Shown: one piece after another, positions 1 through 56,124 of the stretch | How the letters are laid out: the number at the start of each line of letters is the position of its first letter | Numbering within the stretch: position 1 is the first letter of the stretch | DNA from: a virus | Direction: 5' to 3' (one strand) | Length of the DNA stretch: 56,124 nucleotides | Virus record (IMG/VR): IMGVR_UViG_3300047163_000046 | Span: 1-56,124 of that record | The notes under the pieces: model-generated | The model's database searches: none | What the model saw: only the letters and a program-made list of their open reading frames with translations | Told to the model about the DNA's origin: nothing | Position numbers and translations under genes: made by a program

Positions 1-13
1 GGGGGGGGGGGGG
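1..13. repeat. Poly-G run at window end
   Basis: Thirteen consecutive G residues open the window. Nothing else in the sequence resembles this, and a pure G run at a contig end is a common sequencing or assembly artefact. It may therefore not be biological, and the true sequence to the left is unknown. Confidence 0.8.
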
Positions 14-21
14 TTGACGAG

Positions 22-264
22 ATGACGAAAATGGCGTTGGTGGTGGCGCTGGTGCCGGAGGCGTGGAGTGGGGATCGGGAGTTGCCGGTGAACACGGTGA
101 AGGCGGTGTACTTGAACATCGAGCCGGGGGATTTGCTGCATTTGTTGGGGGATCGGGTGCGTGGGGATTTGCAGGTTCATGCGCAGATGATGGCCGGGAC
201 GGGGGTGAAACGCGATGCGCCGGGTGATCGTGTGGCTGCACAACTGGACGGGTCGGTGGCTTGA
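22..264 (+). CDS. Hypothetical protein, possibly 5'-truncated
   Basis: An 80-residue reading frame starts nine bases after the poly-G run. Codons end mostly in G or C until about position 215, as in the neighbouring genes, which supports coding. Because the contig starts here, the ATG at 22 may be internal to a longer gene. Its last 50 bases overlap the next gene. I recognise no domain. A weak alternative start (ATG) lies at 31. Confidence 0.45.
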   Translation: MTKMALVVALVPEAWSGDRELPVNTVKAVYLNIEPGDLLHLLGDRVRGDLQVHAQMMAGTGVKRDAPGDRVAAQLDGSVA

Positions 265-493
265 CCTTCACGACGTGATTGACCCTTACGATTGGGGTCA
301 GGCCACTGCTGAGGAGTGGCGGCAGCGTGGGGAGTTGGAGCGCAAATTGAGGGGGGTGGAGTATGGACCGGCGAGGATTTTTGGGGGTGATGTTGGCCGC
401 GTGTGCGGCGCCTGCGGTGGTGCGCGCTTCAAGTTTGATGCGGGTGGCCGCGCCCAAGATTTGGGTGCCGCAGGGGGTTATCGGGAATCTTGA
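215..493 (+). CDS. Hypothetical small phage protein
   Basis: This frame encodes 92 residues. The first 50 or so are rich in Trp and charged residues and read as a normal protein (HNWTGRWLDLHDVIDPYDW). The last 40 overlap the start of the gene at 363 and look like an out-of-frame reading of it. The functional part may therefore be only the N-terminal half. It sits in a run of overlapping small genes at the left end. No function is recognised. Confidence 0.4.
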   Translation: MRRVIVWLHNWTGRWLDLHDVIDPYDWGQATAEEWRQRGELERKLRGVEYGPARIFGGDVGRVCGACGGARFKFDAGGRAQDLGAAGGYRES

Positions 494-758
494 TCGATTC
501 ACGGTGTACCAGTCCAAGCCGGTGGGTGACCTGTATTTCTGGCAGGAGCATGAGGGGGCGGTGCGGCAGTTTCGGCAGCGCCGGCTGTTCGACGACCGGG
601 TGATCGCCGAGATGGTGGACCCGCCTTTTGTGAATAGGCGCCTGGAGCCCTTCGACGTCAGCGTGCCGCCCGATTTCGTGGGTGAATTCGATGATCGGGT
701 GAAGCTGGTGCCCTGGAAAGTGTGGTCGCACCCGGAGCTTGTCGGGGCCTTGAAGTGA
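363..758 (+). CDS. Phage protein with Tat-like N-terminal leader
   Basis: The 131-residue product begins MDRRGFLGVMLAACAAPAVV, which resembles a twin-arginine export signal: RRGFLG, a hydrophobic stretch and a small-residue region. Similar leaders occur on proteins encoded near phage structural genes and are usually annotated automatically as Tat-signal proteins. The rest is soluble, with aromatic and acidic residues. A purine-rich GGGGGGTGGAG precedes the ATG. Whether the leader is ever exported is unknown. Its stop overlaps the GTG of the next gene. Confidence 0.6.
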   Translation: MDRRGFLGVMLAACAAPAVVRASSLMRVAAPKIWVPQGVIGNLDRFTVYQSKPVGDLYFWQEHEGAVRQFRQRRLFDDRVIAEMVDPPFVNRRLEPFDVSVPPDFVGEFDDRVKLVPWKVWSHPELVGALK

Positions 759-988
759 CGCAGTACGAACTGCCCTTGGACCTGACGCGCGCGCTGCGCG
801 ACGATGCGATCGACCGCATGGCGCGCGCGGCCCGCAGGCATATCCGGTACGAACGCGAGAAGGCCTGCAAGGCGATCATGCGGTTCCGGTTCATTCCGGT
901 CACGGCGCAACTGGTCGCAGAAGATGGCCAATGCCTTCTGGCGCCAGGGCATCGATGGGTTCGGGGCCAACGTGACCCTCGGGTATGA
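755..988 (+). CDS. Small basic hypothetical protein
   Basis: This 77-residue protein starts at a GTG that overlaps the previous stop (GTGA). The first 60 residues are strongly basic and helical-looking (DRMARAARRHIRYEREKACK). Codon bias holds to about position 920 and then weakens where the next frame starts. After the stop at 986-988 the same frame stays open to 1219. The whole stretch to 1219 could be one gene interrupted by a frameshift, or three short overlapping genes. Confidence 0.45.
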   Translation: MTQYELPLDLTRALRDDAIDRMARAARRHIRYEREKACKAIMRFRFIPVTAQLVAEDGQCLLAPGHRWVRGQRDPRV

Positions 989-1046
989 CGCGCCCGTCGG
1001 CCCGGCGCGGCAGACCGTGATGATTCGCTTGCCGAGGCGCGCTTGA
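924..1046 (+). CDS. Very small hypothetical protein
   Basis: This 40-codon frame (MANAFWRQGIDGFGANVTLG at its start) has better G/C at third positions than the frame of the preceding gene across the same bases. That suggests the real coding frame switches here. The upstream GCAGAAG is a weak ribosome-binding site. Its TGA overlaps the TTG of the next frame. It could instead be the middle segment of a frameshifted protein spanning 755-1219. Confidence 0.35.
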   Translation: MANAFWRQGIDGFGANVTLGYDAPVGPARQTVMIRLPRRA

Positions 1047-1219
1047 AGGCCATCGGCTTCGAGGAATGGCTGCACCTGCGATACCGGGAGTTGTGGGCGG
1101 ATTGGTGTCAAAGGATCGAAAAGGAGGAGCCTTACGTGCCTGTTCCGGCATTGAATTTGGGCGAAGTTGCGCATAAACTGCCCGGCAGCGCGGGCGCTCC
1201 TTTGGATCTCCGGGGGTAA
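1043..1219 (+). CDS. Small hypothetical protein (TTG start)
   Basis: This 58-residue frame starts at a TTG that overlaps the preceding TGA (TTGA), with GAGG seven bases upstream. It is acidic and Trp-rich at the N terminus (IGFEEWLHLRYRELWADWCQ). It lies in the same frame as the gene at 755, separated from it by one stop. No function is recognised. The start is inferred from the overlap and the Shine-Dalgarno-like bases. Confidence 0.35.
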   Translation: MKAIGFEEWLHLRYRELWADWCQRIEKEEPYVPVPALNLGEVAHKLPGSAGAPLDLRG

Positions 1220-1270
1220 CGGAACCAGGAATCTGCCGAGATTCCATTCCCCCTCACACAGGAGTTATCC

Positions 1271-2182
1271 ATGGGCACCGTAGCCGCACCCCCGTCGACC
1301 GTCGCCGGTCCAGGCAATCAGGTCATCTCGACCGATCCGCTTCTCAATACCGATTCCCCCGCCTATTTCCAGTCGAACATCCCCGTGATGATCGGCAATT
1401 CGGGCACCGTCGCCGCCAATGCGAACCTGGGCAACCTGACCCTGGGCACCGCGCTCGATGCGGTCTACGGCCCCACGAACAACAACTGTCCGGGCATCTG
1501 GCTCTACCTGCCCTCCACCGCGCTCGCCGCGCCGTACAACGTCGCCGGCTGGTACTGGGCGGTGATGACCTCCACCACGGTGGGCACGGTCTACACGTCC
1601 CAACCCCTGAACGGTGGCCTCAGCCAGGCCGCGATCCCCTCGACGCAGCTTGCCGCGACCAATCCTTTCTCCACGGGCGCACAGACGGGCTACAGCTTCA
1701 ACTTTGCCCCGCCCACCGGCACCCTCACGATCGCCACGGGCTCGGGTTCGGGCTACACGGGTGTCACGACCGCCACCCCGGCCTCCGTGTACGCCCTGCC
1801 GGGCGGCACGCTGGCCCCCACGGGCTCGCTGCAATTCAACGGCACCACGTCGGCCAACAACAGCGCCGGCGCCAAGACCCTGCGCGGCGTGGTCGCCTCT
1901 GCTGCCACCCTGGCCACGGGCAACGTGACCATCGGCTCGCAGGCCTTGACCACGGGTATCTCGGCAACGGGCGCCCTGGGCCAGGTCCTGATGAACGGCA
2001 CGACCAGCACGCTGTTGACCCCGCTCGAGAATTCGTGGCGGTATGTCGCAGCCGGCTCGGCGCCGGCCTTCGGGTCGCTGGACTTTTCGGGGACCGTCTA
2101 CGCGGGCTTCACCATGCAGGTCGCCGTGGCGACCGACTGGTTGATTGCCCATCTCCAGAACATGACGATCAGCCAGAACTAA
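1271..2182 (+). CDS. Putative virion structural or decoration protein
   Basis: This 303-residue protein is rich in Gly, Thr, Ala and Ser with few charges, a composition typical of beta-structured phage fibre or decoration proteins. A strong AGGAG lies eight bases before the ATG. The C terminus ends in an amphipathic segment (DWLIAHLQNMTISQN). A strong hairpin follows the stop. I recognise no named family. The structural assignment rests on composition and on its position ahead of the terminase and portal. Confidence 0.6.
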   Translation: MGTVAAPPSTVAGPGNQVISTDPLLNTDSPAYFQSNIPVMIGNSGTVAANANLGNLTLGTALDAVYGPTNNNCPGIWLYLPSTALAAPYNVAGWYWAVMTSTTVGTVYTSQPLNGGLSQAAIPSTQLAATNPFSTGAQTGYSFNFAPPTGTLTIATGSGSGYTGVTTATPASVYALPGGTLAPTGSLQFNGTTSANNSAGAKTLRGVVASAATLATGNVTIGSQALTTGISATGALGQVLMNGTTSTLLTPLENSWRYVAAGSAPAFGSLDFSGTVYAGFTMQVAVATDWLIAHLQNMTISQN

Positions 2183-2194
2183 TCGGCTGAGAGG

Positions 2195-2218
2195 CCCCTG
2201 GTCCGCACGGGCCAGGGG
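2195..2218 (+). other. Intercistronic hairpin
   Basis: CCCCTGGTCC and GGGCCAGGGG form a 10-bp stem (one G-U pair) around the loop GCAC, 13 bases after the stop of the preceding gene. No T-run follows, so it is not a canonical intrinsic terminator. It may stabilise or process the transcript. Similar hairpins follow other structural genes here (7729, 15334, 15692). Confidence 0.6.
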
Positions 2219-2237
2219 AACGTCATGGGAGCGTGAG

Positions 2238-2657
2238 ATGGACTACTCGAAAAAGGGTGGCGGCACCCGCGTGCACGACAAGGCCAAGATTCGCACCTTG
2301 GCCACGGGAATCGGCCAGACGCACGCCGCGATGCGTGAGACGGGCTCGATGCGGATGAGCCGCGTGTTGGATGGCATGAAGCCCGGCCAGATCGGGCTCG
2401 ACCAGGCGATGAAGCCGCACGCCGAAAAGCGCGATGCGGACGCGGCGATGTACGCCTCGATGCACATGGACCAGCCGGTCCTGGCCGCTGGAGAAACATC
2501 CAAGTGGCCGCTGTCGACGGGTTCGTGTTCGCAGGATGAGTGCGGCGACGCGCAAAAAACCAAGAGCGATCAGGGTGAGCAGACGCGCGTGCCCACCACG
2601 GGCGGCAAGCGCATCCACCCGATCATGCAAACGCCGCTTCGCCTGTCCGGGAAGTAG
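2238..2657 (+). CDS. Hypothetical phage protein
   Basis: This 139-residue hydrophilic protein is rich in Lys, Met and Gly with no membrane segment. It starts after a GGGAG-containing leader and ends three bases before the terminase gene, so the two are probably translated from one message. Its Met-rich middle and the C-terminal GGKRIHPIMQTPLRLSGK recall small packaging-locus proteins, but no domain is recognised. Confidence 0.55.
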   Translation: MDYSKKGGGTRVHDKAKIRTLATGIGQTHAAMRETGSMRMSRVLDGMKPGQIGLDQAMKPHAEKRDADAAMYASMHMDQPVLAAGETSKWPLSTGSCSQDECGDAQKTKSDQGEQTRVPTTGGKRIHPIMQTPLRLSGK

Positions 2658-2659
2658 GC

Positions 2660-4228
2660 ATGGCCGTTGCCCCGAACGCTGCTGGAAAGCCTGGCTTCCA
2701 GGGGCTTGCGGCCGCGTTGCAGCACGCCTCCCCCGCCTTCAATGCCGTCGATGAAATCCTCGAGGAGCTTGCCCAGTACGAGAACGATCCCCTGGGGTTC
2801 GTCACCTGGGCATACCCGTGGGGTGAGAAGGATGGCCCGCTGGAGAAATTCTCCGGGCCCGACAAATGGCAGATGGAGGTCTTCGGCGAGATCGGCGAGA
2901 AGCTGCGCGCTGGTGGCGACAGGGGATGCGTGATCCAGAAGGCTGTCCGCTCCGGCCACGGGATCGGCAAGTCGGCGTTCTCCGGGATGCTGGTCGACTG
3001 GGCGATCTCCACCATGCCAAGGACGCGCGGCGTGGTGACCGCGATGACCGAGCCCCAGTTGCGCACGAAAACCTGGTCGGAGATGGCCAAGTGGCACGGC
3101 ATGTGCATCGCGCAACACCTGTTCGAGGTCCAGGGCCGATCGATCATCGCCAAGGGCATGGACAAGAGCGGCCAGGAGCTTGGCCGCGTGTGGCGCATCG
3201 ATGCGATCCCCTGGTCGATCCAGTCGACCTCGAGCTTCGCGGGCCTGCACAACCTGGGTCGTCGCATCCTCGTGCTGTTCGACGAGGCCAGCGAGATCGA
3301 CGATGAAATCTGGCGCGTGACCCGAGGTGCCCTCACGGACCTGGACACGCAGATCATTTGGGTGGTCATGGGTCAGCCCACTCAGACCTCCGGCGAATTC
3401 TTCCGATGCTTCCAAGGGGGCCATGAGTGGTCGCCACGCACCGTTGACTCGCGTGAATCGCGCTTCTCGAACAAGAAGCTGATTGCTCAATGGGCAGAGG
3501 AATATGGCGAAGACTCTGACTTTTTCCGTGTGCGGGTGCGAGGCCTGCCTCCGAGGGCTGGTATCTCTAATTTCATCGCAGTCGACACCGTGCGTGCTGC
3601 ACGAAAGCGAGAGCTTGATCGAAACCTTTGGATCTCAATGCCCAAAAGGATGTCTATCGATCCGGCTCGATACGGTGACGATTCAAGCGTCATCACCGTC
3701 CGCCAGGGGCAAAAGACGATCGGACAATGGAAATACTCAGGTCTGGACGGACCAGACCTGGCATCTCGTGCTGTCACAGAGGTATGGCACAACCACCGCG
3801 ACATTACTGGCTGTGCCGTCGACGCAATCGGAATCGGGGCAAGCTGCTGCGACGCCCTCAAGCGAGTCTCCGGCTTTCCCCTCATTGAAGTCAACGTCGC
3901 GGCTCCGGCCGGTGCCGACAACGAGTACACCAACCTCAGAGCCGAACTCTGGGGACGAATGAGGAAGTGGCTCGAGGTCGCCGAGATCCCCGACGATGAC
4001 GAGTTGCAGGACCAGCTTTGCTCGTTGAAGTACGGGTTCGATGGCAAGAGCCGCATCCAGCTTCAATCGAAGAAGGACCTCAAGAGCGAAGGCTACCCGT
4101 CGCCCGACCTGGCCGACTCGCTCAGCTTGTCGTTCTTCGAGGACGTCATCATCCGCAAGCAGATGACCAAGGCGCCGCGCCTGCCGACCAATACGCGGCA
4201 GCGCAACGTGTGGAACCAACGGAGGTAG
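2660..4228 (+). CDS. terL: Terminase large subunit
   Basis: The 522-residue product is the DNA-packaging motor ATPase and headful nuclease. The ATPase domain shows a Walker A motif SGHGIGKS near residue 98 and a Walker B ILVLFDE near 203-209. The RNase H-like nuclease domain has candidate acidic residues in SIDPARYGDD (about 334), CAVDAIGIG (about 388) and SPDLADSLSLSF (about 482). Length fits the family. It would work with the small subunit encoded far away at 41702 and with the portal just downstream. Roughly 3470-3960 has a lower G/C third position than the flanks, suggesting mosaicism inside the nuclease domain. Confidence 0.96.
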   Translation: MAVAPNAAGKPGFQGLAAALQHASPAFNAVDEILEELAQYENDPLGFVTWAYPWGEKDGPLEKFSGPDKWQMEVFGEIGEKLRAGGDRGCVIQKAVRSGHGIGKSAFSGMLVDWAISTMPRTRGVVTAMTEPQLRTKTWSEMAKWHGMCIAQHLFEVQGRSIIAKGMDKSGQELGRVWRIDAIPWSIQSTSSFAGLHNLGRRILVLFDEASEIDDEIWRVTRGALTDLDTQIIWVVMGQPTQTSGEFFRCFQGGHEWSPRTVDSRESRFSNKKLIAQWAEEYGEDSDFFRVRVRGLPPRAGISNFIAVDTVRAARKRELDRNLWISMPKRMSIDPARYGDDSSVITVRQGQKTIGQWKYSGLDGPDLASRAVTEVWHNHRDITGCAVDAIGIGASCCDALKRVSGFPLIEVNVAAPAGADNEYTNLRAELWGRMRKWLEVAEIPDDDELQDQLCSLKYGFDGKSRIQLQSKKDLKSEGYPSPDLADSLSLSFFEDVIIRKQMTKAPRLPTNTRQRNVWNQRR

Positions 4229-4230
4229 GC

Positions 4231-4389
4231 ATGAACCTGGGTGAATGGATCGTCGTCGGCATTGCCGTCACCGTGGTGGTGGGGGCGGCGGTTTCCTGGG
4301 GCGGGAAACATCCCAGGGCCGCCGAGGAAATCGATGCCGCCGAGGCTGAGGCGGCACGCCTGGCCAAGGAAGCGGAGAAGAAGCTGTGA
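4231..4389 (+). CDS. Small membrane protein
   Basis: This 52-residue protein has one N-terminal transmembrane helix (WIVVGIAVTVVVGAAVSW) and a charged Ala/Glu/Lys helical tail, giving N-out or N-in single-pass topology. The ATG is two bases after the terminase stop, and GGAGG lies just upstream within terL. It is translationally linked to terminase and overlaps the next GTG. Function is unknown. Confidence 0.7.
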   Translation: MNLGEWIVVGIAVTVVVGAAVSWGGKHPRAAEEIDAAEAEAARLAKEAEKKL

Positions 4390-4577
4390 GCGGCGACATA
4401 GCCGACATGCAGATCGCCGCGATGGATGCCATCGCCGCGCTGTGCATGAAAAACAAGGGCACCGTCGACATCGAGATCCCCGAGTGGATCCAGGAGGATG
4501 GCGGGGCTTTGGGCGTGAGCTTCGCCAAGCCGGGCGTCGCGCGCTTCACCTACACGCCGGAAACCACGGTCCAGTAA
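4386..4577 (+). CDS. Small acidic hypothetical protein
   Basis: This 63-residue protein starts at a GTG overlapping the previous stop (GTGA). It is acidic and lacks membrane segments (GTVDIEIPEWIQEDGGALGV). It ends three bases before the portal gene. Position suggests a packaging or head-assembly accessory factor, but nothing in the sequence identifies it. Confidence 0.6.
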   Translation: MSGDIADMQIAAMDAIAALCMKNKGTVDIEIPEWIQEDGGALGVSFAKPGVARFTYTPETTVQ

Positions 4578-4580
4578 CCC

Positions 4581-6884
4581 ATGGCATACACCGGATCCTC
4601 CTCGCAGAACAGCGGCATCCAGATCGCGCCGCTGGTTCTCTACAAGCCGAATCCTTCGGAGGACCCGTCGACCACGCCCGCCGAGCAGATGAACTATCCG
4701 CAGCTTCGCAGCGAATCAGTGCTGGCGGGGCATGTGCGGCAATGCTGGCAGCGCAACAAGATTTTCAAGGAGAAGATCCAACTCGAGCTTCTTCAATGCC
4801 TGCGCGCGAAGAACAACCAGTACAGCCAGGCCGAATTGTCCTCGATGCAGCAAAACGGCGGCTCCAACTTCGTGTGGATCCCGCTCACCGAGACGAAGAC
4901 CCGCGCTTGTTCCGCATGGGTCCGGGAGATCCTGCTTCCTGTGGGCGACCGCGCCTGGCAGTTGACGCCCTCCCCGCTCCCGCAGATGCCCGTCGAATTC
5001 AAGGAGGCCCTGCTCAAACAGGCCACCGAGAAAGCCACACAGACCATGCAGCAGGCGCAGCAGGCTGGCGGAACGATCATGGGCAAGGAGGAATTCCGGG
5101 AGCTTGCCTGGGAGATCCACAACCAGATGCACGACGAGACGGTGAAGCGGGCCAAGAAGCTGGCCACGCAGACCGCTGAGCGCGCCGAGGATCGGGTAGA
5201 GGAGATCCTGAGCGTGGGTGGCTACTACGAAGCCATGGACTCGTTCATCGAGGATTTCTCGGTATACAAGGCGGCCATCATGTGCGGCCCCGTGTGGGAG
5301 AGGAAGCACACGCTCGAGTGGCTTCCCGGCTGGAAGGTCGGCGTCAAGAACGATGCCCACATGACCTTCAAGCGCATCGATCCGTTCGATTGCTTCCCCG
5401 CCCCCTACGCCACCGATTGCCAGAAGGGCGATCTCGTCATCCGCGTGCGCTATCGCCGCGATGAATTGTTCGACATGATCGGCATCCCGGGCTTCCGGGA
5501 GGACATGATCCGCGAGTGCCTGCGGGCCTACTCCAACGGCCACATGGAAGCGTGGCTGTGGACCGAAGCGGAGCGCCAGCGCCTCCAGAACGAAACGATG
5601 TATACGTTCCTCAGCCCATGGGGAATCATCGACGCGCTGTGGTACTGGGGCGCGGTGCCCGGCTGGAAGCTGCAATCCTGGGGCATCGAGAACATGGCCG
5701 AGATCGACCCCGTGAAGGACTACGAGGTTGAGTGCCAGGTGATCGGGCCCTACGTCATCATGTGCCGCTTGAACCCGGACCCGATGCGCCGCCGGCCGTT
5801 CTGGAAGGCCTGCTATTCAGCAAAGCCGGGATCGTTTTGGGGCCACGCGGTCCCCGAGCTTGCGGAAACCAGTCAGAAAATGTGCAACGCGGCCGCGTCG
5901 GCCCTTGCAGACAATATGGGCATGGCTTCGGGCCCGATGGTTTGGGTGCACACCGATCGGCTGGCAGACGGAGAATCATCGGTCGACGTTTTTCCATGGC
6001 GCGTGTGGCAACTCCGTTCGGATGCAACCCAGGGCGTGAACCCCGGCGTGGGCTTCTTCCAGCCCGATAGCAACGCCACCGAGCTTCAAAACATCATCGA
6101 CAAGTACGACCTGCGTGCCGACGATGACACGGGGATCCCCCGCTACACCTACGGCAACGACCAGCAGATCGGTGGCGCGGCCGACACCTATGCTGGCCTT
6201 TCCATGCTGATGAACAATGCCGCGAAGGGGCTACGTCGCGCGATCACCAACGTGGATCTCAACGTCATTGAGCCGCTGCTCCAGATGGTGTACGAGTTCG
6301 AGATGCTGTGGGGCAAGGACGAGACGATCAAGGGGGATGCCTACATCGAGGCGCGCGGCGCAGCGGCCATCCTCGTCAAGGAAGCACAGCGGCAGGGCCG
6401 GATGCAGGCCCTCCAGGTGGTCGGGGCCAACCCCATGGCCATGCAGATCGTCGGGCTCACCGGGTACGCCAAGCTGCTCACCAATGCCCTGCGATCGATG
6501 GACGGGGCCGACGATGAAGTGGTGCCGAGCGATAAGGACGTCCAGAAAATGCAGGACGCACAGACACAGCAGCAGGCACAGGCATTGCAACAGGCACAGG
6601 CGCAAGCTGCCGCCCAACAGCAATTTATTGCCGGCGAGAATCAGAAGGACCGCGACACCAAGATACAGGTGGCCACCATTCAGACCGAAGGGCATCAGAA
6701 GATCGAAGGAGCAAAGATCGGCGCCAAGGCGGCCGAGGTCGCCAGCAAACCCAGGAACATTGTCTTTCATCACGATGAGCGCGGCAATATCATCGGGATG
6801 TCGCCTGGTCCCGAAGGAGGGGCCAAGTCGGCTCCGGCGGCCAAGCCCGCTGCGAAACCGGCAGCACAACCTGGGGGGGAATGA
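4581..6884 (+). CDS. Portal protein
   Basis: This 767-residue protein follows terminase and precedes head genes. It forms the dodecameric ring at the capsid vertex through which DNA is packaged and to which the tail binds. Size and order fit large podovirus portals. Recognisable stretches include FKRIDPFDCFPAPYATDCQ and YTYGNDQQIGGAADTYAGLS, the latter typical of the portal wing/clip region. The C terminus (about 655-767) is Gln/Ala-rich coiled coil and then a Lys/Pro/Ala tail, as in portals with extended barrels. Its stop overlaps the next ATG. Confidence 0.9.
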   Translation: MAYTGSSSQNSGIQIAPLVLYKPNPSEDPSTTPAEQMNYPQLRSESVLAGHVRQCWQRNKIFKEKIQLELLQCLRAKNNQYSQAELSSMQQNGGSNFVWIPLTETKTRACSAWVREILLPVGDRAWQLTPSPLPQMPVEFKEALLKQATEKATQTMQQAQQAGGTIMGKEEFRELAWEIHNQMHDETVKRAKKLATQTAERAEDRVEEILSVGGYYEAMDSFIEDFSVYKAAIMCGPVWERKHTLEWLPGWKVGVKNDAHMTFKRIDPFDCFPAPYATDCQKGDLVIRVRYRRDELFDMIGIPGFREDMIRECLRAYSNGHMEAWLWTEAERQRLQNETMYTFLSPWGIIDALWYWGAVPGWKLQSWGIENMAEIDPVKDYEVECQVIGPYVIMCRLNPDPMRRRPFWKACYSAKPGSFWGHAVPELAETSQKMCNAAASALADNMGMASGPMVWVHTDRLADGESSVDVFPWRVWQLRSDATQGVNPGVGFFQPDSNATELQNIIDKYDLRADDDTGIPRYTYGNDQQIGGAADTYAGLSMLMNNAAKGLRRAITNVDLNVIEPLLQMVYEFEMLWGKDETIKGDAYIEARGAAAILVKEAQRQGRMQALQVVGANPMAMQIVGLTGYAKLLTNALRSMDGADDEVVPSDKDVQKMQDAQTQQQAQALQQAQAQAAAQQQFIAGENQKDRDTKIQVATIQTEGHQKIEGAKIGAKAAEVASKPRNIVFHHDERGNIIGMSPGPEGGAKSAPAAKPAAKPAAQPGGE

Positions 6885-7219
6885 TGGCCCATATCGGCAC
6901 GAGCTACACGAGGAATTCCGGGTACTACGTCAACGACAACCGCGTGAGCGGTGGCACCAAGGAGGAAGACGACGTAAAGACCTGCACGCACTGTCAGGCG
7001 ATCCTGCTGATGCGCCGCTGGAAGCACTACGGCGGTTTCTGCCGGCAGTGCAACGCGCCCATCTGCGGGCAGTGCGGTGAGCGCATGGAGATTTTCGGTT
7101 GCGAGCCGTTCTTGAAAAAGATGGAGCGCGAATTTGGAATGGCGGAATCCATCCGCAAAGCACTGGAGTGGGGCCCGGCCCCTCCGGGCGCTGTGATCGT
7201 CAGTCCCGGTCGCACATAG
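6881..7219 (+). CDS. Zinc-ribbon phage protein
   Basis: This 112-residue protein has a zinc-binding Cys cluster: CTHCQ at about residue 35, then CRQCNAPICGQCGE at about 59-72, giving paired CxxC knuckles. The ATG overlaps the portal stop. Small CxxC proteins are common beside phage portals. The fold probably binds one or two zinc ions. A role in assembly or in binding nucleic acid cannot be decided from the sequence. Confidence 0.65.
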   Translation: MMAHIGTSYTRNSGYYVNDNRVSGGTKEEDDVKTCTHCQAILLMRRWKHYGGFCRQCNAPICGQCGERMEIFGCEPFLKKMEREFGMAESIRKALEWGPAPPGAVIVSPGRT

Positions 7220-7234
7220 AAAGGTAGGGCAATC

Positions 7235-7708
7235 ATGGCTCAGTTCACGGGCAACCAGGCAGCATTCACCCCCTCGACGTCGGCGGACAACTTCGTCCTC
7301 GATTGCGGCACTTCCGCGGCTTCCATTGGCCGCGTGAAGATGTTTTCCTGGGGCGGCAACTTGAACACCGCGACCTCGTATCGCACCCGCTGGTTCCGTC
7401 CCACGACCGTCGCATCATCGACCTTCACGGGGGTGGGCACGGTGCAGGGCACGAACCCCGGCGCGACTCCGACCTGTCGCTTCGGCACCTTTGCGACGGT
7501 TTCCACGCCGCCAGCCGAGCCGGGTGGTCTGTTCGAGGCGGCCTGGAATGGCTTTGGTGGTGGGGGCACGATCGTTCTCCCCATCGGCGGCGAATGGCAA
7601 ATCTATTCGTCCAACGCCACCGTGACCACGACGGGCCAGATCGCGTGTCGCAATGCTGCTGGTGTCGACGCCAACGGCTCGCATTACGACATTTCCTGGG
7701 AGGAATAA
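7235..7708 (+). CDS. Putative virion structural protein
   Basis: This 157-residue protein is rich in Thr, Gly, Ser and aromatic residues with very low charge, as expected of a beta-sandwich decoration or fibre subunit. AAAGGTAGGGC precedes the ATG. It opens a five-gene block of similar low-charge proteins between the portal and the scaffold. A 10-bp hairpin follows. No named family is recognised. Confidence 0.6.
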   Translation: MAQFTGNQAAFTPSTSADNFVLDCGTSAASIGRVKMFSWGGNLNTATSYRTRWFRPTTVASSTFTGVGTVQGTNPGATPTCRFGTFATVSTPPAEPGGLFEAAWNGFGGGGTIVLPIGGEWQIYSSNATVTTTGQIACRNAAGVDANGSHYDISWEE

Positions 7709-7728
7709 CCCCCACCTGGCAGGTGCTT

Positions 7729-7752
7729 GGGGAGGGCCATTGGGCCCTCCCC
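7729..7752 (+). other. Intercistronic hairpin
   Basis: GGGGAGGGCC and GGCCCTCCCC form a perfect 10-bp stem with loop ATTG, between the genes ending at 7708 and starting at 7774. There is no T-run, so classical rho-independent termination is not supported. Transcript attenuation, stabilisation or processing is possible. Confidence 0.65.
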
Positions 7753-7773
7753 GCGCTCGCCCATTGAGGTCCC

Positions 7774-8433
7774 ATGTATATCGTCGCCCCGGTCGAAACG
7801 TCGCCTGGTGGGTCTTCCACGGACACCATCACGTTCACGATGCCGGGGCCTGGCGTCATTTTCGTGCACACGGATGGCCAATCGCCTCCAGCAAATTCGG
7901 TCGCATCCAATGTCAACGGCGCCTTCACCGAGATCCAGTTCGCGTCAAACCCGTTTTCCTCCGGCCTGTATCCCGGCATCTGGAAGCTCGATGGCGCTGC
8001 GGGCGCCACGCACACCATCTCGCTGTCGGCGCCGGCCGCGACCATGTATTACAACTTCGCGGTCGGGGTTGTGGGTGGGCAATACGATGGATCGAATCAG
8101 AACGGCAACAACTTCCTGGGCACGGGCTCCGATGTCAATGCCAGCGGGTCGATCACGACCAGCGGCGCGGACATCGTTTTCGCGTTCTTTGCGGCGTTTT
8201 CCGGTGGTGCCCTGCCCACGGTGGGCACGAGCCCGATCGCTTTCACCAACATCGCTCTGCCGCTTGGCGCCCCCAACAAAAACCTGCTCGAGTATTACGC
8301 GCAATCAGGTCCAGGCGCGATCAACCCCACGGCCGGCAGCACGGTCAATGGTGGTGTGCAGGGCTTCACGTTCGCAGCTTCTCCCATCAGCGGCATCCTG
8401 CTGCCTGGTCGGCCCAAATTCATCCTGCCGTGA
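7774..8433 (+). CDS. Putative virion structural protein
   Basis: This 219-residue protein is Gly/Ser/Thr/Asn-rich with few charges and alternating hydrophobic strands (TITFTMPGPGVIFVHTDG). It resembles phage decoration or fibre domains and lies in the block of such genes between portal and capsid. No transmembrane segment is seen. Function beyond virion structure is not supported. Confidence 0.55.
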   Translation: MYIVAPVETSPGGSSTDTITFTMPGPGVIFVHTDGQSPPANSVASNVNGAFTEIQFASNPFSSGLYPGIWKLDGAAGATHTISLSAPAATMYYNFAVGVVGGQYDGSNQNGNNFLGTGSDVNASGSITTSGADIVFAFFAAFSGGALPTVGTSPIAFTNIALPLGAPNKNLLEYYAQSGPGAINPTAGSTVNGGVQGFTFAASPISGILLPGRPKFILP

Positions 8434-8439
8434 GATGCC

Positions 8440-9138
8440 ATGCCATCCGTAGCCGATAGAGTCAAGGAGACGAGCAACACTGCGGGCACGGGCACGCTCA
8501 CGCTTGCCGGCGCGGTTGCGGGCTACCAGTCCTTCGCCAGCGCGTTTGCCACGGGCACGGTCGTCTACTACTGCATCGTCGATGGCAATGCCTGGGAGGT
8601 CGGGTATGGCGCGTTCACGACCAGCGGCACCACGCTCGCCCGCACGACCATCCTGGCCTCAAGCAATTCAGGGGCGGCCATCAACTGCTCCGGTGCGGGC
8701 GAGATCGTCTTTTGCACCATGCCGGCGGATGCGAAGACCAATGGCTCGCAGACGGTGAACGAAAGCATCTCCGGCGATCAGCTTCGCATCAGCATTGACA
8801 CGTCCTATCTGCGGTTGGGCTCTTGGAGCGTGACCGCTTCGGGGGCGCTTTACACGCTCCTGGGCGATTACGCGATGGTGTACTGGACGCACAACACGGC
8901 TCTGGATGCCAACGGCAATTTCCTGGGCGCCGATGACAATGGCTCGTGCCAGCTTTGGGGCTTCACGGAGCACGGGTTGGAATTCCAGTACACCTGCCCC
9001 ACCACCACGGCCGGCCAGGTGCCGGGCACGGCGTTTCCCTGGGTGCAGACGCGCAGTTTCAATTTCATCACTGGTGCCCTGACCGGCGCGGTGCAAGGCG
9101 TGGGCTACGCGATGGCGCGCGGCCTGGCGCTTCCATAG
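8440..9138 (+). CDS. Putative tail fibre or tail-associated protein
   Basis: The first 85 residues match a module I know from many phage tail and fibre proteins: VADRVKETSNTAGTGTLTL, then GYQSFASAF, WEVGYGAFT and TTLARTTILASSNSGAAI. That module is normally N-terminal and precedes a variable domain. The remaining 140 residues are beta-rich and unrecognised (GNFLGADDNGSCQLWGFTE). It therefore looks like a short fibre or adaptor of 232 residues. Confidence 0.75.
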   Translation: MPSVADRVKETSNTAGTGTLTLAGAVAGYQSFASAFATGTVVYYCIVDGNAWEVGYGAFTTSGTTLARTTILASSNSGAAINCSGAGEIVFCTMPADAKTNGSQTVNESISGDQLRISIDTSYLRLGSWSVTASGALYTLLGDYAMVYWTHNTALDANGNFLGADDNGSCQLWGFTEHGLEFQYTCPTTTAGQVPGTAFPWVQTRSFNFITGALTGAVQGVGYAMARGLALP

Positions 9139-9147
9139 GAGGCATGA

Positions 9148-9579
9148 ATGGCCGCAAACACAGCACCGATCTTCACCGCCAAGGGCGACACATCGACCAA
9201 CGACGGCAACAATATCCCGACGAACCTCACGACGGCGGCGGCCGATTACACCGGGGTCAGCGCGAACAATGCGATCTTCTTCACCGCTGGATCCAATGGC
9301 GGGTACATCGAGCGCATCCGCTTCAAGGCCCTGGGAACCAACGTGGCGAGCGTGGCGCGCATCTATCTGAACAACGGATCGGCGCACACGACCGCGACGA
9401 ACAACGTGCTCTATGGCGAGTTGGGGCTTCCGGCCACCACGGCGATCGCCACGGCGCCCACGGTCGACCTGGATTACCCGATGGGTTTCGTGCTGCCCGC
9501 CGCCTGGACGATCTATATCGGCCTGGGCACCACGGTCGCAGCCGGTTGGACGCCAACGGTCATCGGCGGCCAGTACTGA
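9148..9579 (+). CDS. Putative virion structural protein
   Basis: This 143-residue low-charge protein has an AGGAGG Shine-Dalgarno sequence six bases before the ATG. Thr, Ala and Asn dominate, with a predicted beta pattern (YIERIRFKALGTNVASVARI; WTIYIGLGTTVAAGW). It is probably a decoration or fibre subunit like its neighbours. No named family is recognised. Confidence 0.55.
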   Translation: MAANTAPIFTAKGDTSTNDGNNIPTNLTTAAADYTGVSANNAIFFTAGSNGGYIERIRFKALGTNVASVARIYLNNGSAHTTATNNVLYGELGLPATTAIATAPTVDLDYPMGFVLPAAWTIYIGLGTTVAAGWTPTVIGGQY

Positions 9580-9580
9580 C

Positions 9581-10483
9581 ATGCTCGACCTCCAGCACAT
9601 CGTCGGCAATGCGGTAAACGACGTCCAGACGTTCCGGGCCAATTCGGTGACGCCGGGCGCCGCGTGGGTGCCGTGGCGGCGGCGGCGCGGCACGACCATG
9701 GCGCACATTCTCCTTTTGGGGGGTGGCGGCGGTGGTGGGAACGGCGCCGTGGGCGCGGCATCGACCGCAGCCGGTGGTGGTGGGGGTGGGTCCAGCGGCA
9801 TGATCGTGGGCATCATCCCCATCCTGCTTTTGCCTGACACGCTTTACGTGAGCGTGGGATTTGGGGGCTCGCCCAACAACGCGGGCGGCACGACGTACCT
9901 TTCGCTGGGCCCGAACACCACCCTTCAAAACGTGCTTTTGCAAGCCAATGGCGGCAGCGCGGGCGGTAACGCATCCGGCGCGACGGCCGGCGCAGCGGGC
10001 GCGGCCGGCACCGTCTCGAATGGTTTGTCGTATGTCTTCGGAAGTTTCTACGCCCTTTCCGTCGCCGGTCAGCCTGGAGGCGTTGGCGGTAATAGCCTTG
10101 GCTTGTTTGGTGGCGGGCTCATTGTCGGCGGCGGTTGTGGGGGTGGTCCCGTGGGAACCGCCGGGTCCGTTGGCGCTACAGGGGGCGCATTCAGCGGGGC
10201 CGGTGTTTTTCTGTCGGTGCCCGGTGGCGCTGGCGGTGCGACATCGACCTCAGCGGGCTCGCCGGGCTCAAACGGGATTCAGCTTTCCCCAAAAACCGCC
10301 ATGTGGTGCGGCGGTACGGGCGGCGGATCGAGCGGCGCGGCTTCCGGCGCGATAGCGGGCGGCCCTGGCGGCGCGGGAGCGATCGGATCCGGTGGTGGTG
10401 GTGGTGGTGGGTGCTTCACGGGCGGCACCGCTGGTCCGGGTGGTCGCGGTGGCGATGGCCTGGTCATCATCATAAGCTGGTGA
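9581..10483 (+). CDS. Glycine-rich tail-tip or receptor-binding candidate
   Basis: This 300-residue protein has long glycine tracts (LLLGGGGGGGNGAVGAAST, GSGGGGGGGCFTGG) and ends DGLVIIISW. Such glycine-rich sandwiches, often ending in a VIIIxx strand, are found at the tips of phage fibres and in adhesins and can bind receptors. The start at 9581 is one base after the previous stop. The frame is open further upstream but overlaps the previous gene there. Receptor binding is inference. Confidence 0.6.
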   Translation: MLDLQHIVGNAVNDVQTFRANSVTPGAAWVPWRRRRGTTMAHILLLGGGGGGGNGAVGAASTAAGGGGGGSSGMIVGIIPILLLPDTLYVSVGFGGSPNNAGGTTYLSLGPNTTLQNVLLQANGGSAGGNASGATAGAAGAAGTVSNGLSYVFGSFYALSVAGQPGGVGGNSLGLFGGGLIVGGGCGGGPVGTAGSVGATGGAFSGAGVFLSVPGGAGGATSTSAGSPGSNGIQLSPKTAMWCGGTGGGSSGAASGAIAGGPGGAGAIGSGGGGGGGCFTGGTAGPGGRGGDGLVIIISW

Positions 10484-10484
10484 A

Positions 10485-12935
10485 ATGGCTCTCGGGTATG
10501 ACCCGCTAAGCGAAAACCCACTCGACGGGCTACCCCCATCGGGTACGTCCCTTCCTGCCCGCGCGTACACGGTTGCCCCTGACCAGGGGGCCCTGGCGGC
10601 GACGCAGGGCGGAGCGATCACGTCCAAATGCGTGGGCCTGCTCATGGTGGCTGCGCTCGCAGTGCCGGGCGCGGATCTCACATTCGGAACCCATGAAGCA
10701 GCGGTAAAGCAGGCGGGCCAGTGGGCCACCTGGACGAGCCCGAACCATGCGGTGCAGGCTGTCACCAGCGCGCCGCCGCGCTCGTATGTCGCGCAGGCGC
10801 CGCCCGACACCACGCAGCCGGTGGCGGTGTTCACGCCGGGCCTGGGGTACACGCTCGCCGCGCCGCCGATCCGGCCAATCACGGCAAAACCGCAGGACGA
10901 TCCAACGCAGATCGCGGCGCAGATCCAGCCAGGCCTGGGCTCCACGCTCGCCCGGCCGCCGATCACGCCCACGGTCACGATCCCGCAAGCGGACCCCACG
11001 CAGATCCAACCGGTGCGCGCGCCGCCTCTGGGCTTCACGCTGGCCGCGCCCGTGGTGCGCCCCTTCGTCGCGCTCCCGCAGCAGGACCCGACGCAGCCGC
11101 CGGCTGTCACGTCGACCCCGAATTACGCGCCGCCGCCGGCCGCCACAGTCCCGCCGCTGGTGCCGTACCTAGCGCGCGGGCAGGACGATCCCACCGAGGT
11201 CCAGCCGGTCTACGCCCGGCCCCTGGGCAACACGCTGGCCACGCCGATCATCCGGCCATACCAGGCAGGACCCCAGGCGGATCCGACGCAGATCCAGCCC
11301 GACTATTACGCCCCGCTGGCCGACACGGTTCCCGAACCGCCGCCGCGCCCGTATGTCGCCCGGCCGCAGGATGACCCGACGCAAATTCAGCCGCAGGTAA
11401 GCGACGGCCTTGGCTACAGCCTCGCCGCGCCCGTGGTGCGCCCATTTGTGGCGCTGCCGCAGGCCGATCCCACCCAGGTGCCGGCGGCCTGGCTGGCGCC
11501 GAACTATGCGGCCCAGGTCATCACGGTGCCCCCGCCGGCCATCCAGTACGTCAGCCGGCCGCAGGATGACACGACCGGGCCCCAACCGATCACCCGGCAG
11601 GCCCTCGGATTCACGCTTGCAGCGCCCCCATTGCGCTCGTGGGTGTCTGCACCCCAGGCGGACCCGTCGCAGCCCGCAGCGGTCATTCTGTCCCCGAATT
11701 ACGCGCCACAGGCGAGCCCCACGATCCCGCCGGTCATCCCGTTCGTCGCTCGTCCCCAGGATGACCCCAGGCAGACCCCCGCCGCGTGGCTGGCGCCGAC
11801 CTATGCCGGGCAGATCGTCAACACCCCGGTCATCTTGCCGTACCTGGCTGCGCCGCAGCAAGATCCGACCCAGTACCAGCCCCAGGTGTCCGATGGGTTG
11901 GGTTACACGCTGGCCGCGCCGCTGCTGCGCCCCTACCTCGCCCGGCCACAGGACGATCCGACGCAAATCGCAGCCCTCATCGAGGCGGGCCTGGGCTCGA
12001 GCCTGGCCGTTCCGCCCATCCGGCCTTTCGTCTCGATTCCGCAGGCCGACGTTTCACAGGTCGCGCCTTTCGTCTCGCCAGGCCTGGGCTCCACGCTCGC
12101 CCGCCCGCCGGTCACCCCGTTCGTGGCGCTCCCGCAGGCCGACCCGACACAGGTTCCGCCGGTCACGCTGACCCCGAACTACGCCAGCCAAGCAGTCATC
12201 GTTTCGACCCCGCAGCCTGGCATGGTTTTCGCCTACCAGGCCGACCCGACGCAGATTCCCGCGACCTGGACCAGCCCGAACTACGCCGTCCAGGTGGTTC
12301 CGGTGCCTGCCGGCCTGGATCCCGCGACGGTGGGCCGGCGCAAGCACACGAATGTCACCTACACATGGGGCTCGCCAGGTGAGCCCAAGCCGGCCAAGAT
12401 CGAGAAAAAGAAGGCCTCGAAACCGGCTCCCAAGCCCGCCGCGCCGTCCAAGCTGCTGCTGAGCCTGTTCGCCAAGGGTGGCATCGGGGAAATGCCCTTC
12501 CCGGTTGACAAACCGGCGCAAATGCAACCTCCGGCGGTTGACAAAACGCCGAAAAAGCAGGATCCGCCCTGGCCCGCGTCGCTGGCGCGCGTGGAGCCCC
12601 CGCCGGCCGTCGACCCGGAGAAGTTGGCGCTCGAGGCGCGCGCCGCCGAGGCGGTGGCCGAAGCCGCCCGGCTCAAGGACGAGATCGAGCGGGTGCAGGA
12701 ACGCATGGTCGCCATCGAGGCGGCCATGGAAGCGCAACTGGACGAAGCCCGGCGGGACGCCGCCGCGCACGCTCGTCGGGCTCGAGCAGCCGAGGACGAA
12801 ACCACCCGCGAGATCGCCCGCCGGGTGGAGGAGCAACGCCTGGCTGAGGAGGAGCTACGCCGGGCCAAAAACAACCTGATTGCCATCCAAGCGGCCATTC
12901 AGGTGTTCTTTTCGGACGATCCCGACAGTTTGTGA
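10485..12935 (+). CDS. Proline-rich tandem-repeat structural protein with C-terminal coiled coil
   Basis: This 816-residue protein has three parts. Residues 1-105 are a low-charge N domain. Residues about 108-610 hold about sixteen tandem units of 31-34 residues built on DPTQxxPxxxxPLGxTLAAP and RPFVALPQA, with two unit subtypes (GLGYTLA and PNYA). Residues about 620-816 are a Lys/Pro linker and a long charged coiled coil (DEIERVQERMVAIEAAMEA). It could be an elongated fibre or an assembly spacer. It starts one base after the previous stop. I know no named family with this architecture. Confidence 0.75.
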   Translation: MALGYDPLSENPLDGLPPSGTSLPARAYTVAPDQGALAATQGGAITSKCVGLLMVAALAVPGADLTFGTHEAAVKQAGQWATWTSPNHAVQAVTSAPPRSYVAQAPPDTTQPVAVFTPGLGYTLAAPPIRPITAKPQDDPTQIAAQIQPGLGSTLARPPITPTVTIPQADPTQIQPVRAPPLGFTLAAPVVRPFVALPQQDPTQPPAVTSTPNYAPPPAATVPPLVPYLARGQDDPTEVQPVYARPLGNTLATPIIRPYQAGPQADPTQIQPDYYAPLADTVPEPPPRPYVARPQDDPTQIQPQVSDGLGYSLAAPVVRPFVALPQADPTQVPAAWLAPNYAAQVITVPPPAIQYVSRPQDDTTGPQPITRQALGFTLAAPPLRSWVSAPQADPSQPAAVILSPNYAPQASPTIPPVIPFVARPQDDPRQTPAAWLAPTYAGQIVNTPVILPYLAAPQQDPTQYQPQVSDGLGYTLAAPLLRPYLARPQDDPTQIAALIEAGLGSSLAVPPIRPFVSIPQADVSQVAPFVSPGLGSTLARPPVTPFVALPQADPTQVPPVTLTPNYASQAVIVSTPQPGMVFAYQADPTQIPATWTSPNYAVQVVPVPAGLDPATVGRRKHTNVTYTWGSPGEPKPAKIEKKKASKPAPKPAAPSKLLLSLFAKGGIGEMPFPVDKPAQMQPPAVDKTPKKQDPPWPASLARVEPPPAVDPEKLALEARAAEAVAEAARLKDEIERVQERMVAIEAAMEAQLDEARRDAAAHARRARAAEDETTREIARRVEEQRLAEEELRRAKNNLIAIQAAIQVFFSDDPDSL
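10806..12320 (+). repeat. About sixteen tandem protein repeats of 93-102 bp
   Basis: Within the gene at 10485, units of 31-34 codons recur head to tail. Each opens with D-P-T-Q or a variant (DTTQ, DTTG, DPSQ, DPRQ, DVSQ). The DNA copies have diverged but stay in frame. Two subtypes, one with GLG[YS]TLA and one with PNYA, tend to alternate without strict order. Confidence 0.85.
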
Positions 12936-12988
12936 GTGCTTGCTAACGTAAGCATGGGTCTGTAGCATCGCCGCCACTAGGGGGCTCT

Positions 12989-13285
12989 GTGCTGACTCAA
13001 CTGGATCAATCCGACCTGCAATTCCTTTCGCGCCTCGGCACGAACCCGGAATTCGGGCCATTGCATTCAATTTTCAGCAGAGAGCTTGCATCCCATGACG
13101 CCAAGTGCCGGACCCTGGATGGACCGGCCCTTTACCGCGCGCAGGGCGTCTCGGAGTGGCTGGTCAGCTTCTCCAAGAAGGTCGCCACGGCAAAGGAAGA
13201 ACTTGAACGCACCGCGCGGGCTCCGGCTCGTCAGTCGCCGCGCGCAGTTTCGCCACCCGCTGAATCAAGTGGTGGCATCCAATGA
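12989..13285 (+). CDS. Hypothetical phage protein
   Basis: This 98-residue protein starts at GTG with AGGGGG ten bases upstream. It lies between the repeat protein and the scaffold gene. The middle is helical and charged (LVSFSKKVATAKEELERTAR) and the C terminus is Pro/Ser-rich. It may be a head-assembly accessory protein. No domain is recognised. The 53 bases before it hold an imperfect inverted repeat but no clear promoter. Confidence 0.5.
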   Translation: MLTQLDQSDLQFLSRLGTNPEFGPLHSIFSRELASHDAKCRTLDGPALYRAQGVSEWLVSFSKKVATAKEELERTARAPARQSPRAVSPPAESSGGIQ

Positions 13286-13337
13286 TTCGGCCAGCATTCA
13301 TTGACCAGTGGATCGGCTATCAAGGAACCCAGTAATC

Positions 13338-14333
13338 GTGAACCCAACCGTCGATTCAGGCCCCAAGCTACCTCGGCAAATCGTTGCGCAGCACGCCGCC
13401 GCGCTCGCCTTGCAGAAAGCCGGGGAAGAACCTCCTCCGTCCGATCCCCCTGCGGCAGATCCACCGCCGCCGGCTCCCGCAGTACCCCCGGCGTTCACCG
13501 TGGAGCAACTTCTGAACGCCCCCGATCCCGCCAAGGATTCATCGCGTGACTACTGGCACGCCCGCGCACAGGCCGTCGAAGGCTTCCGGCGCGAGGACAA
13601 TGCCCGTGCCGCTCGAAAGATCCAGGCGCTCGAGGCGCAGATCGAAGACCTGACCACGAAGAACACCGCGCTGGTGAATTCCCAACCGGCGATGCAGACC
13701 CCGATAGACCTGTCCAAGCACTTCACCGAAGACGAAATCGAATCCATCGGCCACGATCGCGCCACGGCAATCCTGCGTGCAAGCACGCAAGCTGCGGAGA
13801 AGCTGATCAAGGAAAAGGTGGATGCCGCTGTCAAGCCGCTGCTGACCCAGCGCACCGAAGCGGCCGAAATGAATCTTCAGGAGAAGAAGCGGCAAATGAT
13901 CGCTGACCTCGACGCCGGATTCCCGACGTGGCGGGTCACCGACAATGACCCGCGCTGGCTACAGGACTATCTGTCTCGCGTCGAACCGACAACTGGGATG
14001 ACGTACCAGGAGATCCTCAACGGGCACAAGGCGAATTTCAACGGCAAGGGCATCGTCAAGATGCTCAACTCGTTCGTTCTCTCGCTCTCGCCCGTCGCCG
14101 TGCCCGCAGTACCTCCCGTCACACCGCCGACCCTCCGGGGCGATGGTGGCGACGCGCCGCCCAATCCAGATCCGGGAGCAGGCGATGGCAGGGTGCTGAC
14201 GGCCGCAGAGATCACTGAGGGCTACCAGCGGAAAGTCCATTCCATCAATGGCAAGCCGAAATTCACGGACGATGAGTCTCGCCTTTTCGATGCGCGGGTG
14301 ACAGCACAGATGAATCGAGCCGGTCGCGGCTAA
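13338..14333 (+). CDS. Scaffolding protein
   Basis: This 331-residue protein lies directly upstream of the major capsid gene, the usual place for the internal scaffold that guides procapsid assembly. It shows a Pro-rich N terminus, a heptad-patterned coiled coil at about 75-110 (ARKIQALEAQIEDLTTKNTA), a charged helical middle (AEKLIKEKVDAAVKPLLTQR) and a Pro/Gly-rich C-terminal part. I chose GTG 13338 because AAGGAA lies about 11 bases upstream. An in-frame GTG at 13308 has no such site. Confidence 0.75.
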   Translation: MNPTVDSGPKLPRQIVAQHAAALALQKAGEEPPPSDPPAADPPPPAPAVPPAFTVEQLLNAPDPAKDSSRDYWHARAQAVEGFRREDNARAARKIQALEAQIEDLTTKNTALVNSQPAMQTPIDLSKHFTEDEIESIGHDRATAILRASTQAAEKLIKEKVDAAVKPLLTQRTEAAEMNLQEKKRQMIADLDAGFPTWRVTDNDPRWLQDYLSRVEPTTGMTYQEILNGHKANFNGKGIVKMLNSFVLSLSPVAVPAVPPVTPPTLRGDGGDAPPNPDPGAGDGRVLTAAEITEGYQRKVHSINGKPKFTDDESRLFDARVTAQMNRAGRG

Positions 14334-14376
14334 GCCGCCCCTCGCATCTGCGCACTGAACCCCAAAGGAGCATCAC

Positions 14377-15330
14377 ATGGGCGGTCCAGCACGCACTGGT
14401 GGGTATCCGCAGTACGATCCCACCGGAACGGTCAACTTCAACCCGGTCGTCTATTCGGGCAAGCTGGTCGAAAAGTTTTACAAAACGACGGTCTTTGGCG
14501 AGATCGCCACCACCGATTACGAAGGCGACATTGCGGGCTACGGCGCGCAGGTCGTGATTCGTACCGTGCCCGACATCACCGTGTCGGCGTACATCATCGG
14601 CCAAGGCCTCACGCCGCAATTCCCGTCGCGCAATTCCGTCACGCTCAACATCAACCAGGCCTATAGCTTCAACGTCGGCCTGAACATCGTTGACGTGCGG
14701 CAATCGGACGTGGACCTTTCCGACATTTTCGCCAATGACGGATCGATCCAACTCAAGATCGCCGCCGACGCGGACATGCTCGTTACGATCCCGACGCAGG
14801 TGGACACCAGCAACACGGGGAACTCCGCCGGCACGGATTCGGGGAACATCTACCTGGGCACGCTTGCCGCGCCCTTGACGATCATCCCCACGGGCACGAC
14901 CACGACCACCACCGAAACCGTCGTCGATCACGTCACGTTCATGGGACAAGCCCTGGACGAGAACAACGTGAGCGACGAGGGCCGCTGGCTGGTGGCGCCG
15001 CCCTGGTACATCAACCTGCTCAAGCGTTCGGACCTTCGCATCGCCTCCCTCGCGGGTGACGGTGTGTCGATCCTGCGCAACGGCAAGGTGGGCGTGGTCG
15101 ACCGCTTCAGCATTTACCAGTCGCGCAACATTGCGAAGAACACGGCCGGCACGACGTCCTGGTCGATCATGTTCGGGCATTCGGCTGGCCTCGCGTTCGC
15201 CGCGCAGATCGTGGAAGCGCAGATGATCGACAACCCCTCCGATTTCGGCTACCTCATCCGTGGCCTGATGGTGTTCGGGTTCCAGGTCATCGGTGCAACC
15301 TACATCGGCACGTCCTACGCCCACCCGTGA
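14377..15330 (+). CDS. Major capsid protein
   Basis: This 317-residue protein forms the icosahedral shell. It follows the scaffold gene, has a strong AAAGGAG ribosome site and has the high-expression codon pattern of the region. N-terminal sequence NFNPVVYSGKLVEKFYKTTV and the middle GRWLVAPPWYINLLKR are typical of a capsid family seen in podo- and siphoviruses with HK97-type folds. A UUCG-capped hairpin follows the stop. Confidence 0.88.
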   Translation: MGGPARTGGYPQYDPTGTVNFNPVVYSGKLVEKFYKTTVFGEIATTDYEGDIAGYGAQVVIRTVPDITVSAYIIGQGLTPQFPSRNSVTLNINQAYSFNVGLNIVDVRQSDVDLSDIFANDGSIQLKIAADADMLVTIPTQVDTSNTGNSAGTDSGNIYLGTLAAPLTIIPTGTTTTTTETVVDHVTFMGQALDENNVSDEGRWLVAPPWYINLLKRSDLRIASLAGDGVSILRNGKVGVVDRFSIYQSRNIAKNTAGTTSWSIMFGHSAGLAFAAQIVEAQMIDNPSDFGYLIRGLMVFGFQVIGATYIGTSYAHP

Positions 15331-15333
15331 TCC

Positions 15334-15351
15334 AGGGCCCTTCGGGGCCTT
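15334..15351 (+). other. Hairpin with UUCG tetraloop after the capsid gene
   Basis: AGGGCCC and GGGCCTT form a 7-bp stem capped by TTCG, starting four bases after the capsid stop. The UUCG loop makes it very stable. Only scattered Ts follow, so it would be a weak terminator at best. 3'-end protection or partial attenuation of the abundant capsid message is plausible. Confidence 0.6.
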
Positions 15352-15379
15352 GGCTTCTGGACAACTTTAGGAGTTAGCA

Positions 15380-15676
15380 ATGTCCAACGTGAAAAAGGGT
15401 TCGGGCAGCGGGGTTCCCTCGGAACTCGCAATGCCCGGCATGACCGGGGCCGTGAAGGTCACGCCCAACACCATCGACGGCGAAATGGCCGGCATGGCGG
15501 GCAAGGCGAAGATGAATTTCAAGCATCCTCCCCTGGGCCCGGAACAGAGCTACGAAGACGGCGAGATGCGCAACCCGGCTGGCGAGGAAGACAAACCCTC
15601 GAAGATGGGCGGCAAGGCCGGCATCAAGCACCGCTCGACCTCGGGTGCACCGGGCCATACGATCACCGGAAATTGA
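15380..15676 (+). CDS. Small hydrophilic head-region protein
   Basis: This 98-residue protein is rich in Gly, Lys, Met and Pro, without secondary-structure-forming hydrophobic blocks (GEMAGMAGKAKMNFKHPPLG). Such disordered proteins often lie next to capsid genes. TTAGGAG lies upstream of the ATG. A 10-bp hairpin follows. Function is unknown; a decoration or capsid accessory role is possible. Confidence 0.6.
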   Translation: MSNVKKGSGSGVPSELAMPGMTGAVKVTPNTIDGEMAGMAGKAKMNFKHPPLGPEQSYEDGEMRNPAGEEDKPSKMGGKAGIKHRSTSGAPGHTITGN

Positions 15677-15691
15677 TCGTTGATTGAAGAT

Positions 15692-15716
15692 CCCGGTCGG
15701 CGCGGTGCCGGCCGGG
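15692..15716 (+). other. Intercistronic hairpin
   Basis: CCCGGTCGGC and GCCGGCCGGG form a 10-bp stem (one G-U pair) with loop GCGGT, between genes ending at 15676 and starting at 15736. No T-run follows. It has the same design as the hairpins at 2195 and 7729, including a G-U pair near the middle of the stem in the first of those. Confidence 0.6.
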
Positions 15717-15735
15717 GCCTCTAAGGAGATCCACC

Positions 15736-16194
15736 GTGGCAAAAGAAGTAACGAAGAATTACCAGCCCGAAGCGCAACGCCTTTGCGTGCGCGAAGACGG
15801 GTATCTGTGCATGGCCAACACCATGGGCATCAATGCGAGCATGGGCAACTCGGGCATGACCCTGCGCCCCTACCCCGGCTCCGTCAGCGATCCCCCGGAA
15901 GTGATCCAGGCATTCCTCAAGGGCACCAGCACAGAGGGCAGCATCGATCGCGCCGCGCTCGAGGCGGGCCGCTTCAATTTCGACAACATGAGCCGGGCGG
16001 AACTGTGCGATTTCGCCATGGACGAGTGGGGATTCGATCTCAACTACCTCAAGACCGCGCACGCGACCCGTGAGATGGTCAAGGAAATCAAGGCCAACGG
16101 TGGCCGGATGCCAGAGGAGGGCGCACCGCCCGCACCCGCCGCTGTGGTGCAGGCCGCCTCCAGCGCAAGCTCGGGCATCGGCGTGAAGGCGTGA
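15736..16194 (+). CDS. Hypothetical head protein
   Basis: This 152-residue protein lies after the capsid block with CTAAGGAG upstream of its ATG. The middle contains an SAP- or HeH-like helical segment (NMSRAELCDFAMDEWGFDLN) that is common in small phage head proteins. The C terminus is Ala/Ser-rich and probably disordered. It probably acts in head completion, but the evidence is only positional. Confidence 0.55.
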   Translation: MAKEVTKNYQPEAQRLCVREDGYLCMANTMGINASMGNSGMTLRPYPGSVSDPPEVIQAFLKGTSTEGSIDRAALEAGRFNFDNMSRAELCDFAMDEWGFDLNYLKTAHATREMVKEIKANGGRMPEEGAPPAPAAVVQAASSASSGIGVKA

Positions 16195-16195
16195 T

Positions 16196-16858
16196 GTGGC
16201 CGCCCTGGTCCAGGATGTAGCAATCTCCGTGCGTGGGGTCCTGCTGGACCCTTCGCCCGGAACCACCTGGCCGGACGCGCTCCTGCTCGAGTGGTTCAAC
16301 GACACCCTGGCCGCCGCTGCCAACCTCAAGCGGGACATCAACCCCCAGGTAGTTCCAATGCCGCTGGTGGCCGGTTCCGTGCAAACCGCACCCTCCACGG
16401 TTCTCCAGATCCTCGAGCCCTACTTCAACACCGCCAGCAAAAACGGCGTCACGAAGGCCAGCCAGGAACTCATCAGCCGGCGCATCCCCAACTGGCGCAC
16501 GATCACGCAAACCGTCGACGCGCTCGACATCATGCTCGATGACCGCGCGCCCACGCAGTTTTATTGCTACCCGCCCAACAACGCCACCGGCTCGATCACG
16601 GCGCTGTGCGGCGTGATTCCGATCATCTCGAGCCCCACGTATCCGCTCATCACGTGCACGGTGCCCCTGCCCGTGCCGGACAATTACCGCTTTGCCATAG
16701 AGGCGGGGATCCTGAGCCGCGCCTATGGCGCCAATTCGCGCCGGCAGGACATCGCCAAGGCCAATTTCTACTACCAGCAATTCGAGGCCGGCATCAAGAG
16801 CGGACAGATGGCGCAGCTTGCCGTGGCCCCTGAGAATGCGGCCAAGGAGATCGCGTAA
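16196..16858 (+). CDS. Head-tail adaptor-like protein (DUF6682 type)
   Basis: This 220-residue protein opens with GTG one base after the previous stop. The pattern LLDPSPGTTWPDALLLEWFN followed by a helical C-terminal half matches a phage family I know as DUF6682, found beside head-completion genes. These proteins probably act as adaptor or connector subunits between portal and tail. It overlaps the next ATG by one base. The family assignment is by recall. Confidence 0.7.
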   Translation: MAALVQDVAISVRGVLLDPSPGTTWPDALLLEWFNDTLAAAANLKRDINPQVVPMPLVAGSVQTAPSTVLQILEPYFNTASKNGVTKASQELISRRIPNWRTITQTVDALDIMLDDRAPTQFYCYPPNNATGSITALCGVIPIISSPTYPLITCTVPLPVPDNYRFAIEAGILSRAYGANSRRQDIAKANFYYQQFEAGIKSGQMAQLAVAPENAAKEIA

Positions 16859-17595
16859 TGTCCAGCGGCACGTTCTCCCTGCTCGTTGGGCCACCGAACC
16901 CCTCCCTGGATGCGCAGAGCTTCGCCGGGGCGATCACCGCAGGGCAACTCACGCCGGCCTCGACCCCCGTGGCCAGCCTGGTGGGCGACCTCGCCGCGCG
17001 CGTGCGCCAGGCGCCGATGTCGGTCGTGCAACTGGCCTACATGCGCGCCTGCCGCGATTTCTGCAAGCGATCGATGTGGCTCAAGCGCCAGATCACGGCG
17101 GCGCCGGTCACCGTTGGCCAGGCCCTCTACAACTTCGGGTCGGACGCCACGCTCGAGGTCATCGGCGTTTCCGCCGCTGCGATCCAGCAGCAGAACGCCA
17201 CGTGGATCGACATTCGATCCGCCGACCAGGCGACCTTCGATCCGAACCAAAAGAACGATATTCCCCAGTGGTACTCGTATGTCCCGGAGAACATGGTCGT
17301 GCTTTATCCGACCCCGGACTACACGTACAACCTGCGGACCTCGCTCATCTGCCAGACCGCGCTCAACGCCACCGCTGTCCCCAACGACCTCATCAACAAA
17401 TTCAACATCGTCATCGAGGAGGGTGCGATGGCGCACCTGTACCTGATGGACAAGGAGCCCTGGTTCAGCCCGCAGCTTGCCGAAAAGGCGATGGAGGCCT
17501 TTTGGGATGGCATCGGCCAGGCGCGCACCTGGCGCGATAAGGGCAACCAGCAGGGCAGCGTGCGCGCGACCCCGCGCAATTTCATTGCGAGGTAG
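16858..17595 (+). CDS. Tail adaptor or connector protein
   Basis: This 245-residue protein starts at the last base of the previous gene. It has an N-terminal helical part (LAYMRACRDFCKRSMWLKR) and a beta-rich middle (WIDIRSADQATFDPNQKNDI), then helices. It follows the DUF6682-type protein in many podovirus gene orders and is probably a second connector ring component. No catalytic motif is seen. Confidence 0.65.
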   Translation: MSSGTFSLLVGPPNPSLDAQSFAGAITAGQLTPASTPVASLVGDLAARVRQAPMSVVQLAYMRACRDFCKRSMWLKRQITAAPVTVGQALYNFGSDATLEVIGVSAAAIQQQNATWIDIRSADQATFDPNQKNDIPQWYSYVPENMVVLYPTPDYTYNLRTSLICQTALNATAVPNDLINKFNIVIEEGAMAHLYLMDKEPWFSPQLAEKAMEAFWDGIGQARTWRDKGNQQGSVRATPRNFIAR

Positions 17596-17597
17596 CC

Positions 17598-18248
17598 ATG
17601 CCCACGTTTGCGGTGGTCATGGTCACGCAGGGGAACCGGCCGACGCAGGCTGCGGCTGAGGCCTCCGTGCACCGCCAGCTTCCCGCCGGCATCGATTTCC
17701 ACGTCCTGCTCGACAAGACCACGGACGGCACGCTCGCCGGCTGGAACGACCTCATCTGGAAATCACGCGACCTGGCCGATTTCGTGGCCTTCGTGGACGA
17801 TGACGATCTCGTGGAGAACGATTCGATCGCCATCCTTCAGCAGTGCATTCTGTCGACGCATGCGGATGTCGCCTTCACCTGTGAGCGCGTGGCGCACGCC
17901 GATGGCCGCACGATCGCCGACCGGATGCCGCGCCAGACCCCGACCTATGGGGACATCGCCATGTACCCCATGGCGTCTCACCACCTGGCGTTCTTGCGCA
18001 CGGCCCACGTCGCCCCCGAGGCGCTGGTCATGCACGCGAACACAGGAGCCCCCGTCGACTGGACGATGCGCGCCTGGGTGGCCACGCACGGCCGCGCGAT
18101 GCACGTTCCCATCGTGGGGTATACGTGGCTCAAGTACGATGGCAAGGAGCCTGGAGTACCGCGCAGCGCGTACCAAGCCGCCGGACTTGAGATGGTGAAG
18201 TGGGCCGGCGCGCGCGCAGTTGAGCGCGTGGAAGTCTGGAATCCCTGA
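17598..18248 (+). CDS. GT-A glycosyltransferase-like protein
   Basis: This 216-residue protein resembles family 2 glycosyltransferases. It has an N-terminal nucleotide-sugar strand (FAVVMVTQGNRP) and a DDDD cluster at about 67-70 (FVAFVDDDDLVEND) matching the metal-binding DXD motif. A later acidic residue (PVDWTMRAW) may act as base. It would transfer a sugar to an unknown acceptor. It sits inside the connector and tail operon, so it may decorate the virion or modify host surface sugar. It overlaps the next gene by one base. Confidence 0.75.
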   Translation: MPTFAVVMVTQGNRPTQAAAEASVHRQLPAGIDFHVLLDKTTDGTLAGWNDLIWKSRDLADFVAFVDDDDLVENDSIAILQQCILSTHADVAFTCERVAHADGRTIADRMPRQTPTYGDIAMYPMASHHLAFLRTAHVAPEALVMHANTGAPVDWTMRAWVATHGRAMHVPIVGYTWLKYDGKEPGVPRSAYQAAGLEMVKWAGARAVERVEVWNP

Positions 18249-21200
18249 TGGCCCTCGATGTCGGCACCTTCAAGGGTGAGGCGCCCCGCATCGCGCCCCG
18301 CCTGCTGCCCAACGACATGGGGCAGCTATCCACCAATGCCCGCCTGATCTCCGGCAACCTCGAGGCCTGGAAAGACTTTACCTCCTCGACCACGCAGCAG
18401 ATCCAGCCCAATCCGATCACGATCTACTACCTCGATGACCAGCTTTGGCTGACCTGGGGTGGTACGAGCCCGGTCAAGCTGCTCATGCACTTCGATGACG
18501 TGGCGGGCAACACCTGGATCGATGTCTTCGGGCACACGGTCATCGACCAGACCAGTTGCGGCCCTGGCTTCACGCAAGAGAATTCCGTGGTGCTGTTCGG
18601 CGCGGGATCGGTCGAAGGCTTCAACTACTGCTTGAACCTGGAGGTCACCAGCGGCATCAGCGATTTCAATTTCGGCACGGGCGACTTCACCATCGAAGTG
18701 GCAATGCAGTGGACCAATGACATCAACGTCTTCATCTGGTCCCAGGCCAATTACCCGAACCCGAACCTGCAATTCCAGTTCACGTCGGGGACGGGCTTCA
18801 CGATGGCGCTTGGCGCCGGCACGCAGACCGTTGCCTACACCACCGACGTGTTCAACACGTGGCACCGCTTCTGCTACATGCGCAAGAGCGGCAGTTGCTA
18901 CATTTTTGTCGATGGCGTGGTCATCGGTTCGTATGCAGACCCGAGCAATTACGGCGGCGGCGTGCTTTCTAACCCCGACATTTTCCAGGTGCTCTCTCCG
19001 ACATTGGGCAATTTCTACTGCGATGAGCTTCGTGTATCGGCCATTGCCCAGTACCCCATCACCGGGTACACGGTGGCCACGAGCGCCTTCACCGATGTGC
19101 CGGGCGGATCGGGCAACGTGGAGGTCGACGTGGCCAAGATGGCCATTGGTGGCGACACCAGCTATCGCACGATCTTCTGCGGCACCGACGTTCCGCGATT
19201 CACCGACCTGGGCTTGGCGAGCGGCCTGGTCGATGGATCCGGCCATCCGATCACCGGCTCCTCATCCCTGCAAAGCGGCGCGCTGCCCAGTGGTGGGCCG
19301 TTCCCGATCTACTCGCGAAAGTTGGGCGTCCCCAATCCTTTGGTGGCCATTGCCAGCCCCAAGCTCGTGCCTGCTGGTCCGGGAGCCAATGCCCTCACGA
19401 TCACGGAGACGTTCGACGGAGCAACGCAGTGGAACCTGGTCGATGGCCAGCCGGGTTTCGGAATTGCCGACATCCCGCTCACTGGCGGGAATCCGGGGGC
19501 GTGCCTGAACACGCGCGCGATCGGTGGGAACCTGGCCTATGGCTGGAAGACCTTTGGGATTGAGAACACGGATGCCAGCACGGTCCAGGTGGATTTTGCG
19601 TACCAGCGCAACAATTACGATTACGAGCAGCAGACCACGCTGACCTTTTTCTGCTGCCTTGACTCATCGGTGAGCGGCACGCTCATCAATTTGCAGGTGG
19701 AGCCTTCGGGCATCAACTGGAACACGCAGGCGATCAACAGTGGCGCCTACGGCGGCATCATCCAGACCGGATCAATTGCGTCGGTATCGATCCCGACGTG
19801 GGTCGCCGATCCCTCCGGCGACCCGAATTGGACGGGGCCCTGGCGCAATAACCACTGGTACACGGCAACGCTGACCATCACGCCGCAGGCCAATCCCAAC
19901 GTCTGCCAGATCACGCTGGTCATCATGGATGGTTCCACCACCGTCCTCACGATCACGTCCAACGCGAACCTGCCCAATGCGGGCCCCGGTTTCGGCTTTG
20001 GTTGCACGGTCCCCGCTGGTTTTTCGATGCCGTACTGGGCCGAGATCAATTTCGACAACCTCATCATCAACGGCACCGGCCCTGCGACAACGCCGGCCAG
20101 TATCGAGGCGACCAGTTATCTCTACACGCTCGTGAACGACCTGGGCGAGGAGTCCGGTCCCTCGCCTGCGATGACCACTGCGGACGGCACGGGCGTCATT
20201 CAGCGCCCCGCCGGCCAGGGCGTGCAGGTCACGCTGCCTGGCACGCTGGCGGCCACGGGGGTCGACGTCAGCTATTTCTACGGTGGGACCACGTACATTC
20301 CCACCACGCAGATCCCGCCCAACGCCTCGATCCCATCGCCCTCGATGAACCTGTACCGCGCGGTCACGGGCTCGAGCGGCACGTCGTTCCTGCTGGTGGA
20401 GGCGAACATCCCCTTTTCCGGCGGATCGTCCACCGTGTACGTCGATTCCGTGGCCGACGCGGCGCTCAGCGAGGAAATCGCGAGCCTGCTGTGGAGTCCG
20501 CCGGACACCAGCATGGTGGGCATTCTTGCCCTGCCCAATGGAATCTACGCCGGCTTCCATGGCAACGAATTGGATCTCGCGGTGCAGGCAATCCCGCACG
20601 CCTGGCCGATCGAATACCGGCTCAATTTCGACTGGGACATTGTGGGCATCGAGGCGATCGATTCCACCATCGTGGTCTGCACGAAGAAATTTCCGTACCT
20701 GTGTTCGGGCAACACGCCGGATGCCTATTCGTCCACCAAGGCGAGCTATCCCTACGCCTGCGCGAGCAAACGATCGATCAAATACTTGAAGGGCATTGGC
20801 GTCGTGTTCGCCACCTTTGAGGGCCTGGTGGCCATCGCGGGTCCGGGCATCGAGAAGCTGATTACCGAATCGCTTTTCTCCAAAGACGAGTGGCTGGCAT
20901 TGAACCCGTCTTCGATGATCGCCGACGTCAACGACAACCGATATTTCTGCTGGTACACCACGGTTGGCGGAACGAAGGGCGGCTTCTACATCGACGTGAA
21001 CGATGGCGCGGCGGGCAAGGTGTCCATGGGCCAGCACGTGATCGCCCGCTACAACGATCCGCTCACCGACACGCTGTATGAGGTCCTGGACTACAGCAGC
21101 ACGGGGACCACCACGGGGATCATCGTGGGCTTCAACACGGCCGCTTCCACGCTGATGCCGTACACCTGGAAGTCCAAGCAATTCTTCCTGCCGTGGCCCA

Positions 21201-21430
21201 CCGCTTACCAGTTCTGCCGCGTGAGCGCGGATAGCTATGCGAGCCTCACGCTCAACCTGTTTGCCGATGGCACGCAGTACGGTGGCAACATCACCATCAC
21301 GTCGCAGACGGAATTCTCGCTGCCGCTGCCTCCCAATGGCGTGTGTTTCAAATACTTCGAGTTTGAATTGATCGGCACCGACAAGGTGAACCGGGTGCAA
21401 TTCGTGGAGGACATCGAGGAGTTTCAGTGA
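18248..21430 (+). CDS. Large tail protein with LamG-like insert
   Basis: This 1060-residue protein has an N-terminal region typical of a podovirus tail family (FKGEAPRIAPRLLPNDMGQ). A LamG/concanavalin-like domain follows at about residues 77-270 (LLMHFDD..., TGDFTIEVAMQW, WHRFCYMRKSG, YIFVDGVVIG). Later come an Ig/FN3-like strand set (YLYTLVNDLGEESGPSPA) and a conserved C-terminal part (LPNGIYAGFHGNELDL, PHAWPIEYRLNFDWDIVGIE). It probably forms the tail hub or nozzle, with the LamG insert binding glycans. It overlaps its neighbours by 1-4 bases. Confidence 0.75.
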   Translation: MALDVGTFKGEAPRIAPRLLPNDMGQLSTNARLISGNLEAWKDFTSSTTQQIQPNPITIYYLDDQLWLTWGGTSPVKLLMHFDDVAGNTWIDVFGHTVIDQTSCGPGFTQENSVVLFGAGSVEGFNYCLNLEVTSGISDFNFGTGDFTIEVAMQWTNDINVFIWSQANYPNPNLQFQFTSGTGFTMALGAGTQTVAYTTDVFNTWHRFCYMRKSGSCYIFVDGVVIGSYADPSNYGGGVLSNPDIFQVLSPTLGNFYCDELRVSAIAQYPITGYTVATSAFTDVPGGSGNVEVDVAKMAIGGDTSYRTIFCGTDVPRFTDLGLASGLVDGSGHPITGSSSLQSGALPSGGPFPIYSRKLGVPNPLVAIASPKLVPAGPGANALTITETFDGATQWNLVDGQPGFGIADIPLTGGNPGACLNTRAIGGNLAYGWKTFGIENTDASTVQVDFAYQRNNYDYEQQTTLTFFCCLDSSVSGTLINLQVEPSGINWNTQAINSGAYGGIIQTGSIASVSIPTWVADPSGDPNWTGPWRNNHWYTATLTITPQANPNVCQITLVIMDGSTTVLTITSNANLPNAGPGFGFGCTVPAGFSMPYWAEINFDNLIINGTGPATTPASIEATSYLYTLVNDLGEESGPSPAMTTADGTGVIQRPAGQGVQVTLPGTLAATGVDVSYFYGGTTYIPTTQIPPNASIPSPSMNLYRAVTGSSGTSFLLVEANIPFSGGSSTVYVDSVADAALSEEIASLLWSPPDTSMVGILALPNGIYAGFHGNELDLAVQAIPHAWPIEYRLNFDWDIVGIEAIDSTIVVCTKKFPYLCSGNTPDAYSSTKASYPYACASKRSIKYLKGIGVVFATFEGLVAIAGPGIEKLITESLFSKDEWLALNPSSMIADVNDNRYFCWYTTVGGTKGGFYIDVNDGAAGKVSMGQHVIARYNDPLTDTLYEVLDYSSTGTTTGIIVGFNTAASTLMPYTWKSKQFFLPWPTAYQFCRVSADSYASLTLNLFADGTQYGGNITITSQTEFSLPLPPNGVCFKYFEFELIGTDKVNRVQFVEDIEEFQ

Positions 21431-22293
21431 CCTTCCGGCCGGGGTTCCCTTCGGTCGGGACACCCCGCGACGCCACGCGCGCCACGCAGGTGGCCATCGA
21501 CAACATCCGCGCACGCCTGGCGCAACTCGAGTCCGAGCTAACCGCGCTCACCAGCACCACGCAGCAATCCGTCGTCAGCCTTCAGTCGTCGGTGGCGGCG
21601 GCCACGGCAGCCTCCTCGTCGTCGACCTCAAGCGCCGTGACGTACACGGCGGCGGTCAACATCACCGCTGGCCAGGCTGTTTACGAAAGCTCCAGCGGGT
21701 ACGTGTCGGTGGCCGATCCCACGGTGCTGGCCGGATCGTATGCGGTCCTGGGCGTGGCGCAAAAGACGGTGGGGGCGGGCTCAAAGATCACGGTGGCCAC
21801 GGATGGCCAGGTGGCGATCATCGGCGGCGGGCTCACGGCGACCTACCCGGTGTTCTGTGGCCCGCTTGGCCAGCTTTCCCAGTCGCCTTTCTACGGATAC
21901 CCGGCCCTCCAGGTGGGCATTGCCCTGTCGCCCACGCAGATCCTCGTGCACCCCGATAACCAGTTGATCGCCGTGCTGGTGAACGGCACCACGGTGGGCT
22001 ACCGGCGGGCCATCAATTTCATCGTCAACGGGTCCGTCGCCCTGTTCGGCGCGGACAATCCCGGCCAGAACCGTGTCGACATCACCATCGGCTCCGGCGG
22101 CACGATCGTGGGCCTGCGGCCGACGCCGAGCTACGTGGCCCTTCCCCAGGTGGACGCCAACATCATCGCGCCGCAGATCCGCGCGAGCCTGCATGTGGCC
22201 AATTTCATGCCGCCCCGGCCATTTGTTGCGTCGCCAGGCAACCAGCCGGGCAACGGCGCGGCGTTCGGCGCTGGTCAGGTCGCGGGGCACTGA
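21427..22293 (+). CDS. Tail-associated protein
   Basis: This 288-residue protein starts at a GTG overlapping the previous stop. It has an N-terminal coiled coil (TQVAIDNIRARLAQLESEL), a Ser/Thr-rich linker, then a beta domain like fibre trimerisation modules (QAVYESSSGYVSVADPTVLA). The last 55 residues (RPTPSYVALPQVDANIIAPQ ... PPRPFVASPGNQPG) closely resemble the tandem repeats of the protein at 10485. It is probably a trimeric tail component. Confidence 0.65.
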   Translation: MTFRPGFPSVGTPRDATRATQVAIDNIRARLAQLESELTALTSTTQQSVVSLQSSVAAATAASSSSTSSAVTYTAAVNITAGQAVYESSSGYVSVADPTVLAGSYAVLGVAQKTVGAGSKITVATDGQVAIIGGGLTATYPVFCGPLGQLSQSPFYGYPALQVGIALSPTQILVHPDNQLIAVLVNGTTVGYRRAINFIVNGSVALFGADNPGQNRVDITIGSGGTIVGLRPTPSYVALPQVDANIIAPQIRASLHVANFMPPRPFVASPGNQPGNGAAFGAGQVAGH

Positions 22294-22691
22294 TGGAAAT
22301 GTGGCCCACCACCATCGAGGCCGTCTGGCCGCTGGTCCGGGAGAAGGCCTTGCCCGAGCTACAGCGCAGCCCAGGGGGCGCCATGGCGCTCATGGAGCAA
22401 TGCCGGGAAGGCCGGGCGACGGTTTGGCGGGGAAAAGAGGCGGTTTTCGTGCTTTCCCTGGCCCCGAACGGGGACGGCGGTCTGGATCTTTTCGTCCGAA
22501 TGGCGGTATCCTTGGCGCCGGACGCCGACGTAATTGGCACCCACCTGGGGTTTCTCCAGCGGGTCGCCTTTGATCTCGGCGCAGATGCAATCCGGTTCCG
22601 CACTTTGCGACGCGGCTTTGAGCGCGCTTTGGGCAGCCAGTGGACTCTCGCGCATTGCGAGTACATGACACAGGTGCCCCGTGCAAGATAG
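22293..22691 (+). CDS. Small phage protein, GNAT-like
   Basis: This 132-residue protein resembles short phage proteins with an acetyltransferase-like fold. It starts with a helix (IEAVWPLVREKALPELQRSP), has central strands, then a helix with Asp-Ala-Ile-Arg and ends with a strand like IRFRTLRRGFERALGSQWTL. I do not see a full acetyl-CoA loop, so catalysis is doubtful. Such proteins commonly lie between tail and internal-virion genes. It overlaps its neighbours. Confidence 0.55.
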   Translation: MEMWPTTIEAVWPLVREKALPELQRSPGGAMALMEQCREGRATVWRGKEAVFVLSLAPNGDGGLDLFVRMAVSLAPDADVIGTHLGFLQRVAFDLGADAIRFRTLRRGFERALGSQWTLAHCEYMTQVPRAR

Positions 22692-23367
22692 CAGCGGAAC
22701 CGTAGGCCCAACCCCTCAAGAGCAGGCGCTTTCGGCGAACGCCGCGAGCGAATTCCAGCGATATCAGAGCAAGTGGCTCCCCCTCCAGGACCACCTTTCT
22801 GATGTCGTGACCTCCATGGGTCAGCCCGATTCCTGGCAGCGCAAGGAAGCGGAGGGCAAGGGCAATACCGACGTCGCGCAGCAATTCGCGCAGATCGCAC
22901 AGAAGCGCACCGCCTCCACGCTTGACCATGGCATCAATGTCGGGTCATCGGCCTACAAGCTCGGCGTCGCGGCGTCCGCAACCGCCGAGGCTGAGGCCAA
23001 AGGTGCGGCGGTCAACAGCGGCAACCAGGCGATTGACAAGGCCTATCTTTCCGGGCTCACCAGCATCACGAAGGCCGGCGAAAGCCTGGCCGGTGCGGCG
23101 ACGGGCGGCGCGGCCCTGGGCGCCGAAGTCTCCAGCCGCGAAGCGATCACCGGGGCGCAGCTTTCCAATGAGAACCGCGCGAACAACTGGAACATGATCG
23201 GCACGGGCATCGGCATGATCGGCGGTTCGCTCACGGGCGGCGCTTCTTCGACGCCCGATACCAATTACGGTTTTGATGCGTCCACTGGGATAGGCGGCGG
23301 TCCTGATTATCGGACCACAATGGCCCCCGCCGGCACTGGCATCGACGGCACGAGCGGGAGGGAATGA
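22681..23367 (+). CDS. Internal virion or ejection-type protein
   Basis: This 228-residue protein starts at GTG inside the previous gene. It is Ala/Gly/Gln-rich and helical with a glycine-zipper-like tail (MIGTGIGMIGGSLTGG), a composition usual in podovirus ejection proteins that line the head interior and enter the cell with DNA. The neighbours at 23364, 23747, 24022 and 25993 share the trait. It overlaps the next ATG. Confidence 0.6.
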   Translation: MQDSSGTVGPTPQEQALSANAASEFQRYQSKWLPLQDHLSDVVTSMGQPDSWQRKEAEGKGNTDVAQQFAQIAQKRTASTLDHGINVGSSAYKLGVAASATAEAEAKGAAVNSGNQAIDKAYLSGLTSITKAGESLAGAATGGAALGAEVSSREAITGAQLSNENRANNWNMIGTGIGMIGGSLTGGASSTPDTNYGFDASTGIGGGPDYRTTMAPAGTGIDGTSGRE

Positions 23368-23747
23368 TGGGCATCTCAACCCCCGCCAGCGCGCAACTCG
23401 GTGCGGTCACCGCAAACGAGTGGAACGACTACATGCAGCACTTCGCCCCGTATGAAGACACGCTGATCTCCTACGCGACGAACCCGAACCTCGTCCAGCA
23501 GAACATGACCACGGCCCTGGGCAACCAGCAGGCATCAAACGCGCAGGCCCAGGGCATTCAGCAGCGCGCGTTGGCGCAGACCGATTCCACGCTAACGCCC
23601 GCTGAACAAGCGGAGGCCAAGAAGCAACGCGGGATCAACAACGTCACGGCCAACGTGCAGGCGGCCAATCAGGCCAAGGACGTCACGGTGGCCAATCAGA
23701 TGGGCATCATGGGTACGCCCATGACCGGCATCACGGGGAACGTCTGA
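23364..23747 (+). CDS. Putative internal virion protein
   Basis: This 127-residue protein is rich in Gln, Asn and Ala and helical (LTPAEQAEAKKQRGINNVTA). GGGAGG lies upstream. ATG 23364 overlaps the previous TGA and a second ATG at 23367 has better spacing, so either may be used. No membrane segment is visible. It is grouped with the ejection-protein block by composition and position. Confidence 0.55.
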   Translation: MMGISTPASAQLGAVTANEWNDYMQHFAPYEDTLISYATNPNLVQQNMTTALGNQQASNAQAQGIQQRALAQTDSTLTPAEQAEAKKQRGINNVTANVQAANQAKDVTVANQMGIMGTPMTGITGNV

Positions 23748-24022
23748 TGGCCGGCTTGGAAATGTCCGATCCGAACCTGTCGCAGGGCGGCGGCCTCGAG
23801 ATGGCCGGCATCGGCGCGCTCAAGACCGCGAACACCGGCTATGAGGCGGCGGCGCAATCCGAATCGGAGCGCAACCAGTACAACTCCAAGGTCGAAGGCG
23901 CGAACAAGGCGGCCAACCAGCAAGTCGGTGCGACCGTGGGTGCCGTCGCTGGATCGTTCTTCGGGCCTGTGGGCACCGCGCTTGGCGGCATGGCCGGCGG
24001 CATGATCGGAGGGCTTCTTTAA
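23747..24022 (+). CDS. Small glycine-zipper protein
   Basis: This 91-residue protein has a hydrophilic N-terminal half and a C-terminal glycine-zipper (GATVGAVAGSFFGPVGTALG, then GMAGGMIGGLL), a pattern that inserts in or associates with membranes. In this block it could help form the channel by which DNA crosses the envelope. It overlaps its neighbours by one base on both sides. Function is inferred only from composition and context. Confidence 0.6.
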   Translation: MAGLEMSDPNLSQGGGLEMAGIGALKTANTGYEAAAQSESERNQYNSKVEGANKAANQQVGATVGAVAGSFFGPVGTALGGMAGGMIGGLL

Positions 24023-25986
24023 TGTACGGCCTCGGCGGTTCCTTCGGCGGCCAGCCTTACACGTCGCCCATCGGCGCGGGGGCCAATGGCATCCTGACTG
24101 GGTTTCAACTCGTGCGTCAGCAGCAGGAGCAGGATCGGCAGAACGCTCGTCAGGATGCGCTTGATGCGCAGAACGCTGCGCACCTGCAATTCATGGATCG
24201 CAACGAGGCGGACCAGGCGCGGCGAGCCGATTTTAAACAGGCATGGGACGTGCATGACGCTCAGCGCAGGGACATCGGCGATCAGATGAACGAAGTCCTG
24301 GCCCGGTATGGTGGCGACAGCCATGCGGCGCAAAACGATCCGCAATTTCAGACCTTGCAGGCGCAAATTCAACAGTGGAACGGCGTGCACAACGCGCTGA
24401 TGAAGTCGGTCTACAGCGGCCCGCTTTTGCAAGGCCTGGATGATGCGAAGGCCACCACGCAGAAGATGAATGCAGGGCAATTCGATCCCACGCACCCGGC
24501 CAACGCCGAGGAGCTTGCGCACTGGACGTCGGTGATGTACCGCCACGACCCGTCGATGCTCATCAAGCGCGATCCGACCAACCCGCAGACGGCAACGCAA
24601 AACCAGTTCGGCGCCCCGGTCGAAGGGCAAGGCATCGCTGGAGCCGAGAAGGGTGCGAGCGACCAGGTGGCCGACGCTGGCCAGGCTGCGATGCGCGACG
24701 ATGGCAGCGCGCTCACGACATCGATGTGGCTGGACGGCGCCAACGATCTCCACCAGGGGCTCAGCACCGGAGATCCGAAGAAGGTGGCCACGGGATTCCA
24801 GGCGCTCTACGGCCCGCAGATCGAGGCGGGGCGCCTGGGCTACCTCGACAAGTTGGGCGGCCAGGTCACGTCAGCGGTCATCAACCCGGACAAGCCTTTC
24901 GTGCCGACGCCGGACGGATCCAAGGCGATGCCCGTTCTGTCTATGAGCGGGCAGCTTCCAGATGGCAGCACCACGCAGCAGGATTACGCCCCTCCCACGC
25001 AGGGCGGCTTCCACCACGACGATAACCAGGACCTCCACGCGCTCGACCTCAGCAAGACTTTCGATTACCTGGGAACGCAGGGCGCGGCGCACTCGATCCT
25101 CCAGCACCCGCTCGTCCAGAACAACCTGGCCGACTACATGAAGAACCCGTCGCCCAAGGTGACGGATTGGGCGCAGGCCTACACGGCAATCGGCGCGGGC
25201 GATGGGCTCCTCGTGAAGATGGAGCGCGTCGGCAACCATTTCGTTGCGATGTCCTTCACAAAGGATGGGCGCCTGGTTAGCTCGAAGGAGATCCCCGGCT
25301 CCCTGCCGCCCACGACGGAATACGAGGCGCGCGAGGAGGCGCTGCGCAACGCAGTGGCCAATGGCGAGACGAACCCGGCCACCGGCCAGCCATGGACCCA
25401 AGCCGATGCGGACAATGCGCGGATCTCCGGCATTCAGAAACCCGTGGCCGGCGGCAAGGCGGATGTCGCCGAGCAAAAGTTGCAGATTGCCCTGGACCTG
25501 GCCAAGAGGCGTTTTGATAAAGGCGGCACTCAGGAGGATTACGACAACAGCATTGCCTCTCTCGTGGGACTTGACCCAAAGGCGGCCGGGCCGAACGAGA
25601 AATTCGTGGAGACAAGCGCCCGCTTGGCTCGCGAGGAAGCCTTGCTCAAGACTGGCCAGTGGGTTGATCCGGTCGGAGGTCTGCGCACAGTCAAGCCCGA
25701 TGAGGCCAAAGGAATTCAGGCTGGCATCGACGCCGAGCGCGCGGCGCTGGAGAAGGCCTACGGCCCCAACGGTAAGCCCGCGCCAGCGAATGCGGGCATC
25801 GGCCCCGGCACGGTGCACACGGTTCCTGGTACGGGCGATCCGAATTCGCAGAACCCAGAGGTCCTCGATCAGGGTTGGGTCACGCGCGCGATGGCGGCAA
25901 ATCCGACCATGACCCGCGAGCAGGTTGAGGAACAGGGCCGTAAACTAAAGAAATTCACGAAGAAGCCGCCAACGGCGGCGCAGTAG
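24022..25986 (+). CDS. Internal virion protein (large, helical)
   Basis: This 654-residue protein is helical and Gln/Asp/Ala-rich, with a long coiled coil near the N terminus (RQQQEQDRQNARQDALDAQN). It begins MYGLGGSFGGQP like other small-residue-rich internal proteins. Late parts contain VARYEAREEALRNA-type helices. It precedes the 2125-residue protein and probably works with it in DNA ejection. I see no lysozyme or protease motif. Confidence 0.6.
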   Translation: MYGLGGSFGGQPYTSPIGAGANGILTGFQLVRQQQEQDRQNARQDALDAQNAAHLQFMDRNEADQARRADFKQAWDVHDAQRRDIGDQMNEVLARYGGDSHAAQNDPQFQTLQAQIQQWNGVHNALMKSVYSGPLLQGLDDAKATTQKMNAGQFDPTHPANAEELAHWTSVMYRHDPSMLIKRDPTNPQTATQNQFGAPVEGQGIAGAEKGASDQVADAGQAAMRDDGSALTTSMWLDGANDLHQGLSTGDPKKVATGFQALYGPQIEAGRLGYLDKLGGQVTSAVINPDKPFVPTPDGSKAMPVLSMSGQLPDGSTTQQDYAPPTQGGFHHDDNQDLHALDLSKTFDYLGTQGAAHSILQHPLVQNNLADYMKNPSPKVTDWAQAYTAIGAGDGLLVKMERVGNHFVAMSFTKDGRLVSSKEIPGSLPPTTEYEAREEALRNAVANGETNPATGQPWTQADADNARISGIQKPVAGGKADVAEQKLQIALDLAKRRFDKGGTQEDYDNSIASLVGLDPKAAGPNEKFVETSARLAREEALLKTGQWVDPVGGLRTVKPDEAKGIQAGIDAERAALEKAYGPNGKPAPANAGIGPGTVHTVPGTGDPNSQNPEVLDQGWVTRAMAANPTMTREQVEEQGRKLKKFTKKPPTAAQ

Positions 25987-25992
25987 CCCGCC

Positions 25993-28900
25993 ATGGCATT
26001 CGTAGATCCAGATGCTCAGGCGGCGTCCGATTTCGTAGACCCGGACGAGGATGCCGGCACCCGCGAGTCGATTGCCGCGATCAACGCATCCGCCGGCGCT
26101 GCCATGGTCAAGCTGGCACTGGGCGGCATGTCGACGGTGGCGCGCGCCGCAAAGGCGGCCGGGGATTACGTTTCCGACAAGGTGGCCAGCGCCACGGGCA
26201 TCAACCTGGGCCACGTTCCCGACGTGCAAGACGCGCTCTTTGGGGCGATGACCGAAGCCGATCAGATGGCTGCAAAGTACCAGCTTCGTCCCGGCCAAAG
26301 CCCCAACATCAAGGGCGCCATCGCTGGAGGGGTGCTGACGCTGCCCGAGGCGATGGCCAGTTGGCCGCAACACGGCATCGACGTGGCTAACGACGTGCTG
26401 AACCGGGGCGGATCAAAAGCCGAGGCGGCTCAGGCCGCCATCCCGGTCGTCGGCTTCGACGCGGCCATGCAGCTTTTGAAAGTGCCAGAGAGCTTTTTGG
26501 CCAAGACCGGCCTGGGCGTGGTGGGCAAACAGGTCGCAAGCCGCAGCGCCATGGCCGGCGGCAACGTGGGCTTGGGCATCGCTCAGCGCGGCACGGAGAA
26601 CGTCACCTTGCCGGATCGGCCGGAATTTAAGGACATGCAACAGCCGCTCATGCCGAGCGCGGCCGAAGCTGTTTCCGAGGTTGGCATCGGCGCCTTGGCC
26701 GGTGGCCCGCATGGCCATACCGAAGCGGCGCCCCGCGCCTCAACGGTTGACCAGCTTCGCCAGGCCGCCGCCCTGCTTCGCGGGGAGATGCCGGAACCCG
26801 CGCCGCAGACCAGGGGTATCGACGTCTCGGAGCCGGAGGGCATCAACATGCCCCACCCGAACGACCGGGCCCCATCGATGGACCTCACCCCGGAGAGCTT
26901 TGTCGACGATCGCCCGCAGCCGAAGCCCGACACCAGGGGCATCTTGGCCAAGCCGGCGGGCAAGGGCGACGTGGAGGACGTGGAAGCGGCGCCGCCGCCC
27001 AAGGATGACATCGGCCAGATCACGGACGAGCAGATCACTGCCGCGCCGGCTCCGAAAGAGGAGGCGCCGGTCATCACCAAATCCGACCGCCAGGTGGAAC
27101 TTGAGCGCCTGCGCGGCTTGGCGGCCCACCCGGACGTGCAGGCCTCGCTTGACAGGCAGATCAGCGCCGAGCAGGACAAGGCCACAAAAGCCTTTGAGGC
27201 TGAGCAGAAACAGCGCCAAGCCGACCAGGCGGCGAAGGAAATGCGGGTGCTGGCCGCCAACACGGACGATCCCAAGATCCAGGCCGACCTGCTGGCCAAG
27301 GCCGAGAAGCTGTCGCCCACCCCCAAGCAGGAAAATGCCAAGCCGGCCGCCGAACCCAAAGCGGAGCTCAAGGCCGAATCGAACGCTCCAGAACCGTCTG
27401 CCGCGCCAGCGGAGGCTCCAAAAGAGCCGACCCCTCCCTCCAACCCGCCCGCTGGCGCGGCACCCGCTGAACCAGACCCCTACACGCCGGCTGCGCGCGC
27501 CGACGATCTGCGGGCCATGGCGCAGCACGAGTCCGGGTGGGCCCAACAGGGCGGCAGGATCATCCGGGGCAGGGGTGAGGGCGAGAGCCACGGCGGTGAC
27601 GATCCGGTGGTGGGCCGCACGTCCTGGATCCCGCAGAGCGAATGGTTCGGCGAGATGCGCCGGGCGTATCCCAAGGGGGCAAGCCTGTCCCATGAGGGCG
27701 ACATCCAGCGGGCGGTGGAGAAGGCGATCAAGGGCGAGCCCCTGAAAGCGGCCGAGAAGCGCACCGTCGATCACATGATGGACGAGATCAAGCGGCGGGA
27801 CGTGGAAGACCACGCCGCGCTGATGCGAAAACACGGGCATGGTGGAGAGCATGTTGACGACGTGGCCGCCGCCGCTCGCCTGCACGAGATTGACCCAAAT
27901 GCCTTAGAGCGCCTGGCCATCAAGCACCAGGACGACCCCGAGGAACGCGCTTATTACGCTGACGTCCGAAAGGAACTTGATGCCCACACCGCAGCAAGCG
28001 ATGCAACTCGTGCAGGCGATGAGCCCCGACCAGGTAGCAAGGCTGAAAAACCAGCAGTACGTGGAGACGCTGAAAAAAGCGCCGACATGGAACCAGCAGG
28101 CGACGCCCTACGGGATAAACAAGGCCCTGGGAACCCCGCAGCCAGCGACGGTACTGGGGCCGGATCAGAGGTTCAACCAGCCGGGGCCGAGCGCGGAGAT
28201 GCGCCCGCAGCCGAAGCCGGAAAGTCTGTAGCCGAAAACGTTGAGCGTTTCCGCAGCGAGCTTGCGAATCGGCACGCGCGCGAGGACGCCGCTCAAGGGC
28301 GGCTTGACGACATGGAGGAGCGCGGGGAAAGCCCGCAGGAGGTCGCGCAGAAGTTTTGGGAACACACCTACCAGCGCATGCACCCGGACGACCAAAAGCC
28401 GTTCCTGCGCCTGCTGCAAGAACATTCGGGCCGGGGCGACAAGCCGGTGGGTGACGTAGCCGAAGCCGCAAAGGATCTTGACCTTCCCGACAAACCCGAG
28501 CATTTGGAGGGCGCAAGTCGTGGGTTTGTTGCCATGATGGATGAGGCAAACCATCAATTCGGAGACGAGCGGATTGCCGGTTCCGGTGCAAAGGCCAAGG
28601 CCGCCATCGCGCGCGCAAGCGCCGAACCGTTCTCGCTGGAAAACCCGACTCCGCAGACGCTGCGCGAGCGTGAACAGGTGGCCAAGGACGCCGCCGCCGG
28701 CCAGCCGCCGCTGCTGCACGGCGGGGTGCCGGAGGGCATTCCGGGCTGGCAGCGGGTTGAGCGCGGCGAATCGCAGCCAAAAGCGCGGCGCGGGGAATCG
28801 CCGGAGGACATCAAAAAGGCTTGGGGCGTCCTGGGGGACAAGCCCGGTCAGCCGCGCATGGACGCCACGGTTGCGCACGTCAAGGCCTGGATGGACGCCA

Positions 28901-31900
28901 ACGGCCTGAGCAAATTCCACGAAAAAGTGCGCTACGTGCTGGACCCCGACATGAAGGCCGGCGTGGCTTATGCGGTCCTGGGCGAGGACGGCAGGTACGA
29001 GATCCGCGCGCATCCCGACGTGTTCAACGTGCACCCCAACCTGGCCGCCAAGATCATGCTCCACGAGCATGGGCACGTCATGGACTGGAACGGCCTGCTG
29101 TATTCGGACCACCCGGATTTTGAGGCGCGCATCGGCGCGGACGGCAAGATGGAGCCCGTGGGCGCCGTCCTGAAAGAACTGGTGGCAGCGGCCAAGCGCG
29201 ACCCGACCATCGGGCGGTTTTTCGACTACCCGATGAATGCTGTAAAGTGGCCGGAACTGGGCGAAAAGCCATGGAAGTTTCAGGCTGAAATGTTCGCCCA
29301 GGCGCTCGTGGCCGCGCGCTCGCGCGACCTCAAGGAGGTGCTGAGCCGTGAAGCCCCGCAAACCGCAAAATTCATCGAAGACGCCCTGGCCCACGCCAAA
29401 AAAGAGGGCATCGCCGCCGACAAGCCCACCGGAGCAGACCTCCAACGACTCCGGGATTCCTTCGCTCGATCCCGATCCGATGGAGGCGTTCGAGGGGATG
29501 GGGACGTCGCCGCTCGTCTGAGAGAAAAGCTCGAGTCTCCCATAGCCGGAGAGGAGGGCAAGCAAGACGAGAAAGAAGCCAAGACCTTCGGCAAGATCCT
29601 CCACGACAACTTCCGGCCGGCGCAGCTTCGACGCATGGCCGAAGCGGCGCGCGAGGAAAACGTCAAGCTGGAGAAGGGCACCGTCGACCCCATGAAGGGC
29701 CTGGCCTCCCTGCCCAAGGAGCAGCGAGAGGTCATGGAATTCCTCCAGGGCCGCGGTTACACGGATACGGTCCTGGACCACCTGCTCGGATCCAATTACC
29801 ACGTTTATGCCGGCGTGCACGTCCCGGAGCGCGAGGGCGAGGGCGGCGGCCTGATGGACACGATCGCCAAATACCTGCACCCCACGTCTCGCGGTGAGAT
29901 CGCTGAACACCAGGAGGGCATCATGCGCGCCAACTTCGGCGAGATGGCGCGCACCCGCGAACTGGCATTCGAGAAAATGCAGGGCTTGGCCAAGGAATTT
30001 GCCAAGCGATCCGCGCAGGAGAACGTCGATTTCTTCGATCGCATGGAGCGCGGCCAGGCCCAACCCACACCGGAGATGCAGAAGCAGGCCGATGCGCTGC
30101 GCGCCTTCCTGGACGCCAAGCGCAAGGAGGTCCAGGACCTCGGGACCGGCAAGCTCGAGAATTTCAATGAAAACTACATGCCGCACATTTACCGGGAGAA
30201 CGAAACCGCCAAGGCCCTTTTCTCCCGCCGGCCGCTGGAGGGCTCCAAGGCATTCCTGATGCGCCGCTCGATCCCATTCCAGAAGGATGCGATGCGCTGG
30301 CGCTCCTACGATGAGGACGGCAATTTCCTGGCCAGCCATGACACCCAGGAGGAGGCAGAGGCGGCCAACCAGGCTTATGCCGACAAGCGCCTTGCCGCCG
30401 CGCGCGAGGCCTTGCCCAAGGCGCAACTGGAACACGAGGCCGCCAAGGTTGCATTGAAGCAGGCCGACACGGCTCCCAAGATGCGCGCCGGCCTGGAAGC
30501 CCGCGACGCCGCCGCCGCGAAGCTCAAGGAAGTGCGTGGCGAGATTGCGTCAGCGCAGGCGTTTGCCGAAAAGGGCGGCTCACCCGCCGGCAAACCGCTC
30601 ACCCCGATCTCTGCGAACCCCGTGGAATTGGCGCTGCTCAAGGCCCGCGAGATGGATCGTTACATCGCCGGCCAACGGATCTTCGACGAGATGAAGGCGC
30701 AAGGCCTGGCCAGCCTGGTGGCCCACGGCGAGAAGACGCCCGTGGGGTACACGAAGATTAACGACAAGATCGCCAATGGCGGGGCCGCTGGCCACTACTA
30801 CGCGCCCGACGAGGCGGCGACGCTGCTCAACAACCACGTTTCGCCAGGCCTGCAAGGCAATTCAATCTACGACGCAATGCGCGGCATCAGCATGGCGCTC
30901 AACGGGTTGCAGCTTGGCCTGTCCGCATTCCACCTGGGATTCACCACGCTCGACTCGATGGTCTCGCGCGCGGCCCTGGCCAACAAGCAACTCTCGCGTG
31001 GGGACGTCGGCAAAGCCGCGTACAACTACCTTCAGGCGGTGAACCCCGCGCAGCCTTTCATGAACTACTGGAAAGGCGACAAGCTGCTCAAGGCATACCT
31101 GGGCAAGCTCGATTCCCCGGAGATGGCGCCCATCGTCGCGGCCCTCCAGCAGGCTGGTGGTCGGATTCGGCAGGATGACTTCTACCGCAACGCGACGGTC
31201 AACGCCTTTCGCAATGCGCTCCAGAACCACCAGTGGGGCCGCGCGGCCAGGACCCTGCTGCCCACGGTACTTGACCGCATCAACGCGCCCATCTTTGAAC
31301 ACTTGGTGCCACGGCAAAAGCTCGGCGTCTTCTTCGACCTGGCCAAGGATCACCTGGAAGCCCACCCGGACGAGGACGTGCAGACCCGCACGAAAAACCT
31401 GGGCAAGATGTGGGATTCGGTCGACAACCGCATGGGCCAGATGGTCTACGACAACGTATTTTGGAACCACGCGCTCAAGGACGGCCTGATGCTGGCGGTG
31501 CGCTCGGTCGGCTGGAACCTGGGCACGTTCCGCGAGTTGGGTGGTGGGGTCAAGGACATCAAGGACATCCCGAAGCTCGGGCATATTTCCGATCGCACGG
31601 CCTACCTGATTGCACTCCCGCTGATGGGCGCGGTGTACGGGGCCATCACGCAGCAGCTTTACGGCGCGGCGGCGGGCAAGAGCGTGGAGGAATCCATGCC
31701 GCAATCGGCCATGGACCTCTATTTCCCGCGCACATTCAAGACCCGCGCCGATGGCACGGAAGACCGCGTATCGCTGCCAACCTATAACAAGGACATGGCG
31801 GCCTACTACAACGATTTCCGCAACTTCGTGAAGTACGGGGCCGATCCCTTCCAGACGCTCGAGAACAAGGCGAACCCGGCGATCTCCACCGTCTCGCAGC

Positions 31901-32370
31901 TTGCGCACGACCAGGACTATTTCGGCCACGCCATCCACAATCCCGCCGATGGAGCCGTGCGCCAGGCGCAGGACACCGCGCGATTCCTTATCAAGCAATT
32001 CGAGCCGTTCGCGGTGCGCAACTTCCAGCAGCAGCAAACCCTGGAGGGCAAGCCGACCAGTCCGTTCGATGATCCGAAAAGCTACCTCACGTCGCCTGCG
32101 AACATCGGCGTGGTGCCGGCGCCGGGCTACATCACGAAGACCGACGAGCAGAACGAGTCCTCGCAGATTTCGCGCCTGCGCGAGCCCCTGATCGGGAAAT
32201 TCCGCGACGAGTTGGCCGAACCCGACGCCGATCGCTCCGTGATCGAGGCCCGCATGAAGGCCTCCGGCCTGTCCAAGCAGGACATCAAATACGTGCTGCG
32301 CTCAGCCGGCGGCCACCTCCGGGGGCGGACAAAGACATTCGGGGAAATGCCAGATGAATCCCGCCCGTAA
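25993..32370 (+). CDS. Giant multidomain internal virion protein with zincin motif
   Basis: This 2125-residue protein is the longest gene. The N terminus has repeated FVDPD motifs. Residues about 240-520 are low-complexity (Ala/Pro/Glu/Lys). Residues about 960-1130 contain LHEHGH (H1024, E1025, H1028), a zinc-metalloprotease HExxH motif, with a candidate third ligand Glu near 1099 (QAEMF). Residues about 1450-1530 are coiled coil, and a hydrophobic segment near 1870-1890 (YLIALPLMGAVYGAI) could cross a membrane. It resembles large polyvalent phage proteins. A role in DNA ejection is likely; protease activity is inference. Confidence 0.75.
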   Translation: MAFVDPDAQAASDFVDPDEDAGTRESIAAINASAGAAMVKLALGGMSTVARAAKAAGDYVSDKVASATGINLGHVPDVQDALFGAMTEADQMAAKYQLRPGQSPNIKGAIAGGVLTLPEAMASWPQHGIDVANDVLNRGGSKAEAAQAAIPVVGFDAAMQLLKVPESFLAKTGLGVVGKQVASRSAMAGGNVGLGIAQRGTENVTLPDRPEFKDMQQPLMPSAAEAVSEVGIGALAGGPHGHTEAAPRASTVDQLRQAAALLRGEMPEPAPQTRGIDVSEPEGINMPHPNDRAPSMDLTPESFVDDRPQPKPDTRGILAKPAGKGDVEDVEAAPPPKDDIGQITDEQITAAPAPKEEAPVITKSDRQVELERLRGLAAHPDVQASLDRQISAEQDKATKAFEAEQKQRQADQAAKEMRVLAANTDDPKIQADLLAKAEKLSPTPKQENAKPAAEPKAELKAESNAPEPSAAPAEAPKEPTPPSNPPAGAAPAEPDPYTPAARADDLRAMAQHESGWAQQGGRIIRGRGEGESHGGDDPVVGRTSWIPQSEWFGEMRRAYPKGASLSHEGDIQRAVEKAIKGEPLKAAEKRTVDHMMDEIKRRDVEDHAALMRKHGHGGEHVDDVAAAARLHEIDPNALERLAIKHQDDPEERAYYADVRKELDAHTAASDATRAGDEPRPGSKAEKPAVRGDAEKSADMEPAGDALRDKQGPGNPAASDGTGAGSEVQPAGAERGDAPAAEAGKSVAENVERFRSELANRHAREDAAQGRLDDMEERGESPQEVAQKFWEHTYQRMHPDDQKPFLRLLQEHSGRGDKPVGDVAEAAKDLDLPDKPEHLEGASRGFVAMMDEANHQFGDERIAGSGAKAKAAIARASAEPFSLENPTPQTLREREQVAKDAAAGQPPLLHGGVPEGIPGWQRVERGESQPKARRGESPEDIKKAWGVLGDKPGQPRMDATVAHVKAWMDANGLSKFHEKVRYVLDPDMKAGVAYAVLGEDGRYEIRAHPDVFNVHPNLAAKIMLHEHGHVMDWNGLLYSDHPDFEARIGADGKMEPVGAVLKELVAAAKRDPTIGRFFDYPMNAVKWPELGEKPWKFQAEMFAQALVAARSRDLKEVLSREAPQTAKFIEDALAHAKKEGIAADKPTGADLQRLRDSFARSRSDGGVRGDGDVAARLREKLESPIAGEEGKQDEKEAKTFGKILHDNFRPAQLRRMAEAAREENVKLEKGTVDPMKGLASLPKEQREVMEFLQGRGYTDTVLDHLLGSNYHVYAGVHVPEREGEGGGLMDTIAKYLHPTSRGEIAEHQEGIMRANFGEMARTRELAFEKMQGLAKEFAKRSAQENVDFFDRMERGQAQPTPEMQKQADALRAFLDAKRKEVQDLGTGKLENFNENYMPHIYRENETAKALFSRRPLEGSKAFLMRRSIPFQKDAMRWRSYDEDGNFLASHDTQEEAEAANQAYADKRLAAAREALPKAQLEHEAAKVALKQADTAPKMRAGLEARDAAAAKLKEVRGEIASAQAFAEKGGSPAGKPLTPISANPVELALLKAREMDRYIAGQRIFDEMKAQGLASLVAHGEKTPVGYTKINDKIANGGAAGHYYAPDEAATLLNNHVSPGLQGNSIYDAMRGISMALNGLQLGLSAFHLGFTTLDSMVSRAALANKQLSRGDVGKAAYNYLQAVNPAQPFMNYWKGDKLLKAYLGKLDSPEMAPIVAALQQAGGRIRQDDFYRNATVNAFRNALQNHQWGRAARTLLPTVLDRINAPIFEHLVPRQKLGVFFDLAKDHLEAHPDEDVQTRTKNLGKMWDSVDNRMGQMVYDNVFWNHALKDGLMLAVRSVGWNLGTFRELGGGVKDIKDIPKLGHISDRTAYLIALPLMGAVYGAITQQLYGAAAGKSVEESMPQSAMDLYFPRTFKTRADGTEDRVSLPTYNKDMAAYYNDFRNFVKYGADPFQTLENKANPAISTVSQLAHDQDYFGHAIHNPADGAVRQAQDTARFLIKQFEPFAVRNFQQQQTLEGKPTSPFDDPKSYLTSPANIGVVPAPGYITKTDEQNESSQISRLREPLIGKFRDELAEPDADRSVIEARMKASGLSKQDIKYVLRSAGGHLRGRTKTFGEMPDESRP

Positions 32371-32432
32371 ACGAGCCTTTGAGTACCGCGTTTGCGCTAC
32401 CCTTGGCGCTTTACCCTCGGCTGGAGAACGAC

Positions 32433-32780
32433 GTGAGCGATGACCTCAAGGCGGCGGCGGAAGTGGCGGGCACGGGCGCCGGCATTGGCGGTGTTACAGG
32501 CGTCATCCGCATGGTTGCGCTCGGCCAGGCCGGCGGATGGGCTGCCTGGTTTAGCATCACCGTGGCGTCCTTGCTCGTGGGAATGCTGGCCGGGCTGTGC
32601 GCTTCCTCAGTCTCGGTGGACGGTGCGCCGATGAGCGAAAAAATGCAGTGGGCCATCATCATCATCGCTGGCCTGGTGGCCAAGGATTTCCTGACCGGCT
32701 TGCGCGCGATCGGGGACGAATTTGCTCACGACCCGCTCGCCCTGGTTCTCCGAATCATTCGAGCAATTCGTGGACAATGA
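32433..32780 (+). CDS. Putative holin
   Basis: This 115-residue membrane protein has two to three hydrophobic segments (ITVASLLVGMLAGLCAS; MQWAIIIIAGLVAKDFLTGL) and a charged C terminus. Such proteins form inner-membrane holes at lysis. It opens the lysis cluster. I chose GTG 32433 because CTGGAG lies upstream and the segment before it looks non-coding. It ends one base before the next gene. Confidence 0.7.
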   Translation: MSDDLKAAAEVAGTGAGIGGVTGVIRMVALGQAGGWAAWFSITVASLLVGMLAGLCASSVSVDGAPMSEKMQWAIIIIAGLVAKDFLTGLRAIGDEFAHDPLALVLRIIRAIRGQ

Positions 32781-32781
32781 C

Positions 32782-33117
32782 ATGACCCTCCTCATGCAAC
32801 TGGCCTTCACCCTCCTCTACCTGGGCGCGTTCATCCTGTCGCTGGCGGTCTTCACCAGCCAGGCCACGGGCAATTCCGAAACCCTGGGCGCGGCGCGGCT
32901 CATCCGCGTCGCCTCCTGGGCCGTGGCCTCGCTGTGGGGAATCGAGCGCGCCCTGGAATTCCCTGGCACGCCGCTGACCTCTCCCATGGTCATCGTTGCG
33001 GGAGCCCTCGCGTTCTCCGAGATCGTGGCCGGCGTCAGACTGTTTCGCAAGATCATGCGCGAGGAAGTGGTCGTGGAGCCCGCCAGGTCTTTCAAGTTTC
33101 ACACTAAGTTGCCATAA
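32782..33117 (+). CDS. Second small membrane protein, holin or antiholin candidate
   Basis: This 111-residue protein has about three transmembrane helices (LLMQLAFTLLYLGAFILSL; SWAVASLWGIERAL; MVIVAGALAFSEIVAGV) and a basic tail. It follows the first holin-like gene within two bases. Paired membrane proteins in a lysis cluster often act as holin and antiholin. Which one is the pore former is not decidable here. Confidence 0.6.
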   Translation: MTLLMQLAFTLLYLGAFILSLAVFTSQATGNSETLGAARLIRVASWAVASLWGIERALEFPGTPLTSPMVIVAGALAFSEIVAGVRLFRKIMREEVVVEPARSFKFHTKLP

Positions 33118-33124
33118 TCGCTCG

Positions 33125-33586
33125 ATGGAAACGCTGCTCATCCTGCGCGAAACCTCTGGCCACGAGGGCACGTTCGGCGCCGCCACCTTCCGCGACACGT
33201 CCTGGCATAGCCTCGAGCTACCCTGGAAAATGAACCGGCCGAATTTCTCCTGCATCCCGGCCGGCGTCTACGTGGGCAAGCTGGTCCCGTCGCCGCGCTT
33301 TGGGCGCATGGTCTACCTCCTCCAGGACGTGCCGGGCCGCTCGGACGTGGAGCAGCACGGCGCCAACTGGGCCGGCGACACCACCCTGGGCTGGTACTCC
33401 GACCTGGAGGGCTGTATCACCATGGGCCTGGACGTCACCGAGATGCAGCCTTCGAAGCCGGGGTTCGCCCCGCAGCTTGCCGTGGCGCGCTCGTGGGCAG
33501 CGGTCCAGGAATTCCAGGACATGACCGGCGGCGCCGACGTCCTGTTCGACATCCGATGGAAGGGCGACAACCCGGAGGTCGTGTGA
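33125..33586 (+). CDS. DUF5675 protein, possible lysis enzyme
   Basis: This 153-residue protein matches a family I know as DUF5675: LELPWKMNRPNFSCIPAGVY, SPRFGRMVYLLQDV, GRSDVEQHG and SDLEGCITMG. The H78...S92-x-x-x-G-C97 arrangement recalls the YkuD L,D-transpeptidase active site (H...[S/T]-x-G-C). It lies between two holin-like genes and the spanins, exactly where an endolysin is expected, and no lysozyme, amidase or endopeptidase was found elsewhere. A peptidoglycan role is my inference; the family function is officially unknown. Confidence 0.7.
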   Translation: METLLILRETSGHEGTFGAATFRDTSWHSLELPWKMNRPNFSCIPAGVYVGKLVPSPRFGRMVYLLQDVPGRSDVEQHGANWAGDTTLGWYSDLEGCITMGLDVTEMQPSKPGFAPQLAVARSWAAVQEFQDMTGGADVLFDIRWKGDNPEVV

Positions 33587-33831
33587 CCTTCACCTTCCTG
33601 CGCCATCTCCTGACGGGCACGGATAATCGCAGCTACGAACTGGCCGAGACGTTGATCGGCGTCCTGGGCCTCATCCTCATCCTTTGCACCGTTTGGGACT
33701 ACTTTATCCGGGGCCACGACTGGCGCCCGGAGATCACCATCGGTGCCGGCTCTGCCCTGGTTGGCACGCTTGGGGCCGTGCAGCGCCTCCGGGGCGATCC
33801 CGGCAAACCCCCACCGCAGGATGGATCCTAA
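33583..33831 (+). CDS. Small membrane protein in lysis cluster
   Basis: This 82-residue protein starts at GTG four bases inside the previous gene (GTGTGA). It has two hydrophobic segments (LIGVLGLILILCTVWDYFI; ITIGAGSALVGTLGAV) and a polar Pro-rich tail. It shares one base with the spanin gene that follows. It may be a further holin-like factor. Function is inferred from hydrophobicity and position only. Confidence 0.55.
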   Translation: MTFTFLRHLLTGTDNRSYELAETLIGVLGLILILCTVWDYFIRGHDWRPEITIGAGSALVGTLGAVQRLRGDPGKPPPQDGS

Positions 33832-34337
33832 TGCCACCGATCTCGCTGAAGCTCGTCCTGGAACTGGCCAGCGCAGCCCTCCTGATGGCCCTGGGAGCGT
33901 TCTTGGCGGTCTGGCTGTATGCCAACCCCAGGATCCACGGACTTCAAGTCCAGATCGCCCAAATTCAAGCCGAGGATGCCAAGGCAACCGCCAGCTTCCT
34001 GGCCGCCGCCCAAGCCAAAGAGAAGGAGTTGCAGGATGCAAAAGACGCCGCTGAGGCCCAATTCGCCGCTGCCCAAGCCGAAAATGAGAAGCGCGCTGCT
34101 GCTTTGCTCGCTCGCAATGGCAGCTTGCAGCGCATCATTGCCAGTTACTCCGCAAATCACGACGGCACAGTGCCCCGCGCTTCCGACGCCGCCTGTCCCG
34201 TTGATGACCGCCCCGCCGTCCTCGGGCCACTTCTCAGCGAATGTCTCAGCGTTGCAAGCGAAAGTGCAAGCGGCGCTGACGCATTAGCCGATCAAGTCAG
34301 AGGACTTCAACGATTCCTTTCTGGAGCATCACCATGA
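33831..34337 (+). CDS. Rz: Inner-membrane spanin (Rz-like)
   Basis: This 168-residue protein has one N-terminal transmembrane helix (SAALLMALGAFLAVWLY) and a long periplasmic Ala/Gln/Lys coiled coil (AQAKEKELQDAKDAAEAQF). This is the classical i-spanin layout. It pairs with the lipoprotein encoded inside it to fuse the inner and outer membranes in the last step of lysis. It overlaps its upstream neighbour by one base and the next gene by four. Confidence 0.8.
   Translation: MPPISLKLVLELASAALLMALGAFLAVWLYANPRIHGLQVQIAQIQAEDAKATASFLAAAQAKEKELQDAKDAAEAQFAAAQAENEKRAAALLARNGSLQRIIASYSANHDGTVPRASDAACPVDDRPAVLGPLLSECLSVASESASGADALADQVRGLQRFLSGASP
34084..34287 (+). CDS. Rz1: Outer-membrane spanin (Rz1-like lipoprotein) nested in Rz
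   Basis: This 67-residue product is read in another frame inside Rz. It begins MRSALLLCSLAMAACSASLP, a signal peptide with a lipobox-type A-M-A-A-C (lipidated Cys15). The mature part is Pro-rich (CPALPTPPVPLMTAPPSSG) and short, typical of Rz1. The nested arrangement and the lipoprotein support a Gram-negative host. The lipobox has Met at position -3, a tolerated variant. Confidence 0.78.
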   Translation: MRSALLLCSLAMAACSASLPVTPQITTAQCPALPTPPVPLMTAPPSSGHFSANVSALQAKVQAALTH

Positions 34338-34660
34338 GTACCCTCACCGAAGTCATCAAGCTGGTCCCCTTCGACGCGCCCATCAACACGGTGGTCGCCT
34401 CGATCCTGGTCACCGCCACGGAGGCCGGCGGCGCCACATCGTCCGCGAGCATCACGTCGCTCACCCCGGACGCCAATGGCACCCTGACCGCGCCGCCCAT
34501 CCTGCTCAGTCCGGGCACCTGGACGGTCAAGGCCCAAGCCCTTGACGTCGCCGGCTCGCCCATCGGCCCGGCCGCCTTCGATCCCACGCCCTACACGGTG
34601 AGCGCGCCGACGACGGTATCCGTGGAGATCCCTGGCTCGCTGTCGGGCACCGTGGCGTGA
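34334..34660 (+). CDS. Ig-like structural protein
   Basis: This 108-residue protein has a Val/Thr/Ala/Pro-rich beta pattern (VVASILVTATEAGGATSSAS; WTVKAQALDVAGSPI; PTTVSVEIPGSLSGTVA), consistent with an Ig-like domain of the kind used as virion decoration. It comes after the lysis cluster and its ATG overlaps the Rz stop region. No family is firmly recognised. Confidence 0.5.
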   Translation: MSTLTEVIKLVPFDAPINTVVASILVTATEAGGATSSASITSLTPDANGTLTAPPILLSPGTWTVKAQALDVAGSPIGPAAFDPTPYTVSAPTTVSVEIPGSLSGTVA

Positions 34661-34812
34661 TTTTTCGCTGGATCATGGCGCTTTACCGCGCCCTGAGGGT
34701 CCTGTGGCGCTGGTACGTTCGGCCCCGCAGGACCCATATCGTGATGATCCCTGGGCGGATCCACGGCAAGATGCGTCACTGGAGACACAGAAAATGGAAC
34801 GAACACCCGTGA
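34657..34812 (+). CDS. Small basic Trp-rich protein (tentative)
   Basis: This 51-residue frame starts at a GTG overlapping the previous TGA. It is very basic with many Trp and Arg (LYRALRVLWRWYVRPRRTHI) and has more G/C third positions than the competing frame. An ATG at 34675 is an alternative start. It overlaps the start of the KTSC gene by 19 bases. It could be a real small gene or merely the 5' leader of that gene. Confidence 0.35.
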   Translation: MIFRWIMALYRALRVLWRWYVRPRRTHIVMIPGRIHGKMRHWRHRKWNEHP

Positions 34813-35021
34813 AATCGAGCATGATTCGCAGTGTCGGGCACGATGCCGATGCCAAGATCCTGGAGGTCGAATTCAACGACGGCGCGATCCACCGCTACCA
34901 CGGCGTCACGCACGACCACCACAACGACCTGATGAAGGCCGAATCAATCGGCAAGCACTTCCACCACCATATCCGCCACAAGTACGAGTCGCACAAGGTC
35001 GAGCAGGAATTGAAGGCCTAG
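34794..35021 (+). CDS. KTSC domain protein
   Basis: This 75-residue protein consists of a KTSC domain: the pattern SSMIRSVGHDADAKILEVEF, DGAIHRYHGV, then SIGKHFHHHIR fits this small phage and bacterial family (often found fused to or beside RNA- or DNA-related proteins). The ATG at 34794 has GGAG about 11 bases upstream. Upstream extension would add 30 residues that look non-homologous. Its stop overlaps the convergent gene at 35018 on the other strand. The molecular function of KTSC proteins is not established. Confidence 0.75.
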   Translation: MERTPVKSSMIRSVGHDADAKILEVEFNDGAIHRYHGVTHDHHNDLMKAESIGKHFHHHIRHKYESHKVEQELKA

Positions 35022-35194
35022 CGATTCCACTTCCGCGCGTTTTCCGCAAAGACGGCCCGCTTGGCCTTCACGCCGCCCTTGGCCTTTTCTTTTTCGATGT
35101 CGGCCTCGGTGATTTTTGCGTCAGGTTTGAGGCCCAGGTCCTTGTGCATCTGACCCTTCTTGACCTTGATCGGCTTGGTTTTGGACGTTGCCAT
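35018..35194 (-). CDS. Small basic protein
   Basis: This 58-residue basic protein (MATSKTKPIKVKKGQMHKDL) has a strong GGAGGG ribosome site eight bases upstream. Its start overlaps the previous gene's tail and its stop overlaps the convergent KTSC stop. It is Lys-rich without hydrophobic core and is probably disordered and nucleic-acid binding. It is the last gene of the leftward recombination operon. Confidence 0.6.
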   Translation of the reverse strand: MATSKTKPIKVKKGQMHKDLGLKPDAKITEADIEKEKAKGGVKAKRAVFAENARKWNR

Positions 35195-35885
35195 CGAAGC
35201 CCTCCGGTATCCATGTGACGGTGAGATCGCAATCGCCTGGGTCCCTGTAGATCACGCGCTTGCCCGGCGCCTCCAGGTTGGCGCCGGCCCGCGTCAGGTA
35301 CTCGGCGATAACCTCGTCGGCCTGCCTCTGGCTTCCAGCAAGCTCGATGACGAAACCAGGGATGTGGACCTGGGTGGGGCGCGGCGCATCCAACTGGCGA
35401 ATGCGGTCCTGGACCTCCTCGGGGCTGGCAAGCTCCGGCGCGGCGGCCTTCACGTCGCCCCGCTTGCGGTACGCGCGCATCTCCGGCGCCAGGCCCCCGG
35501 GAAGCTCCAGCAGCTTGCGATCGCGCTCCCGCTCGGCTTCGCTGTAGTCCGTGACCAGGTTGGCGCGCATCTCCTGGAATTCGCCATCCTCGGTCGTGCG
35601 GCATTGGCCGTGCGCGTCGACACCGAACTGCCCCTCGCCGGCCGCGATGCTGCGCATCACGTTCTGCCGGGCCCTGGCGCCCATGCGGGCCGCCTTGGCG
35701 TCCAGGCGCTCCTCGGCCTCCGGTAGCTGGCGCATCTGCCATTGCAGGCCGCCCACCTTTTCGACCTGGTGAATGCCGGCCACGCTCTCGGGCACCATCG
35801 GCGCGGCCGGCGCCATGGGGTCTGAGCGGCCAAGCTCGCGCGCGATCTTCCCGGACCCGGTGAATTTGGAGAACAGGCCCATCAC
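35121..35885 (-). CDS. Hypothetical phage protein of recombination operon
   Basis: This 254-residue protein starts with Met-Met-Gly and has charged helices (EAERERDRKLLELPGGLAPE) and a beta pattern near the C terminus (VHIPGFVIELAGSQRQADEV; DCDLTVTWIPEGF). The last 24 residues overlap the next gene and may be dispensable. The upstream gene ends four bases inside its start. I recognise no domain; its place in the operon suggests a DNA-related role. Confidence 0.6.
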   Translation of the reverse strand: MMGLFSKFTGSGKIARELGRSDPMAPAAPMVPESVAGIHQVEKVGGLQWQMRQLPEAEERLDAKAARMGARARQNVMRSIAAGEGQFGVDAHGQCRTTEDGEFQEMRANLVTDYSEAERERDRKLLELPGGLAPEMRAYRKRGDVKAAAPELASPEEVQDRIRQLDAPRPTQVHIPGFVIELAGSQRQADEVIAEYLTRAGANLEAPGKRVIYRDPGDCDLTVTWIPEGFDGNVQNQADQGQEGSDAQGPGPQT

Positions 35886-36082
35886 CGTTTCCCCTGGTGC
35901 GCCTTGTAGCTTGCCGGCTTCTTGAGCGGGACGGTCTTCACGCCTTTCATCGGGTCCTTGGGTTTCTCCGGCTTGTGGCTTTCGCTGGTTCCCTTGGCCT
36001 GCTTCTTGGCCTCGGGCGGCTTGGCCTCCCTGGCCTCCTCGCGGACCATTTCCTTCTTCACTTCAGAGATCGGTCGTCCCAT
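35882..36082 (-). CDS. Small Lys/Pro-rich protein
   Basis: This 66-residue protein is very rich in Lys, Glu and Pro (EKPKDPMKGVKTVPLKKPAS) and looks disordered. It lies between the genes at 36096 and 35121 and overlaps the latter by four bases. It could be a small DNA-binding or regulatory factor. No family is recognised. Confidence 0.55.
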   Translation of the reverse strand: MGRPISEVKKEMVREEAREAKPPEAKKQAKGTSESHKPEKPKDPMKGVKTVPLKKPASYKAHQGKR

Positions 36083-36095
36083 GGTTTTCTCCTGG

Positions 36096-36890
36096 TTAGC
36101 GCGAACGGGAACCCATCACTTCGTCTTCCCACGCAATCGTACCCGGCAGCGCTTTGTCCATGTTGCCCTGTAGCGACTTGGCGAGGCGGTCCAGCGCGGC
36201 CTGGTTGACCTCCACGAATTCGGCGATGGGGTAATGCGAATCGGCCAGCGCCTTGAGGAATTTGGGCATATCCACCACCTTGGCCTTCCAGACCTTGCGG
36301 AACGATGCGCCGGCCAGTTTCGTGGCCTCCGGCGGTTTGATCGGCGCGGCCACCAGGCTGGCCAGCGTTTCCTTGGCGCGGCTCGATGACTCGGCGGCGG
36401 CCTGCACGGCATCGGCCCGCTCGTCCTTGCCCTGCTCGCGCAGCTTGGCGGCCTTGGCCTCAGCCTTCTCGCGCTCGACGCGCGCTTCCTCCTCCAGCCG
36501 GGCCCGCTCTTTGAGCGCAGCCTCGTTGGCGATGCGCCGCTCCTCCGCGATGCGCTTCTCCTCCGCGTTCTTGAAGGCGATCAGGGAGCGTTTGAGCGTG
36601 CGCTCAGCCTCCTCCAGGACGATCTCGGCCTCGATGTACTTGCCGCTGATGCGCTTCAATTCCTCGTTGAGCGGCCGGCGCTCCGCGTCCTTGGCCTCTG
36701 CCAGGCGTTTGATGAGAACCTTCACCGTGGCAAGGGCATCGTTGGCGCCCTGGGCCTCCTCGCCGGATTGGATCTTGTAGTCTGGCGTGATCGCCAGGGC
36801 CGTGACCTCTGCCTTCACCAGGTCGATGGCGTGCTGCGGCGGCGGGTCGATCAGTTGCTCGGTGCTTTGGTCGTTATCGTCGGTGGCCAT
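36096..36890 (-). CDS. Coiled-coil phage protein of recombination operon
   Basis: This 264-residue protein has a long charged coiled coil (residues about 60-165: EEKRIAEERRIANEAALKER) and a C-terminal part, GASFRKVWKAKVVDMPKFLK, which I know from proteins next to phage annealing-protein and nuclease genes. GGGAG lies just before the ATG. It probably helps recombination, perhaps as an anchor for the nuclease or annealing protein, but the molecular activity is not established. Confidence 0.65.
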   Translation of the reverse strand: MATDDNDQSTEQLIDPPPQHAIDLVKAEVTALAITPDYKIQSGEEAQGANDALATVKVLIKRLAEAKDAERRPLNEELKRISGKYIEAEIVLEEAERTLKRSLIAFKNAEEKRIAEERRIANEAALKERARLEEEARVEREKAEAKAAKLREQGKDERADAVQAAAESSSRAKETLASLVAAPIKPPEATKLAGASFRKVWKAKVVDMPKFLKALADSHYPIAEFVEVNQAALDRLAKSLQGNMDKALPGTIAWEDEVMGSRSR

Positions 36891-36991
36891 TGATGCTCCC
36901 TAAAAAATGGTGGGCTACTCGCTGCGTCCTGCGCCCCCTGCGGTCCTCCCATGGATCCCAGTGTGCAAGCATCCGCTTTCGCCCGTGATCG

Positions 36992-37600
36992 TTAAAGTAG
37001 TCCGTGCCGTTCTTTGAATTTCCACCCCGTAAGCTCGGCCAGGAACACGCTCCAGTCGCCTGGATCGGTGTACGGGTCGATGACATAGTGCCCATTGGGT
37101 TGCAGGCGCACCACCGCGCGCTGCGGCATCTCGGACTTCTTGATGAGGCCCATGTCGCGCAGGGGCTCCGTGTACGCGGCAAGCTGCGGGCCGTGGCACG
37201 GATCTGCGATCCCCGTCTTGATGTCGATGGTCACCAGCGGAAACCGGCGCAGTTGCTTCCATGTGCCCACGCGGTCGACCGTGCCGGCGTATCCCCACCG
37301 CTCGGAGTGGATGATCGTCTCGTTGGCTATCGGCGTGAATTTGTAGTCAAGGCGAAACCGCTTCCACCCTCTGACGTAAGGCTCGAGCGAAGGGTCCAGG
37401 TCCTCCTCGTCGAGGTCGCCCCTGTCAAATAGCTCGCAGGCATAGTGCACCAGCTTACCGCGCGCCTGACCCTGGGCAAGCATTGCCGGGTCCAGCCGTT
37501 TCATCACGCTGATGTCGGAGAGGATCTGCGAGACGCCTGGCACCAGCACGCCGCCCACGCGGTAGGTGTGCGTCTCCGGGTCGAATTCAATCTCCGTCAA
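36992..37600 (-). CDS. PD-(D/E)XK nuclease (Cas4/RecB-type)
   Basis: This 202-residue protein has the nuclease motifs of a RecB-like exonuclease: H52 and E56 in GKLVHYACE, D109 in YAGTVDR, D126-x-K128 in VTIDIKTG and Q139 in GPQLAAY. It would process double-stranded DNA ends for the annealing-type protein encoded at 38089. It overlaps the previous gene by 14 bases and lies about 100 bases before the coiled-coil gene. A short possible frame of 32 codons in that gap was not called. Confidence 0.85.
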   Translation of the reverse strand: MTEIEFDPETHTYRVGGVLVPGVSQILSDISVMKRLDPAMLAQGQARGKLVHYACELFDRGDLDEEDLDPSLEPYVRGWKRFRLDYKFTPIANETIIHSERWGYAGTVDRVGTWKQLRRFPLVTIDIKTGIADPCHGPQLAAYTEPLRDMGLIKKSEMPQRAVVRLQPNGHYVIDPYTDPGDWSVFLAELTGWKFKERHGLL

Positions 37601-37832
37601 TGCCGCGCTCCCGGATCATGTGGTCGGCCATCACGTAACAGTTGAAGGCCACATCCTCAAAGCTGAACTCCTCGTGCCTTCGGCATTCGGATTGGATCAT
37701 GGCCGTCATTGCCTGAGCGGCAAAGTAATCGCGCAGGGTCATGCCCGTGGTGTAAATCTGCCCCTCGCGGCCCATGTACGTGCGCGGGAATGCGTAGTCC
37801 GGCGCCTCTCTGCCTACCGCGTCGCTGCTCAC
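37587..37832 (-). CDS. Small conserved phage protein
   Basis: This 81-residue protein contains GMTLRDYFAAQAMTAM, a motif I have seen repeatedly in small phage proteins located next to recombination genes. No enzyme motif is visible. It overlaps both neighbours by a few bases, so translation is coupled. The function of this family is not known to me. Confidence 0.65.
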   Translation of the reverse strand: MSSDAVGREAPDYAFPRTYMGREGQIYTTGMTLRDYFAAQAMTAMIQSECRRHEEFSFEDVAFNCYVMADHMIRERGIDGD

Positions 37833-38092
37833 GCGTAGTCCTTGGCGTCACGCTTGAAGATGATATTGATGTGCTTCGGGGTCCGCATCATCAGGGCGTG
37901 CAGGGCCCCCGTGCTTTCATCGGTGACCGATACGCTGCGGGCCCCGTAGTCGTCCATCTGAATGTGGTCCAGGGCGCGCAGGACGGCGGTGCGCGGGTGT
38001 TTCGCCTTGTTCACCTTGATGATCTCGCTGGCGAGGTTGTAATACTCGGTTCGGATTTTGCGAACCGATACGTCCTTTTTTCTGGCACTCAT
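37829..38092 (-). CDS. Hypothetical phage protein
   Basis: This 87-residue protein is basic at the N terminus (MSARKKDVSVRKIRTEYYNL) and then mixed helical and beta (HIQMDDYGARSVSVTDESTG). Both ends overlap neighbours by four bases. It sits between the annealing-type protein and the GMTLRDYF protein. No domain is recognised. Confidence 0.6.
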   Translation of the reverse strand: MSARKKDVSVRKIRTEYYNLASEIIKVNKAKHPRTAVLRALDHIQMDDYGARSVSVTDESTGALHALMMRTPKHINIIFKRDAKDYA

Positions 38093-38943
38093 TTCAGCCG
38101 ATCCTTGAGGTATGCAAAAGACTCCGGGGTGAGGTCGTTGAGCGATTCGATCTTGGCTTCCGCCAGGAGGTCGGCCAGCGGCTCGCCGCTCTCCTCGATC
38201 TTGCGCTCGATGAATTTGCGCTCGCCCAGGCCGATTTCTGTCGGCAGCCCTGCGGTCGGCGGCTTGCCCTTGGGCTTCGGCGCGCGCGGCGGCGGCGGCT
38301 CGTCGCTGCGGTCGTCGTCGGTACCCGGCGTGATCGGGGAATCGTCGTAGTCGCCCGGCGCGAAGTCGTCAGAGCATCCGGTGACGTTGAGGGTCATGGC
38401 GAGCATGGCGCGCTTGGCGGCCATCTTGAGAATGGTGTTCGCGCTGTCCGCAGCATTGGTCATTATCTGCTGGACCTTGTAGTGCGAACCGGCCTTGCCG
38501 CGCTTGTACTGAATGCGCCGCTGCGTCTCGGGCGTGTCCTGGAATTCTTCGTCGCAGACGGCGCGGCGCCACCGAAACTTCTCCTCATCGGTGGAGCATT
38601 CGCCCATGCCCTCGCCCAGGACCTCGCCGGACGGTGACACCCCCCTGGCGACCACGCGGTAATGGACCGTGCGTGGCTCGCCAGGAAAGGGTTGGCGCGA
38701 GAGATCCTGCGTGTCGTAGTGGACGGCGATGCGGAACATCGCACAGATTTTCTCTGCGCCAGGCTTCAACAGTACCTTTCGGGCGTTCTCGCCGGTCCCC
38801 GGAATTACGCCGAAATCCACGTTCTCTTTCATCACTCCTTGAATTAACTGCTTGATCGCCGCCATCCGCTGCTGGATCTCCGCGACCGGCACGATCGCAA
38901 ATCGGGGCGGCTCGGGTTGTTGCTGGATCACTACCTCGTTCAT
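38089..38943 (-). CDS. Recombination-associated (annealing-type) phage protein
   Basis: This 284-residue protein has signature stretches LLKPGAEKICAMFRIAVHYD, GEGMGECSTDEEKFRWRRA and ILKMAAKRAMLAMTLNVTGC, typical of a phage family found with Rec-like nucleases. It is generally taken to be a single-strand annealing or recombination mediator, perhaps related to ERF/Rad52-type proteins. A Pro/Asp-rich linker precedes a helical C-terminal tail. It is the first gene of the leftward operon, with AAGGAG upstream and its own promoter. Confidence 0.65.
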   Translation of the reverse strand: MNEVVIQQQPEPPRFAIVPVAEIQQRMAAIKQLIQGVMKENVDFGVIPGTGENARKVLLKPGAEKICAMFRIAVHYDTQDLSRQPFPGEPRTVHYRVVARGVSPSGEVLGEGMGECSTDEEKFRWRRAVCDEEFQDTPETQRRIQYKRGKAGSHYKVQQIMTNAADSANTILKMAAKRAMLAMTLNVTGCSDDFAPGDYDDSPITPGTDDDRSDEPPPPRAPKPKGKPPTAGLPTEIGLGERKFIERKIEESGEPLADLLAEAKIESLNDLTPESFAYLKDRLK

Positions 38944-38953
38944 CGTTTGCTCC

Positions 38954-38996
38954 TTGACCGAGAGAAGATATTGCCAGTACGATGTGTCTGCGTCAA
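38954..38996. promoter_or_regulatory. Overlapping face-to-face promoters between 38943(-) and 39014(+)
   Basis: On the plus strand TTGACC (38954-38959) and TACGAT (38978-38983) are separated by 18 bases. On the minus strand TTGACG (38996-38991) and CAATAT (38973-38968) are separated by 17 bases. The two promoters overlap and transcribe in opposite directions into the recombination operon and the gene at 39014. Neither -10 is perfect. Confidence 0.55.
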
Positions 38997-39013
38997 CCCT
39001 AAGTTGTCCATAA

Positions 39014-39370
39014 ATGCCCCCGCATCCGAAGCCCGTCTCCTACCGCAACCCCGACCTCCTCAAGGCCGTCTCCACCGTCCACTGTGTTTCCTGCTACGTC
39101 TGGAACCATACCCAGGCGGCGCACATTGGCGGCCTGGCAGAAGGCAAGGGCGGTGCGATCAAGGTGGCCGACTCGTACATTGCGGCGCTGTGCACGGTGC
39201 ACCGCAGGGGTAACCACCTGGTTCAGGGCTGCCATGAGCAATTCGATCTGCACAAGATCGATGGGGCATTCGCCTGGGAATTCATCGCCAAGACCTACAT
39301 CGCCATGATCGAGTCCGGCGTTCTCAGGGTGGACAAAAAGCGGCTGAAGGAATTGAAGGCTGGCGCGTGA
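39014..39370 (+). CDS. HNH-like nuclease or nuclease-related protein
   Basis: This 118-residue protein has Cys-x-x-Cys and His/Asn pattern CVSCYVWNHTQAAHIGG, then YIAALCTVHRRGNHL and CHEQFD. The arrangement resembles small HNH/DUF968/Ref-type phage nucleases that act on DNA during recombination. The start has the predicted promoter about 30 bases upstream. Catalytic assignment is by analogy. Confidence 0.6.
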   Translation: MPPHPKPVSYRNPDLLKAVSTVHCVSCYVWNHTQAAHIGGLAEGKGGAIKVADSYIAALCTVHRRGNHLVQGCHEQFDLHKIDGAFAWEFIAKTYIAMIESGVLRVDKKRLKELKAGA

Positions 39371-39504
39371 ACGCGGACCTCATCGTTATGGCCATGGTAG
39401 GCGGTTTTCTCGGCGGCTTTGTGGGCTGGCTCGTTGGGTATCGCCAGGGGTTCAAGGCGGCGATGGTTTACGCCACGGGCATCGTCAAGCGCTTGATTCG
39501 GTGA
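39367..39504 (+). CDS. Small membrane protein
   Basis: This 45-residue protein starts at a GTG overlapping the previous TGA (GTGA). It has one hydrophobic Gly-rich helix (MAMVGGFLGGFVGWLVGYRQ) followed by a basic tail (VKRLIR). The frame ends just before the GGGAGGGG ribosome site of the next gene. It is too short for domain recognition. Confidence 0.55.
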   Translation: MNADLIVMAMVGGFLGGFVGWLVGYRQGFKAAMVYATGIVKRLIR

Positions 39505-39515
39505 GGGAGGGGACA

Positions 39516-39728
39516 ATGGACAGGAATGGCGACGGGGTGAGCGTGTTTTTCAGTGCCATTGGCATCGCGGCGATCGTGATCGTGCTGCTGCTGGCGATTG
39601 GCTGGCTGTCGGTGCCTGACGCCCAGGCCGACGAAGCGCGGTACGAGGCGGGCTATGCTGCTGGCCACGCGGCCGGCGTGCAGGAGGGCGGCCAGGCTGC
39701 GCGCGCGTTCAAGTGCCGGGTGCGATAG
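39516..39728 (+). CDS. Single-pass membrane protein
   Basis: This 70-residue protein has one transmembrane helix (AIGIAAIVIVLLLAIGWL) and a Gly/Ala-rich soluble tail (YEAGYAAGHAAGVQEGGQ) reminiscent of glycine-zipper motifs. GGGAGGGG precedes its ATG. It ends 20 bases inside the convergent RusA-like gene. Function is unknown. Confidence 0.6.
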   Translation: MDRNGDGVSVFFSAIGIAAIVIVLLLAIGWLSVPDAQADEARYEAGYAAGHAAGVQEGGQAARAFKCRVR

Positions 39729-40074
39729 CGATATAAATTTCCACCCGCCACACGGCGCCGCGCCTCTGCTCGTAGCGCCAAGTTACCGCATCCGATCCGT
39801 CATCCACGCCGATAAATTCGGCGATGGAATCTCGTAAATATTTTAGCGATCCCTGCAAGTTGTCTTTGTCCAGGCCCCTGGTGGGCCCGACTCTGGTGAG
39901 CGTGACGATCAGCGTCTCGCCCTCATACTTGGCTGGCGGTCGCACGGCGCGCAGGGCCCAAAACGTCTGCGTCTTGATGTGCTGCGCGCGCTCGTGATGC
40001 ACCCGCCAGTGCCCGCGATCGTTGAGGCCATGGTACGTGCGGACACCAACGACCGCTTGCAGTGGCCATTTCAT
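39709..40074 (-). CDS. RusA-like Holliday junction resolvase
   Basis: This 121-residue protein matches phage RusA-type proteins: VTLTRVGPTRGLDKDNL with the acidic pair, LRDSIAEFIGVDDGSDAV and WRYEQRRGAVWRVEIYI. RusA resolvases are dimeric and cut Holliday junctions produced in phage recombination. The Asp residues in DKDNL and VDDGSD are candidate metal ligands. The start at 40074 gives the usual length; the frame is open further upstream but into another gene. Confidence 0.75.
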   Translation of the reverse strand: MKWPLQAVVGVRTYHGLNDRGHWRVHHERAQHIKTQTFWALRAVRPPAKYEGETLIVTLTRVGPTRGLDKDNLQGSLKYLRDSIAEFIGVDDGSDAVTWRYEQRRGAVWRVEIYIAIAPGT

Positions 40075-40379
40075 GCGTTGGCGGCTTCGTGCGTGGGGCG
40101 CGGCATGATGGCCGTCTGCTGGTACGCGGCGGCCAGGTTCATTATTGCCCCGTAGACCTCCAACTGCGCCATGCCTTCGATCCCCCATACCGCGTGCTGC
40201 GTGGCGTGGTTCGGTGCGATGGCCACGAACCCAAAGGCGATGACTTCGCCACTCAAAACCAGGTTGGCCATCTGCGCCAGGTAGGCAGCCTGCTGCTGGC
40301 GGATCGCCTCGGTCTTCGGGTCGATGATTTGCCGGTTCGCGTGTAGCGGGTTGCCATCATTGCCGAGAATTTTGCTCAT
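40071..40379 (-). CDS. Hypothetical protein of the leftward switch operon
   Basis: This 102-residue protein is the first gene of the leftward transcript from the divergent switch. It has a helical Ala/Gln-rich sequence (EAIRQQQAAYLAQMANLVLS) and a hydrophobic middle. An AACCGGAGG ribosome site precedes its ATG. Position right of a recombination gene and left of a cro-like gene is typical for early control, but no regulatory domain is recognised. Confidence 0.6.
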   Translation of the reverse strand: MSKILGNDGNPLHANRQIIDPKTEAIRQQQAAYLAQMANLVLSGEVIAFGFVAIAPNHATQHAVWGIEGMAQLEVYGAIMNLAAAYQQTAIMPRPTHEAANA

Positions 40380-40384
40380 TGTTG

Positions 40385-40412
40385 CCTCCGGTTTGTGAGG
40401 CCCACACTGTAG
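40385..40412 (-). promoter_or_regulatory. Leftward leader element E (copy of repeated leader)
   Basis: On the minus strand this reads CCTACAGTGTGGGC, six bases, then AACCGGAGG. It matches the shared leader found at 49777, 51448, 52614 and 54104. Here the block TACAGT is a -10 box 17 bases from TTGACC (40434-40429 on the minus strand), so the shared motif most likely marks transcription start plus ribosome site. Confidence 0.65.
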
Positions 40413-40428
40413 GGATCTGAGCCCATGT

Positions 40429-40446
40429 GGTCAACCCAGGTTGACC
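40429..40446. promoter_or_regulatory. 18-bp palindromic operator containing both -35 boxes
   Basis: GGTCAACC-CA-GGTTGACC is a perfect inverted repeat. The right arm supplies TTGACC (40441-40446) for the plus strand, with TAGCAT 18 bases on, immediately before the cro-like ATG. The left arm supplies TTGACC on the minus strand, 17 bases from TACAGT. A repressor bound here would block both promoters. Confidence 0.75.
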
Positions 40447-40476
40447 GCTTGCCCGTCCAGTCTGTAGCATCCGCGC

Positions 40477-40731
40477 ATGAAAACCGCAGACATCATCGCG
40501 CTGGCCGGTGGGGAACAGAAGGATCTCCTCGCCGTGTTCCTGGACGCGGGAATCCCCGTAACGAAACAGGCCGTATCCAAATGGGCAAAGGTCGGCGAAC
40601 TGCCGTATCGTCGGCAAATTGAAATCATGCGGCTTAGGCCGGAATGGTTCGGAGGAAAGATCACATGGCCAGCAAAGAAAAAGGCGGTTCGCAAGCGAAA
40701 GGTAAGGCCACTCCCGACTCGGTTCCGGTGA
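40477..40731 (+). CDS. Cro-like transcriptional repressor
   Basis: This 84-residue protein has a helix-turn-helix at about 14-38 (QKDLLAVFLDAGIPVTKQAV) typical of Cro/YdaS regulators: the second helix ends TKQAVSKW, the recognition helix. A basic tail follows (KKKAVRKRK). Its ATG lies only 31 bases from the palindrome, and a plausible -10 (TAGCAT) lies six to seven bases before the ATG, so the transcript may be nearly leaderless. It likely controls both divergent operons. No CI-type repressor was found. Confidence 0.85.
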   Translation: MKTADIIALAGGEQKDLLAVFLDAGIPVTKQAVSKWAKVGELPYRRQIEIMRLRPEWFGGKITWPAKKKAVRKRKVRPLPTRFR

Positions 40732-40823
40732 AGCGGCGCACGCACAACCCGCCCACTAAGCTGCAACCCAAGGGACCGCCGTTCCGCCCGCGCGTGAACG
40801 GTGACCCGGAGGAGAAGTTGTGA
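40665..40823 (+). CDS. Small basic protein overlapping cro
   Basis: This 52-residue frame begins inside the cro-like gene, with GGAGGAAAG upstream. It is Lys/Pro/Arg-rich (KGGSQAKGKATPDSVPVKRR, FRPRVNGDPEEKL) and probably disordered. Its stop overlaps the next GTG. It seems real because the ribosome site is strong and the downstream gene depends on its stop. Function is unknown. Confidence 0.55.
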   Translation: MASKEKGGSQAKGKATPDSVPVKRRTHNPPTKLQPKGPPFRPRVNGDPEEKL

Positions 40824-41164
40824 GATTCTGGCATTGGCTGGTCGGCGTCTTCACGGGCAAGCATCCGTTTTTCCGCATTACCGTCGATCACAGTGGTTTG
40901 GAGCGCCGGCCGTTTCGCCAGATGACCTCTGGCGAATTTGAGGTCTTTCACGCTGCGGATCGGCATTCGGACCAGGGCGCTGCGCGCGGCAAATTGCGCT
41001 GGCTCAGGGAAGCGGAGTACAAACATCGCCAAGCCGAAAAGCGATTCGGGCAAACGCCCGTCGATGGCCCCGATTACGGTGAGGCCCTGCACGACATGAA
41101 GCGATGGGAGGAGGCGGCCGCGCTGCTGCGGGCCGATTACGAAAGGCTGACCAAATGCCGATAA
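40820..41164 (+). CDS. Hypothetical phage protein
   Basis: This 114-residue protein starts at GTG overlapping the previous TGA. A hydrophobic N terminus (RFWHWLVGVFTG) may associate with membranes; the remainder is charged and helical (KLRWLREAEYKHRQAEKRFG). It overlaps the next gene by ten bases. No domain is recognised. Confidence 0.55.
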   Translation: MRFWHWLVGVFTGKHPFFRITVDHSGLERRPFRQMTSGEFEVFHAADRHSDQGAARGKLRWLREAEYKHRQAEKRFGQTPVDGPDYGEALHDMKRWEEAAALLRADYERLTKCR

Positions 41165-41532
41165 GCCAGGAGGAGCTACGCCAGCCGGTGCTGTCCACCA
41201 CGTTGGTCCCGCTGTTTCACGAGGGCGATCCCAATGTGTTCGCGGTGATGATGCGGTTCCCCACGGGAAAGAATGGCGTTTGGACGCTCAACGCCCCGAA
41301 CCATGCCATCGATGACGTCTGGATCAAGCACACACTGGAGGTCCTGCTGGAGCGCATCATCGAGGACCTGCGGGATGGATCGGTCGAGCGCGGGGTGAAG
41401 GCTGACCGCAAGGCGTTCCAGATGACCAACTGGGAAAGCGTGACGGGAGCCCTCCAGGCGATGCTGGTGGAGTGGGAAAAGAAACGGCGCCAGTGGTTCA
41501 ACGCCATGGCCGCGCCGCTCGGTAAGCAATGA
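41155..41532 (+). CDS. Hypothetical phage protein
   Basis: This 125-residue protein lies in a tight operon with its neighbours. It has a mixed beta and helix pattern (TLEVLLERIIEDLRDGSVER) without recognisable motif. AGGCTGACC precedes the ATG. Its stop overlaps the next ATG. It may be an early regulatory or host-takeover protein, but nothing in the sequence proves it. Confidence 0.55.
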   Translation: MPISQEELRQPVLSTTLVPLFHEGDPNVFAVMMRFPTGKNGVWTLNAPNHAIDDVWIKHTLEVLLERIIEDLRDGSVERGVKADRKAFQMTNWESVTGALQAMLVEWEKKRRQWFNAMAAPLGKQ

Positions 41533-41756
41533 TGGCCGGGCCGCCTCAAGACCTCGATGCCCTGTACCGGCGGGCGCTGGAGCGCGATGCGCTGCTGGAG
41601 GCGCGCATCCACGATCTTGAGCAAAAGGTCGCCATTTTGACGGTTGAAAATCATCGGTTTTCTGCTGTAATACGGCGGCTGACGTGCCAAATTGAGGATT
41701 TATGCCAGACACCGACCCCAAGCTTCTCGCAAAAGCTGGTCGACCCTTCGGACTGA
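41529..41756 (+). CDS. Small coiled-coil protein before terS
   Basis: This 75-residue protein has a heptad-rich helix (LEARIHDLEQKVAILTVENH) and a Cys-containing tail. It overlaps the previous stop and the start of the small-terminase gene by 55 bases. Either ATG 41529 or 41532 may be used. Coupled expression with terS suggests a packaging link. Function is inferred from position only. Confidence 0.5.
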   Translation: MMAGPPQDLDALYRRALERDALLEARIHDLEQKVAILTVENHRFSAVIRRLTCQIEDLCQTPTPSFSQKLVDPSD

Positions 41757-42319
41757 CCTTCAAGGAAATCGAATTCTGTGCGGCCTACGTCACCCACGGC
41801 AAGGCCGAGAAGGCTGCCATCGAGGCCGGCTACTCCGAGAAATACGCGAAGAATGCCTATCGGCTCCTGCGCAAGGAAAACGTGGCGGCGTTCATCAAGC
41901 AGCGGATCCTCGAGCGGTTCGATGCGGAGCGCATGGAAAACGGCGAGATCCTGGCCAGGCTGGCCCGCTTGGCGCGCTTTGATCCGCGCCAGCTGCAAAA
42001 CGAGGATGGCACGTACAAGGCGCTCAGCGAATTGGACGAGGCCACGGCCTACGGCCTGCGAGGCATGGAGACGGATCTGATTCTTGGCCAGGAGGCGGAA
42101 GACCAGGCCGGGCAGGGCGCGGTGGCGCTGGCGACGCGCAAGTACAAGTTTTCCGACCCATTGCCGGCGCTCAAGGTGCTGGCCCAAGTGGGGCATCTGC
42201 TGGACACGGGTAATCAGCAAATCTCGGTTTTCATAGACCTCGATTCCAGGCTCGATGCTGCGCGCCGCAGGAAAGCCTTGGCCAATCAGAACGATCCAAA
42301 TGTGGTCAGCGACCAATAA
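41702..42319 (+). CDS. terS: Terminase small subunit
   Basis: This 205-residue protein has the DNA-recognition features of phage small terminases: the pattern GLTFKEIEFCAAYVTHGKAE, AAIEAGYSEKYAKNAYRLLR (helix-turn-helix) and a long helical middle. Small terminases bind the packaging site and load the large subunit. Here it is about 39 kb from terL in the linear window, or about 17 kb if the genome is circular. It is the end of the early rightward gene group before the structured RNA. Confidence 0.85.
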   Translation: MPDTDPKLLAKAGRPFGLTFKEIEFCAAYVTHGKAEKAAIEAGYSEKYAKNAYRLLRKENVAAFIKQRILERFDAERMENGEILARLARLARFDPRQLQNEDGTYKALSELDEATAYGLRGMETDLILGQEAEDQAGQGAVALATRKYKFSDPLPALKVLAQVGHLLDTGNQQISVFIDLDSRLDAARRRKALANQNDPNVVSDQ

Positions 42320-42410
42320 GTACCTGCGCGACCGCGCGAAGCTGATGCGTCTGCTCGCGTACTTGGCCGCAGCGAAACGTCTGCATGGCGAGTTCGCTAA
42401 CGCAGGGTGA
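42300..42410 (+). CDS. Very small protein after terS (tentative)
   Basis: This 36-codon frame starts inside the terS end and encodes a basic helical peptide (YLRDRAKLMRLLAYLAAAKR). It lacks a clear ribosome site. It may be translated by overlap with the terS stop. Its stop lies about 20 bases before the structured-RNA region, so it could be a leader peptide. Confidence is low. Confidence 0.3.
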   Translation: MWSATNKYLRDRAKLMRLLAYLAAAKRLHGEFANAG

Positions 42411-42429
42411 CGTGATAGCATTGCCGTCC

Positions 42430-42568
42430 CGGGTGGTTCCGGGGGCGAACCGGAGATGCACTCCGCGCCGGCTCATCGGCGTGACGAAAGATCCAGGTAG
42501 GGCCTCCGGTCCCTGCAAGGGTTCCTGCCTAACCAGCAGGCGTCACGCCAATGAGCCGGTATTTTTTT
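42430..42568 (+). ncRNA. Unidentified structured RNA or 5' leader with intrinsic terminator
   Basis: This region has no convincing gene but strong secondary structure. GGTTC/GAACC (42435-42451) and GGAG/CTCC (42452-42464) are two hairpins. A long 18-bp stem (42468-42485 with 42542-42559, one mismatch-type pair) encloses CCCT-GCA-AGGG and CCTGC-CTAACCA-GCAGG hairpins. Seven Ts follow at 42562-42568, so the whole is a terminator. The ribosome site of the next gene (GGAG) follows at once, as in riboswitch or attenuator leaders. I know no RNA family that matches. Confidence 0.6.
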
Positions 42569-42578
42569 GGAGATTGCA

Positions 42579-43157
42579 ATGAAAGATGCGCCGATCAATC
42601 TGCCAGAAGCCGCCGAGGCGCTGTTGCTGCGGGCGAAACAGGCACTCACGATGTCCACTGCGACGATAGGGCAGCGGGACATAAACACCGCAATCGTTGA
42701 GGACATCCGCGCGTATCTTCTTGCCGCCCCATCGCCCGCATCCCCGCAAGTGCCTAGCCAAGAGCCGGTTGCATGGCGTTCGTGGCACGACAAGGACGGC
42801 TATGGGTTTTGGGACACGGAAGACGAGGCGCGGCTGTATTGCGCACCAGACGCCGAGCCGGAACCGCTCTACGCCGCTCCCCAACCACAAGCGCCTAGCG
42901 CCACTTCGGATGACATGCGGGATAAAAGGATTGCGGAGTTGGAACAGCAGAATCGAGCAATCCTGTACGACTACCACAACGGCACGCCTTGCGAGCAAAT
43001 AGCGTGGGCACAAGAACGCGACGCATTGAAAGCCTCCCTTGCTGACGCACGCGATAAGGCACTGGAAGAAGCGGCTCAGATGTTTGAGAAGCGTTGGCCG
43101 CAATGGGATGACTGTGCAAATGCAATCCGCGCCCTGCGCGCCAATTCGGAGAAATGA
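42579..43157 (+). CDS. Ea22-like phage accessory protein
   Basis: This 192-residue protein contains PVAWRSWHDKDGYGFWDTED and EPEPLYAAPQPQ, motifs of a common family of modular phage accessory proteins (often called Ea22-like). A coiled-coil middle (RIAELEQQNRAILYDYHNG) and a helical C terminus follow. TTGGAG lies upstream and overlaps the end of the T-run of the structured RNA, so that RNA may regulate it. Function is not known. Confidence 0.6.
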   Translation: MKDAPINLPEAAEALLLRAKQALTMSTATIGQRDINTAIVEDIRAYLLAAPSPASPQVPSQEPVAWRSWHDKDGYGFWDTEDEARLYCAPDAEPEPLYAAPQPQAPSATSDDMRDKRIAELEQQNRAILYDYHNGTPCEQIAWAQERDALKASLADARDKALEEAAQMFEKRWPQWDDCANAIRALRANSEK

Positions 43158-43158
43158 G

Positions 43159-43278
43159 ATGAGCAAACAAATCCGCTGCCCGAAATGTGGAGCGCCGGTA
43201 CACATCCCGGCATACCCCGGCGATGGAGTCTATGAACCACCACACGAATGCGCGCCAGTTGCAAAGGAAACACCATGA
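43159..43278 (+). CDS. Zinc-ribbon microprotein
   Basis: This 39-residue protein has a CPKCG knuckle near residue 8 and a C-terminal Cys (HECAP), a minimal zinc ribbon. It starts one base after the previous stop and overlaps the next ATG. Such tiny proteins are frequent in phage accessory regions. No partner is known. Confidence 0.5.
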   Translation: MSKQIRCPKCGAPVHIPAYPGDGVYEPPHECAPVAKETP

Positions 43279-43649
43279 CCAATCCCACTTCGGAAAGCAT
43301 CCACACTTGCAGCTACTACTGCGAACGCCCCGAGTGCATCAAGCGCCAGCGGGATGAGTTGCGGGATGCGCAGGGTGCCAAGCCGGTAGGCTGGATTGAC
43401 GAGTTCGGCAACGTGTTTCCTCTGGGTGCATACAGACCGCCGGGAAACGTGGTGCATGACGGCTACAAGACTAATTGGAAGCACGTCTACGCCGCCCCCA
43501 TCGCACAGACAGCCGATGCGCGGGAGTTGCTGCATCTGCTACGCGATATTTTGCAAGACTGGGACGACTTGCACGCGGCTGGCATTGCTGGCGCGTATCA
43601 GGAGCGAATCAATGCCGCCATCGCCGCTATACAGCGGAAGGAAAAGTGA
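43275..43649 (+). CDS. Modular phage accessory protein
   Basis: This 124-residue protein has an N-terminal CSYYCERPECIKRQRDELRD (zinc-like Cys cluster plus helix) and a middle PVGWIDEFGNVFPLGAYR that resembles the PVAW...PLY module of the gene at 42579. The C terminus is helical (LRDILQDWDDLHAAGIAGAY). The ATG overlaps the previous stop and AAAGGA precedes it. It belongs to the same modular group as its neighbour. Confidence 0.5.
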   Translation: MTNPTSESIHTCSYYCERPECIKRQRDELRDAQGAKPVGWIDEFGNVFPLGAYRPPGNVVHDGYKTNWKHVYAAPIAQTADARELLHLLRDILQDWDDLHAAGIAGAYQERINAAIAAIQRKEK

Positions 43650-43954
43650 GCATTACCTACGTTGGGAAACTTTGCGAATGCCACCCTGAACTGGATGGCG
43701 TTCGCTACGACAGCACGCGGACTTGCGTTGCCTGCGCCAAAGAGGCGGCGACGGTCAGGTATTGGCGCGACAAGCAGCAAAAGACGCACGCCAATTTGCT
43801 TGCCGCCCTGATGCGCGAGAAGAACTTGGAAAACGAATGCCAAAGATTGCGAGCCGCCAATGATGCACTATCACGGAACACCGATCACCCCGATGTCCAA
43901 GCTGCTGCGTATGCGCGGAAGGAACTTCTGCGTAAGTCACGCGGCCCCAGCTGA
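43646..43954 (+). CDS. Cys-rich accessory protein
   Basis: This 102-residue protein starts at GTG overlapping the previous TGA. It has KLCECHPELDG and TCVACAKE, a zinc-ribbon-type Cys pattern, then a coiled coil (QKTHANLLAALMREKNLENE). The last 95 bases overlap the start of the transglycosylase-like gene. No function is recognised. Confidence 0.5.
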   Translation: MSITYVGKLCECHPELDGVRYDSTRTCVACAKEAATVRYWRDKQQKTHANLLAALMREKNLENECQRLRAANDALSRNTDHPDVQAAAYARKELLRKSRGPS

Positions 43955-44534
43955 TCTGAAGCGGTGCCTCAGCATTGGACAATCGGTGATGTTTGACAAC
44001 GGGGCATTCTCAGCGTTCACCAAAGGCAAGAAGTTTGATGAGGCCGGATTCTATGCGTGGATTGAGCCGCATCTAGGTCACCCGCATTGGGCCGTGATCC
44101 CAGACGTTATTGACGGGGATGAGGGCGAGCAACGACGCATGGTGGGCCGCTGGCCGTTCAATCGAACGCTGGGGCTTCCTGTATGGCACCTTGGACTGTC
44201 GATTGACTATCTGCTTTACCTGGCCCAGACATGGGACCGGATTTGTTTCGGGTCTACGGCGCAGTATTGGGAGGTCGGCGGTGATGCCTGGTGCGGGCGC
44301 ATGGACGAAGCATTTAATGCCCTGGCCAAGCGACACGCAAAACTGCCGTGGATTCATGGCCTGCGGATGCTTGGCATGGCCGGGATGCGGTGGCCGCTGG
44401 CATCGGCTGACTCGACGAACATTGCCCAAAACCACCATATTTACGGATGCCCGGAATGCATGGCGGATAGACTGGACGCCACGCAAACGCCGGTCACTTG
44501 GCAACCGCACGCAACCCAAGGGATGCTGATATGA
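43860..44534 (+). CDS. tRNA-guanine transglycosylase-like protein (DpdA-type candidate)
   Basis: This 224-residue protein resembles short phage members of the TGT superfamily: YHGTPITP, SVMFDNGAFSAFTKG (DNG, residues 46-48, comparable to the catalytic DSGGF of TGT), WAVIPDVIDG, PVWHLGLSIDYLL, WIHGLRMLG and LASADSTNIAQNH (D184). DpdA enzymes put 7-deazaguanine into DNA. No synthesis genes (queC, queD, queE, folE) were found in the window, so the base would come from the host. Target (DNA or tRNA) is inferred. It overlaps both neighbours. Confidence 0.65.
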   Translation: MMHYHGTPITPMSKLLRMRGRNFCVSHAAPADLKRCLSIGQSVMFDNGAFSAFTKGKKFDEAGFYAWIEPHLGHPHWAVIPDVIDGDEGEQRRMVGRWPFNRTLGLPVWHLGLSIDYLLYLAQTWDRICFGSTAQYWEVGGDAWCGRMDEAFNALAKRHAKLPWIHGLRMLGMAGMRWPLASADSTNIAQNHHIYGCPECMADRLDATQTPVTWQPHATQGMLI

Positions 44535-45127
44535 ACACCACGCAGGAAGAACTACCGCCGCTGCCCAGTGTGGGCTTTATGAGTAGCGCCGAAGCCGTTG
44601 GGCGGTTACTTACCCTAGTTAATGCCCAAGAGCCAATACTTGATTGCACCTTTGGCAGCGGCGACTTCTGGATTGGCAGTACCAGAACTGCAGTTGGCTG
44701 CGACATAGACCCGGACAGGGCGCGCGACAGTGTTCAAGATTTTACGAATCTTAGTTTTAAGGACGGGGAATTCCCAACGGTGGTTTTTGATCCGCCTTTT
44801 CATCCCTACGTTGGCAGCATTGAAGAAACTCAATTCAAGGGCATGGGCAAAAACGAAAAAGAGTTGCGTTCACTATTCGACAAAGGACTGAAAGAGGCTT
44901 GGCGAGTTACGTCGCGGCACTTGCTCGTTAAGTGTCAAGGATTCGTACATAACCACAAGCCTCAATGGATGCCGCTATGGGCTATAGAAATATGTGGTGA
45001 GCCGTTTGAATGGTTGATCGTTGCTAGAAACCACAAGGTTATCAGCGGTAGATGGAAAAACGTAAAGTCCCTTCGACGCAATCATGCGGATTATTTGGTG
45101 TTTGACAAGAAAGGAAATCACCGATGA
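44531..45127 (+). CDS. DNA methyltransferase-like protein
   Basis: This 198-residue protein has an AdoMet-binding motif I (LDCTFGSGDFW, residues 37-47), an acidic residue after strand 2 (GCDIDPDRA) and a catalytic FDPPF (residues 86-90) typical of amino-methyltransferases. It probably methylates DNA adenine or cytosine. The ATG overlaps the stop of the transglycosylase-like gene, so the two are co-translated. The DNA is visibly richer in A/T than the neighbours, suggesting recent transfer. Confidence 0.7.
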   Translation: MNTTQEELPPLPSVGFMSSAEAVGRLLTLVNAQEPILDCTFGSGDFWIGSTRTAVGCDIDPDRARDSVQDFTNLSFKDGEFPTVVFDPPFHPYVGSIEETQFKGMGKNEKELRSLFDKGLKEAWRVTSRHLLVKCQGFVHNHKPQWMPLWAIEICGEPFEWLIVARNHKVISGRWKNVKSLRRNHADYLVFDKKGNHR

Positions 45128-45606
45128 CCACGCAGGAAGAACTGCCGCCGCTGCCGCCCCACAGTCATATCGACGGCGAAAATTGGATCAAGCAACACAG
45201 AGTTGAAAACTATGGGCGCCTGTGCATCGCCAAGCTGAAAGCGGAGAACGAGGGGCTGCGGGCCTGGGTGTATGGGCTGGAATCGGCTAATGGCGAATTG
45301 GAGTACAGCATCCGTCAGCAGGAGAGCGCGTACAAAGCCCGCGCCGAAGCCGCCCAATCCCAAGCCGCAGCACTACAGGCCGAACTAACTGAAGCCAAGG
45401 CGCAATGGGCAAAGTGGGCCGGGCTGTATGAGCATGAACTTGACAATTGCAACAAGGCGGAATCCCAAGCCGCAGCAATGGCGAGGCTGCTGGAAGATGC
45501 GCGGGAGTGGATGGGAGAGCCGCCAATTTACTTTCAACCATCCGCCCCTGGTTCATGGCGCGCTCGCATCGACGCAGCACTGGCCGCATGGAAGGGGAAA
45601 CAATGA
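45124..45606 (+). CDS. Coiled-coil accessory protein
   Basis: This 160-residue protein starts with MTTQEELPPLPPHSHIDGEN, nearly the same N terminus as the methyltransferase gene, then has a long Ala/Gln coiled coil (AEAAQSQAAALQAELTEAKA) and EPPIYFQPSAPGSWRARIDA. It fits the modular accessory class of the region. The start overlaps the previous stop by four bases. Confidence 0.55.
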   Translation: MTTQEELPPLPPHSHIDGENWIKQHRVENYGRLCIAKLKAENEGLRAWVYGLESANGELEYSIRQQESAYKARAEAAQSQAAALQAELTEAKAQWAKWAGLYEHELDNCNKAESQAAAMARLLEDAREWMGEPPIYFQPSAPGSWRARIDAALAAWKGKQ

Positions 45607-45659
45607 CAATCAATCCCTGCCGTCCGACAACATCGTTGACCCCGATTGTAAAAAGGTGA
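45603..45659 (+). CDS. Possible 18-codon leader peptide
   Basis: An ATG at 45603 overlaps the previous TGA and opens an 18-codon frame (MTINPCRPTTSLTPIVKR) ending six bases before the next ATG. It could couple translation of the gene at 45665 or be chance. No homology argument is available. Confidence 0.2.
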   Translation: MTINPCRPTTSLTPIVKR

Positions 45660-45664
45660 AGTGA

Positions 45665-46306
45665 ATGCACCAGCTACGTGAAGGACTCCCGCCGCTGCCC
45701 GACCGCATGAAGCCGCTGCCCATCGATGAGCGAGGCTACCCGGTCCCGCGCTTCGTGGAATGGATCGACGGCAAGCCGGACTTCCGGGTGATGGACCGCG
45801 ATTTCGTGGTGCAGGCCTTTCGGACGCGCAAGTGTTGGCTGTGCGGTGAGACGATGGGCAAGTACATGGTCTTCGTGGTGGGCCCGATGTGCACGGTGAA
45901 CCGCACGAGCGCGGAGCCGCCCTGCCACCTGGACTGTGCGATCTTCGCGGCAAAGGCGTGCCCGTTCATGGTCCGGCCGATGGCCAAGCGACGCGATGCC
46001 AACATCCCGGATAGCACCATCGAGCCCGCCGGCATGATGATCCGCCGCAACCCTGGCGTGACGTGCCTGTGGACCGTCAAGGAATACACGCCGTTCCGCG
46101 CGGGCAGGGGCATCCTGTTCCAGATGGGTGAGCCCACCGAGGTCCGCTGGTACTGCGAGGGGCGCCGCGCCACGCGCGAGGATGTCCTGGCGTCCCTCGA
46201 TTCCGGCTTGCCGCTGCTCGAAGCCGAGGCCGCCAAGGGCGGTCCTGGGGATAAGAAGGCGCTGGAGCGGGCGCACAAAACCGCGCTGCGCTATATCCCG
46301 CAATGA
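45665..46306 (+). CDS. Conserved phage protein with Cys motif
   Basis: This 213-residue protein has a conserved N terminus (GLPPLPDRMKPLPIDERGYP, VEWIDGKPDFRVMDR) and KCWLCGETMGK, PPCHLDCAIFAAKACPF, a Cys/His cluster likely binding zinc. I have seen this layout in many Proteobacterial phages, where it lies before primase or helicase genes. The function is unknown. Its N-terminal LPPLP resembles the neighbours at 44531 and 45124. Confidence 0.65.
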   Translation: MHQLREGLPPLPDRMKPLPIDERGYPVPRFVEWIDGKPDFRVMDRDFVVQAFRTRKCWLCGETMGKYMVFVVGPMCTVNRTSAEPPCHLDCAIFAAKACPFMVRPMAKRRDANIPDSTIEPAGMMIRRNPGVTCLWTVKEYTPFRAGRGILFQMGEPTEVRWYCEGRRATREDVLASLDSGLPLLEAEAAKGGPGDKKALERAHKTALRYIPQ

Positions 46307-46404
46307 GCCGACGATTTCGCCGAAGCCTGCGGATCTGGCACATGATCGTGTGTGGCAACGTCTGGCCTAATCCGTTTTACTGGCCGTGCCGGAGGCGAGG
46401 GTGA
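46303..46404 (+). CDS. Small basic Trp-rich protein
   Basis: This 33-residue frame starts at an ATG overlapping the previous TGA. It is basic with many Trp and Arg (RSLRIWHMIVCGNVWPNPFY). GGAGG at its end serves as the ribosome site for the primase gene, whose GTG lies inside its last codons. The coupling suggests it is translated, but a product role is unknown. Confidence 0.4.
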   Translation: MSRRFRRSLRIWHMIVCGNVWPNPFYWPCRRRG

Positions 46405-46835
46405 ACGTCGAGGAATTCGTAGGTCGATTGGATGGCGTCATGGGGCGCGGCCCGCGCTGGCGCGCGATCTGCCCGGCCCACCAATCGCGGCACAAGACCA
46501 AGACGCTCTCGATCCTCGATGCTGGCGATGGCCGCATCCTGGTCAAGTGTCACGCCGGCTGTGCCATCGAATCGATCTGCGGGGCCCTGGGCATCGACCT
46601 GGGTGAATTGTTCCCCCCGCGCCCCAAGGACTTCGATGATCGCAACCGCAAGCCGCCGATCCGCAAGCCCTGGACCAATGCGGAGGTCGCCAACGCGCTT
46701 GAGCCCAACCTGACCAGTGCGTTCCTGCTGCTTGCCAAAGTCGGATCGGGTGCCAGGCTGACCAAGGAAGAATTGAAGGAGGCCGTGCGCGCGGCCGAGG
46801 CGTGTATCCACCTGCTCGATCAGTTGAGGGAATAG
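46401..46835 (+). CDS. Primase zinc-binding domain protein
   Basis: This 144-residue protein has a primase-type zinc finger: C24 and H27 in ICPAHQSRH, C50 and C54 in VKCHAGC. The rest is a helical region (ELKEAVRAAEACIHLLDQL). It has no TOPRIM or polymerase domain, so it can only recognise template and would need a partner. GTG 46401 has GGAGG at a good distance. It shares one base with the helicase gene that follows. Confidence 0.75.
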   Translation: MNVEEFVGRLDGVMGRGPRWRAICPAHQSRHKTKTLSILDAGDGRILVKCHAGCAIESICGALGIDLGELFPPRPKDFDDRNRKPPIRKPWTNAEVANALEPNLTSAFLLLAKVGSGARLTKEELKEAVRAAEACIHLLDQLRE

Positions 46836-47797
46836 TGAACGATAAGCGCAATAGGGAAGTCGCGGACCAAATAATCCGCTCGCGCATCATCAAGGACCAC
46901 CGCCAGGTGGACACGGGCAAGTGGGCAATTCCAGAAGACTCGCATCTGCTGCGCACGCCGTCAGCGTTTCGTGACGACGTGATCGCGCTTTTTGCCGACC
47001 AGTCGTGCAAGGGCGACCGGATGCCCGCGAGCAAGACGCACGATTACCTGCGGTTTCGGCCGTCCGAGGTTTCGATCTGGCTCGGGTTCCATGAATCGTA
47101 CAAATCCACCTTCCTCAACGAGCTTGCTGCTTACTGGGCCGTGAGCGGCATCGGCGTGGCGATCGCTTCGCTAGAGATGCCGGCGCCGATCCTGCTGCAC
47201 AAGACCGTGATGCAAGTGCTTGCGAAGACCGACCCAGGCGTGCCAAGGATTGATGACGCGCTCGAAGTGCTGTCCGAGAAGCTGACCATCTATGACGTGA
47301 CCGGGCGCGTGCCCCCGAACCACCTGATCTCCGTGATGCGGTACTGCGCATTGGAGTTGGGCGTGCGGCATTTCGTGCTGGACAACCTGACCATGATCCT
47401 ATCGGTGGACAACGAGCGCGCGGCAGAGCATCAAGCATTCGTCGCAAACTGCGTGACCGTGGCGCGCACCACGGGCCTGCATATCCACCTGGTTGCCCAC
47501 TCGAACAAGCCGGCCGGCGGCGACGAGTCGAAGATGCCAGGTCCTTACGATGCGCGTGGCACGGGCTCGGCGCCGGACATGGCCGATAACGTGATGGTGT
47601 GCTTCCGCAACAAGGTGAAAGAGGACAAGATCGACCAAGGCAAGGCGGACGATGACACCTACAAGGAGCCCGATTTCATCCTGCGCGTGGCCAAGCAACG
47701 GCACTGGGGGTATCGTGGGTACATCAACTACTGGCTGGACCGCAGGGTGCTGCGCTTCCATCAATACGGCACCGACGAAGTGACCGCCATGCTATGA
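46835..47797 (+). CDS. DnaB-type replicative helicase (RecA-like ATPase)
   Basis: This 320-residue protein has a RecA/DnaB ATPase core: Walker A-like GFHESYKST (residues 84-92), GVAIASLEMPAP, Walker B-like HFVLDNLTMI (D183) and VAHSNKPAG (H-loop). The usual second glycine of the Walker A (GK[ST]) is Tyr here, an unusual variant. Phage primase-helicases of this type unwind the fork. It begins one base before the primase stop and is followed by small zinc-ribbon genes. Confidence 0.75.
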   Translation: MNDKRNREVADQIIRSRIIKDHRQVDTGKWAIPEDSHLLRTPSAFRDDVIALFADQSCKGDRMPASKTHDYLRFRPSEVSIWLGFHESYKSTFLNELAAYWAVSGIGVAIASLEMPAPILLHKTVMQVLAKTDPGVPRIDDALEVLSEKLTIYDVTGRVPPNHLISVMRYCALELGVRHFVLDNLTMILSVDNERAAEHQAFVANCVTVARTTGLHIHLVAHSNKPAGGDESKMPGPYDARGTGSAPDMADNVMVCFRNKVKEDKIDQGKADDDTYKEPDFILRVAKQRHWGYRGYINYWLDRRVLRFHQYGTDEVTAML

Positions 47798-48018
47798 CCC
47801 AGGCGGACCCAGGCGGACCCAGGCGGACGCGCGCGGATCTGCGGTGCGCGCGGTGCGGCGGCGTGCTGGCCCTGGACCGCTGGCCGGTGCTGCCCGAATG
47901 CGCGCCGTGCGCGAACCAGGCGGTTCAGGAGGCCGACGAAAGGGCGCGGGCGCTGCTGATGGGGGGCGATGTTTTCAACGGCAACCAGCCGCGCGCGCCG
48001 CGCGTGGTGAGCAAATGA
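47794..48018 (+). CDS. Zinc-ribbon protein with 5' tandem repeat
   Basis: This 74-residue protein has two CxxC knuckles (RCARCGG and CAPCANQ), a zinc ribbon. The first codons lie in three copies of a 10-bp repeat. Because 10 is not a multiple of 3, copy number changes would shift its frame. It overlaps the helicase stop and the next ATG. No partner is known. Confidence 0.55.
   Translation: MTQADPGGPRRTRADLRCARCGGVLALDRWPVLPECAPCANQAVQEADERARALLMGGDVFNGNQPRAPRVVSK
47801..47830 (+). repeat. Three tandem 10-bp copies (AGGCGGACCC)
   Basis: AGGCGGACCC occurs twice and AGGCGGACGC once, head to tail, just inside the start of the gene at 47794. A single related copy (ACCCAGGCGGACGC) occurs near 48060. 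Slippage would alter reading frame. Confidence 0.8.
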
Positions 48019-48230
48019 GGCGGCGGCGCGGCGGGCCTACGGTGTTCATCCGTAACGCGACCCAGGCGGACGCTTGGGAGCCGGCGTGGATCCCGTGCCC
48101 GGAGTGTGAAAACCCCTGGTGCACGATCCATGAGATGCACGCGCACGACTGTGAATGCCCGGCGGTCGAGGACTGGACCTGTGACCCATACGCGCCAGGG
48201 TCAAAAAAAGCCCGCCAGGAGGCGGGCTAA
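48015..48230 (+). CDS. Small Cys/His-rich protein
   Basis: This 71-residue protein starts at an ATG overlapping the previous TGA. It has an Arg-rich N terminus (MRRRRGGP) and CPECENPWC, HEMHAHDCECP, a zinc-ribbon-like Cys/His set. It is the last gene of the rightward operon. Its 3' end overlaps the intrinsic terminator of the opposite strand. No function is recognised. Confidence 0.55.
   Translation: MRRRRGGPTVFIRNATQADAWEPAWIPCPECENPWCTIHEMHAHDCECPAVEDWTCDPYAPGSKKARQEAG
48203..48228 (-). terminator. Intrinsic terminator for the leftward operon
   Basis: Read on the minus strand, AGCCCGCC-TCCT-GGCGGGCT forms an 8-bp stem followed directly by seven Ts (TTTTTTT, 48209-48203, sharing the last stem position). 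It lies 21 bases after the stop of the last leftward gene. This is a textbook rho-independent terminator, placed within the 3' end of the convergent gene. Confidence 0.9.
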
Positions 48231-48248
48231 GGTCCGCAGGTAGGTGGG

Positions 48249-48422
48249 TCAGCAAATAATGCCGAAGGGCGCCGGCCGGCGGCGGTTCGGCGTCTGGCGA
48301 TCCTTTAGCCGGCGTTCCAGGGCCACCAGTCCGCGCCGATCCTGCTCGGGGATGGTGGGGAGCCAAGAGAACCGGCGGCGCTGGCGGATGGCCTCTAGCA
48401 GGCTGTGCGGTAGCGTGGTCAT
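48249..48422 (-). CDS. Small basic protein
   Basis: This 57-residue protein is basic (IRQRRRFSWLPTIPEQDRRG) and mixed helical. It is the last gene of the leftward accessory operon, and the terminator at 48203 follows. Its start overlaps the previous gene's stop. No domain is recognised. Confidence 0.5.
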   Translation of the reverse strand: MTTLPHSLLEAIRQRRRFSWLPTIPEQDRRGLVALERRLKDRQTPNRRRPAPFGIIC

Positions 48423-48694
48423 GGCGTGACCTCGTGGCCCAGGGCGCGGCGGGCCTCGTTCCAGCACGGCGCATTCCAAAAGCCGGGATGGTCGCACCAC
48501 GCCAGGAGATCGGCCAGGGCGCTGCGCAGCCTTTCACGCTCGCCTATCAGTTTGCCCAGGGCGAACGCGCAGGCGGCTACTTCGCGCTCTTGGTCGTATT
48601 CGGCGTTCCGGTCAGCCGATTGCGGGTCAATCAAACCCGCGTCCCAAAATAAAGCCGTCAGGTCGGCATATCCGTCTATGGCGTCGTAGCTCAT
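48419..48694 (-). CDS. Hypothetical accessory protein
   Basis: This 91-residue protein is acidic and helical (YDAIDGYADLTALFWDAGLI; AFALGKLIGERERLRSALAD). It overlaps both neighbours by four bases. The short length and operon position match small phage early or anti-host genes, but no family is recognised. Confidence 0.5.
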   Translation of the reverse strand: MSYDAIDGYADLTALFWDAGLIDPQSADRNAEYDQEREVAACAFALGKLIGERERLRSALADLLAWCDHPGFWNAPCWNEARRALGHEVTP

Positions 48695-49170
48695 GGCGTG
48701 AACCTCAGTGCGGCCCGCAGTTGCGCGGTAACCTTGTTCGCTTGGAATTCGTCGGCGTCTGGATCTTCCAGCAGGAGGAGCGCGGCGCGCGCGGCCGGCA
48801 GGAGCGGCGGCGGCACCGTGGGCGTGCCATCGTCCACCAGGGCGCGGGCGCGGTCCCAGTATTCGCCCCGGTTGCACTCGTCGATCCGCTGCAATGCCCA
48901 GGCCAGGGTGCGCTTTAGGTCGGCGGCGTGCTGCATTGCTTGCGCGTGCGCCGTCTGCCACGCTTCCAACTTGGCGCGGGCGTTGGGCACGTTGCCGGCG
49001 GCCAGGATGTCGGCGTCGGTGCACTCCACCAGTGCACCGCATTCCGGGCAGGCGCCGGCCGGGTGGTATTCGCCCGGCGCCACGCGCTCGTGCGGATCGT
49101 CCAAGATGCCCAGTTCGTCGCCGGTTCCCTGCCAGTCGCAGGCGTCGCACTTGTGGGTGGGGGTGTTCAT
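48691..49170 (-). CDS. Zinc-ribbon accessory protein
   Basis: This 159-residue protein has CDACDWQGT near the N terminus and CPECGALVEC at about 43-52, a paired zinc ribbon, followed by helical segments (WQTAHAQAMQHAADLKRTLA). It overlaps its neighbours by four and one bases. It may bind nucleic acid or a host protein. No family name can be assigned. Confidence 0.55.
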   Translation of the reverse strand: MNTPTHKCDACDWQGTGDELGILDDPHERVAPGEYHPAGACPECGALVECTDADILAAGNVPNARAKLEAWQTAHAQAMQHAADLKRTLAWALQRIDECNRGEYWDRARALVDDGTPTVPPPLLPAARAALLLLEDPDADEFQANKVTAQLRAALRFTP

Positions 49171-49361
49171 TATTTGACCCTCCCATTGGGCCAGACGTAC
49201 ACGGGCGGTCGCTCGATGGGTTTCGGGCGCGGCAGGGCGCGGTAATCGACCATGCGCGGCGCGGCGTACTTGCGTCGGCGCATGATCGTCTGGCGCATCC
49301 GGCGGCCGGCCAGGATGCCGGCCAGGGCGGCCAGGGCCAGGACCAGGGCGGCGGCGGTCAC
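49170..49361 (-). CDS. Small membrane-anchored protein
   Basis: This 63-residue protein has an N-terminal transmembrane helix (AAALVLALAALAGILAG) and an Arg/Pro-rich soluble tail (MRRRKYAAPRMVDYRALPRP). It uses GTG. It overlaps its neighbours. Function is unknown. Confidence 0.5.
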   Translation of the reverse strand: MTAAALVLALAALAGILAGRRMRQTIMRRRKYAAPRMVDYRALPRPKPIERPPVYVWPNGRVK

Positions 49362-49768
49362 AGTGCACCCCCCATGGTTCCCACGATCTCGGCGGCGCGG
49401 GCCTCCCGGTAAACCTCAAAGGCGGCGCAGTTGAAACAGGCGCAGCAACCGCAGGCGCGGCCGATCATCGCGTGCGGGTTGTGCAAGGCTTCCAGTCCTT
49501 CGCGGCGCAGCACCCCGCGCGCGTGCGCCAACTGGTTCGCGTAGGTGGGTGAGTAGGAATCGCTTGGTGCGTAGACCTCGGCGCCGTCCCAGGCGATCTG
49601 CGGCCACGCCGAAGGATTGCCGGTTGTGCGGCCGCGCTCGGCGCGGTATGCGTTTTCCCTGCACCAGCAGTGCGGGCACAGGATCAGATTGCCACCCGCT
49701 CCCAACGGGTAGACGCGGCACGGCGGCGCGGCGTGCGGGCCGTTGCCGTCGCAATAGGTGTTTTCCAT
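49358..49768 (-). CDS. Cys-rich accessory protein
   Basis: This 136-residue protein has many Cys and His residues (CPHCWCRENAYRAERG; CGCCACFNCAAFEVYREA), suggesting zinc-ribbon or redox structure. It is the first gene of a transcriptional unit, just after leader element A. AACCGGAGG precedes the start. Function is unknown. Confidence 0.55.
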   Translation of the reverse strand: MENTYCDGNGPHAAPPCRVYPLGAGGNLILCPHCWCRENAYRAERGRTTGNPSAWPQIAWDGAEVYAPSDSYSPTYANQLAHARGVLRREGLEALHNPHAMIGRACGCCACFNCAAFEVYREARAAEIVGTMGGAL

Positions 49769-49776
49769 GATTTCAA

Positions 49777-49852
49777 CCTCCGGTTATGGGTGCCCACCAC
49801 GGGCGCCCGCAGCGGCCCCCTGTCACGGGGCCGGCGCTGGCGTCAGTACAGG
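49777..49852 (-). promoter_or_regulatory. Repeated leader element A
   Basis: On the minus strand: end of previous gene, GACGCCAGCGCC, hairpin GGCCCC-GTGACA-GGGGCC, then CCGTGGTGGGC, six bases, AACCGGAGG, then the start of the gene at 49768. The motif is shared with elements B, C, D and E. It appears to hold a terminator-like hairpin, a promoter -10-like block and a strong ribosome site. Confidence 0.65.
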
Positions 49853-50121
49853 CCGGACGATGCAAGGCGCTTGCGGATGCGCTCGGTGGTTGCCGGCGCA
49901 TCCGGTGCGGCGCTGGTGGTCACGTTGGACGCCCGGACCTCGATGCAGCCGAACAGGGCGCGGCATCGCCCGGTCTTGGACCGCATAGCCTTCGCGCCCA
50001 GGTGGTGCAGTAGCTTGTCCCAGTCGCGGATATACAGGTCGAGATTGGCGGTCCGGACCCCTCCACCCAGTAAGCGCACGGTGTGAACCCCTCGGTAGGT
50101 GGCGCGCGGTTTAGTGGTCAT
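49843..50121 (-). CDS. Hypothetical accessory protein
   Basis: This 92-residue protein is mixed basic and beta (TYRGVHTVRLLGGGVRTANL; IEVRASNVTTSAAPDAPATT). It is the last gene of the unit headed by element B and its stop runs into element A. It overlaps the previous gene by 11 bases. No domain is recognised. Confidence 0.5.
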   Translation of the reverse strand: MTTKPRATYRGVHTVRLLGGGVRTANLDLYIRDWDKLLHHLGAKAMRSKTGRCRALFGCIEVRASNVTTSAAPDAPATTERIRKRLASSGLY

Positions 50122-50353
50122 GGCGCTGTCCTTCCGGGTTGAGAATGCCGGCGGCCGCCAGGGCGGGGGATGCACCCAGGACGCAACCCCAGGCAATGCG
50201 GGTCACGTTGCCGGGGTGGTCGCACAGGTCCATCGCGGCGGCGGGCGCGATCCCCAAAGCCTCCATGGCGTCGAGGACGCGCAATAGGTAGGCGGCCACG
50301 CGCTCGCGGTTCACGTCGATGGCGCGCGCATTGTCGGACCAGGGGCGGCTCAT
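50111..50353 (-). CDS. Hypothetical accessory protein
   Basis: This 80-residue protein is Ala/Leu-rich and helical (ERVAAYLLRVLDAMEALGIA) with a Cys in the middle. It overlaps its neighbours by 11 and 4 bases. No domain is recognised. Confidence 0.5.
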   Translation of the reverse strand: MSRPWSDNARAIDVNRERVAAYLLRVLDAMEALGIAPAAAMDLCDHPGNVTRIAWGCVLGASPALAAAGILNPEGQRHDH

Positions 50354-50844
50354 GGCTGCACCTCGTACCATTCGGGGTCCGTTGCTTCGGCGTGGGACAG
50401 AAAGAACCCGCCACCAGTCGAGGGGAAAACCAGCGAATAGATAACCTCCCCCCCGTGCCAGTCGGCGCGCTCGATGATGCCCACGGAGCCAGCCGGCGTT
50501 ACCCGGTCGGTGCCATCGTCGTCGTCCAGGTGGTCTTTGAGCGCGCGCAACTTGGCGCCCACCATCAAGGGCTCAGGGCGCGCGGCTATCACGGGCCGCC
50601 GTAAGCGGTCCAGGGCGCTACGGCAAGCCTCGGCAACGGCAAGCCGGTCCACCTTGCCGTCGTTGGCGTCGGCGTCACTGGTCACGGCGAACAGGCAAAG
50701 GCGCACCGTGTCGGCCAGCGCAAGGCGTTCGACATACATCGCGCGGCACAGGTCGTCCAGGTCGTGCACTTCGGGGACTACCGGCACGCCGTCGCGCTGG
50801 TACAGGCGCGCATATCGCGGGTCGTTGTTGATTGGGTAAGTCAT
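50350..50844 (-). CDS. Hypothetical accessory protein
   Basis: This 164-residue protein is acidic and soluble (DDLCRAMYVERLALADTVRL; DHLDDDDGTDRVTPAGSVGI) and ends with a beta strand set (GEVIYSLVFPSTGGGFFLSH). It overlaps both neighbours by four bases. It fits small host-interaction proteins, but no family is recognised. Confidence 0.5.
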   Translation of the reverse strand: MTYPINNDPRYARLYQRDGVPVVPEVHDLDDLCRAMYVERLALADTVRLCLFAVTSDADANDGKVDRLAVAEACRSALDRLRRPVIAARPEPLMVGAKLRALKDHLDDDDGTDRVTPAGSVGIIERADWHGGEVIYSLVFPSTGGGFFLSHAEATDPEWYEVQP

Positions 50845-51440
50845 GCTGCACCCCGCACGGTTACCACGCCACGGGCCAGCCAGTAAGCGCGCTCGCGGGC
50901 CTCGCGCAGGGCTGCGCGCCACTGGACGCGGCGCCGGCTGATGATCTGCTCGGCCATGTCCTTGGCAACCTCCTGCCAGTAGTTCCCGAGGCTTTCGACG
51001 CCCCACAGGGTTTCGTCATCGATGACCTCGCCGTGTGCGCCTAGCATCTCGACCCGCACGGCCAGGAAACACCAATCATTGAGGAGCCAGCCGGCGCAGT
51101 AGCGGTAATCGAGCTCTACCGCTTCGGCGCGGTTCTCGCCGGCCGTGGGTTCGCGTCCCAGTCGGCGTGCCATTTCGGCGCGCTGCCGGTCCCCGACGCC
51201 CCATCCGTCCCGCTTGGCCATGGCCATGGCGCCGGCCACGTCATATGCCCACAGGTTGCCCCGGCCGTCATCCATCAAACGCTCGCCGGCCCGCTTGTCG
51301 TCCCTGGTGCGCAATTCGCGCACCTTGCCGTGTCCGTCCGATTCCCGCCAGGGCGGCCCCATGGTGTCGTCGTGCGTGGTGCTGACGCGGAACCGTCGCC
51401 CCCCGCAGACGATACTGCCGTCCGCGCTCCAATAGGTCAT
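50841..51440 (-). CDS. Hypothetical accessory protein
   Basis: This 199-residue protein starts the unit headed by element B. It has many charged and Trp residues (GPPWRESDGHGKVRELRTRD; YRYCAGWLLNDWCFLAVRVE). The C-terminal RRRVQWRAALREARERAYWL is helical and basic. No domain is recognised. Its stop overlaps the next gene's start. Confidence 0.5.
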   Translation of the reverse strand: MTYWSADGSIVCGGRRFRVSTTHDDTMGPPWRESDGHGKVRELRTRDDKRAGERLMDDGRGNLWAYDVAGAMAMAKRDGWGVGDRQRAEMARRLGREPTAGENRAEAVELDYRYCAGWLLNDWCFLAVRVEMLGAHGEVIDDETLWGVESLGNYWQEVAKDMAEQIISRRRVQWRAALREARERAYWLARGVVTVRGAA

Positions 51441-51447
51441 TTTCTAG

Positions 51448-51525
51448 CCCTCCGGTTAAGGTCGCCCACCATAGGCGCCCACGGGGCGCCCCGGTTGCCC
51501 AGGGCGCCGCATTGGCGTCTACAGG
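51448..51525 (-). promoter_or_regulatory. Repeated leader element B
   Basis: Minus strand: after the stop of the DUF932-like gene comes CCTGTAGACGCC, then a hairpin GGCGCCC...GGGCGCC, CCTATGGTGGGC, six bases, AACCGGAGG, then the gene at 51440. TATGGT is a -10-like block; no good -35 box is visible 17 bases upstream (AACCGG), so an activator may be needed. Confidence 0.65.
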
Positions 51526-52605
51526 TTAGGCGCTGGCAAGCTCGCGCCACGCGCCCGGCTCTAGGGTGATAATGTCGCCCCCCATGCGCTCAAGCTCGGT
51601 TGCGCGGTCATACTCCTGCACATCCTGGGCGGCGCGGGTGATGGCGCTGTGAATCCCGTACCGGGTCAGGTCGCCCCCCTCGATGAGGAATTTGAGGACG
51701 GATCCGCGCTCGCCCTCGTTGAGGGTCAATTTCTTGCCGACGCGCTGCACGACTTCCACGACGTCCCCTTCGATCTTTTGCTCGGCCGCGTCGCCCAGTT
51801 TTTTTAGCATCGCGTCGAACTTGGCAAGGTCGAATGCCGCCTTTACAAGGTCGCGAACCTGATTCCAGGTCGCCGCGTCGGTGAGTCGCTTGGTGTTATC
51901 GCTCAGGAGCGCGTAGACCTCATCTGACACGCTGGCGCGCGCCCCGGTGTGATACTTGCGCATGTTGGCGCCCATCATGGCGAGGTTCGTGCAAACCCGC
52001 GTGTAGGTGCCCGTTTCGATGGCCAGCGCGCCGGATCCGGTTTCCGAATTGCTGATGGTGATCGCGGGCGAGAGGGTATCGAAAAACACATGGGAACCGT
52101 CCCCCATCTTGCGCCCCGTGGGTACGTCCTTTTCGATGCTGCGGTCCACCGCTTTGATGTAAAGCCGGCGGTCGGTGATCTCGCACGAGAGGATCATCAG
52201 GTCGCGTTCCATCAGGGCGGGCAGGATTGCTTCTGCAAGATCCTCATGTTCAAGGGGGCGGAACTTGTCCGAGAGGAAGGCGCGCACGTTCTGGTCCAGG
52301 GTGCGGACCATGCGGCGGTCGGCCGGTTTGTCGCGCATCCAACGGTTCACGTTGTTGGCCAGAAGGGCCGGCGCTTCTGTCTGCATCTTGCGGTAATAGG
52401 CGAGGGGGATGCCGGCATACTCGGCAATCTGCCCGTGCGCGTGGTCCTGAATCGGGAGCGGTTCGCCGTCCGATCCCACCAGGGCCAGCCGGGCGTCCGA
52501 GGTCATTTCCAGTTTCCCCACGGGGGCGATGTAGTCTTGTTTTGCGTTCGCGCGGCGTTCGATTTCTTGCGCCAGTTCGGTGATGCTTCGTCCAGTCTTG
52601 GCCAT
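51526..52605 (-). CDS. DUF932-family phage/plasmid protein
   Basis: This 359-residue protein resembles the DUF932 family found in phages and plasmids. It contains a compact N-terminal helical part (SITELAQEIERRANAKQDYI), FGxT-like central region (SDKFRPLEHEDLAEAILPAL), and a conserved core NSETGSGALAIETGTYTRVC followed by helices. The function is unknown. It is a single-gene unit with its own leader (element C) and follows element B by a few bases. Confidence 0.75.
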   Translation of the reverse strand: MAKTGRSITELAQEIERRANAKQDYIAPVGKLEMTSDARLALVGSDGEPLPIQDHAHGQIAEYAGIPLAYYRKMQTEAPALLANNVNRWMRDKPADRRMVRTLDQNVRAFLSDKFRPLEHEDLAEAILPALMERDLMILSCEITDRRLYIKAVDRSIEKDVPTGRKMGDGSHVFFDTLSPAITISNSETGSGALAIETGTYTRVCTNLAMMGANMRKYHTGARASVSDEVYALLSDNTKRLTDAATWNQVRDLVKAAFDLAKFDAMLKKLGDAAEQKIEGDVVEVVQRVGKKLTLNEGERGSVLKFLIEGGDLTRYGIHSAITRAAQDVQEYDRATELERMGGDIITLEPGAWRELASA

Positions 52606-52613
52606 TGCATTTA

Positions 52614-52690
52614 ACTCCGGTTATGGGTGCCACCATGGCGCCCGCAGCGCGCCCCGCGTGGGCAGGGCGCGGCGCTGGCGTCAGGGCAGG
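52614..52690 (-). promoter_or_regulatory. Repeated leader element C
   Basis: Minus strand: CCCTGACGCCAGCGCC, hairpin CGCGCCC...GGGCGCG, GCGGGCGCCATGGTGG, then six bases, AACCGGAGT and the DUF932 gene at 52605. The hairpin differs from that of element A but pairs equally well, so stem structure is kept with compensatory changes. This is the cleanest sign of RNA-level selection. Confidence 0.65.
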
Positions 52691-52899
52691 GTGAGAAGGC
52701 CGATGCAGGCTTCTACATGGTCCGCCAGCCGGCGCGCGTCGCGCTCCTGGGCGGTGTATTGCTCGCGCCAGATGAGGATCGCGGCGCGCTGCGAATCGGG
52801 GCCCACCCTGGCACGCACGTCCGCGTTGAATTGGTCGGCCGCGACGCGCAGCGCCAAGGCCACGAGTCGCGCATCGCGTTCGGATATATCGATTTTCAC
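52681..52899 (-). CDS. Small accessory protein
   Basis: This 72-residue protein uses GTG (AGGACCTAACC upstream) and has a helical pattern (ARLVALALRVAADQFNADVR; YTAQERDARRLADHVEACIG). It ends just before element C, so it closes the unit headed by element D. No domain is recognised. Confidence 0.5.
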   Translation of the reverse strand: MKIDISERDARLVALALRVAADQFNADVRARVGPDSQRAAILIWREQYTAQERDARRLADHVEACIGLLTLP

Positions 52900-52901
52900 G
52901 G

Positions 52902-53099
52902 TTAGGTCCTTTCGGGTGAGTTGCGGAAAACCTTGCGCCAGAGGGCGGACCATTGCGCCACGGGGCGCACGGGTTGATAAGGGCTGGCGTGGTGCCAGTT
53001 GTTCGGGTTGTGCGGCGTCCAGCCGGCGGCCGTGAATAGCTGCTGCTCCCGTTCCCTGGCGCGGGCCTCAGCGGTTGCGGCGCGGTGCGGGCGGGTCAT
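52902..53099 (-). CDS. Small accessory protein
   Basis: This 65-residue protein is Trp/Pro/His-rich ([20 protein letters not shown]). It is four bases inside the RadC gene's end and ends three bases before the next gene. It may be a small inhibitor or regulator, but no domain is recognised. Confidence 0.5.
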
Positions 53100-53596
53100 A
53101 TCAGGCCCCGTTCAGCGAATGACATCGATGCGGCGCCGGCCACGATGACGTGATCAAGGACCCGGCAATCAACCAAGGCGAGCGCTTCGCGCAGGACGGT
53201 GGTCAGGCGCTGGTCCGCTTGTGATGGTTCCGCGGTCCCGCTCGGGTGGTTGTGGGTCAGGATGACGGCGGCGGCATTGAGGGTCAATGCTTCCTTCACG
53301 ACTTCGCGGGGATACACCGAGGTTTGCGTGAGCGTGCCACGGAACATTTCGCGGAATTCGATCAGCCGGTGCTGCGCGTCCAGGAAAAGTACCCCAAACA
53401 CCTCATGCGGCAGGGCGCCCAGGTTCAGGGCGCAGAATTGCCGGACGTTGGCGGGGCTGGGCATGGCGTCACCCTTGACGGTCATGCGCTGGCGCAGGAT
53501 ATGCAGCGCGCGCAGGATGATCTCGTCATCGCATGGGACCACGGGCACCGAGTAGGGCGGCGCATCTTCACTCTTGGCGCGGCGGCGGGCGGTCAT
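53096..53596 (-). CDS. radC: RadC-like JAB domain protein
   Basis: This 166-residue protein has the RadC/JAB core: [20 protein letters not shown], then [15 protein letters not shown] with the HxHPSG...S...D metal-binding motif. RadC domains are common in phages and plasmids. The original DNA-repair role is contested; a deubiquitinase-like fold or restriction-related role is possible. The start at 53596 follows an RRR-rich start. It overlaps both neighbours by four bases. Confidence 0.8.
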
Positions 53597-53898
53597 GCCT
53601 GCACCTTGGCAAGGACGGCACGGGCGATGTTGGCAACGTCTCCGCACGTCATCGCGGCGTATGGGTGGCTTAGAGCTATCCGGTCGATTTCTTCCAGCGC
53701 CGCAACCAGTTCATCGTAGGCATTCACACAGCGGACGATGTGGGCGGCGTTGGCTTGCAGCGTGTCCGCGTCCATCGGCGGTTCTATCTTGGTGAGGCAC
53801 TGCGGGCCTTGCAGAATCATTCCGCCAACGTGAAGCGCGGAGCCGTTGCCGTAGGCGAATGACGCGTACCACGGCGTTGGGGTGTGATTGGTGGTCAT
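53593..53898 (-). CDS. Phage accessory protein ([12 protein letters not shown] family)
   Basis: This 101-residue protein contains [10 protein letters not shown] at the N terminus and [20 protein letters not shown] near the middle, a signature I have seen in many phage accessory proteins. No enzymatic motif is visible. It overlaps its neighbours by four bases. The family function is not known to me. Confidence 0.7.
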
Positions 53899-54095
53899 GC
53901 CTGCACCATGCGGGCGGCGGTTGCCATGGCATCGGCGCGATCGTGCGTGTGATAGGCGGCGCGCTTGTTCTCTTTGCCGTTGACGTACAGACGGCAGATG
54001 TATTCTTCCCAGTCCTGGTTCCAGTTGACGCGCACAGTGCGCAGGGCGGTCGGATTCTTGCCGCCGATAACCCTCGTTACGGTCTTTTCGCTCAT
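53895..54095 (-). CDS. Small accessory protein
   Basis: This 66-residue protein is the first gene of the unit after element D. It has TRVIGGKNPTALRTVRVNWN and a basic, mixed beta and helix sequence. GGAGG at the element's end is its ribosome site. No domain is recognised. Confidence 0.55.
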   Translation of the reverse strand: MSEKTVTRVIGGKNPTALRTVRVNWNQDWEEYICRLYVNGKENKRAAYHTHDRADAMATAARMVQA

Positions 54096-54103
54096 GCTGA
54101 TAG

Positions 54104-54165
54104 CCTCCGGTTCCGGCGCTGCCCACCATAGGCCGCGCCCCCCTTTCGGGACCTCGATGGTGAGG
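54104..54165 (-). promoter_or_regulatory. Repeated leader element D
   Basis: Minus strand: hairpin GGTCCC-GAAA-GGGGG-like stem, CCTATGGTGGGC, eight bases, AACCGGAGG, then the gene at 54095. It heads the leftmost-reading accessory unit. TATGGT is the same -10-like block as in element B. Confidence 0.6.
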
Positions 54166-54275
54166 GCAAAACGGGTCAGTGAGTAACGACTAACCCCCCG
54201 GAAACACCCGATAAATGGGCCAGGGAATACCCTATATGAGGTAATCCTTTCGGATGATCCGAGGTTATGGATGCG

Positions 54276-54293
54276 CGGTGCGGCACCGCACCG
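54276..54293. promoter_or_regulatory. 18-bp palindrome in the divergent region
   Basis: CGGTGCGG-CA-CCGCACCG is a perfect inverted repeat of 8+2+8 bases with a CA centre, the same design as the operator at 40429 but another sequence. It lies between the leftward accessory units and the rightward replication gene, so it could be the operator for either. Other gene-free parts of 54166-54429 are GC-rich with no clear promoter; CGGAT-G-ATCCG near 54251 is a shorter palindrome. Confidence 0.55.
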
Positions 54294-54429
54294 AACCTTG
54301 GCGCGGGATGGGGTAGCGCGGGGGTGCGGGTGACCCTATGATGACGGACGCGGGGACACACGCCGGCCGGCGGCGCCGATGCCCTCACATTGGCTTACCC
54401 GCACCCATTCCAGCCTGAGGGGGCGTCGA

Positions 54430-55302
54430 TTGGCCTACAACCGCGTTATCCGTGGCGAGATCCTCAACTCCGAAAGGATCCTGGACCTCAGCAGCGATAC
54501 CGGGCGATGGATTTACCTTGCCCTGGTCCTGGAGGCTGACGATTTCGGGAACATCCAAGGGGGCGATCGTCGGCTGTTCCGTTGGGCGGCCATGTTCTCC
54601 CAAATCAAAACCGAAGCGGACATGGTGCGGCTGATGTCCGAATACCAAGATGCGGACCTTGTGCGCGGTTACACCGGGCCGGACGGTAAACCCTACTGGC
54701 ACCTTCCACGCACCGACAATCAGCGCCGCTGGACCGGACGCAAATGGCCCGCATCCCCCTGGGATGACCCTAATAGGCTCACGACTATTGAGAAGCGACG
54801 CGGCGCACAACTGCCGCAGATGGCCCGCAGACTTGCCGCAGACCTACCGCAGATTCCAGTTGATTCCCAATCAAATCAAGGGCCAGAGGATGAAAACTGC
54901 GGAAGCCCTGCCGCAACACTGCCGCAGGACTACGGCAACCCTTCCGCAACCCTGCCGAGAGGGGTAGGGGTAGGGGTAGGAGTAGGGGTTAACACCGTCC
55001 CACTTTTGCAACCGGACCATGGCAGGGACAAGCCGGCAAGGGGAACCAGAATCGGGAAGGACTGGGTCATCCCGGACGAATGGATCGAATGGGCCATGGC
55101 CTACTGCCGGGAGCAGGGCCGACACCCCATGCCTTCCCAAGTCGCAGAGTGGTCCCTGGAATTCGCGGACTACTGGCGAGCCATGCCAGGGTCCAAGGGC
55201 GTGCGGTTGGATTGGGCCGGAGTCTGGCGCAATGCAGTCCGCAACCTGTACGCCAAGCAAGCCCCAACGCAACCGGCCAGATCCACGCTCCGAGGCATCT
55301 AG
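54430..55302 (+). CDS. Replication initiator protein (O-like) with embedded origin
   Basis: This 290-residue protein has an N-terminal winged-helix-like region (LVLEADDFGNIQGGDRRLFR; RLMSEYQDADLVRGYTGPDG) typical of phage replication initiators. A disordered middle follows (about 120-195), containing GVGVGVGVG, then a C-terminal part (WVIPDEWIEWAMAYCREQGR; LEFADYWRAMPGSKGVRLDW) that resembles helicase-loader-contacting domains. I chose TTG 54430 because GAGGGGG lies seven bases upstream; the frame is open to 54379. Its middle holds 11-bp iterons, as in lambda O. Confidence 0.7.
   Translation: MAYNRVIRGEILNSERILDLSSDTGRWIYLALVLEADDFGNIQGGDRRLFRWAAMFSQIKTEADMVRLMSEYQDADLVRGYTGPDGKPYWHLPRTDNQRRWTGRKWPASPWDDPNRLTTIEKRRGAQLPQMARRLAADLPQIPVDSQSNQGPEDENCGSPAATLPQDYGNPSATLPRGVGVGVGVGVNTVPLLQPDHGRDKPARGTRIGKDWVIPDEWIEWAMAYCREQGRHPMPSQVAEWSLEFADYWRAMPGSKGVRLDWAGVWRNAVRNLYAKQAPTQPARSTLRGI
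54811..54962. other. Candidate replication origin: two arrays of 11-bp iterons
   Basis: Array 1 (54811-54854) has four contiguous 11-mers (CTGCCGCAGAT, GGCCCGCAGAC, TTGCCGCAGAC, CTACCGCAGAT). Array 2 (54897-54962) has six (CTGCGGAAGCC, CTGCCGCAACA, CTGCCGCAGGA, CTACGGCAACC, CTTCCGCAACC, CTGCCGAGAGG). They flank 42 bp that are clearly richer in A/T than the surroundings. The 11-bp step is not a codon multiple, so the protein does not repeat; selection acts on DNA. Confidence 0.75.
54961..54988 (+). repeat. (GGGGTA)n tract, G-quadruplex-prone
   Basis: GGGGTA repeats, with one GGAGTA, give four G-runs of four and one interrupted run directly after iteron array 2. The plus strand meets the usual G-quadruplex pattern. 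In the protein it codes GVGVGVGVG. Similar low-complexity segments occur in other phage replication proteins. Confidence 0.8.
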
Positions 55303-55404
55303 CCCGCTCGATCGCCTTGCCAACCCCAGGCAAACCCGGTCAAGCGGGGGAAGGACATGGGAGCCGGGTGAGCCAAGGACTTGGGGCCAGGACAGCGCCA
55401 GGGC

Positions 55405-55520
55405 CAGCGGGGAAGGGCGGGAAGGGCCAGGGCAGGCCGGGAAGGGCGGGAAACACCGACCAGCCGGAAAACACCGACCAGCCGGGAAGACCAGCCGGGA
55501 AGGCCAGCTGGGAAGGGCGG
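55405..55520 (+). repeat. Purine-rich tandem repeats
   Basis: AACACCGACCAGCCGG recurs twice in tandem (55452-55485, 17-18-bp units), followed by a degenerate GACCAGCCGGG copy. On both sides GGGAAGGGC-type units repeat with variation. The tract is strongly purine-biased on the plus strand. Confidence 0.7.
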
Positions 55521-55646
55521 ACAACCGGGAGGGGGCCGTCCAAATGCCACGGCAACCCACAACCCAACGCAAGAATGCCCCAGGTTGTCACGGAATGGCA
55601 CCGCCACGCCACGATCACACCCGCTTGGCTACCCACCCCTAGGCAC

Positions 55647-55687
55647 TACTCTGTCCCCGGTTTAGCGGCCCGTTTTACTCTGTCCCC
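55647..55687 (+). repeat. Direct repeat TACTCTGTCCCC
   Basis: Two identical 12-mers start at 55647 and 55676, 29 bases apart. They may be binding sites for a phage or host factor, but no known consensus is recognised. Confidence 0.7.
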
Positions 55688-55770
55688 AATTACCCAACGG
55701 CGACATTGCGCCCCGGATGGGCACGTAGCGCACCCCATCAGAGGCTAAGTCATTGATTCCATTGATCGGT

Positions 55771-55792
55771 TCTGAAAAGAGATATTTTCAGA
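55771..55792. repeat. AT-rich inverted repeat
   Basis: TCTGAAAA and TTTTCAGA are perfect inverted repeats of 8 bp around GAGATA. In such a GC-rich genome this AT-rich dyad stands out. It could be a protein-binding dyad, a stem-loop, or part of an unwinding element. Confidence 0.7.
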
Positions 55793-56003
55793 AGTGGCAA
55801 GGGCCGGAGGGTCGGGACCACCCCGCTGGCGGCGCCCTAGTCGCCCAGGCCGAAATCCCAGGGCCAGGCAAACGCGAAATCCCCACGCGAAAAGGGGGTC
55901 CACCCCCGAATATCAGATCCTCCCCAAAAGTTTTCCCCCGTCCTGCTTGAACCGAGTGGGTTGACCTGAGTGCCCCCAGTACCTTGGGTGGTGCGCTTAT
56001 GGG

Positions 56004-56017
56004 GTTCCACGTGAAAC
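56004..56017. promoter_or_regulatory. parS-like partition site
   Basis: GTTCCACGTGAAAC matches the core of the chromosomal parS consensus (TGTTCCACGTGAAACA), 14 of the 14 core positions, with G instead of T and A at the outer ends. Chromosomal parS is bound by ParB for segregation. No parA or parB gene is present in the window, so host ParB would have to bind. Confidence 0.75.
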
Positions 56018-56124
56018 GTGCGCCATTTCGCTGAAAATGGTGGGGAAAGTGGGTACTTTGGGGTCAGAAAAGCCTTAATCGTTGTCATTTCTGTGGTAGT
56101 GCGACACACTGTGTGGGGTAGCGC

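Follow-up and report, generated by a model that had tools for sequence, protein, structure and literature searches.

In a 56,124-nt stretch of viral DNA (the window, one IMG/VR virus record, whose large terminase is epsilon15-like), the region from 42428 to 42568 is, as judged by folding models, a real, noncoding, structured terminator, and with moderate confidence it can be read as a cis-acting intrinsic terminator, probably regulated as an attenuator, that lies between a terS-like gene and the next gene of a rightward operon. The structure, the U-rich tail and the position of the element are observed directly, as is a covarying family of phage RNAs with the same layout, here designated F1. 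Cis-acting phage transcription attenuators are a known kind of element; the F1 family, the main by-product of this analysis, appears to be undescribed. The features of the region are as follows:

41644..41671, plus strand: top-scoring sigma70-like site in the window, TTGAAA-16-TGCTGTAAT (predicted, PWM scan, rank 1)
41702..42319, plus strand: terS-like gene of the Terminase_2 type, the upstream neighbour (Pfam PF03592, E 4e-20; PHROG 51, E 2e-23)
42300..42410, plus strand: possible ORF of 36 aa that overlaps the 3' end of terS, with a GC1/2/3 pattern resembling that of the phage's genes
42393..42421, plus strand: moderate promoter-like site of the extended -10 type, TTCGCT-17-TAGCAT, the second hexamer preceded by TG (scan, rank about 92, weak)
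42428..42443, plus strand: leader hairpin, CCCGGG-UGGU-UCCGGG (MFE fold)
42449..42455, plus strand: ACCGGAG, counterpart of the F1 linker, 7 bp complementary to CUCCGGU
42451..42465, plus strand: second 5' hairpin, CGGAG-AUGCA-CUCCG (full-length MFE fold from 42428)
42468..42486, plus strand: 5' arm of the long stem (fold)
42497..42516, plus strand: inner hairpin A, GUAGGG...CCCUGC, with CCUCCGG within its loop (fold)
42504..42510, plus strand: CUCCGGU, segment of the hairpin A loop complementary to 42449-42455
42524..42540, plus strand: inner hairpin B, CCUGC-CUAACCA-GCAGG (fold)
42541..42559, plus strand: 3' arm of the long stem (sequence, fold)
42560..42568, plus strand: U-tract TATTTTTTT, a terminator-like tail (sequence)
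42569..42572, plus strand: Shine-Dalgarno GGAG, immediately 3' of the U-tract (sequence)
42579..43157, plus strand: downstream gene, 192 aa (ORF)

The GC-rich long stem (CCGGCUCAUCGGCGUGACG against CGUCACGCCAAUGAGCCGG) consists of 18 Watson-Crick pairs and a single C/A mismatch (42477/42550), nine pairs out from the inner end, and encloses 54 nt that fold as two hairpins (about 42490-42523 and 42524-42540), in agreement with the initial annotation, which had described an 18-bp stem around two hairpins. It is followed directly by UAUUUUUUU, which gives the region the hallmark of an intrinsic terminator. The seven Ts previously placed after the stem are present, with the correction that an extra T-A comes first (T-A-TTTTTTT), and the GGAG follows right after them as had been stated, the ATG at 42579 lying 10 nt past the U-tract. 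The two hairpins proposed at the 5' end were borne out only in part, as alternative pairings exist (CCCGGG/CCGGG, GGUUC/GAACC) and of the two only CGGAG-AUGCA-CUCCG is present in most full-length folds. That no convincing gene occupies the region was confirmed, since the ORFs crossing it do not have the GC1/2/3 codon-position pattern typical of the phage's genes.

The minimum free energy of the whole region is -76 kcal/mol (z -4.7), a value equalled by 0 of 200 shuffles, and when both strands of the 56-kb window were tiled the element stood out most among 2800 tiles (z -6.9). With loops of up to 100 nt considered, no other near-perfect inverted repeat in the window is as long as its stem. The runner-up among anomalous folds, at 3650-3820 on the minus strand, is antisense to terL (z -5.8). 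On readthrough the GGAG is predicted to pair with about 42596-42608 (-9.5 kcal/mol), so that a hairpin formed with the early codons of the downstream gene may mask its ribosome site (fold of 42560-42612).

The terS-like gene is preceded at about 30 nt by the window's top-ranked promoter-like site, a candidate promoter of a transcript ending at the element, and the simplest reading of this transcript would comprise terS, the possible 36-aa ORF and the terminator. An RNA started from the extended -10 site is predicted to begin near 42428. The downstream gene matched no family in Pfam or PHROG searches; presumably it resembles the Eaa/Ead-type phage early proteins, as suggested by a PVAW...PLYAAP motif. 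The terS-like gene lies far from terL (2660-4228), whereas the two are adjacent in related contigs, and the ORF preceding terL (2238-2657) gave no terS-like match. The early region also contains a queuine tRNA-ribosyltransferase-like gene (43860-44534; PHROG 887, E 1e-43) with homologues of about 50% identity in cyanophage and rhizobiophage genomes. No tRNA or tmRNA was found, and a search of the window for a second copy of the element, as in a nutL/nutR-like pair, returned none beyond chance.

With Rfam 15, which includes C4, riboswitches, 6S and others, nothing reached the gathering threshold over the window and nothing matched the region up to E 10, which upholds the earlier statement that it fits no known family. 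No DNA homologues of the element were detected in the phage, plasmid and viral contig collections, and a single-sequence peptide-pattern search of the viral contigs gave no relatives of terS, the downstream gene, the helicase or terL; an alignment search with terL did recover relatives. Synteny yielded no orthologous intergenic region, because terS adjoins terL in those checked relatives that have a terS match. Among 399 genomes from the order of a Rubrivivax metagenome-assembled genome, the downstream protein had no relative and the short DNA matches were at chance level only. As no sequence relative was found in these collections, the search was made by architecture alone, for a stem of at least 11 bp, a loop of at least 25 nt and a T-run, in 61 loci (1.06 Mb) comprising the window and terL-related phages and contigs.

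In this structure-only scan the window element came first, and two further loci share its layout with unrelated sequence. One of them (L253:15281-15353) has an 18-bp stem, two hairpins and eight Ts, followed by GGAG and ATG. In a later 2.5-Mb scan the stem energies of the window element and of L253 were -37.2 and -29.2 kcal/mol, respectively, and the best stem in shuffled sequence of twice 2.5 Mb was -26.7 kcal/mol. The other (L108:17346-17422) belongs to an AT-rich phage outside F1; there the long-stem terminator (17346-17440) adjoins a Shine-Dalgarno sequence and ATG, and an 11-bp complementarity is found between leader and inside (TTGCGAGACAG/CTGTCTCGCAA).

The gene 3' of the L253 element has homologues in named phages, and in the Leptolyngbya phage Lbo-JY16 (L261) a homologous RNA precedes the homologue of that gene. 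A further homologous RNA, flanked by a NinB-like gene and gene 51, was identified by a DNA search in Pseudomonas phage AH02, and a motif scan added more members. F1 thus comprises L253, L261/L315, L290, L294, AH02 (L311/L313) and at least about 40 IMG/VR loci; a looser motif scan followed by a model brought the family to at least about 47 phage loci. Its elements include:

L253, 15251-15362: F1 element
L315, 10544-10652: F1 element
L290, 7283-7391: F1 element
L294, 3497-3607, minus strand: F1 element
L313, 29518-29629: F1 element
L325, 2211-2322 and 4025-4142: two F1 copies in one viral contig, 1.8 kb apart on the same strand

The family has a leader hairpin, a loop-complementary linker, a long stem of 16-17 bp, two inner hairpins and a U-tract, with conserved motifs in the leader (UUGGCGGG) and between the inner hairpins (GUCCGCCAA). 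The covariation in F1 is overwhelming. In a five-member MAFFT alignment, which was not fitted to the structure, 16 of the 29 pairs show compensatory changes and 98.6% of cells pair. Among the matches listed, the alignment of about 47 loci has double changes on both sides in 26 of 29 pairs (367 cells), including all 16 pairs of the long stem, and 99.1% of its cells pair as against 34-50% in slid structures; these counts are biased towards the structure to which that alignment was fitted, and a few low-scoring or opposite-strand rows are included. In 45 of the 47 F1 loci among the matches listed, the U-tract is followed within 30 nt by the start codon of a reading frame of at least 40 codons, mostly at 5-12 nt, and as a control 28% of random positions pass an ATG-only test within 45 nt. 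The named matches among ten downstream proteins scanned are replication proteins, endonucleases and an AntA antirepressor. Rfam holds no F1 family and a text search of a literature collection on the F1 motif and phage attenuators returned no relevant description, and F1 is apparently an undescribed covarying phage RNA family. In 200 genomes from the order of the Rubrivivax genome and 398 Pseudomonas genomes the F1 model found nothing convincing, with one 28-bit match (L312).

Folding of the five core members indicates that in most of them, before the 3' arm is present, the leader pairs with inner segments of the element, the 5' arm lying between them, and that the long stem wins once the 3' arm is there. 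The leader-inside duplex is stronger than in shuffles in L253, L261, L290 and L294 (p 0.002-0.016) and marginally so in AH02 (p 0.06). In nearly all members listed, the 6-7 nt linker that leads into the long stem and the loop of hairpin A are complementary, and the linker sequence varies together with that of the loop (TCAGCA/TGCTGA, TAGGCA/TGCCTA, GCAATA/TATTGC, GTAGTA/TACTAC, AATTGGT/ACCAATT), a variation that, read from the aligned sequences, is covariation of a putative long-range contact.

The window element has the F1 layout, with a leader hairpin, a long stem enclosing two hairpins, a U-tract, an immediate ribosome site and an ATG within about 15 nt. The long stem of F1 often carries a mid-stem mismatch as that of the window does, and the mismatch nine pairs from the inner end is common to the window and three of the five core members; the loop is 35-40 nt in F1 and 54 nt in the window. 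Complementarities between leader and inner segments occupy the same topological places in both, less securely in the window. There, UGGUU of the leader hairpin (42434-42438) is complementary over 5 bp to AACCA in the last inner hairpin, in addition to the ACCGGAG/CUCCGGU match, which alone is expected by chance in 5-9% of cases and was chosen post hoc; the joint chance of both in F1 positions is 0.5-0.8%, for a pair selected after F1 had been seen. The total leader-inside duplex energy in the window is no better than in shuffles (p 0.26-0.45) and was dismissed as proof of an antiterminator. The F1 motifs are absent from 42428-42568, and the F1 covariance model R1 gave no plus-strand match at the locus up to E 10. 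The second such model, R2, scored 9.5 bits over the full length, a match set aside as evidence, since the reverse strand scored higher (11.4 bits, from the stem alone). With the layout shared and the model match not credible, the window element is, on sequence grounds, not filed as a member of F1; by analogy, it most likely works in the same way.

Under the attenuator reading, polymerase would transcribe the leader with its one or two hairpins, then the 5' arm, the two inner hairpins and the 3' arm, and closure of the 18-bp stem at the seven-U tract would free the RNA ahead of the GGAG, so that the downstream gene would be expressed only when polymerase reads through. Until the 3' arm emerges, the leader may hold the junction, delay it or reshape it through the putative UGGUU/AACCA and ACCGGAG/CUCCGGU contacts. 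We infer termination, its regulation and a regulator, which might be a phage factor, a polymerase contact or a trans RNA; regulated readthrough in the window is proposed by analogy with F1, whose own function is putative.

The initial annotation had left the choice between a riboswitch or attenuator for the gene at 42579 and a stable small RNA, and among these the attenuator is the best supported, because phage elements of the same architecture form a covarying family before start codons. It is also conceivable, though unlikely, that a plain, unregulated terminator closes a terS-like unit running from the promoter at 41644 to 42568, with the decorated loop incidental and the next gene supplied on its own or by readthrough. 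The position of the window's best promoter-like site just 5' of terS, the strong stem with its U-tract and a leader-inside duplex within chance would all suit such a terminator; however, the phage's canonical terminator candidate, at 48208 on the minus strand, has a short loop, the decorated layout is conserved with covariation in F1, and the window scan found no noteworthy promoter-like site between the stem and the GGAG. It is also possible, given the promoter-like site, and a live alternative although improbable, that the phage makes a discrete, stable small RNA (about 140 nt) that acts in trans, perhaps in the manner of the P4/P1 immunity RNAs, and is transcribed from a promoter of its own (42393-42421) to its own terminator. 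The extended -10 site is positioned for a start at about 42428, the fold is discrete, and seven-U tails are typical of Hfq-bound small RNAs, but the promoter score is ordinary, the best start position lacks a purine, and F1 members stand directly before a start codon, which indicates a role in cis.

Hairpins for RNase III processing or mRNA stability occur between early genes, as in T7 and the lambda N leader, and a long double-stranded stem right before a ribosome site recalls them; since that function does not account for the U-tract that adjoins the base of the stem in the window element, as in nearly all F1 members listed, it is a very improbable one here. The least probable reading, with hardly any chance of being correct, makes the element a riboswitch that binds a ligand and controls the gene at 42579. 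The order of leader, terminator and ribosome site would suit one, but there was no Rfam match up to E 10, no metabolic gene lies immediately 3' of the window element, and none was found among the F1 genes scanned; this part of the earlier proposal is not supported.

Among known systems, the C4/P4 CI immunity RNAs are likewise phage early-region RNAs with loops complementary to leader segments and termination-based control; an intrinsic terminator adjoining a ribosome site is not a defining part of them, and the C4 family gave no Rfam match to the window. The lambda late leader pR'-tR' (6S RNA) resembles the window element in being a short leader RNA that ends in a terminator and requires readthrough, whereas the window element sits in the middle of an early-type operon and is not followed by late genes. 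The put RNA of HK022, an antiterminator of about 70 nt with two stem-loops that is defined by antitermination and by binding of the polymerase beta' zinc-binding domain, likewise controls termination as a structured RNA acting in cis in phage early operons, but unlike the window element it has no terminator of its own (PMC9378689).

It is possible, at somewhat less than even likelihood, that the window element belongs, as a highly diverged member, to a widespread, previously undescribed class of F1-like RNA switches in phage early operons. In such switches leader segments would pair with loops inside a long three-way-junction terminator that adjoins the ribosome site of the next gene, and would thereby set how much polymerase reads through into genes for replication, recombination or accessory functions; some phages would have one switch in each of two divergent operons. 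If so, many phages would carry an unrecognised RNA checkpoint right before their replication and recombination genes, outside the known N, Q and put antitermination systems. F1 itself has exceptional covariation support and named carriers in Pseudomonas phage AH02 and Leptolyngbya phage Lbo-JY16, and its function is therefore testable at the bench.

On the strand opposite to their F1 element, phage AH02 and the L290 phage each have a further long-stem terminator that precedes a start codon; the two run downwards on the minus strand from L313:22648 and L290:1725, respectively. The arrangement looks like a left/right operon pair, comparable to nutL/nutR or putL/putR, and in the second terminator of AH02 the complementarity between leader and loop region is strong (z -8).

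Follow-up and report, generated by a model that had tools for sequence, protein, structure and literature searches.

Origins of replication that lie inside the gene of their own initiator are already known. The origin of phage lambda, with its iterons and AT-rich tract, occupies the middle of gene O, and the Stx phages are arranged likewise (PMC7466680); in the Bacillus phage SPP1, oriL lies within gene 38, and there the initiator binds direct repeats that are accompanied by an AT-rich unwinding element (PMC6316719). The locus described here shares with lambda repeats that stand in the middle of an initiator gene, run out of frame with its codons and adjoin a weakly paired stretch, and it shares with SPP1 the layout of direct repeats in the initiator's own gene together with an AT-rich candidate for the unwinding element. 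It also departs from both. In lambda, four 18-bp iterons spaced about 20–24 bp all lie to one side of the AT-rich tract, whereas here ten 11-bp units flank a spacer on both sides, in the gene of a protein that has no Pfam match and is predicted to carry a DnaT-like C-terminal domain; SPP1, for its part, possesses a further origin and a known loader and helicase (gp39 and gp40). An earlier note on this DNA had likened the layout to that of lambda, a comparison that stands for in-gene repeats beside a weak stretch but not for the placing of the arrays or for the protein, which is unmatched to the Pfam family of lambda O. What we add is this variant, and also evidence, drawn from sequence comparison, that across a large modular family of initiators the DNA encoding the linker behaves like a two-part origin cassette. 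Our search of largely open-access literature found no account of such an origin for the DUF1376/HTH_36/DnaT-like family.

The window, that is, the whole stretch of DNA analysed, is a complete virus record of 56,124 bases. It contains genes for a terminase, a portal (head-tail adaptor), a major head protein and an internal virion protein, and the portal is nearest to those of Rhizobium phages RHph_TM3_14A and kin (33% identity), so that the virus is a tailed phage and probably podovirus-like. Terminal repeats were not found in the record, and the run of 13 G at its start (positions 1–13) is probably a sequencing or assembly artefact. A queuine tRNA-ribosyltransferase-like gene lies beside a DNA methyltransferase-like gene (43860–45127), suggesting modified phage DNA, and a RadC-like JAB-domain gene on the - strand (53096–53647) lies next to the replication region. 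No clear gene on the + strand follows the initiator gene, whose end lies 822 bp short of that of the record. Upstream of it is a GC-rich inverted repeat (GGTGCGGCACCGCACC, 54275–54300), a possible operator or terminator, and 3' of it is a noncoding cluster of GC-rich tandem repeats (GGGAAGGGC and GACCAGCCGGGAA, 55397–55515) that may be a second regulatory or origin element. No DnaA box was seen at one mismatch in 53500–56124 and no sigma-70-like promoter in 54000–56124, and an Rfam search gave no match. The DnaB-like protein of the same phage is a possible partner of the initiator; at the end of its gene (47796–47837) is a tandem 10-bp repeat, GACCCAGGCG, whose periodicity over 55 bp is equal in strength to that of the iterons.

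Table 1. Coordinates of the initiator gene, its parts and the helicase gene within the window.
Feature	Position	Strand	Remarks
Replication initiator gene, 289 aa, TTG start	54433..55302	+	phrog_1408 replication initiation protein, E 2.6e-13
Coding DNA of predicted N-terminal winged-helix domain (residues 7-98)	54451..54726	+	pLDDT about 90; fold matches Z up to 8.3
Left array of four iterons of 11 bp, one of them degenerate	54811..54854	+	starts 54811, 54822, 54833, 54844
AT-rich spacer of 42 bp between arrays, candidate unwinding element	54855..54896	.	57% A+T, low stability
Right array of six iterons of 11 bp, the final one degenerate	54897..54962	+	starts 54897, 54908, 54919, 54930, 54941, 54952
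(AGGGGT)5 tract, G-rich, strand-asymmetric, encodes GVGVGVGVG	54960..54989	+	candidate second origin element
Coding DNA of predicted DnaT-like C-terminal domain (residues 201-278)	55033..55266	+	pLDDT 83-98; phrog_3992 primosomal protein
DnaB-like helicase of same phage	46802..47797	+	PF03796 DnaB_C E 2.3e-8; phrog_239, phrog_19

The mechanically called open reading frame runs from 54379 to 55302, and the TTG start within it was chosen by alignment with two relatives, L016 (MPDRVLR) and L095 (MPQRVIR). Most of the encoded protein is covered by the phrog_1408 profile (residues 25–298 of the mechanical frame), and two families of primosomal proteins in PHROGs, phrog_3992 among them, match its C-terminal part. 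Pfam returned no family for it at E ≤ 1, that of lambda O included, and a profile search of solved structures gave nothing significant. An AlphaFold2 model built on a 23-sequence alignment predicts two confident domains, a winged helix and a C-terminal helical domain, with disorder around residues 138–200. The predicted N-terminal domain has its elements in the order of a winged helix, and its structural matches are to ORC2, which gave the highest Z, Fur/PerR and the plasmid initiator Rep; such matches, of middling Z and to a common fold, would tell of the fold only. Comparison with a library of viral structures brought up phage models of a "replisome organizer" and a "replication initiator", along with a single match, weak and in fold, to a protein labelled lambda O N-terminal. 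We presume that the winged helix is the domain that binds the iterons and that the DnaT-like domain contacts the helicase or its loader. The iterons encode residues 127–177 and the G-rich tract the next ten, so that the repeats cover the last part of a helix in the model and then the linker predicted to be disordered, in which the peptide LPQ occurs three times.

The ten 11-bp repeats that the earlier note had described, in two arrays around an AT-richer spacer of 42 bp, are present where it placed them, and its consensus CTGCCGCARM was borne out. Eight of the ten units are clear, the degenerate ones being GGCCCGCAGAC at 54822 and CTGCCGAGAGG at 54952, and the fourth base (C) and the sixth (G) are invariant. 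Across 54806–54965 the match at a lag of 11 is 0.52, compared with 0.19–0.31 at lags other than multiples of 11, and the strongest 140-bp stretch for this lag begins at 54807 with a score of 0.54, the runner-up in the 56 kb scoring 0.43. Five exact copies of the 9-bp core stand against 2.4 expected, so that by itself its sequence is no rarity in the record, and the significance lies only in the clustering at 11 bp. When codons were shuffled synonymously 5000 times, the 79 matches of the actual gene were never attained (mean 58.8, sd 4.8, maximum 75), and after correction for the many lags and window sizes the probability was 0.003; the same corrected test gave p = 0.002 for lambda gene O, the positive control, and p = 0.74 for lambda P, the negative control. 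Because the shuffled genes remain above background at lag 11, the linker peptide must carry part of the period, yet the DNA holds more 11-bp periodicity than the peptide requires. Consecutive units start in all three reading frames in turn, and most units therefore encode different peptides, which agrees with the earlier claim that selection on the protein does not explain the repeats.

The spacer between the arrays is 57% A+T in a record of 36% A+T, a richness in A+T that exceeds that of 99% of 42-mers. Only about 0.5% of the record's 42-mers, at any rate fewer than 0.6%, pair more weakly, and those of lowest stability within 54301–55302 overlap it. By simple arithmetic, its length equals four turns of 10.5 bp. 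Taken together with the repeats, these features lead us to consider it quite probable that the linker-coding DNA of the initiator gene is the lambda-type replication origin of this phage. We infer a sequence of iteron binding, melting and helicase recruitment in which the N-terminal winged-helix domain would bind the ten iterons and, the units being about one helical turn apart, the bound copies of the initiator would align along one face of the DNA. Wrapping could then strain the weak spacer, and perhaps the G-rich tract beside it as well, to the point of opening, after which the DnaT-like domain may bind the single strands or bring in a helicase, either the DnaB-like protein of the phage or that of the host.

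No relative turned up when the window's protein was used by itself to search viral contigs, and aligned sequences of just the N-terminal domain were too diverse to serve as a query. The family comparison started from 157 genes, the window's own and relatives drawn from phages as well as from viral contigs and bacterial genomes, which dereplication reduced to 136. Out-of-frame repeats (p ≤ 0.01, lags 9 to 29) were found in 39% of the 136 family genes and in 1.1% of 265 neighbouring genes from the same loci, which served as controls and were not matched for disorder. The remaining 61% of the family miss this threshold, which counts against an origin. Periods of about 10, 11 or 22 recur with wholly different unit sequences, such as CGAACGCAGC at 10 bp, GTTCAACACAC at 11 and GGAAACAGTCCCAA at 22, among others. 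Some of the survey's iteron calls proved to be simple tracts (for example L039, L153 and L141) and were dropped; in the cleaned set 90% of cases have the repeats inside the linker, and in a few genes (L024, L045, L066 and L083) they fall within the N-terminal domain. Among the closest relatives, L015 has four 11-bp units whose sequence differs from the window's and resembles GTCGGACCTAA (p = 0.006), in L016 units of ATCACCGG recur about every 10.5 bp (p = 0.06, alone not significant) and are followed by a G-rich tract like the window's, and L095 has no detectable repeats, which, like the weakness of two others, is again a point against an origin. Whether related phages keep the phase while the amino acids vary was the check that the earlier note had proposed, and its outcome is mostly positive, clear in L015, weak in L016, doubtful in L017 and negative in L095.

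The family is modular, with exchangeable N-terminal domains joined to one kind of C-terminal domain. On the N-terminal side, Pfam assigned DUF1376 to 49 of 134 members, HTH_36 to 20 and DnaD_N to 3, with others besides; the DnaT family PF17948 matched six of the 134 (best E 0.0015), the window's protein not among them. The repeat period varies with the class of N-terminal domain, the classes being named by us from inspection of the N-terminal sequences together with the Pfam counts. It is near 10 in one class, 11 and 22–23 in DUF1376 and 17–27 in HTH_36. This association was reached in 1 of 10,000 permutations, and in 16 of 2000 after doubtful cases were removed, but it is only suggestive because relatedness is not fully controlled and is partly confounded with class.

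A second element is seen in the same linkers. A tandem tract of 5–8 bp (at least 18 of 24 matches) is present in 60% of the family genes and in 2.3% of the neighbour genes, the only set with which it was compared. It has a nearly fixed place just ahead of the C-terminal domain, the DW codon following at a median of 200 nt; of the 32 genes that have both elements, 25 have the tract 3' of the iterons. Its motif goes with the class, AACCAAT or AACCAAG in DUF1376 proteins, GAGACA-like in class 1 and CAGGAA in class 4, and in most of the window's class it is G- or purine-rich; none was seen in the HTH_36 class. Tract periods of 5, 7 and 8 are out of step with the codons and a period of 6 is in step, so that a cause at the protein level is possible for the window's own (AGGGGT)5. 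Short-period autocorrelation parts the family from its neighbours better than two other measures that were tried and set aside, the longest base-free runs, which showed no excess over codon shuffles, and purine/keto one-sidedness, which exceeded the shuffles in only 6% of relatives. With somewhat less than even confidence, we suggest that the linker in this family could be mainly a DNA origin cassette and not a part of the protein, in which iterons matched to the N-terminal domain would be followed by a class-specific, strand-asymmetric tract of 5–8 bp (the AACCAAT, GAGACA and GGGGTA types) for opening or helicase loading, and in which the DNA-binding domain and its sites would be swapped as one piece.

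Described members of the family bear partial likenesses to the window. The phrog_1408 relatives in Pseudomonas phage LESphi2 and Mycobacterium phage Xeno are similar in C-terminal domain and overall architecture and have linkers of short repeats; they differ in failing the longer-period test (p about 0.55), with 8-bp repeats in its place. Proteins of the DUF1376/YdaU type, as in the Rac prophage, have out-of-frame repeats too, but YdaU belongs to another N-terminal class and has another C-terminal part. In ydaU of E. coli K-12 (L176, 4620–5477) the linker repeats stand at a lag of 23 (p = 0.0085) and are possibly related to the Rac origin oriJ. That the GTTCAA repeats of ydaU are common to the relatives with the closest N-terminal domain was not borne out.

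Some features of the record do not favour an origin at this place. No helicase loader adjoins the initiator gene in the record, which ends 822 bp 3' of it, whereas in LESphi2 the loader and helicase adjoin theirs, and cumulative GC skew reaches its extreme near 38–39 kb and not at 54.8 kb. The latter would suit an alternative that we consider unlikely, namely that the repeats are initiator sites for autoregulation, as a roadblock or operator, or for titration, and that replication starts elsewhere, for example in 55303–56124 or upstream of the gene. The initiator sites of iteron plasmids do serve copy control, and the noncoding 822 bp 3' of the gene are rich in other repeats, including the cluster noted above; yet iterons that surround the region's weakest stretch, with a tract 3' of them, form the layout of an origin, and the repeats are kept inside the gene across the family, for which lambda and SPP1 offer precedents.

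Still less likely, in our view, is that the repeats are functionless by-products of slippage or duplication in a weakly constrained, disordered linker. The linker is predicted to be disordered, simple repeats are common in the linkers of relatives, part of the lag-11 signal outlasts codon shuffling, and the lack of matching for disorder among the neighbour genes bears on this reading as well; the units, however, have diverged from one another and yet remain in phase, and in the family such periods return at the same place in units of unrelated sequence, far more often than in neighbouring genes. It is very improbable that the repeats serve the protein, as a linker built of an LPQ-type peptide: the three LPQ copies and the share of the period that the peptide retains under shuffling speak for this, but no shuffle attains the observed value, and the peptides of the relatives differ.

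If the linker DNA is indeed the origin, frame-independent repeats in the linker of an initiator gene would give a rule for locating origins in many uncultured phages and prophages straight from their sequence. The odd low-complexity linkers of these proteins (VGVGVG and the like) would then be explained, and the exchangeable DNA-binding domains would form a testable pairing with their sites.
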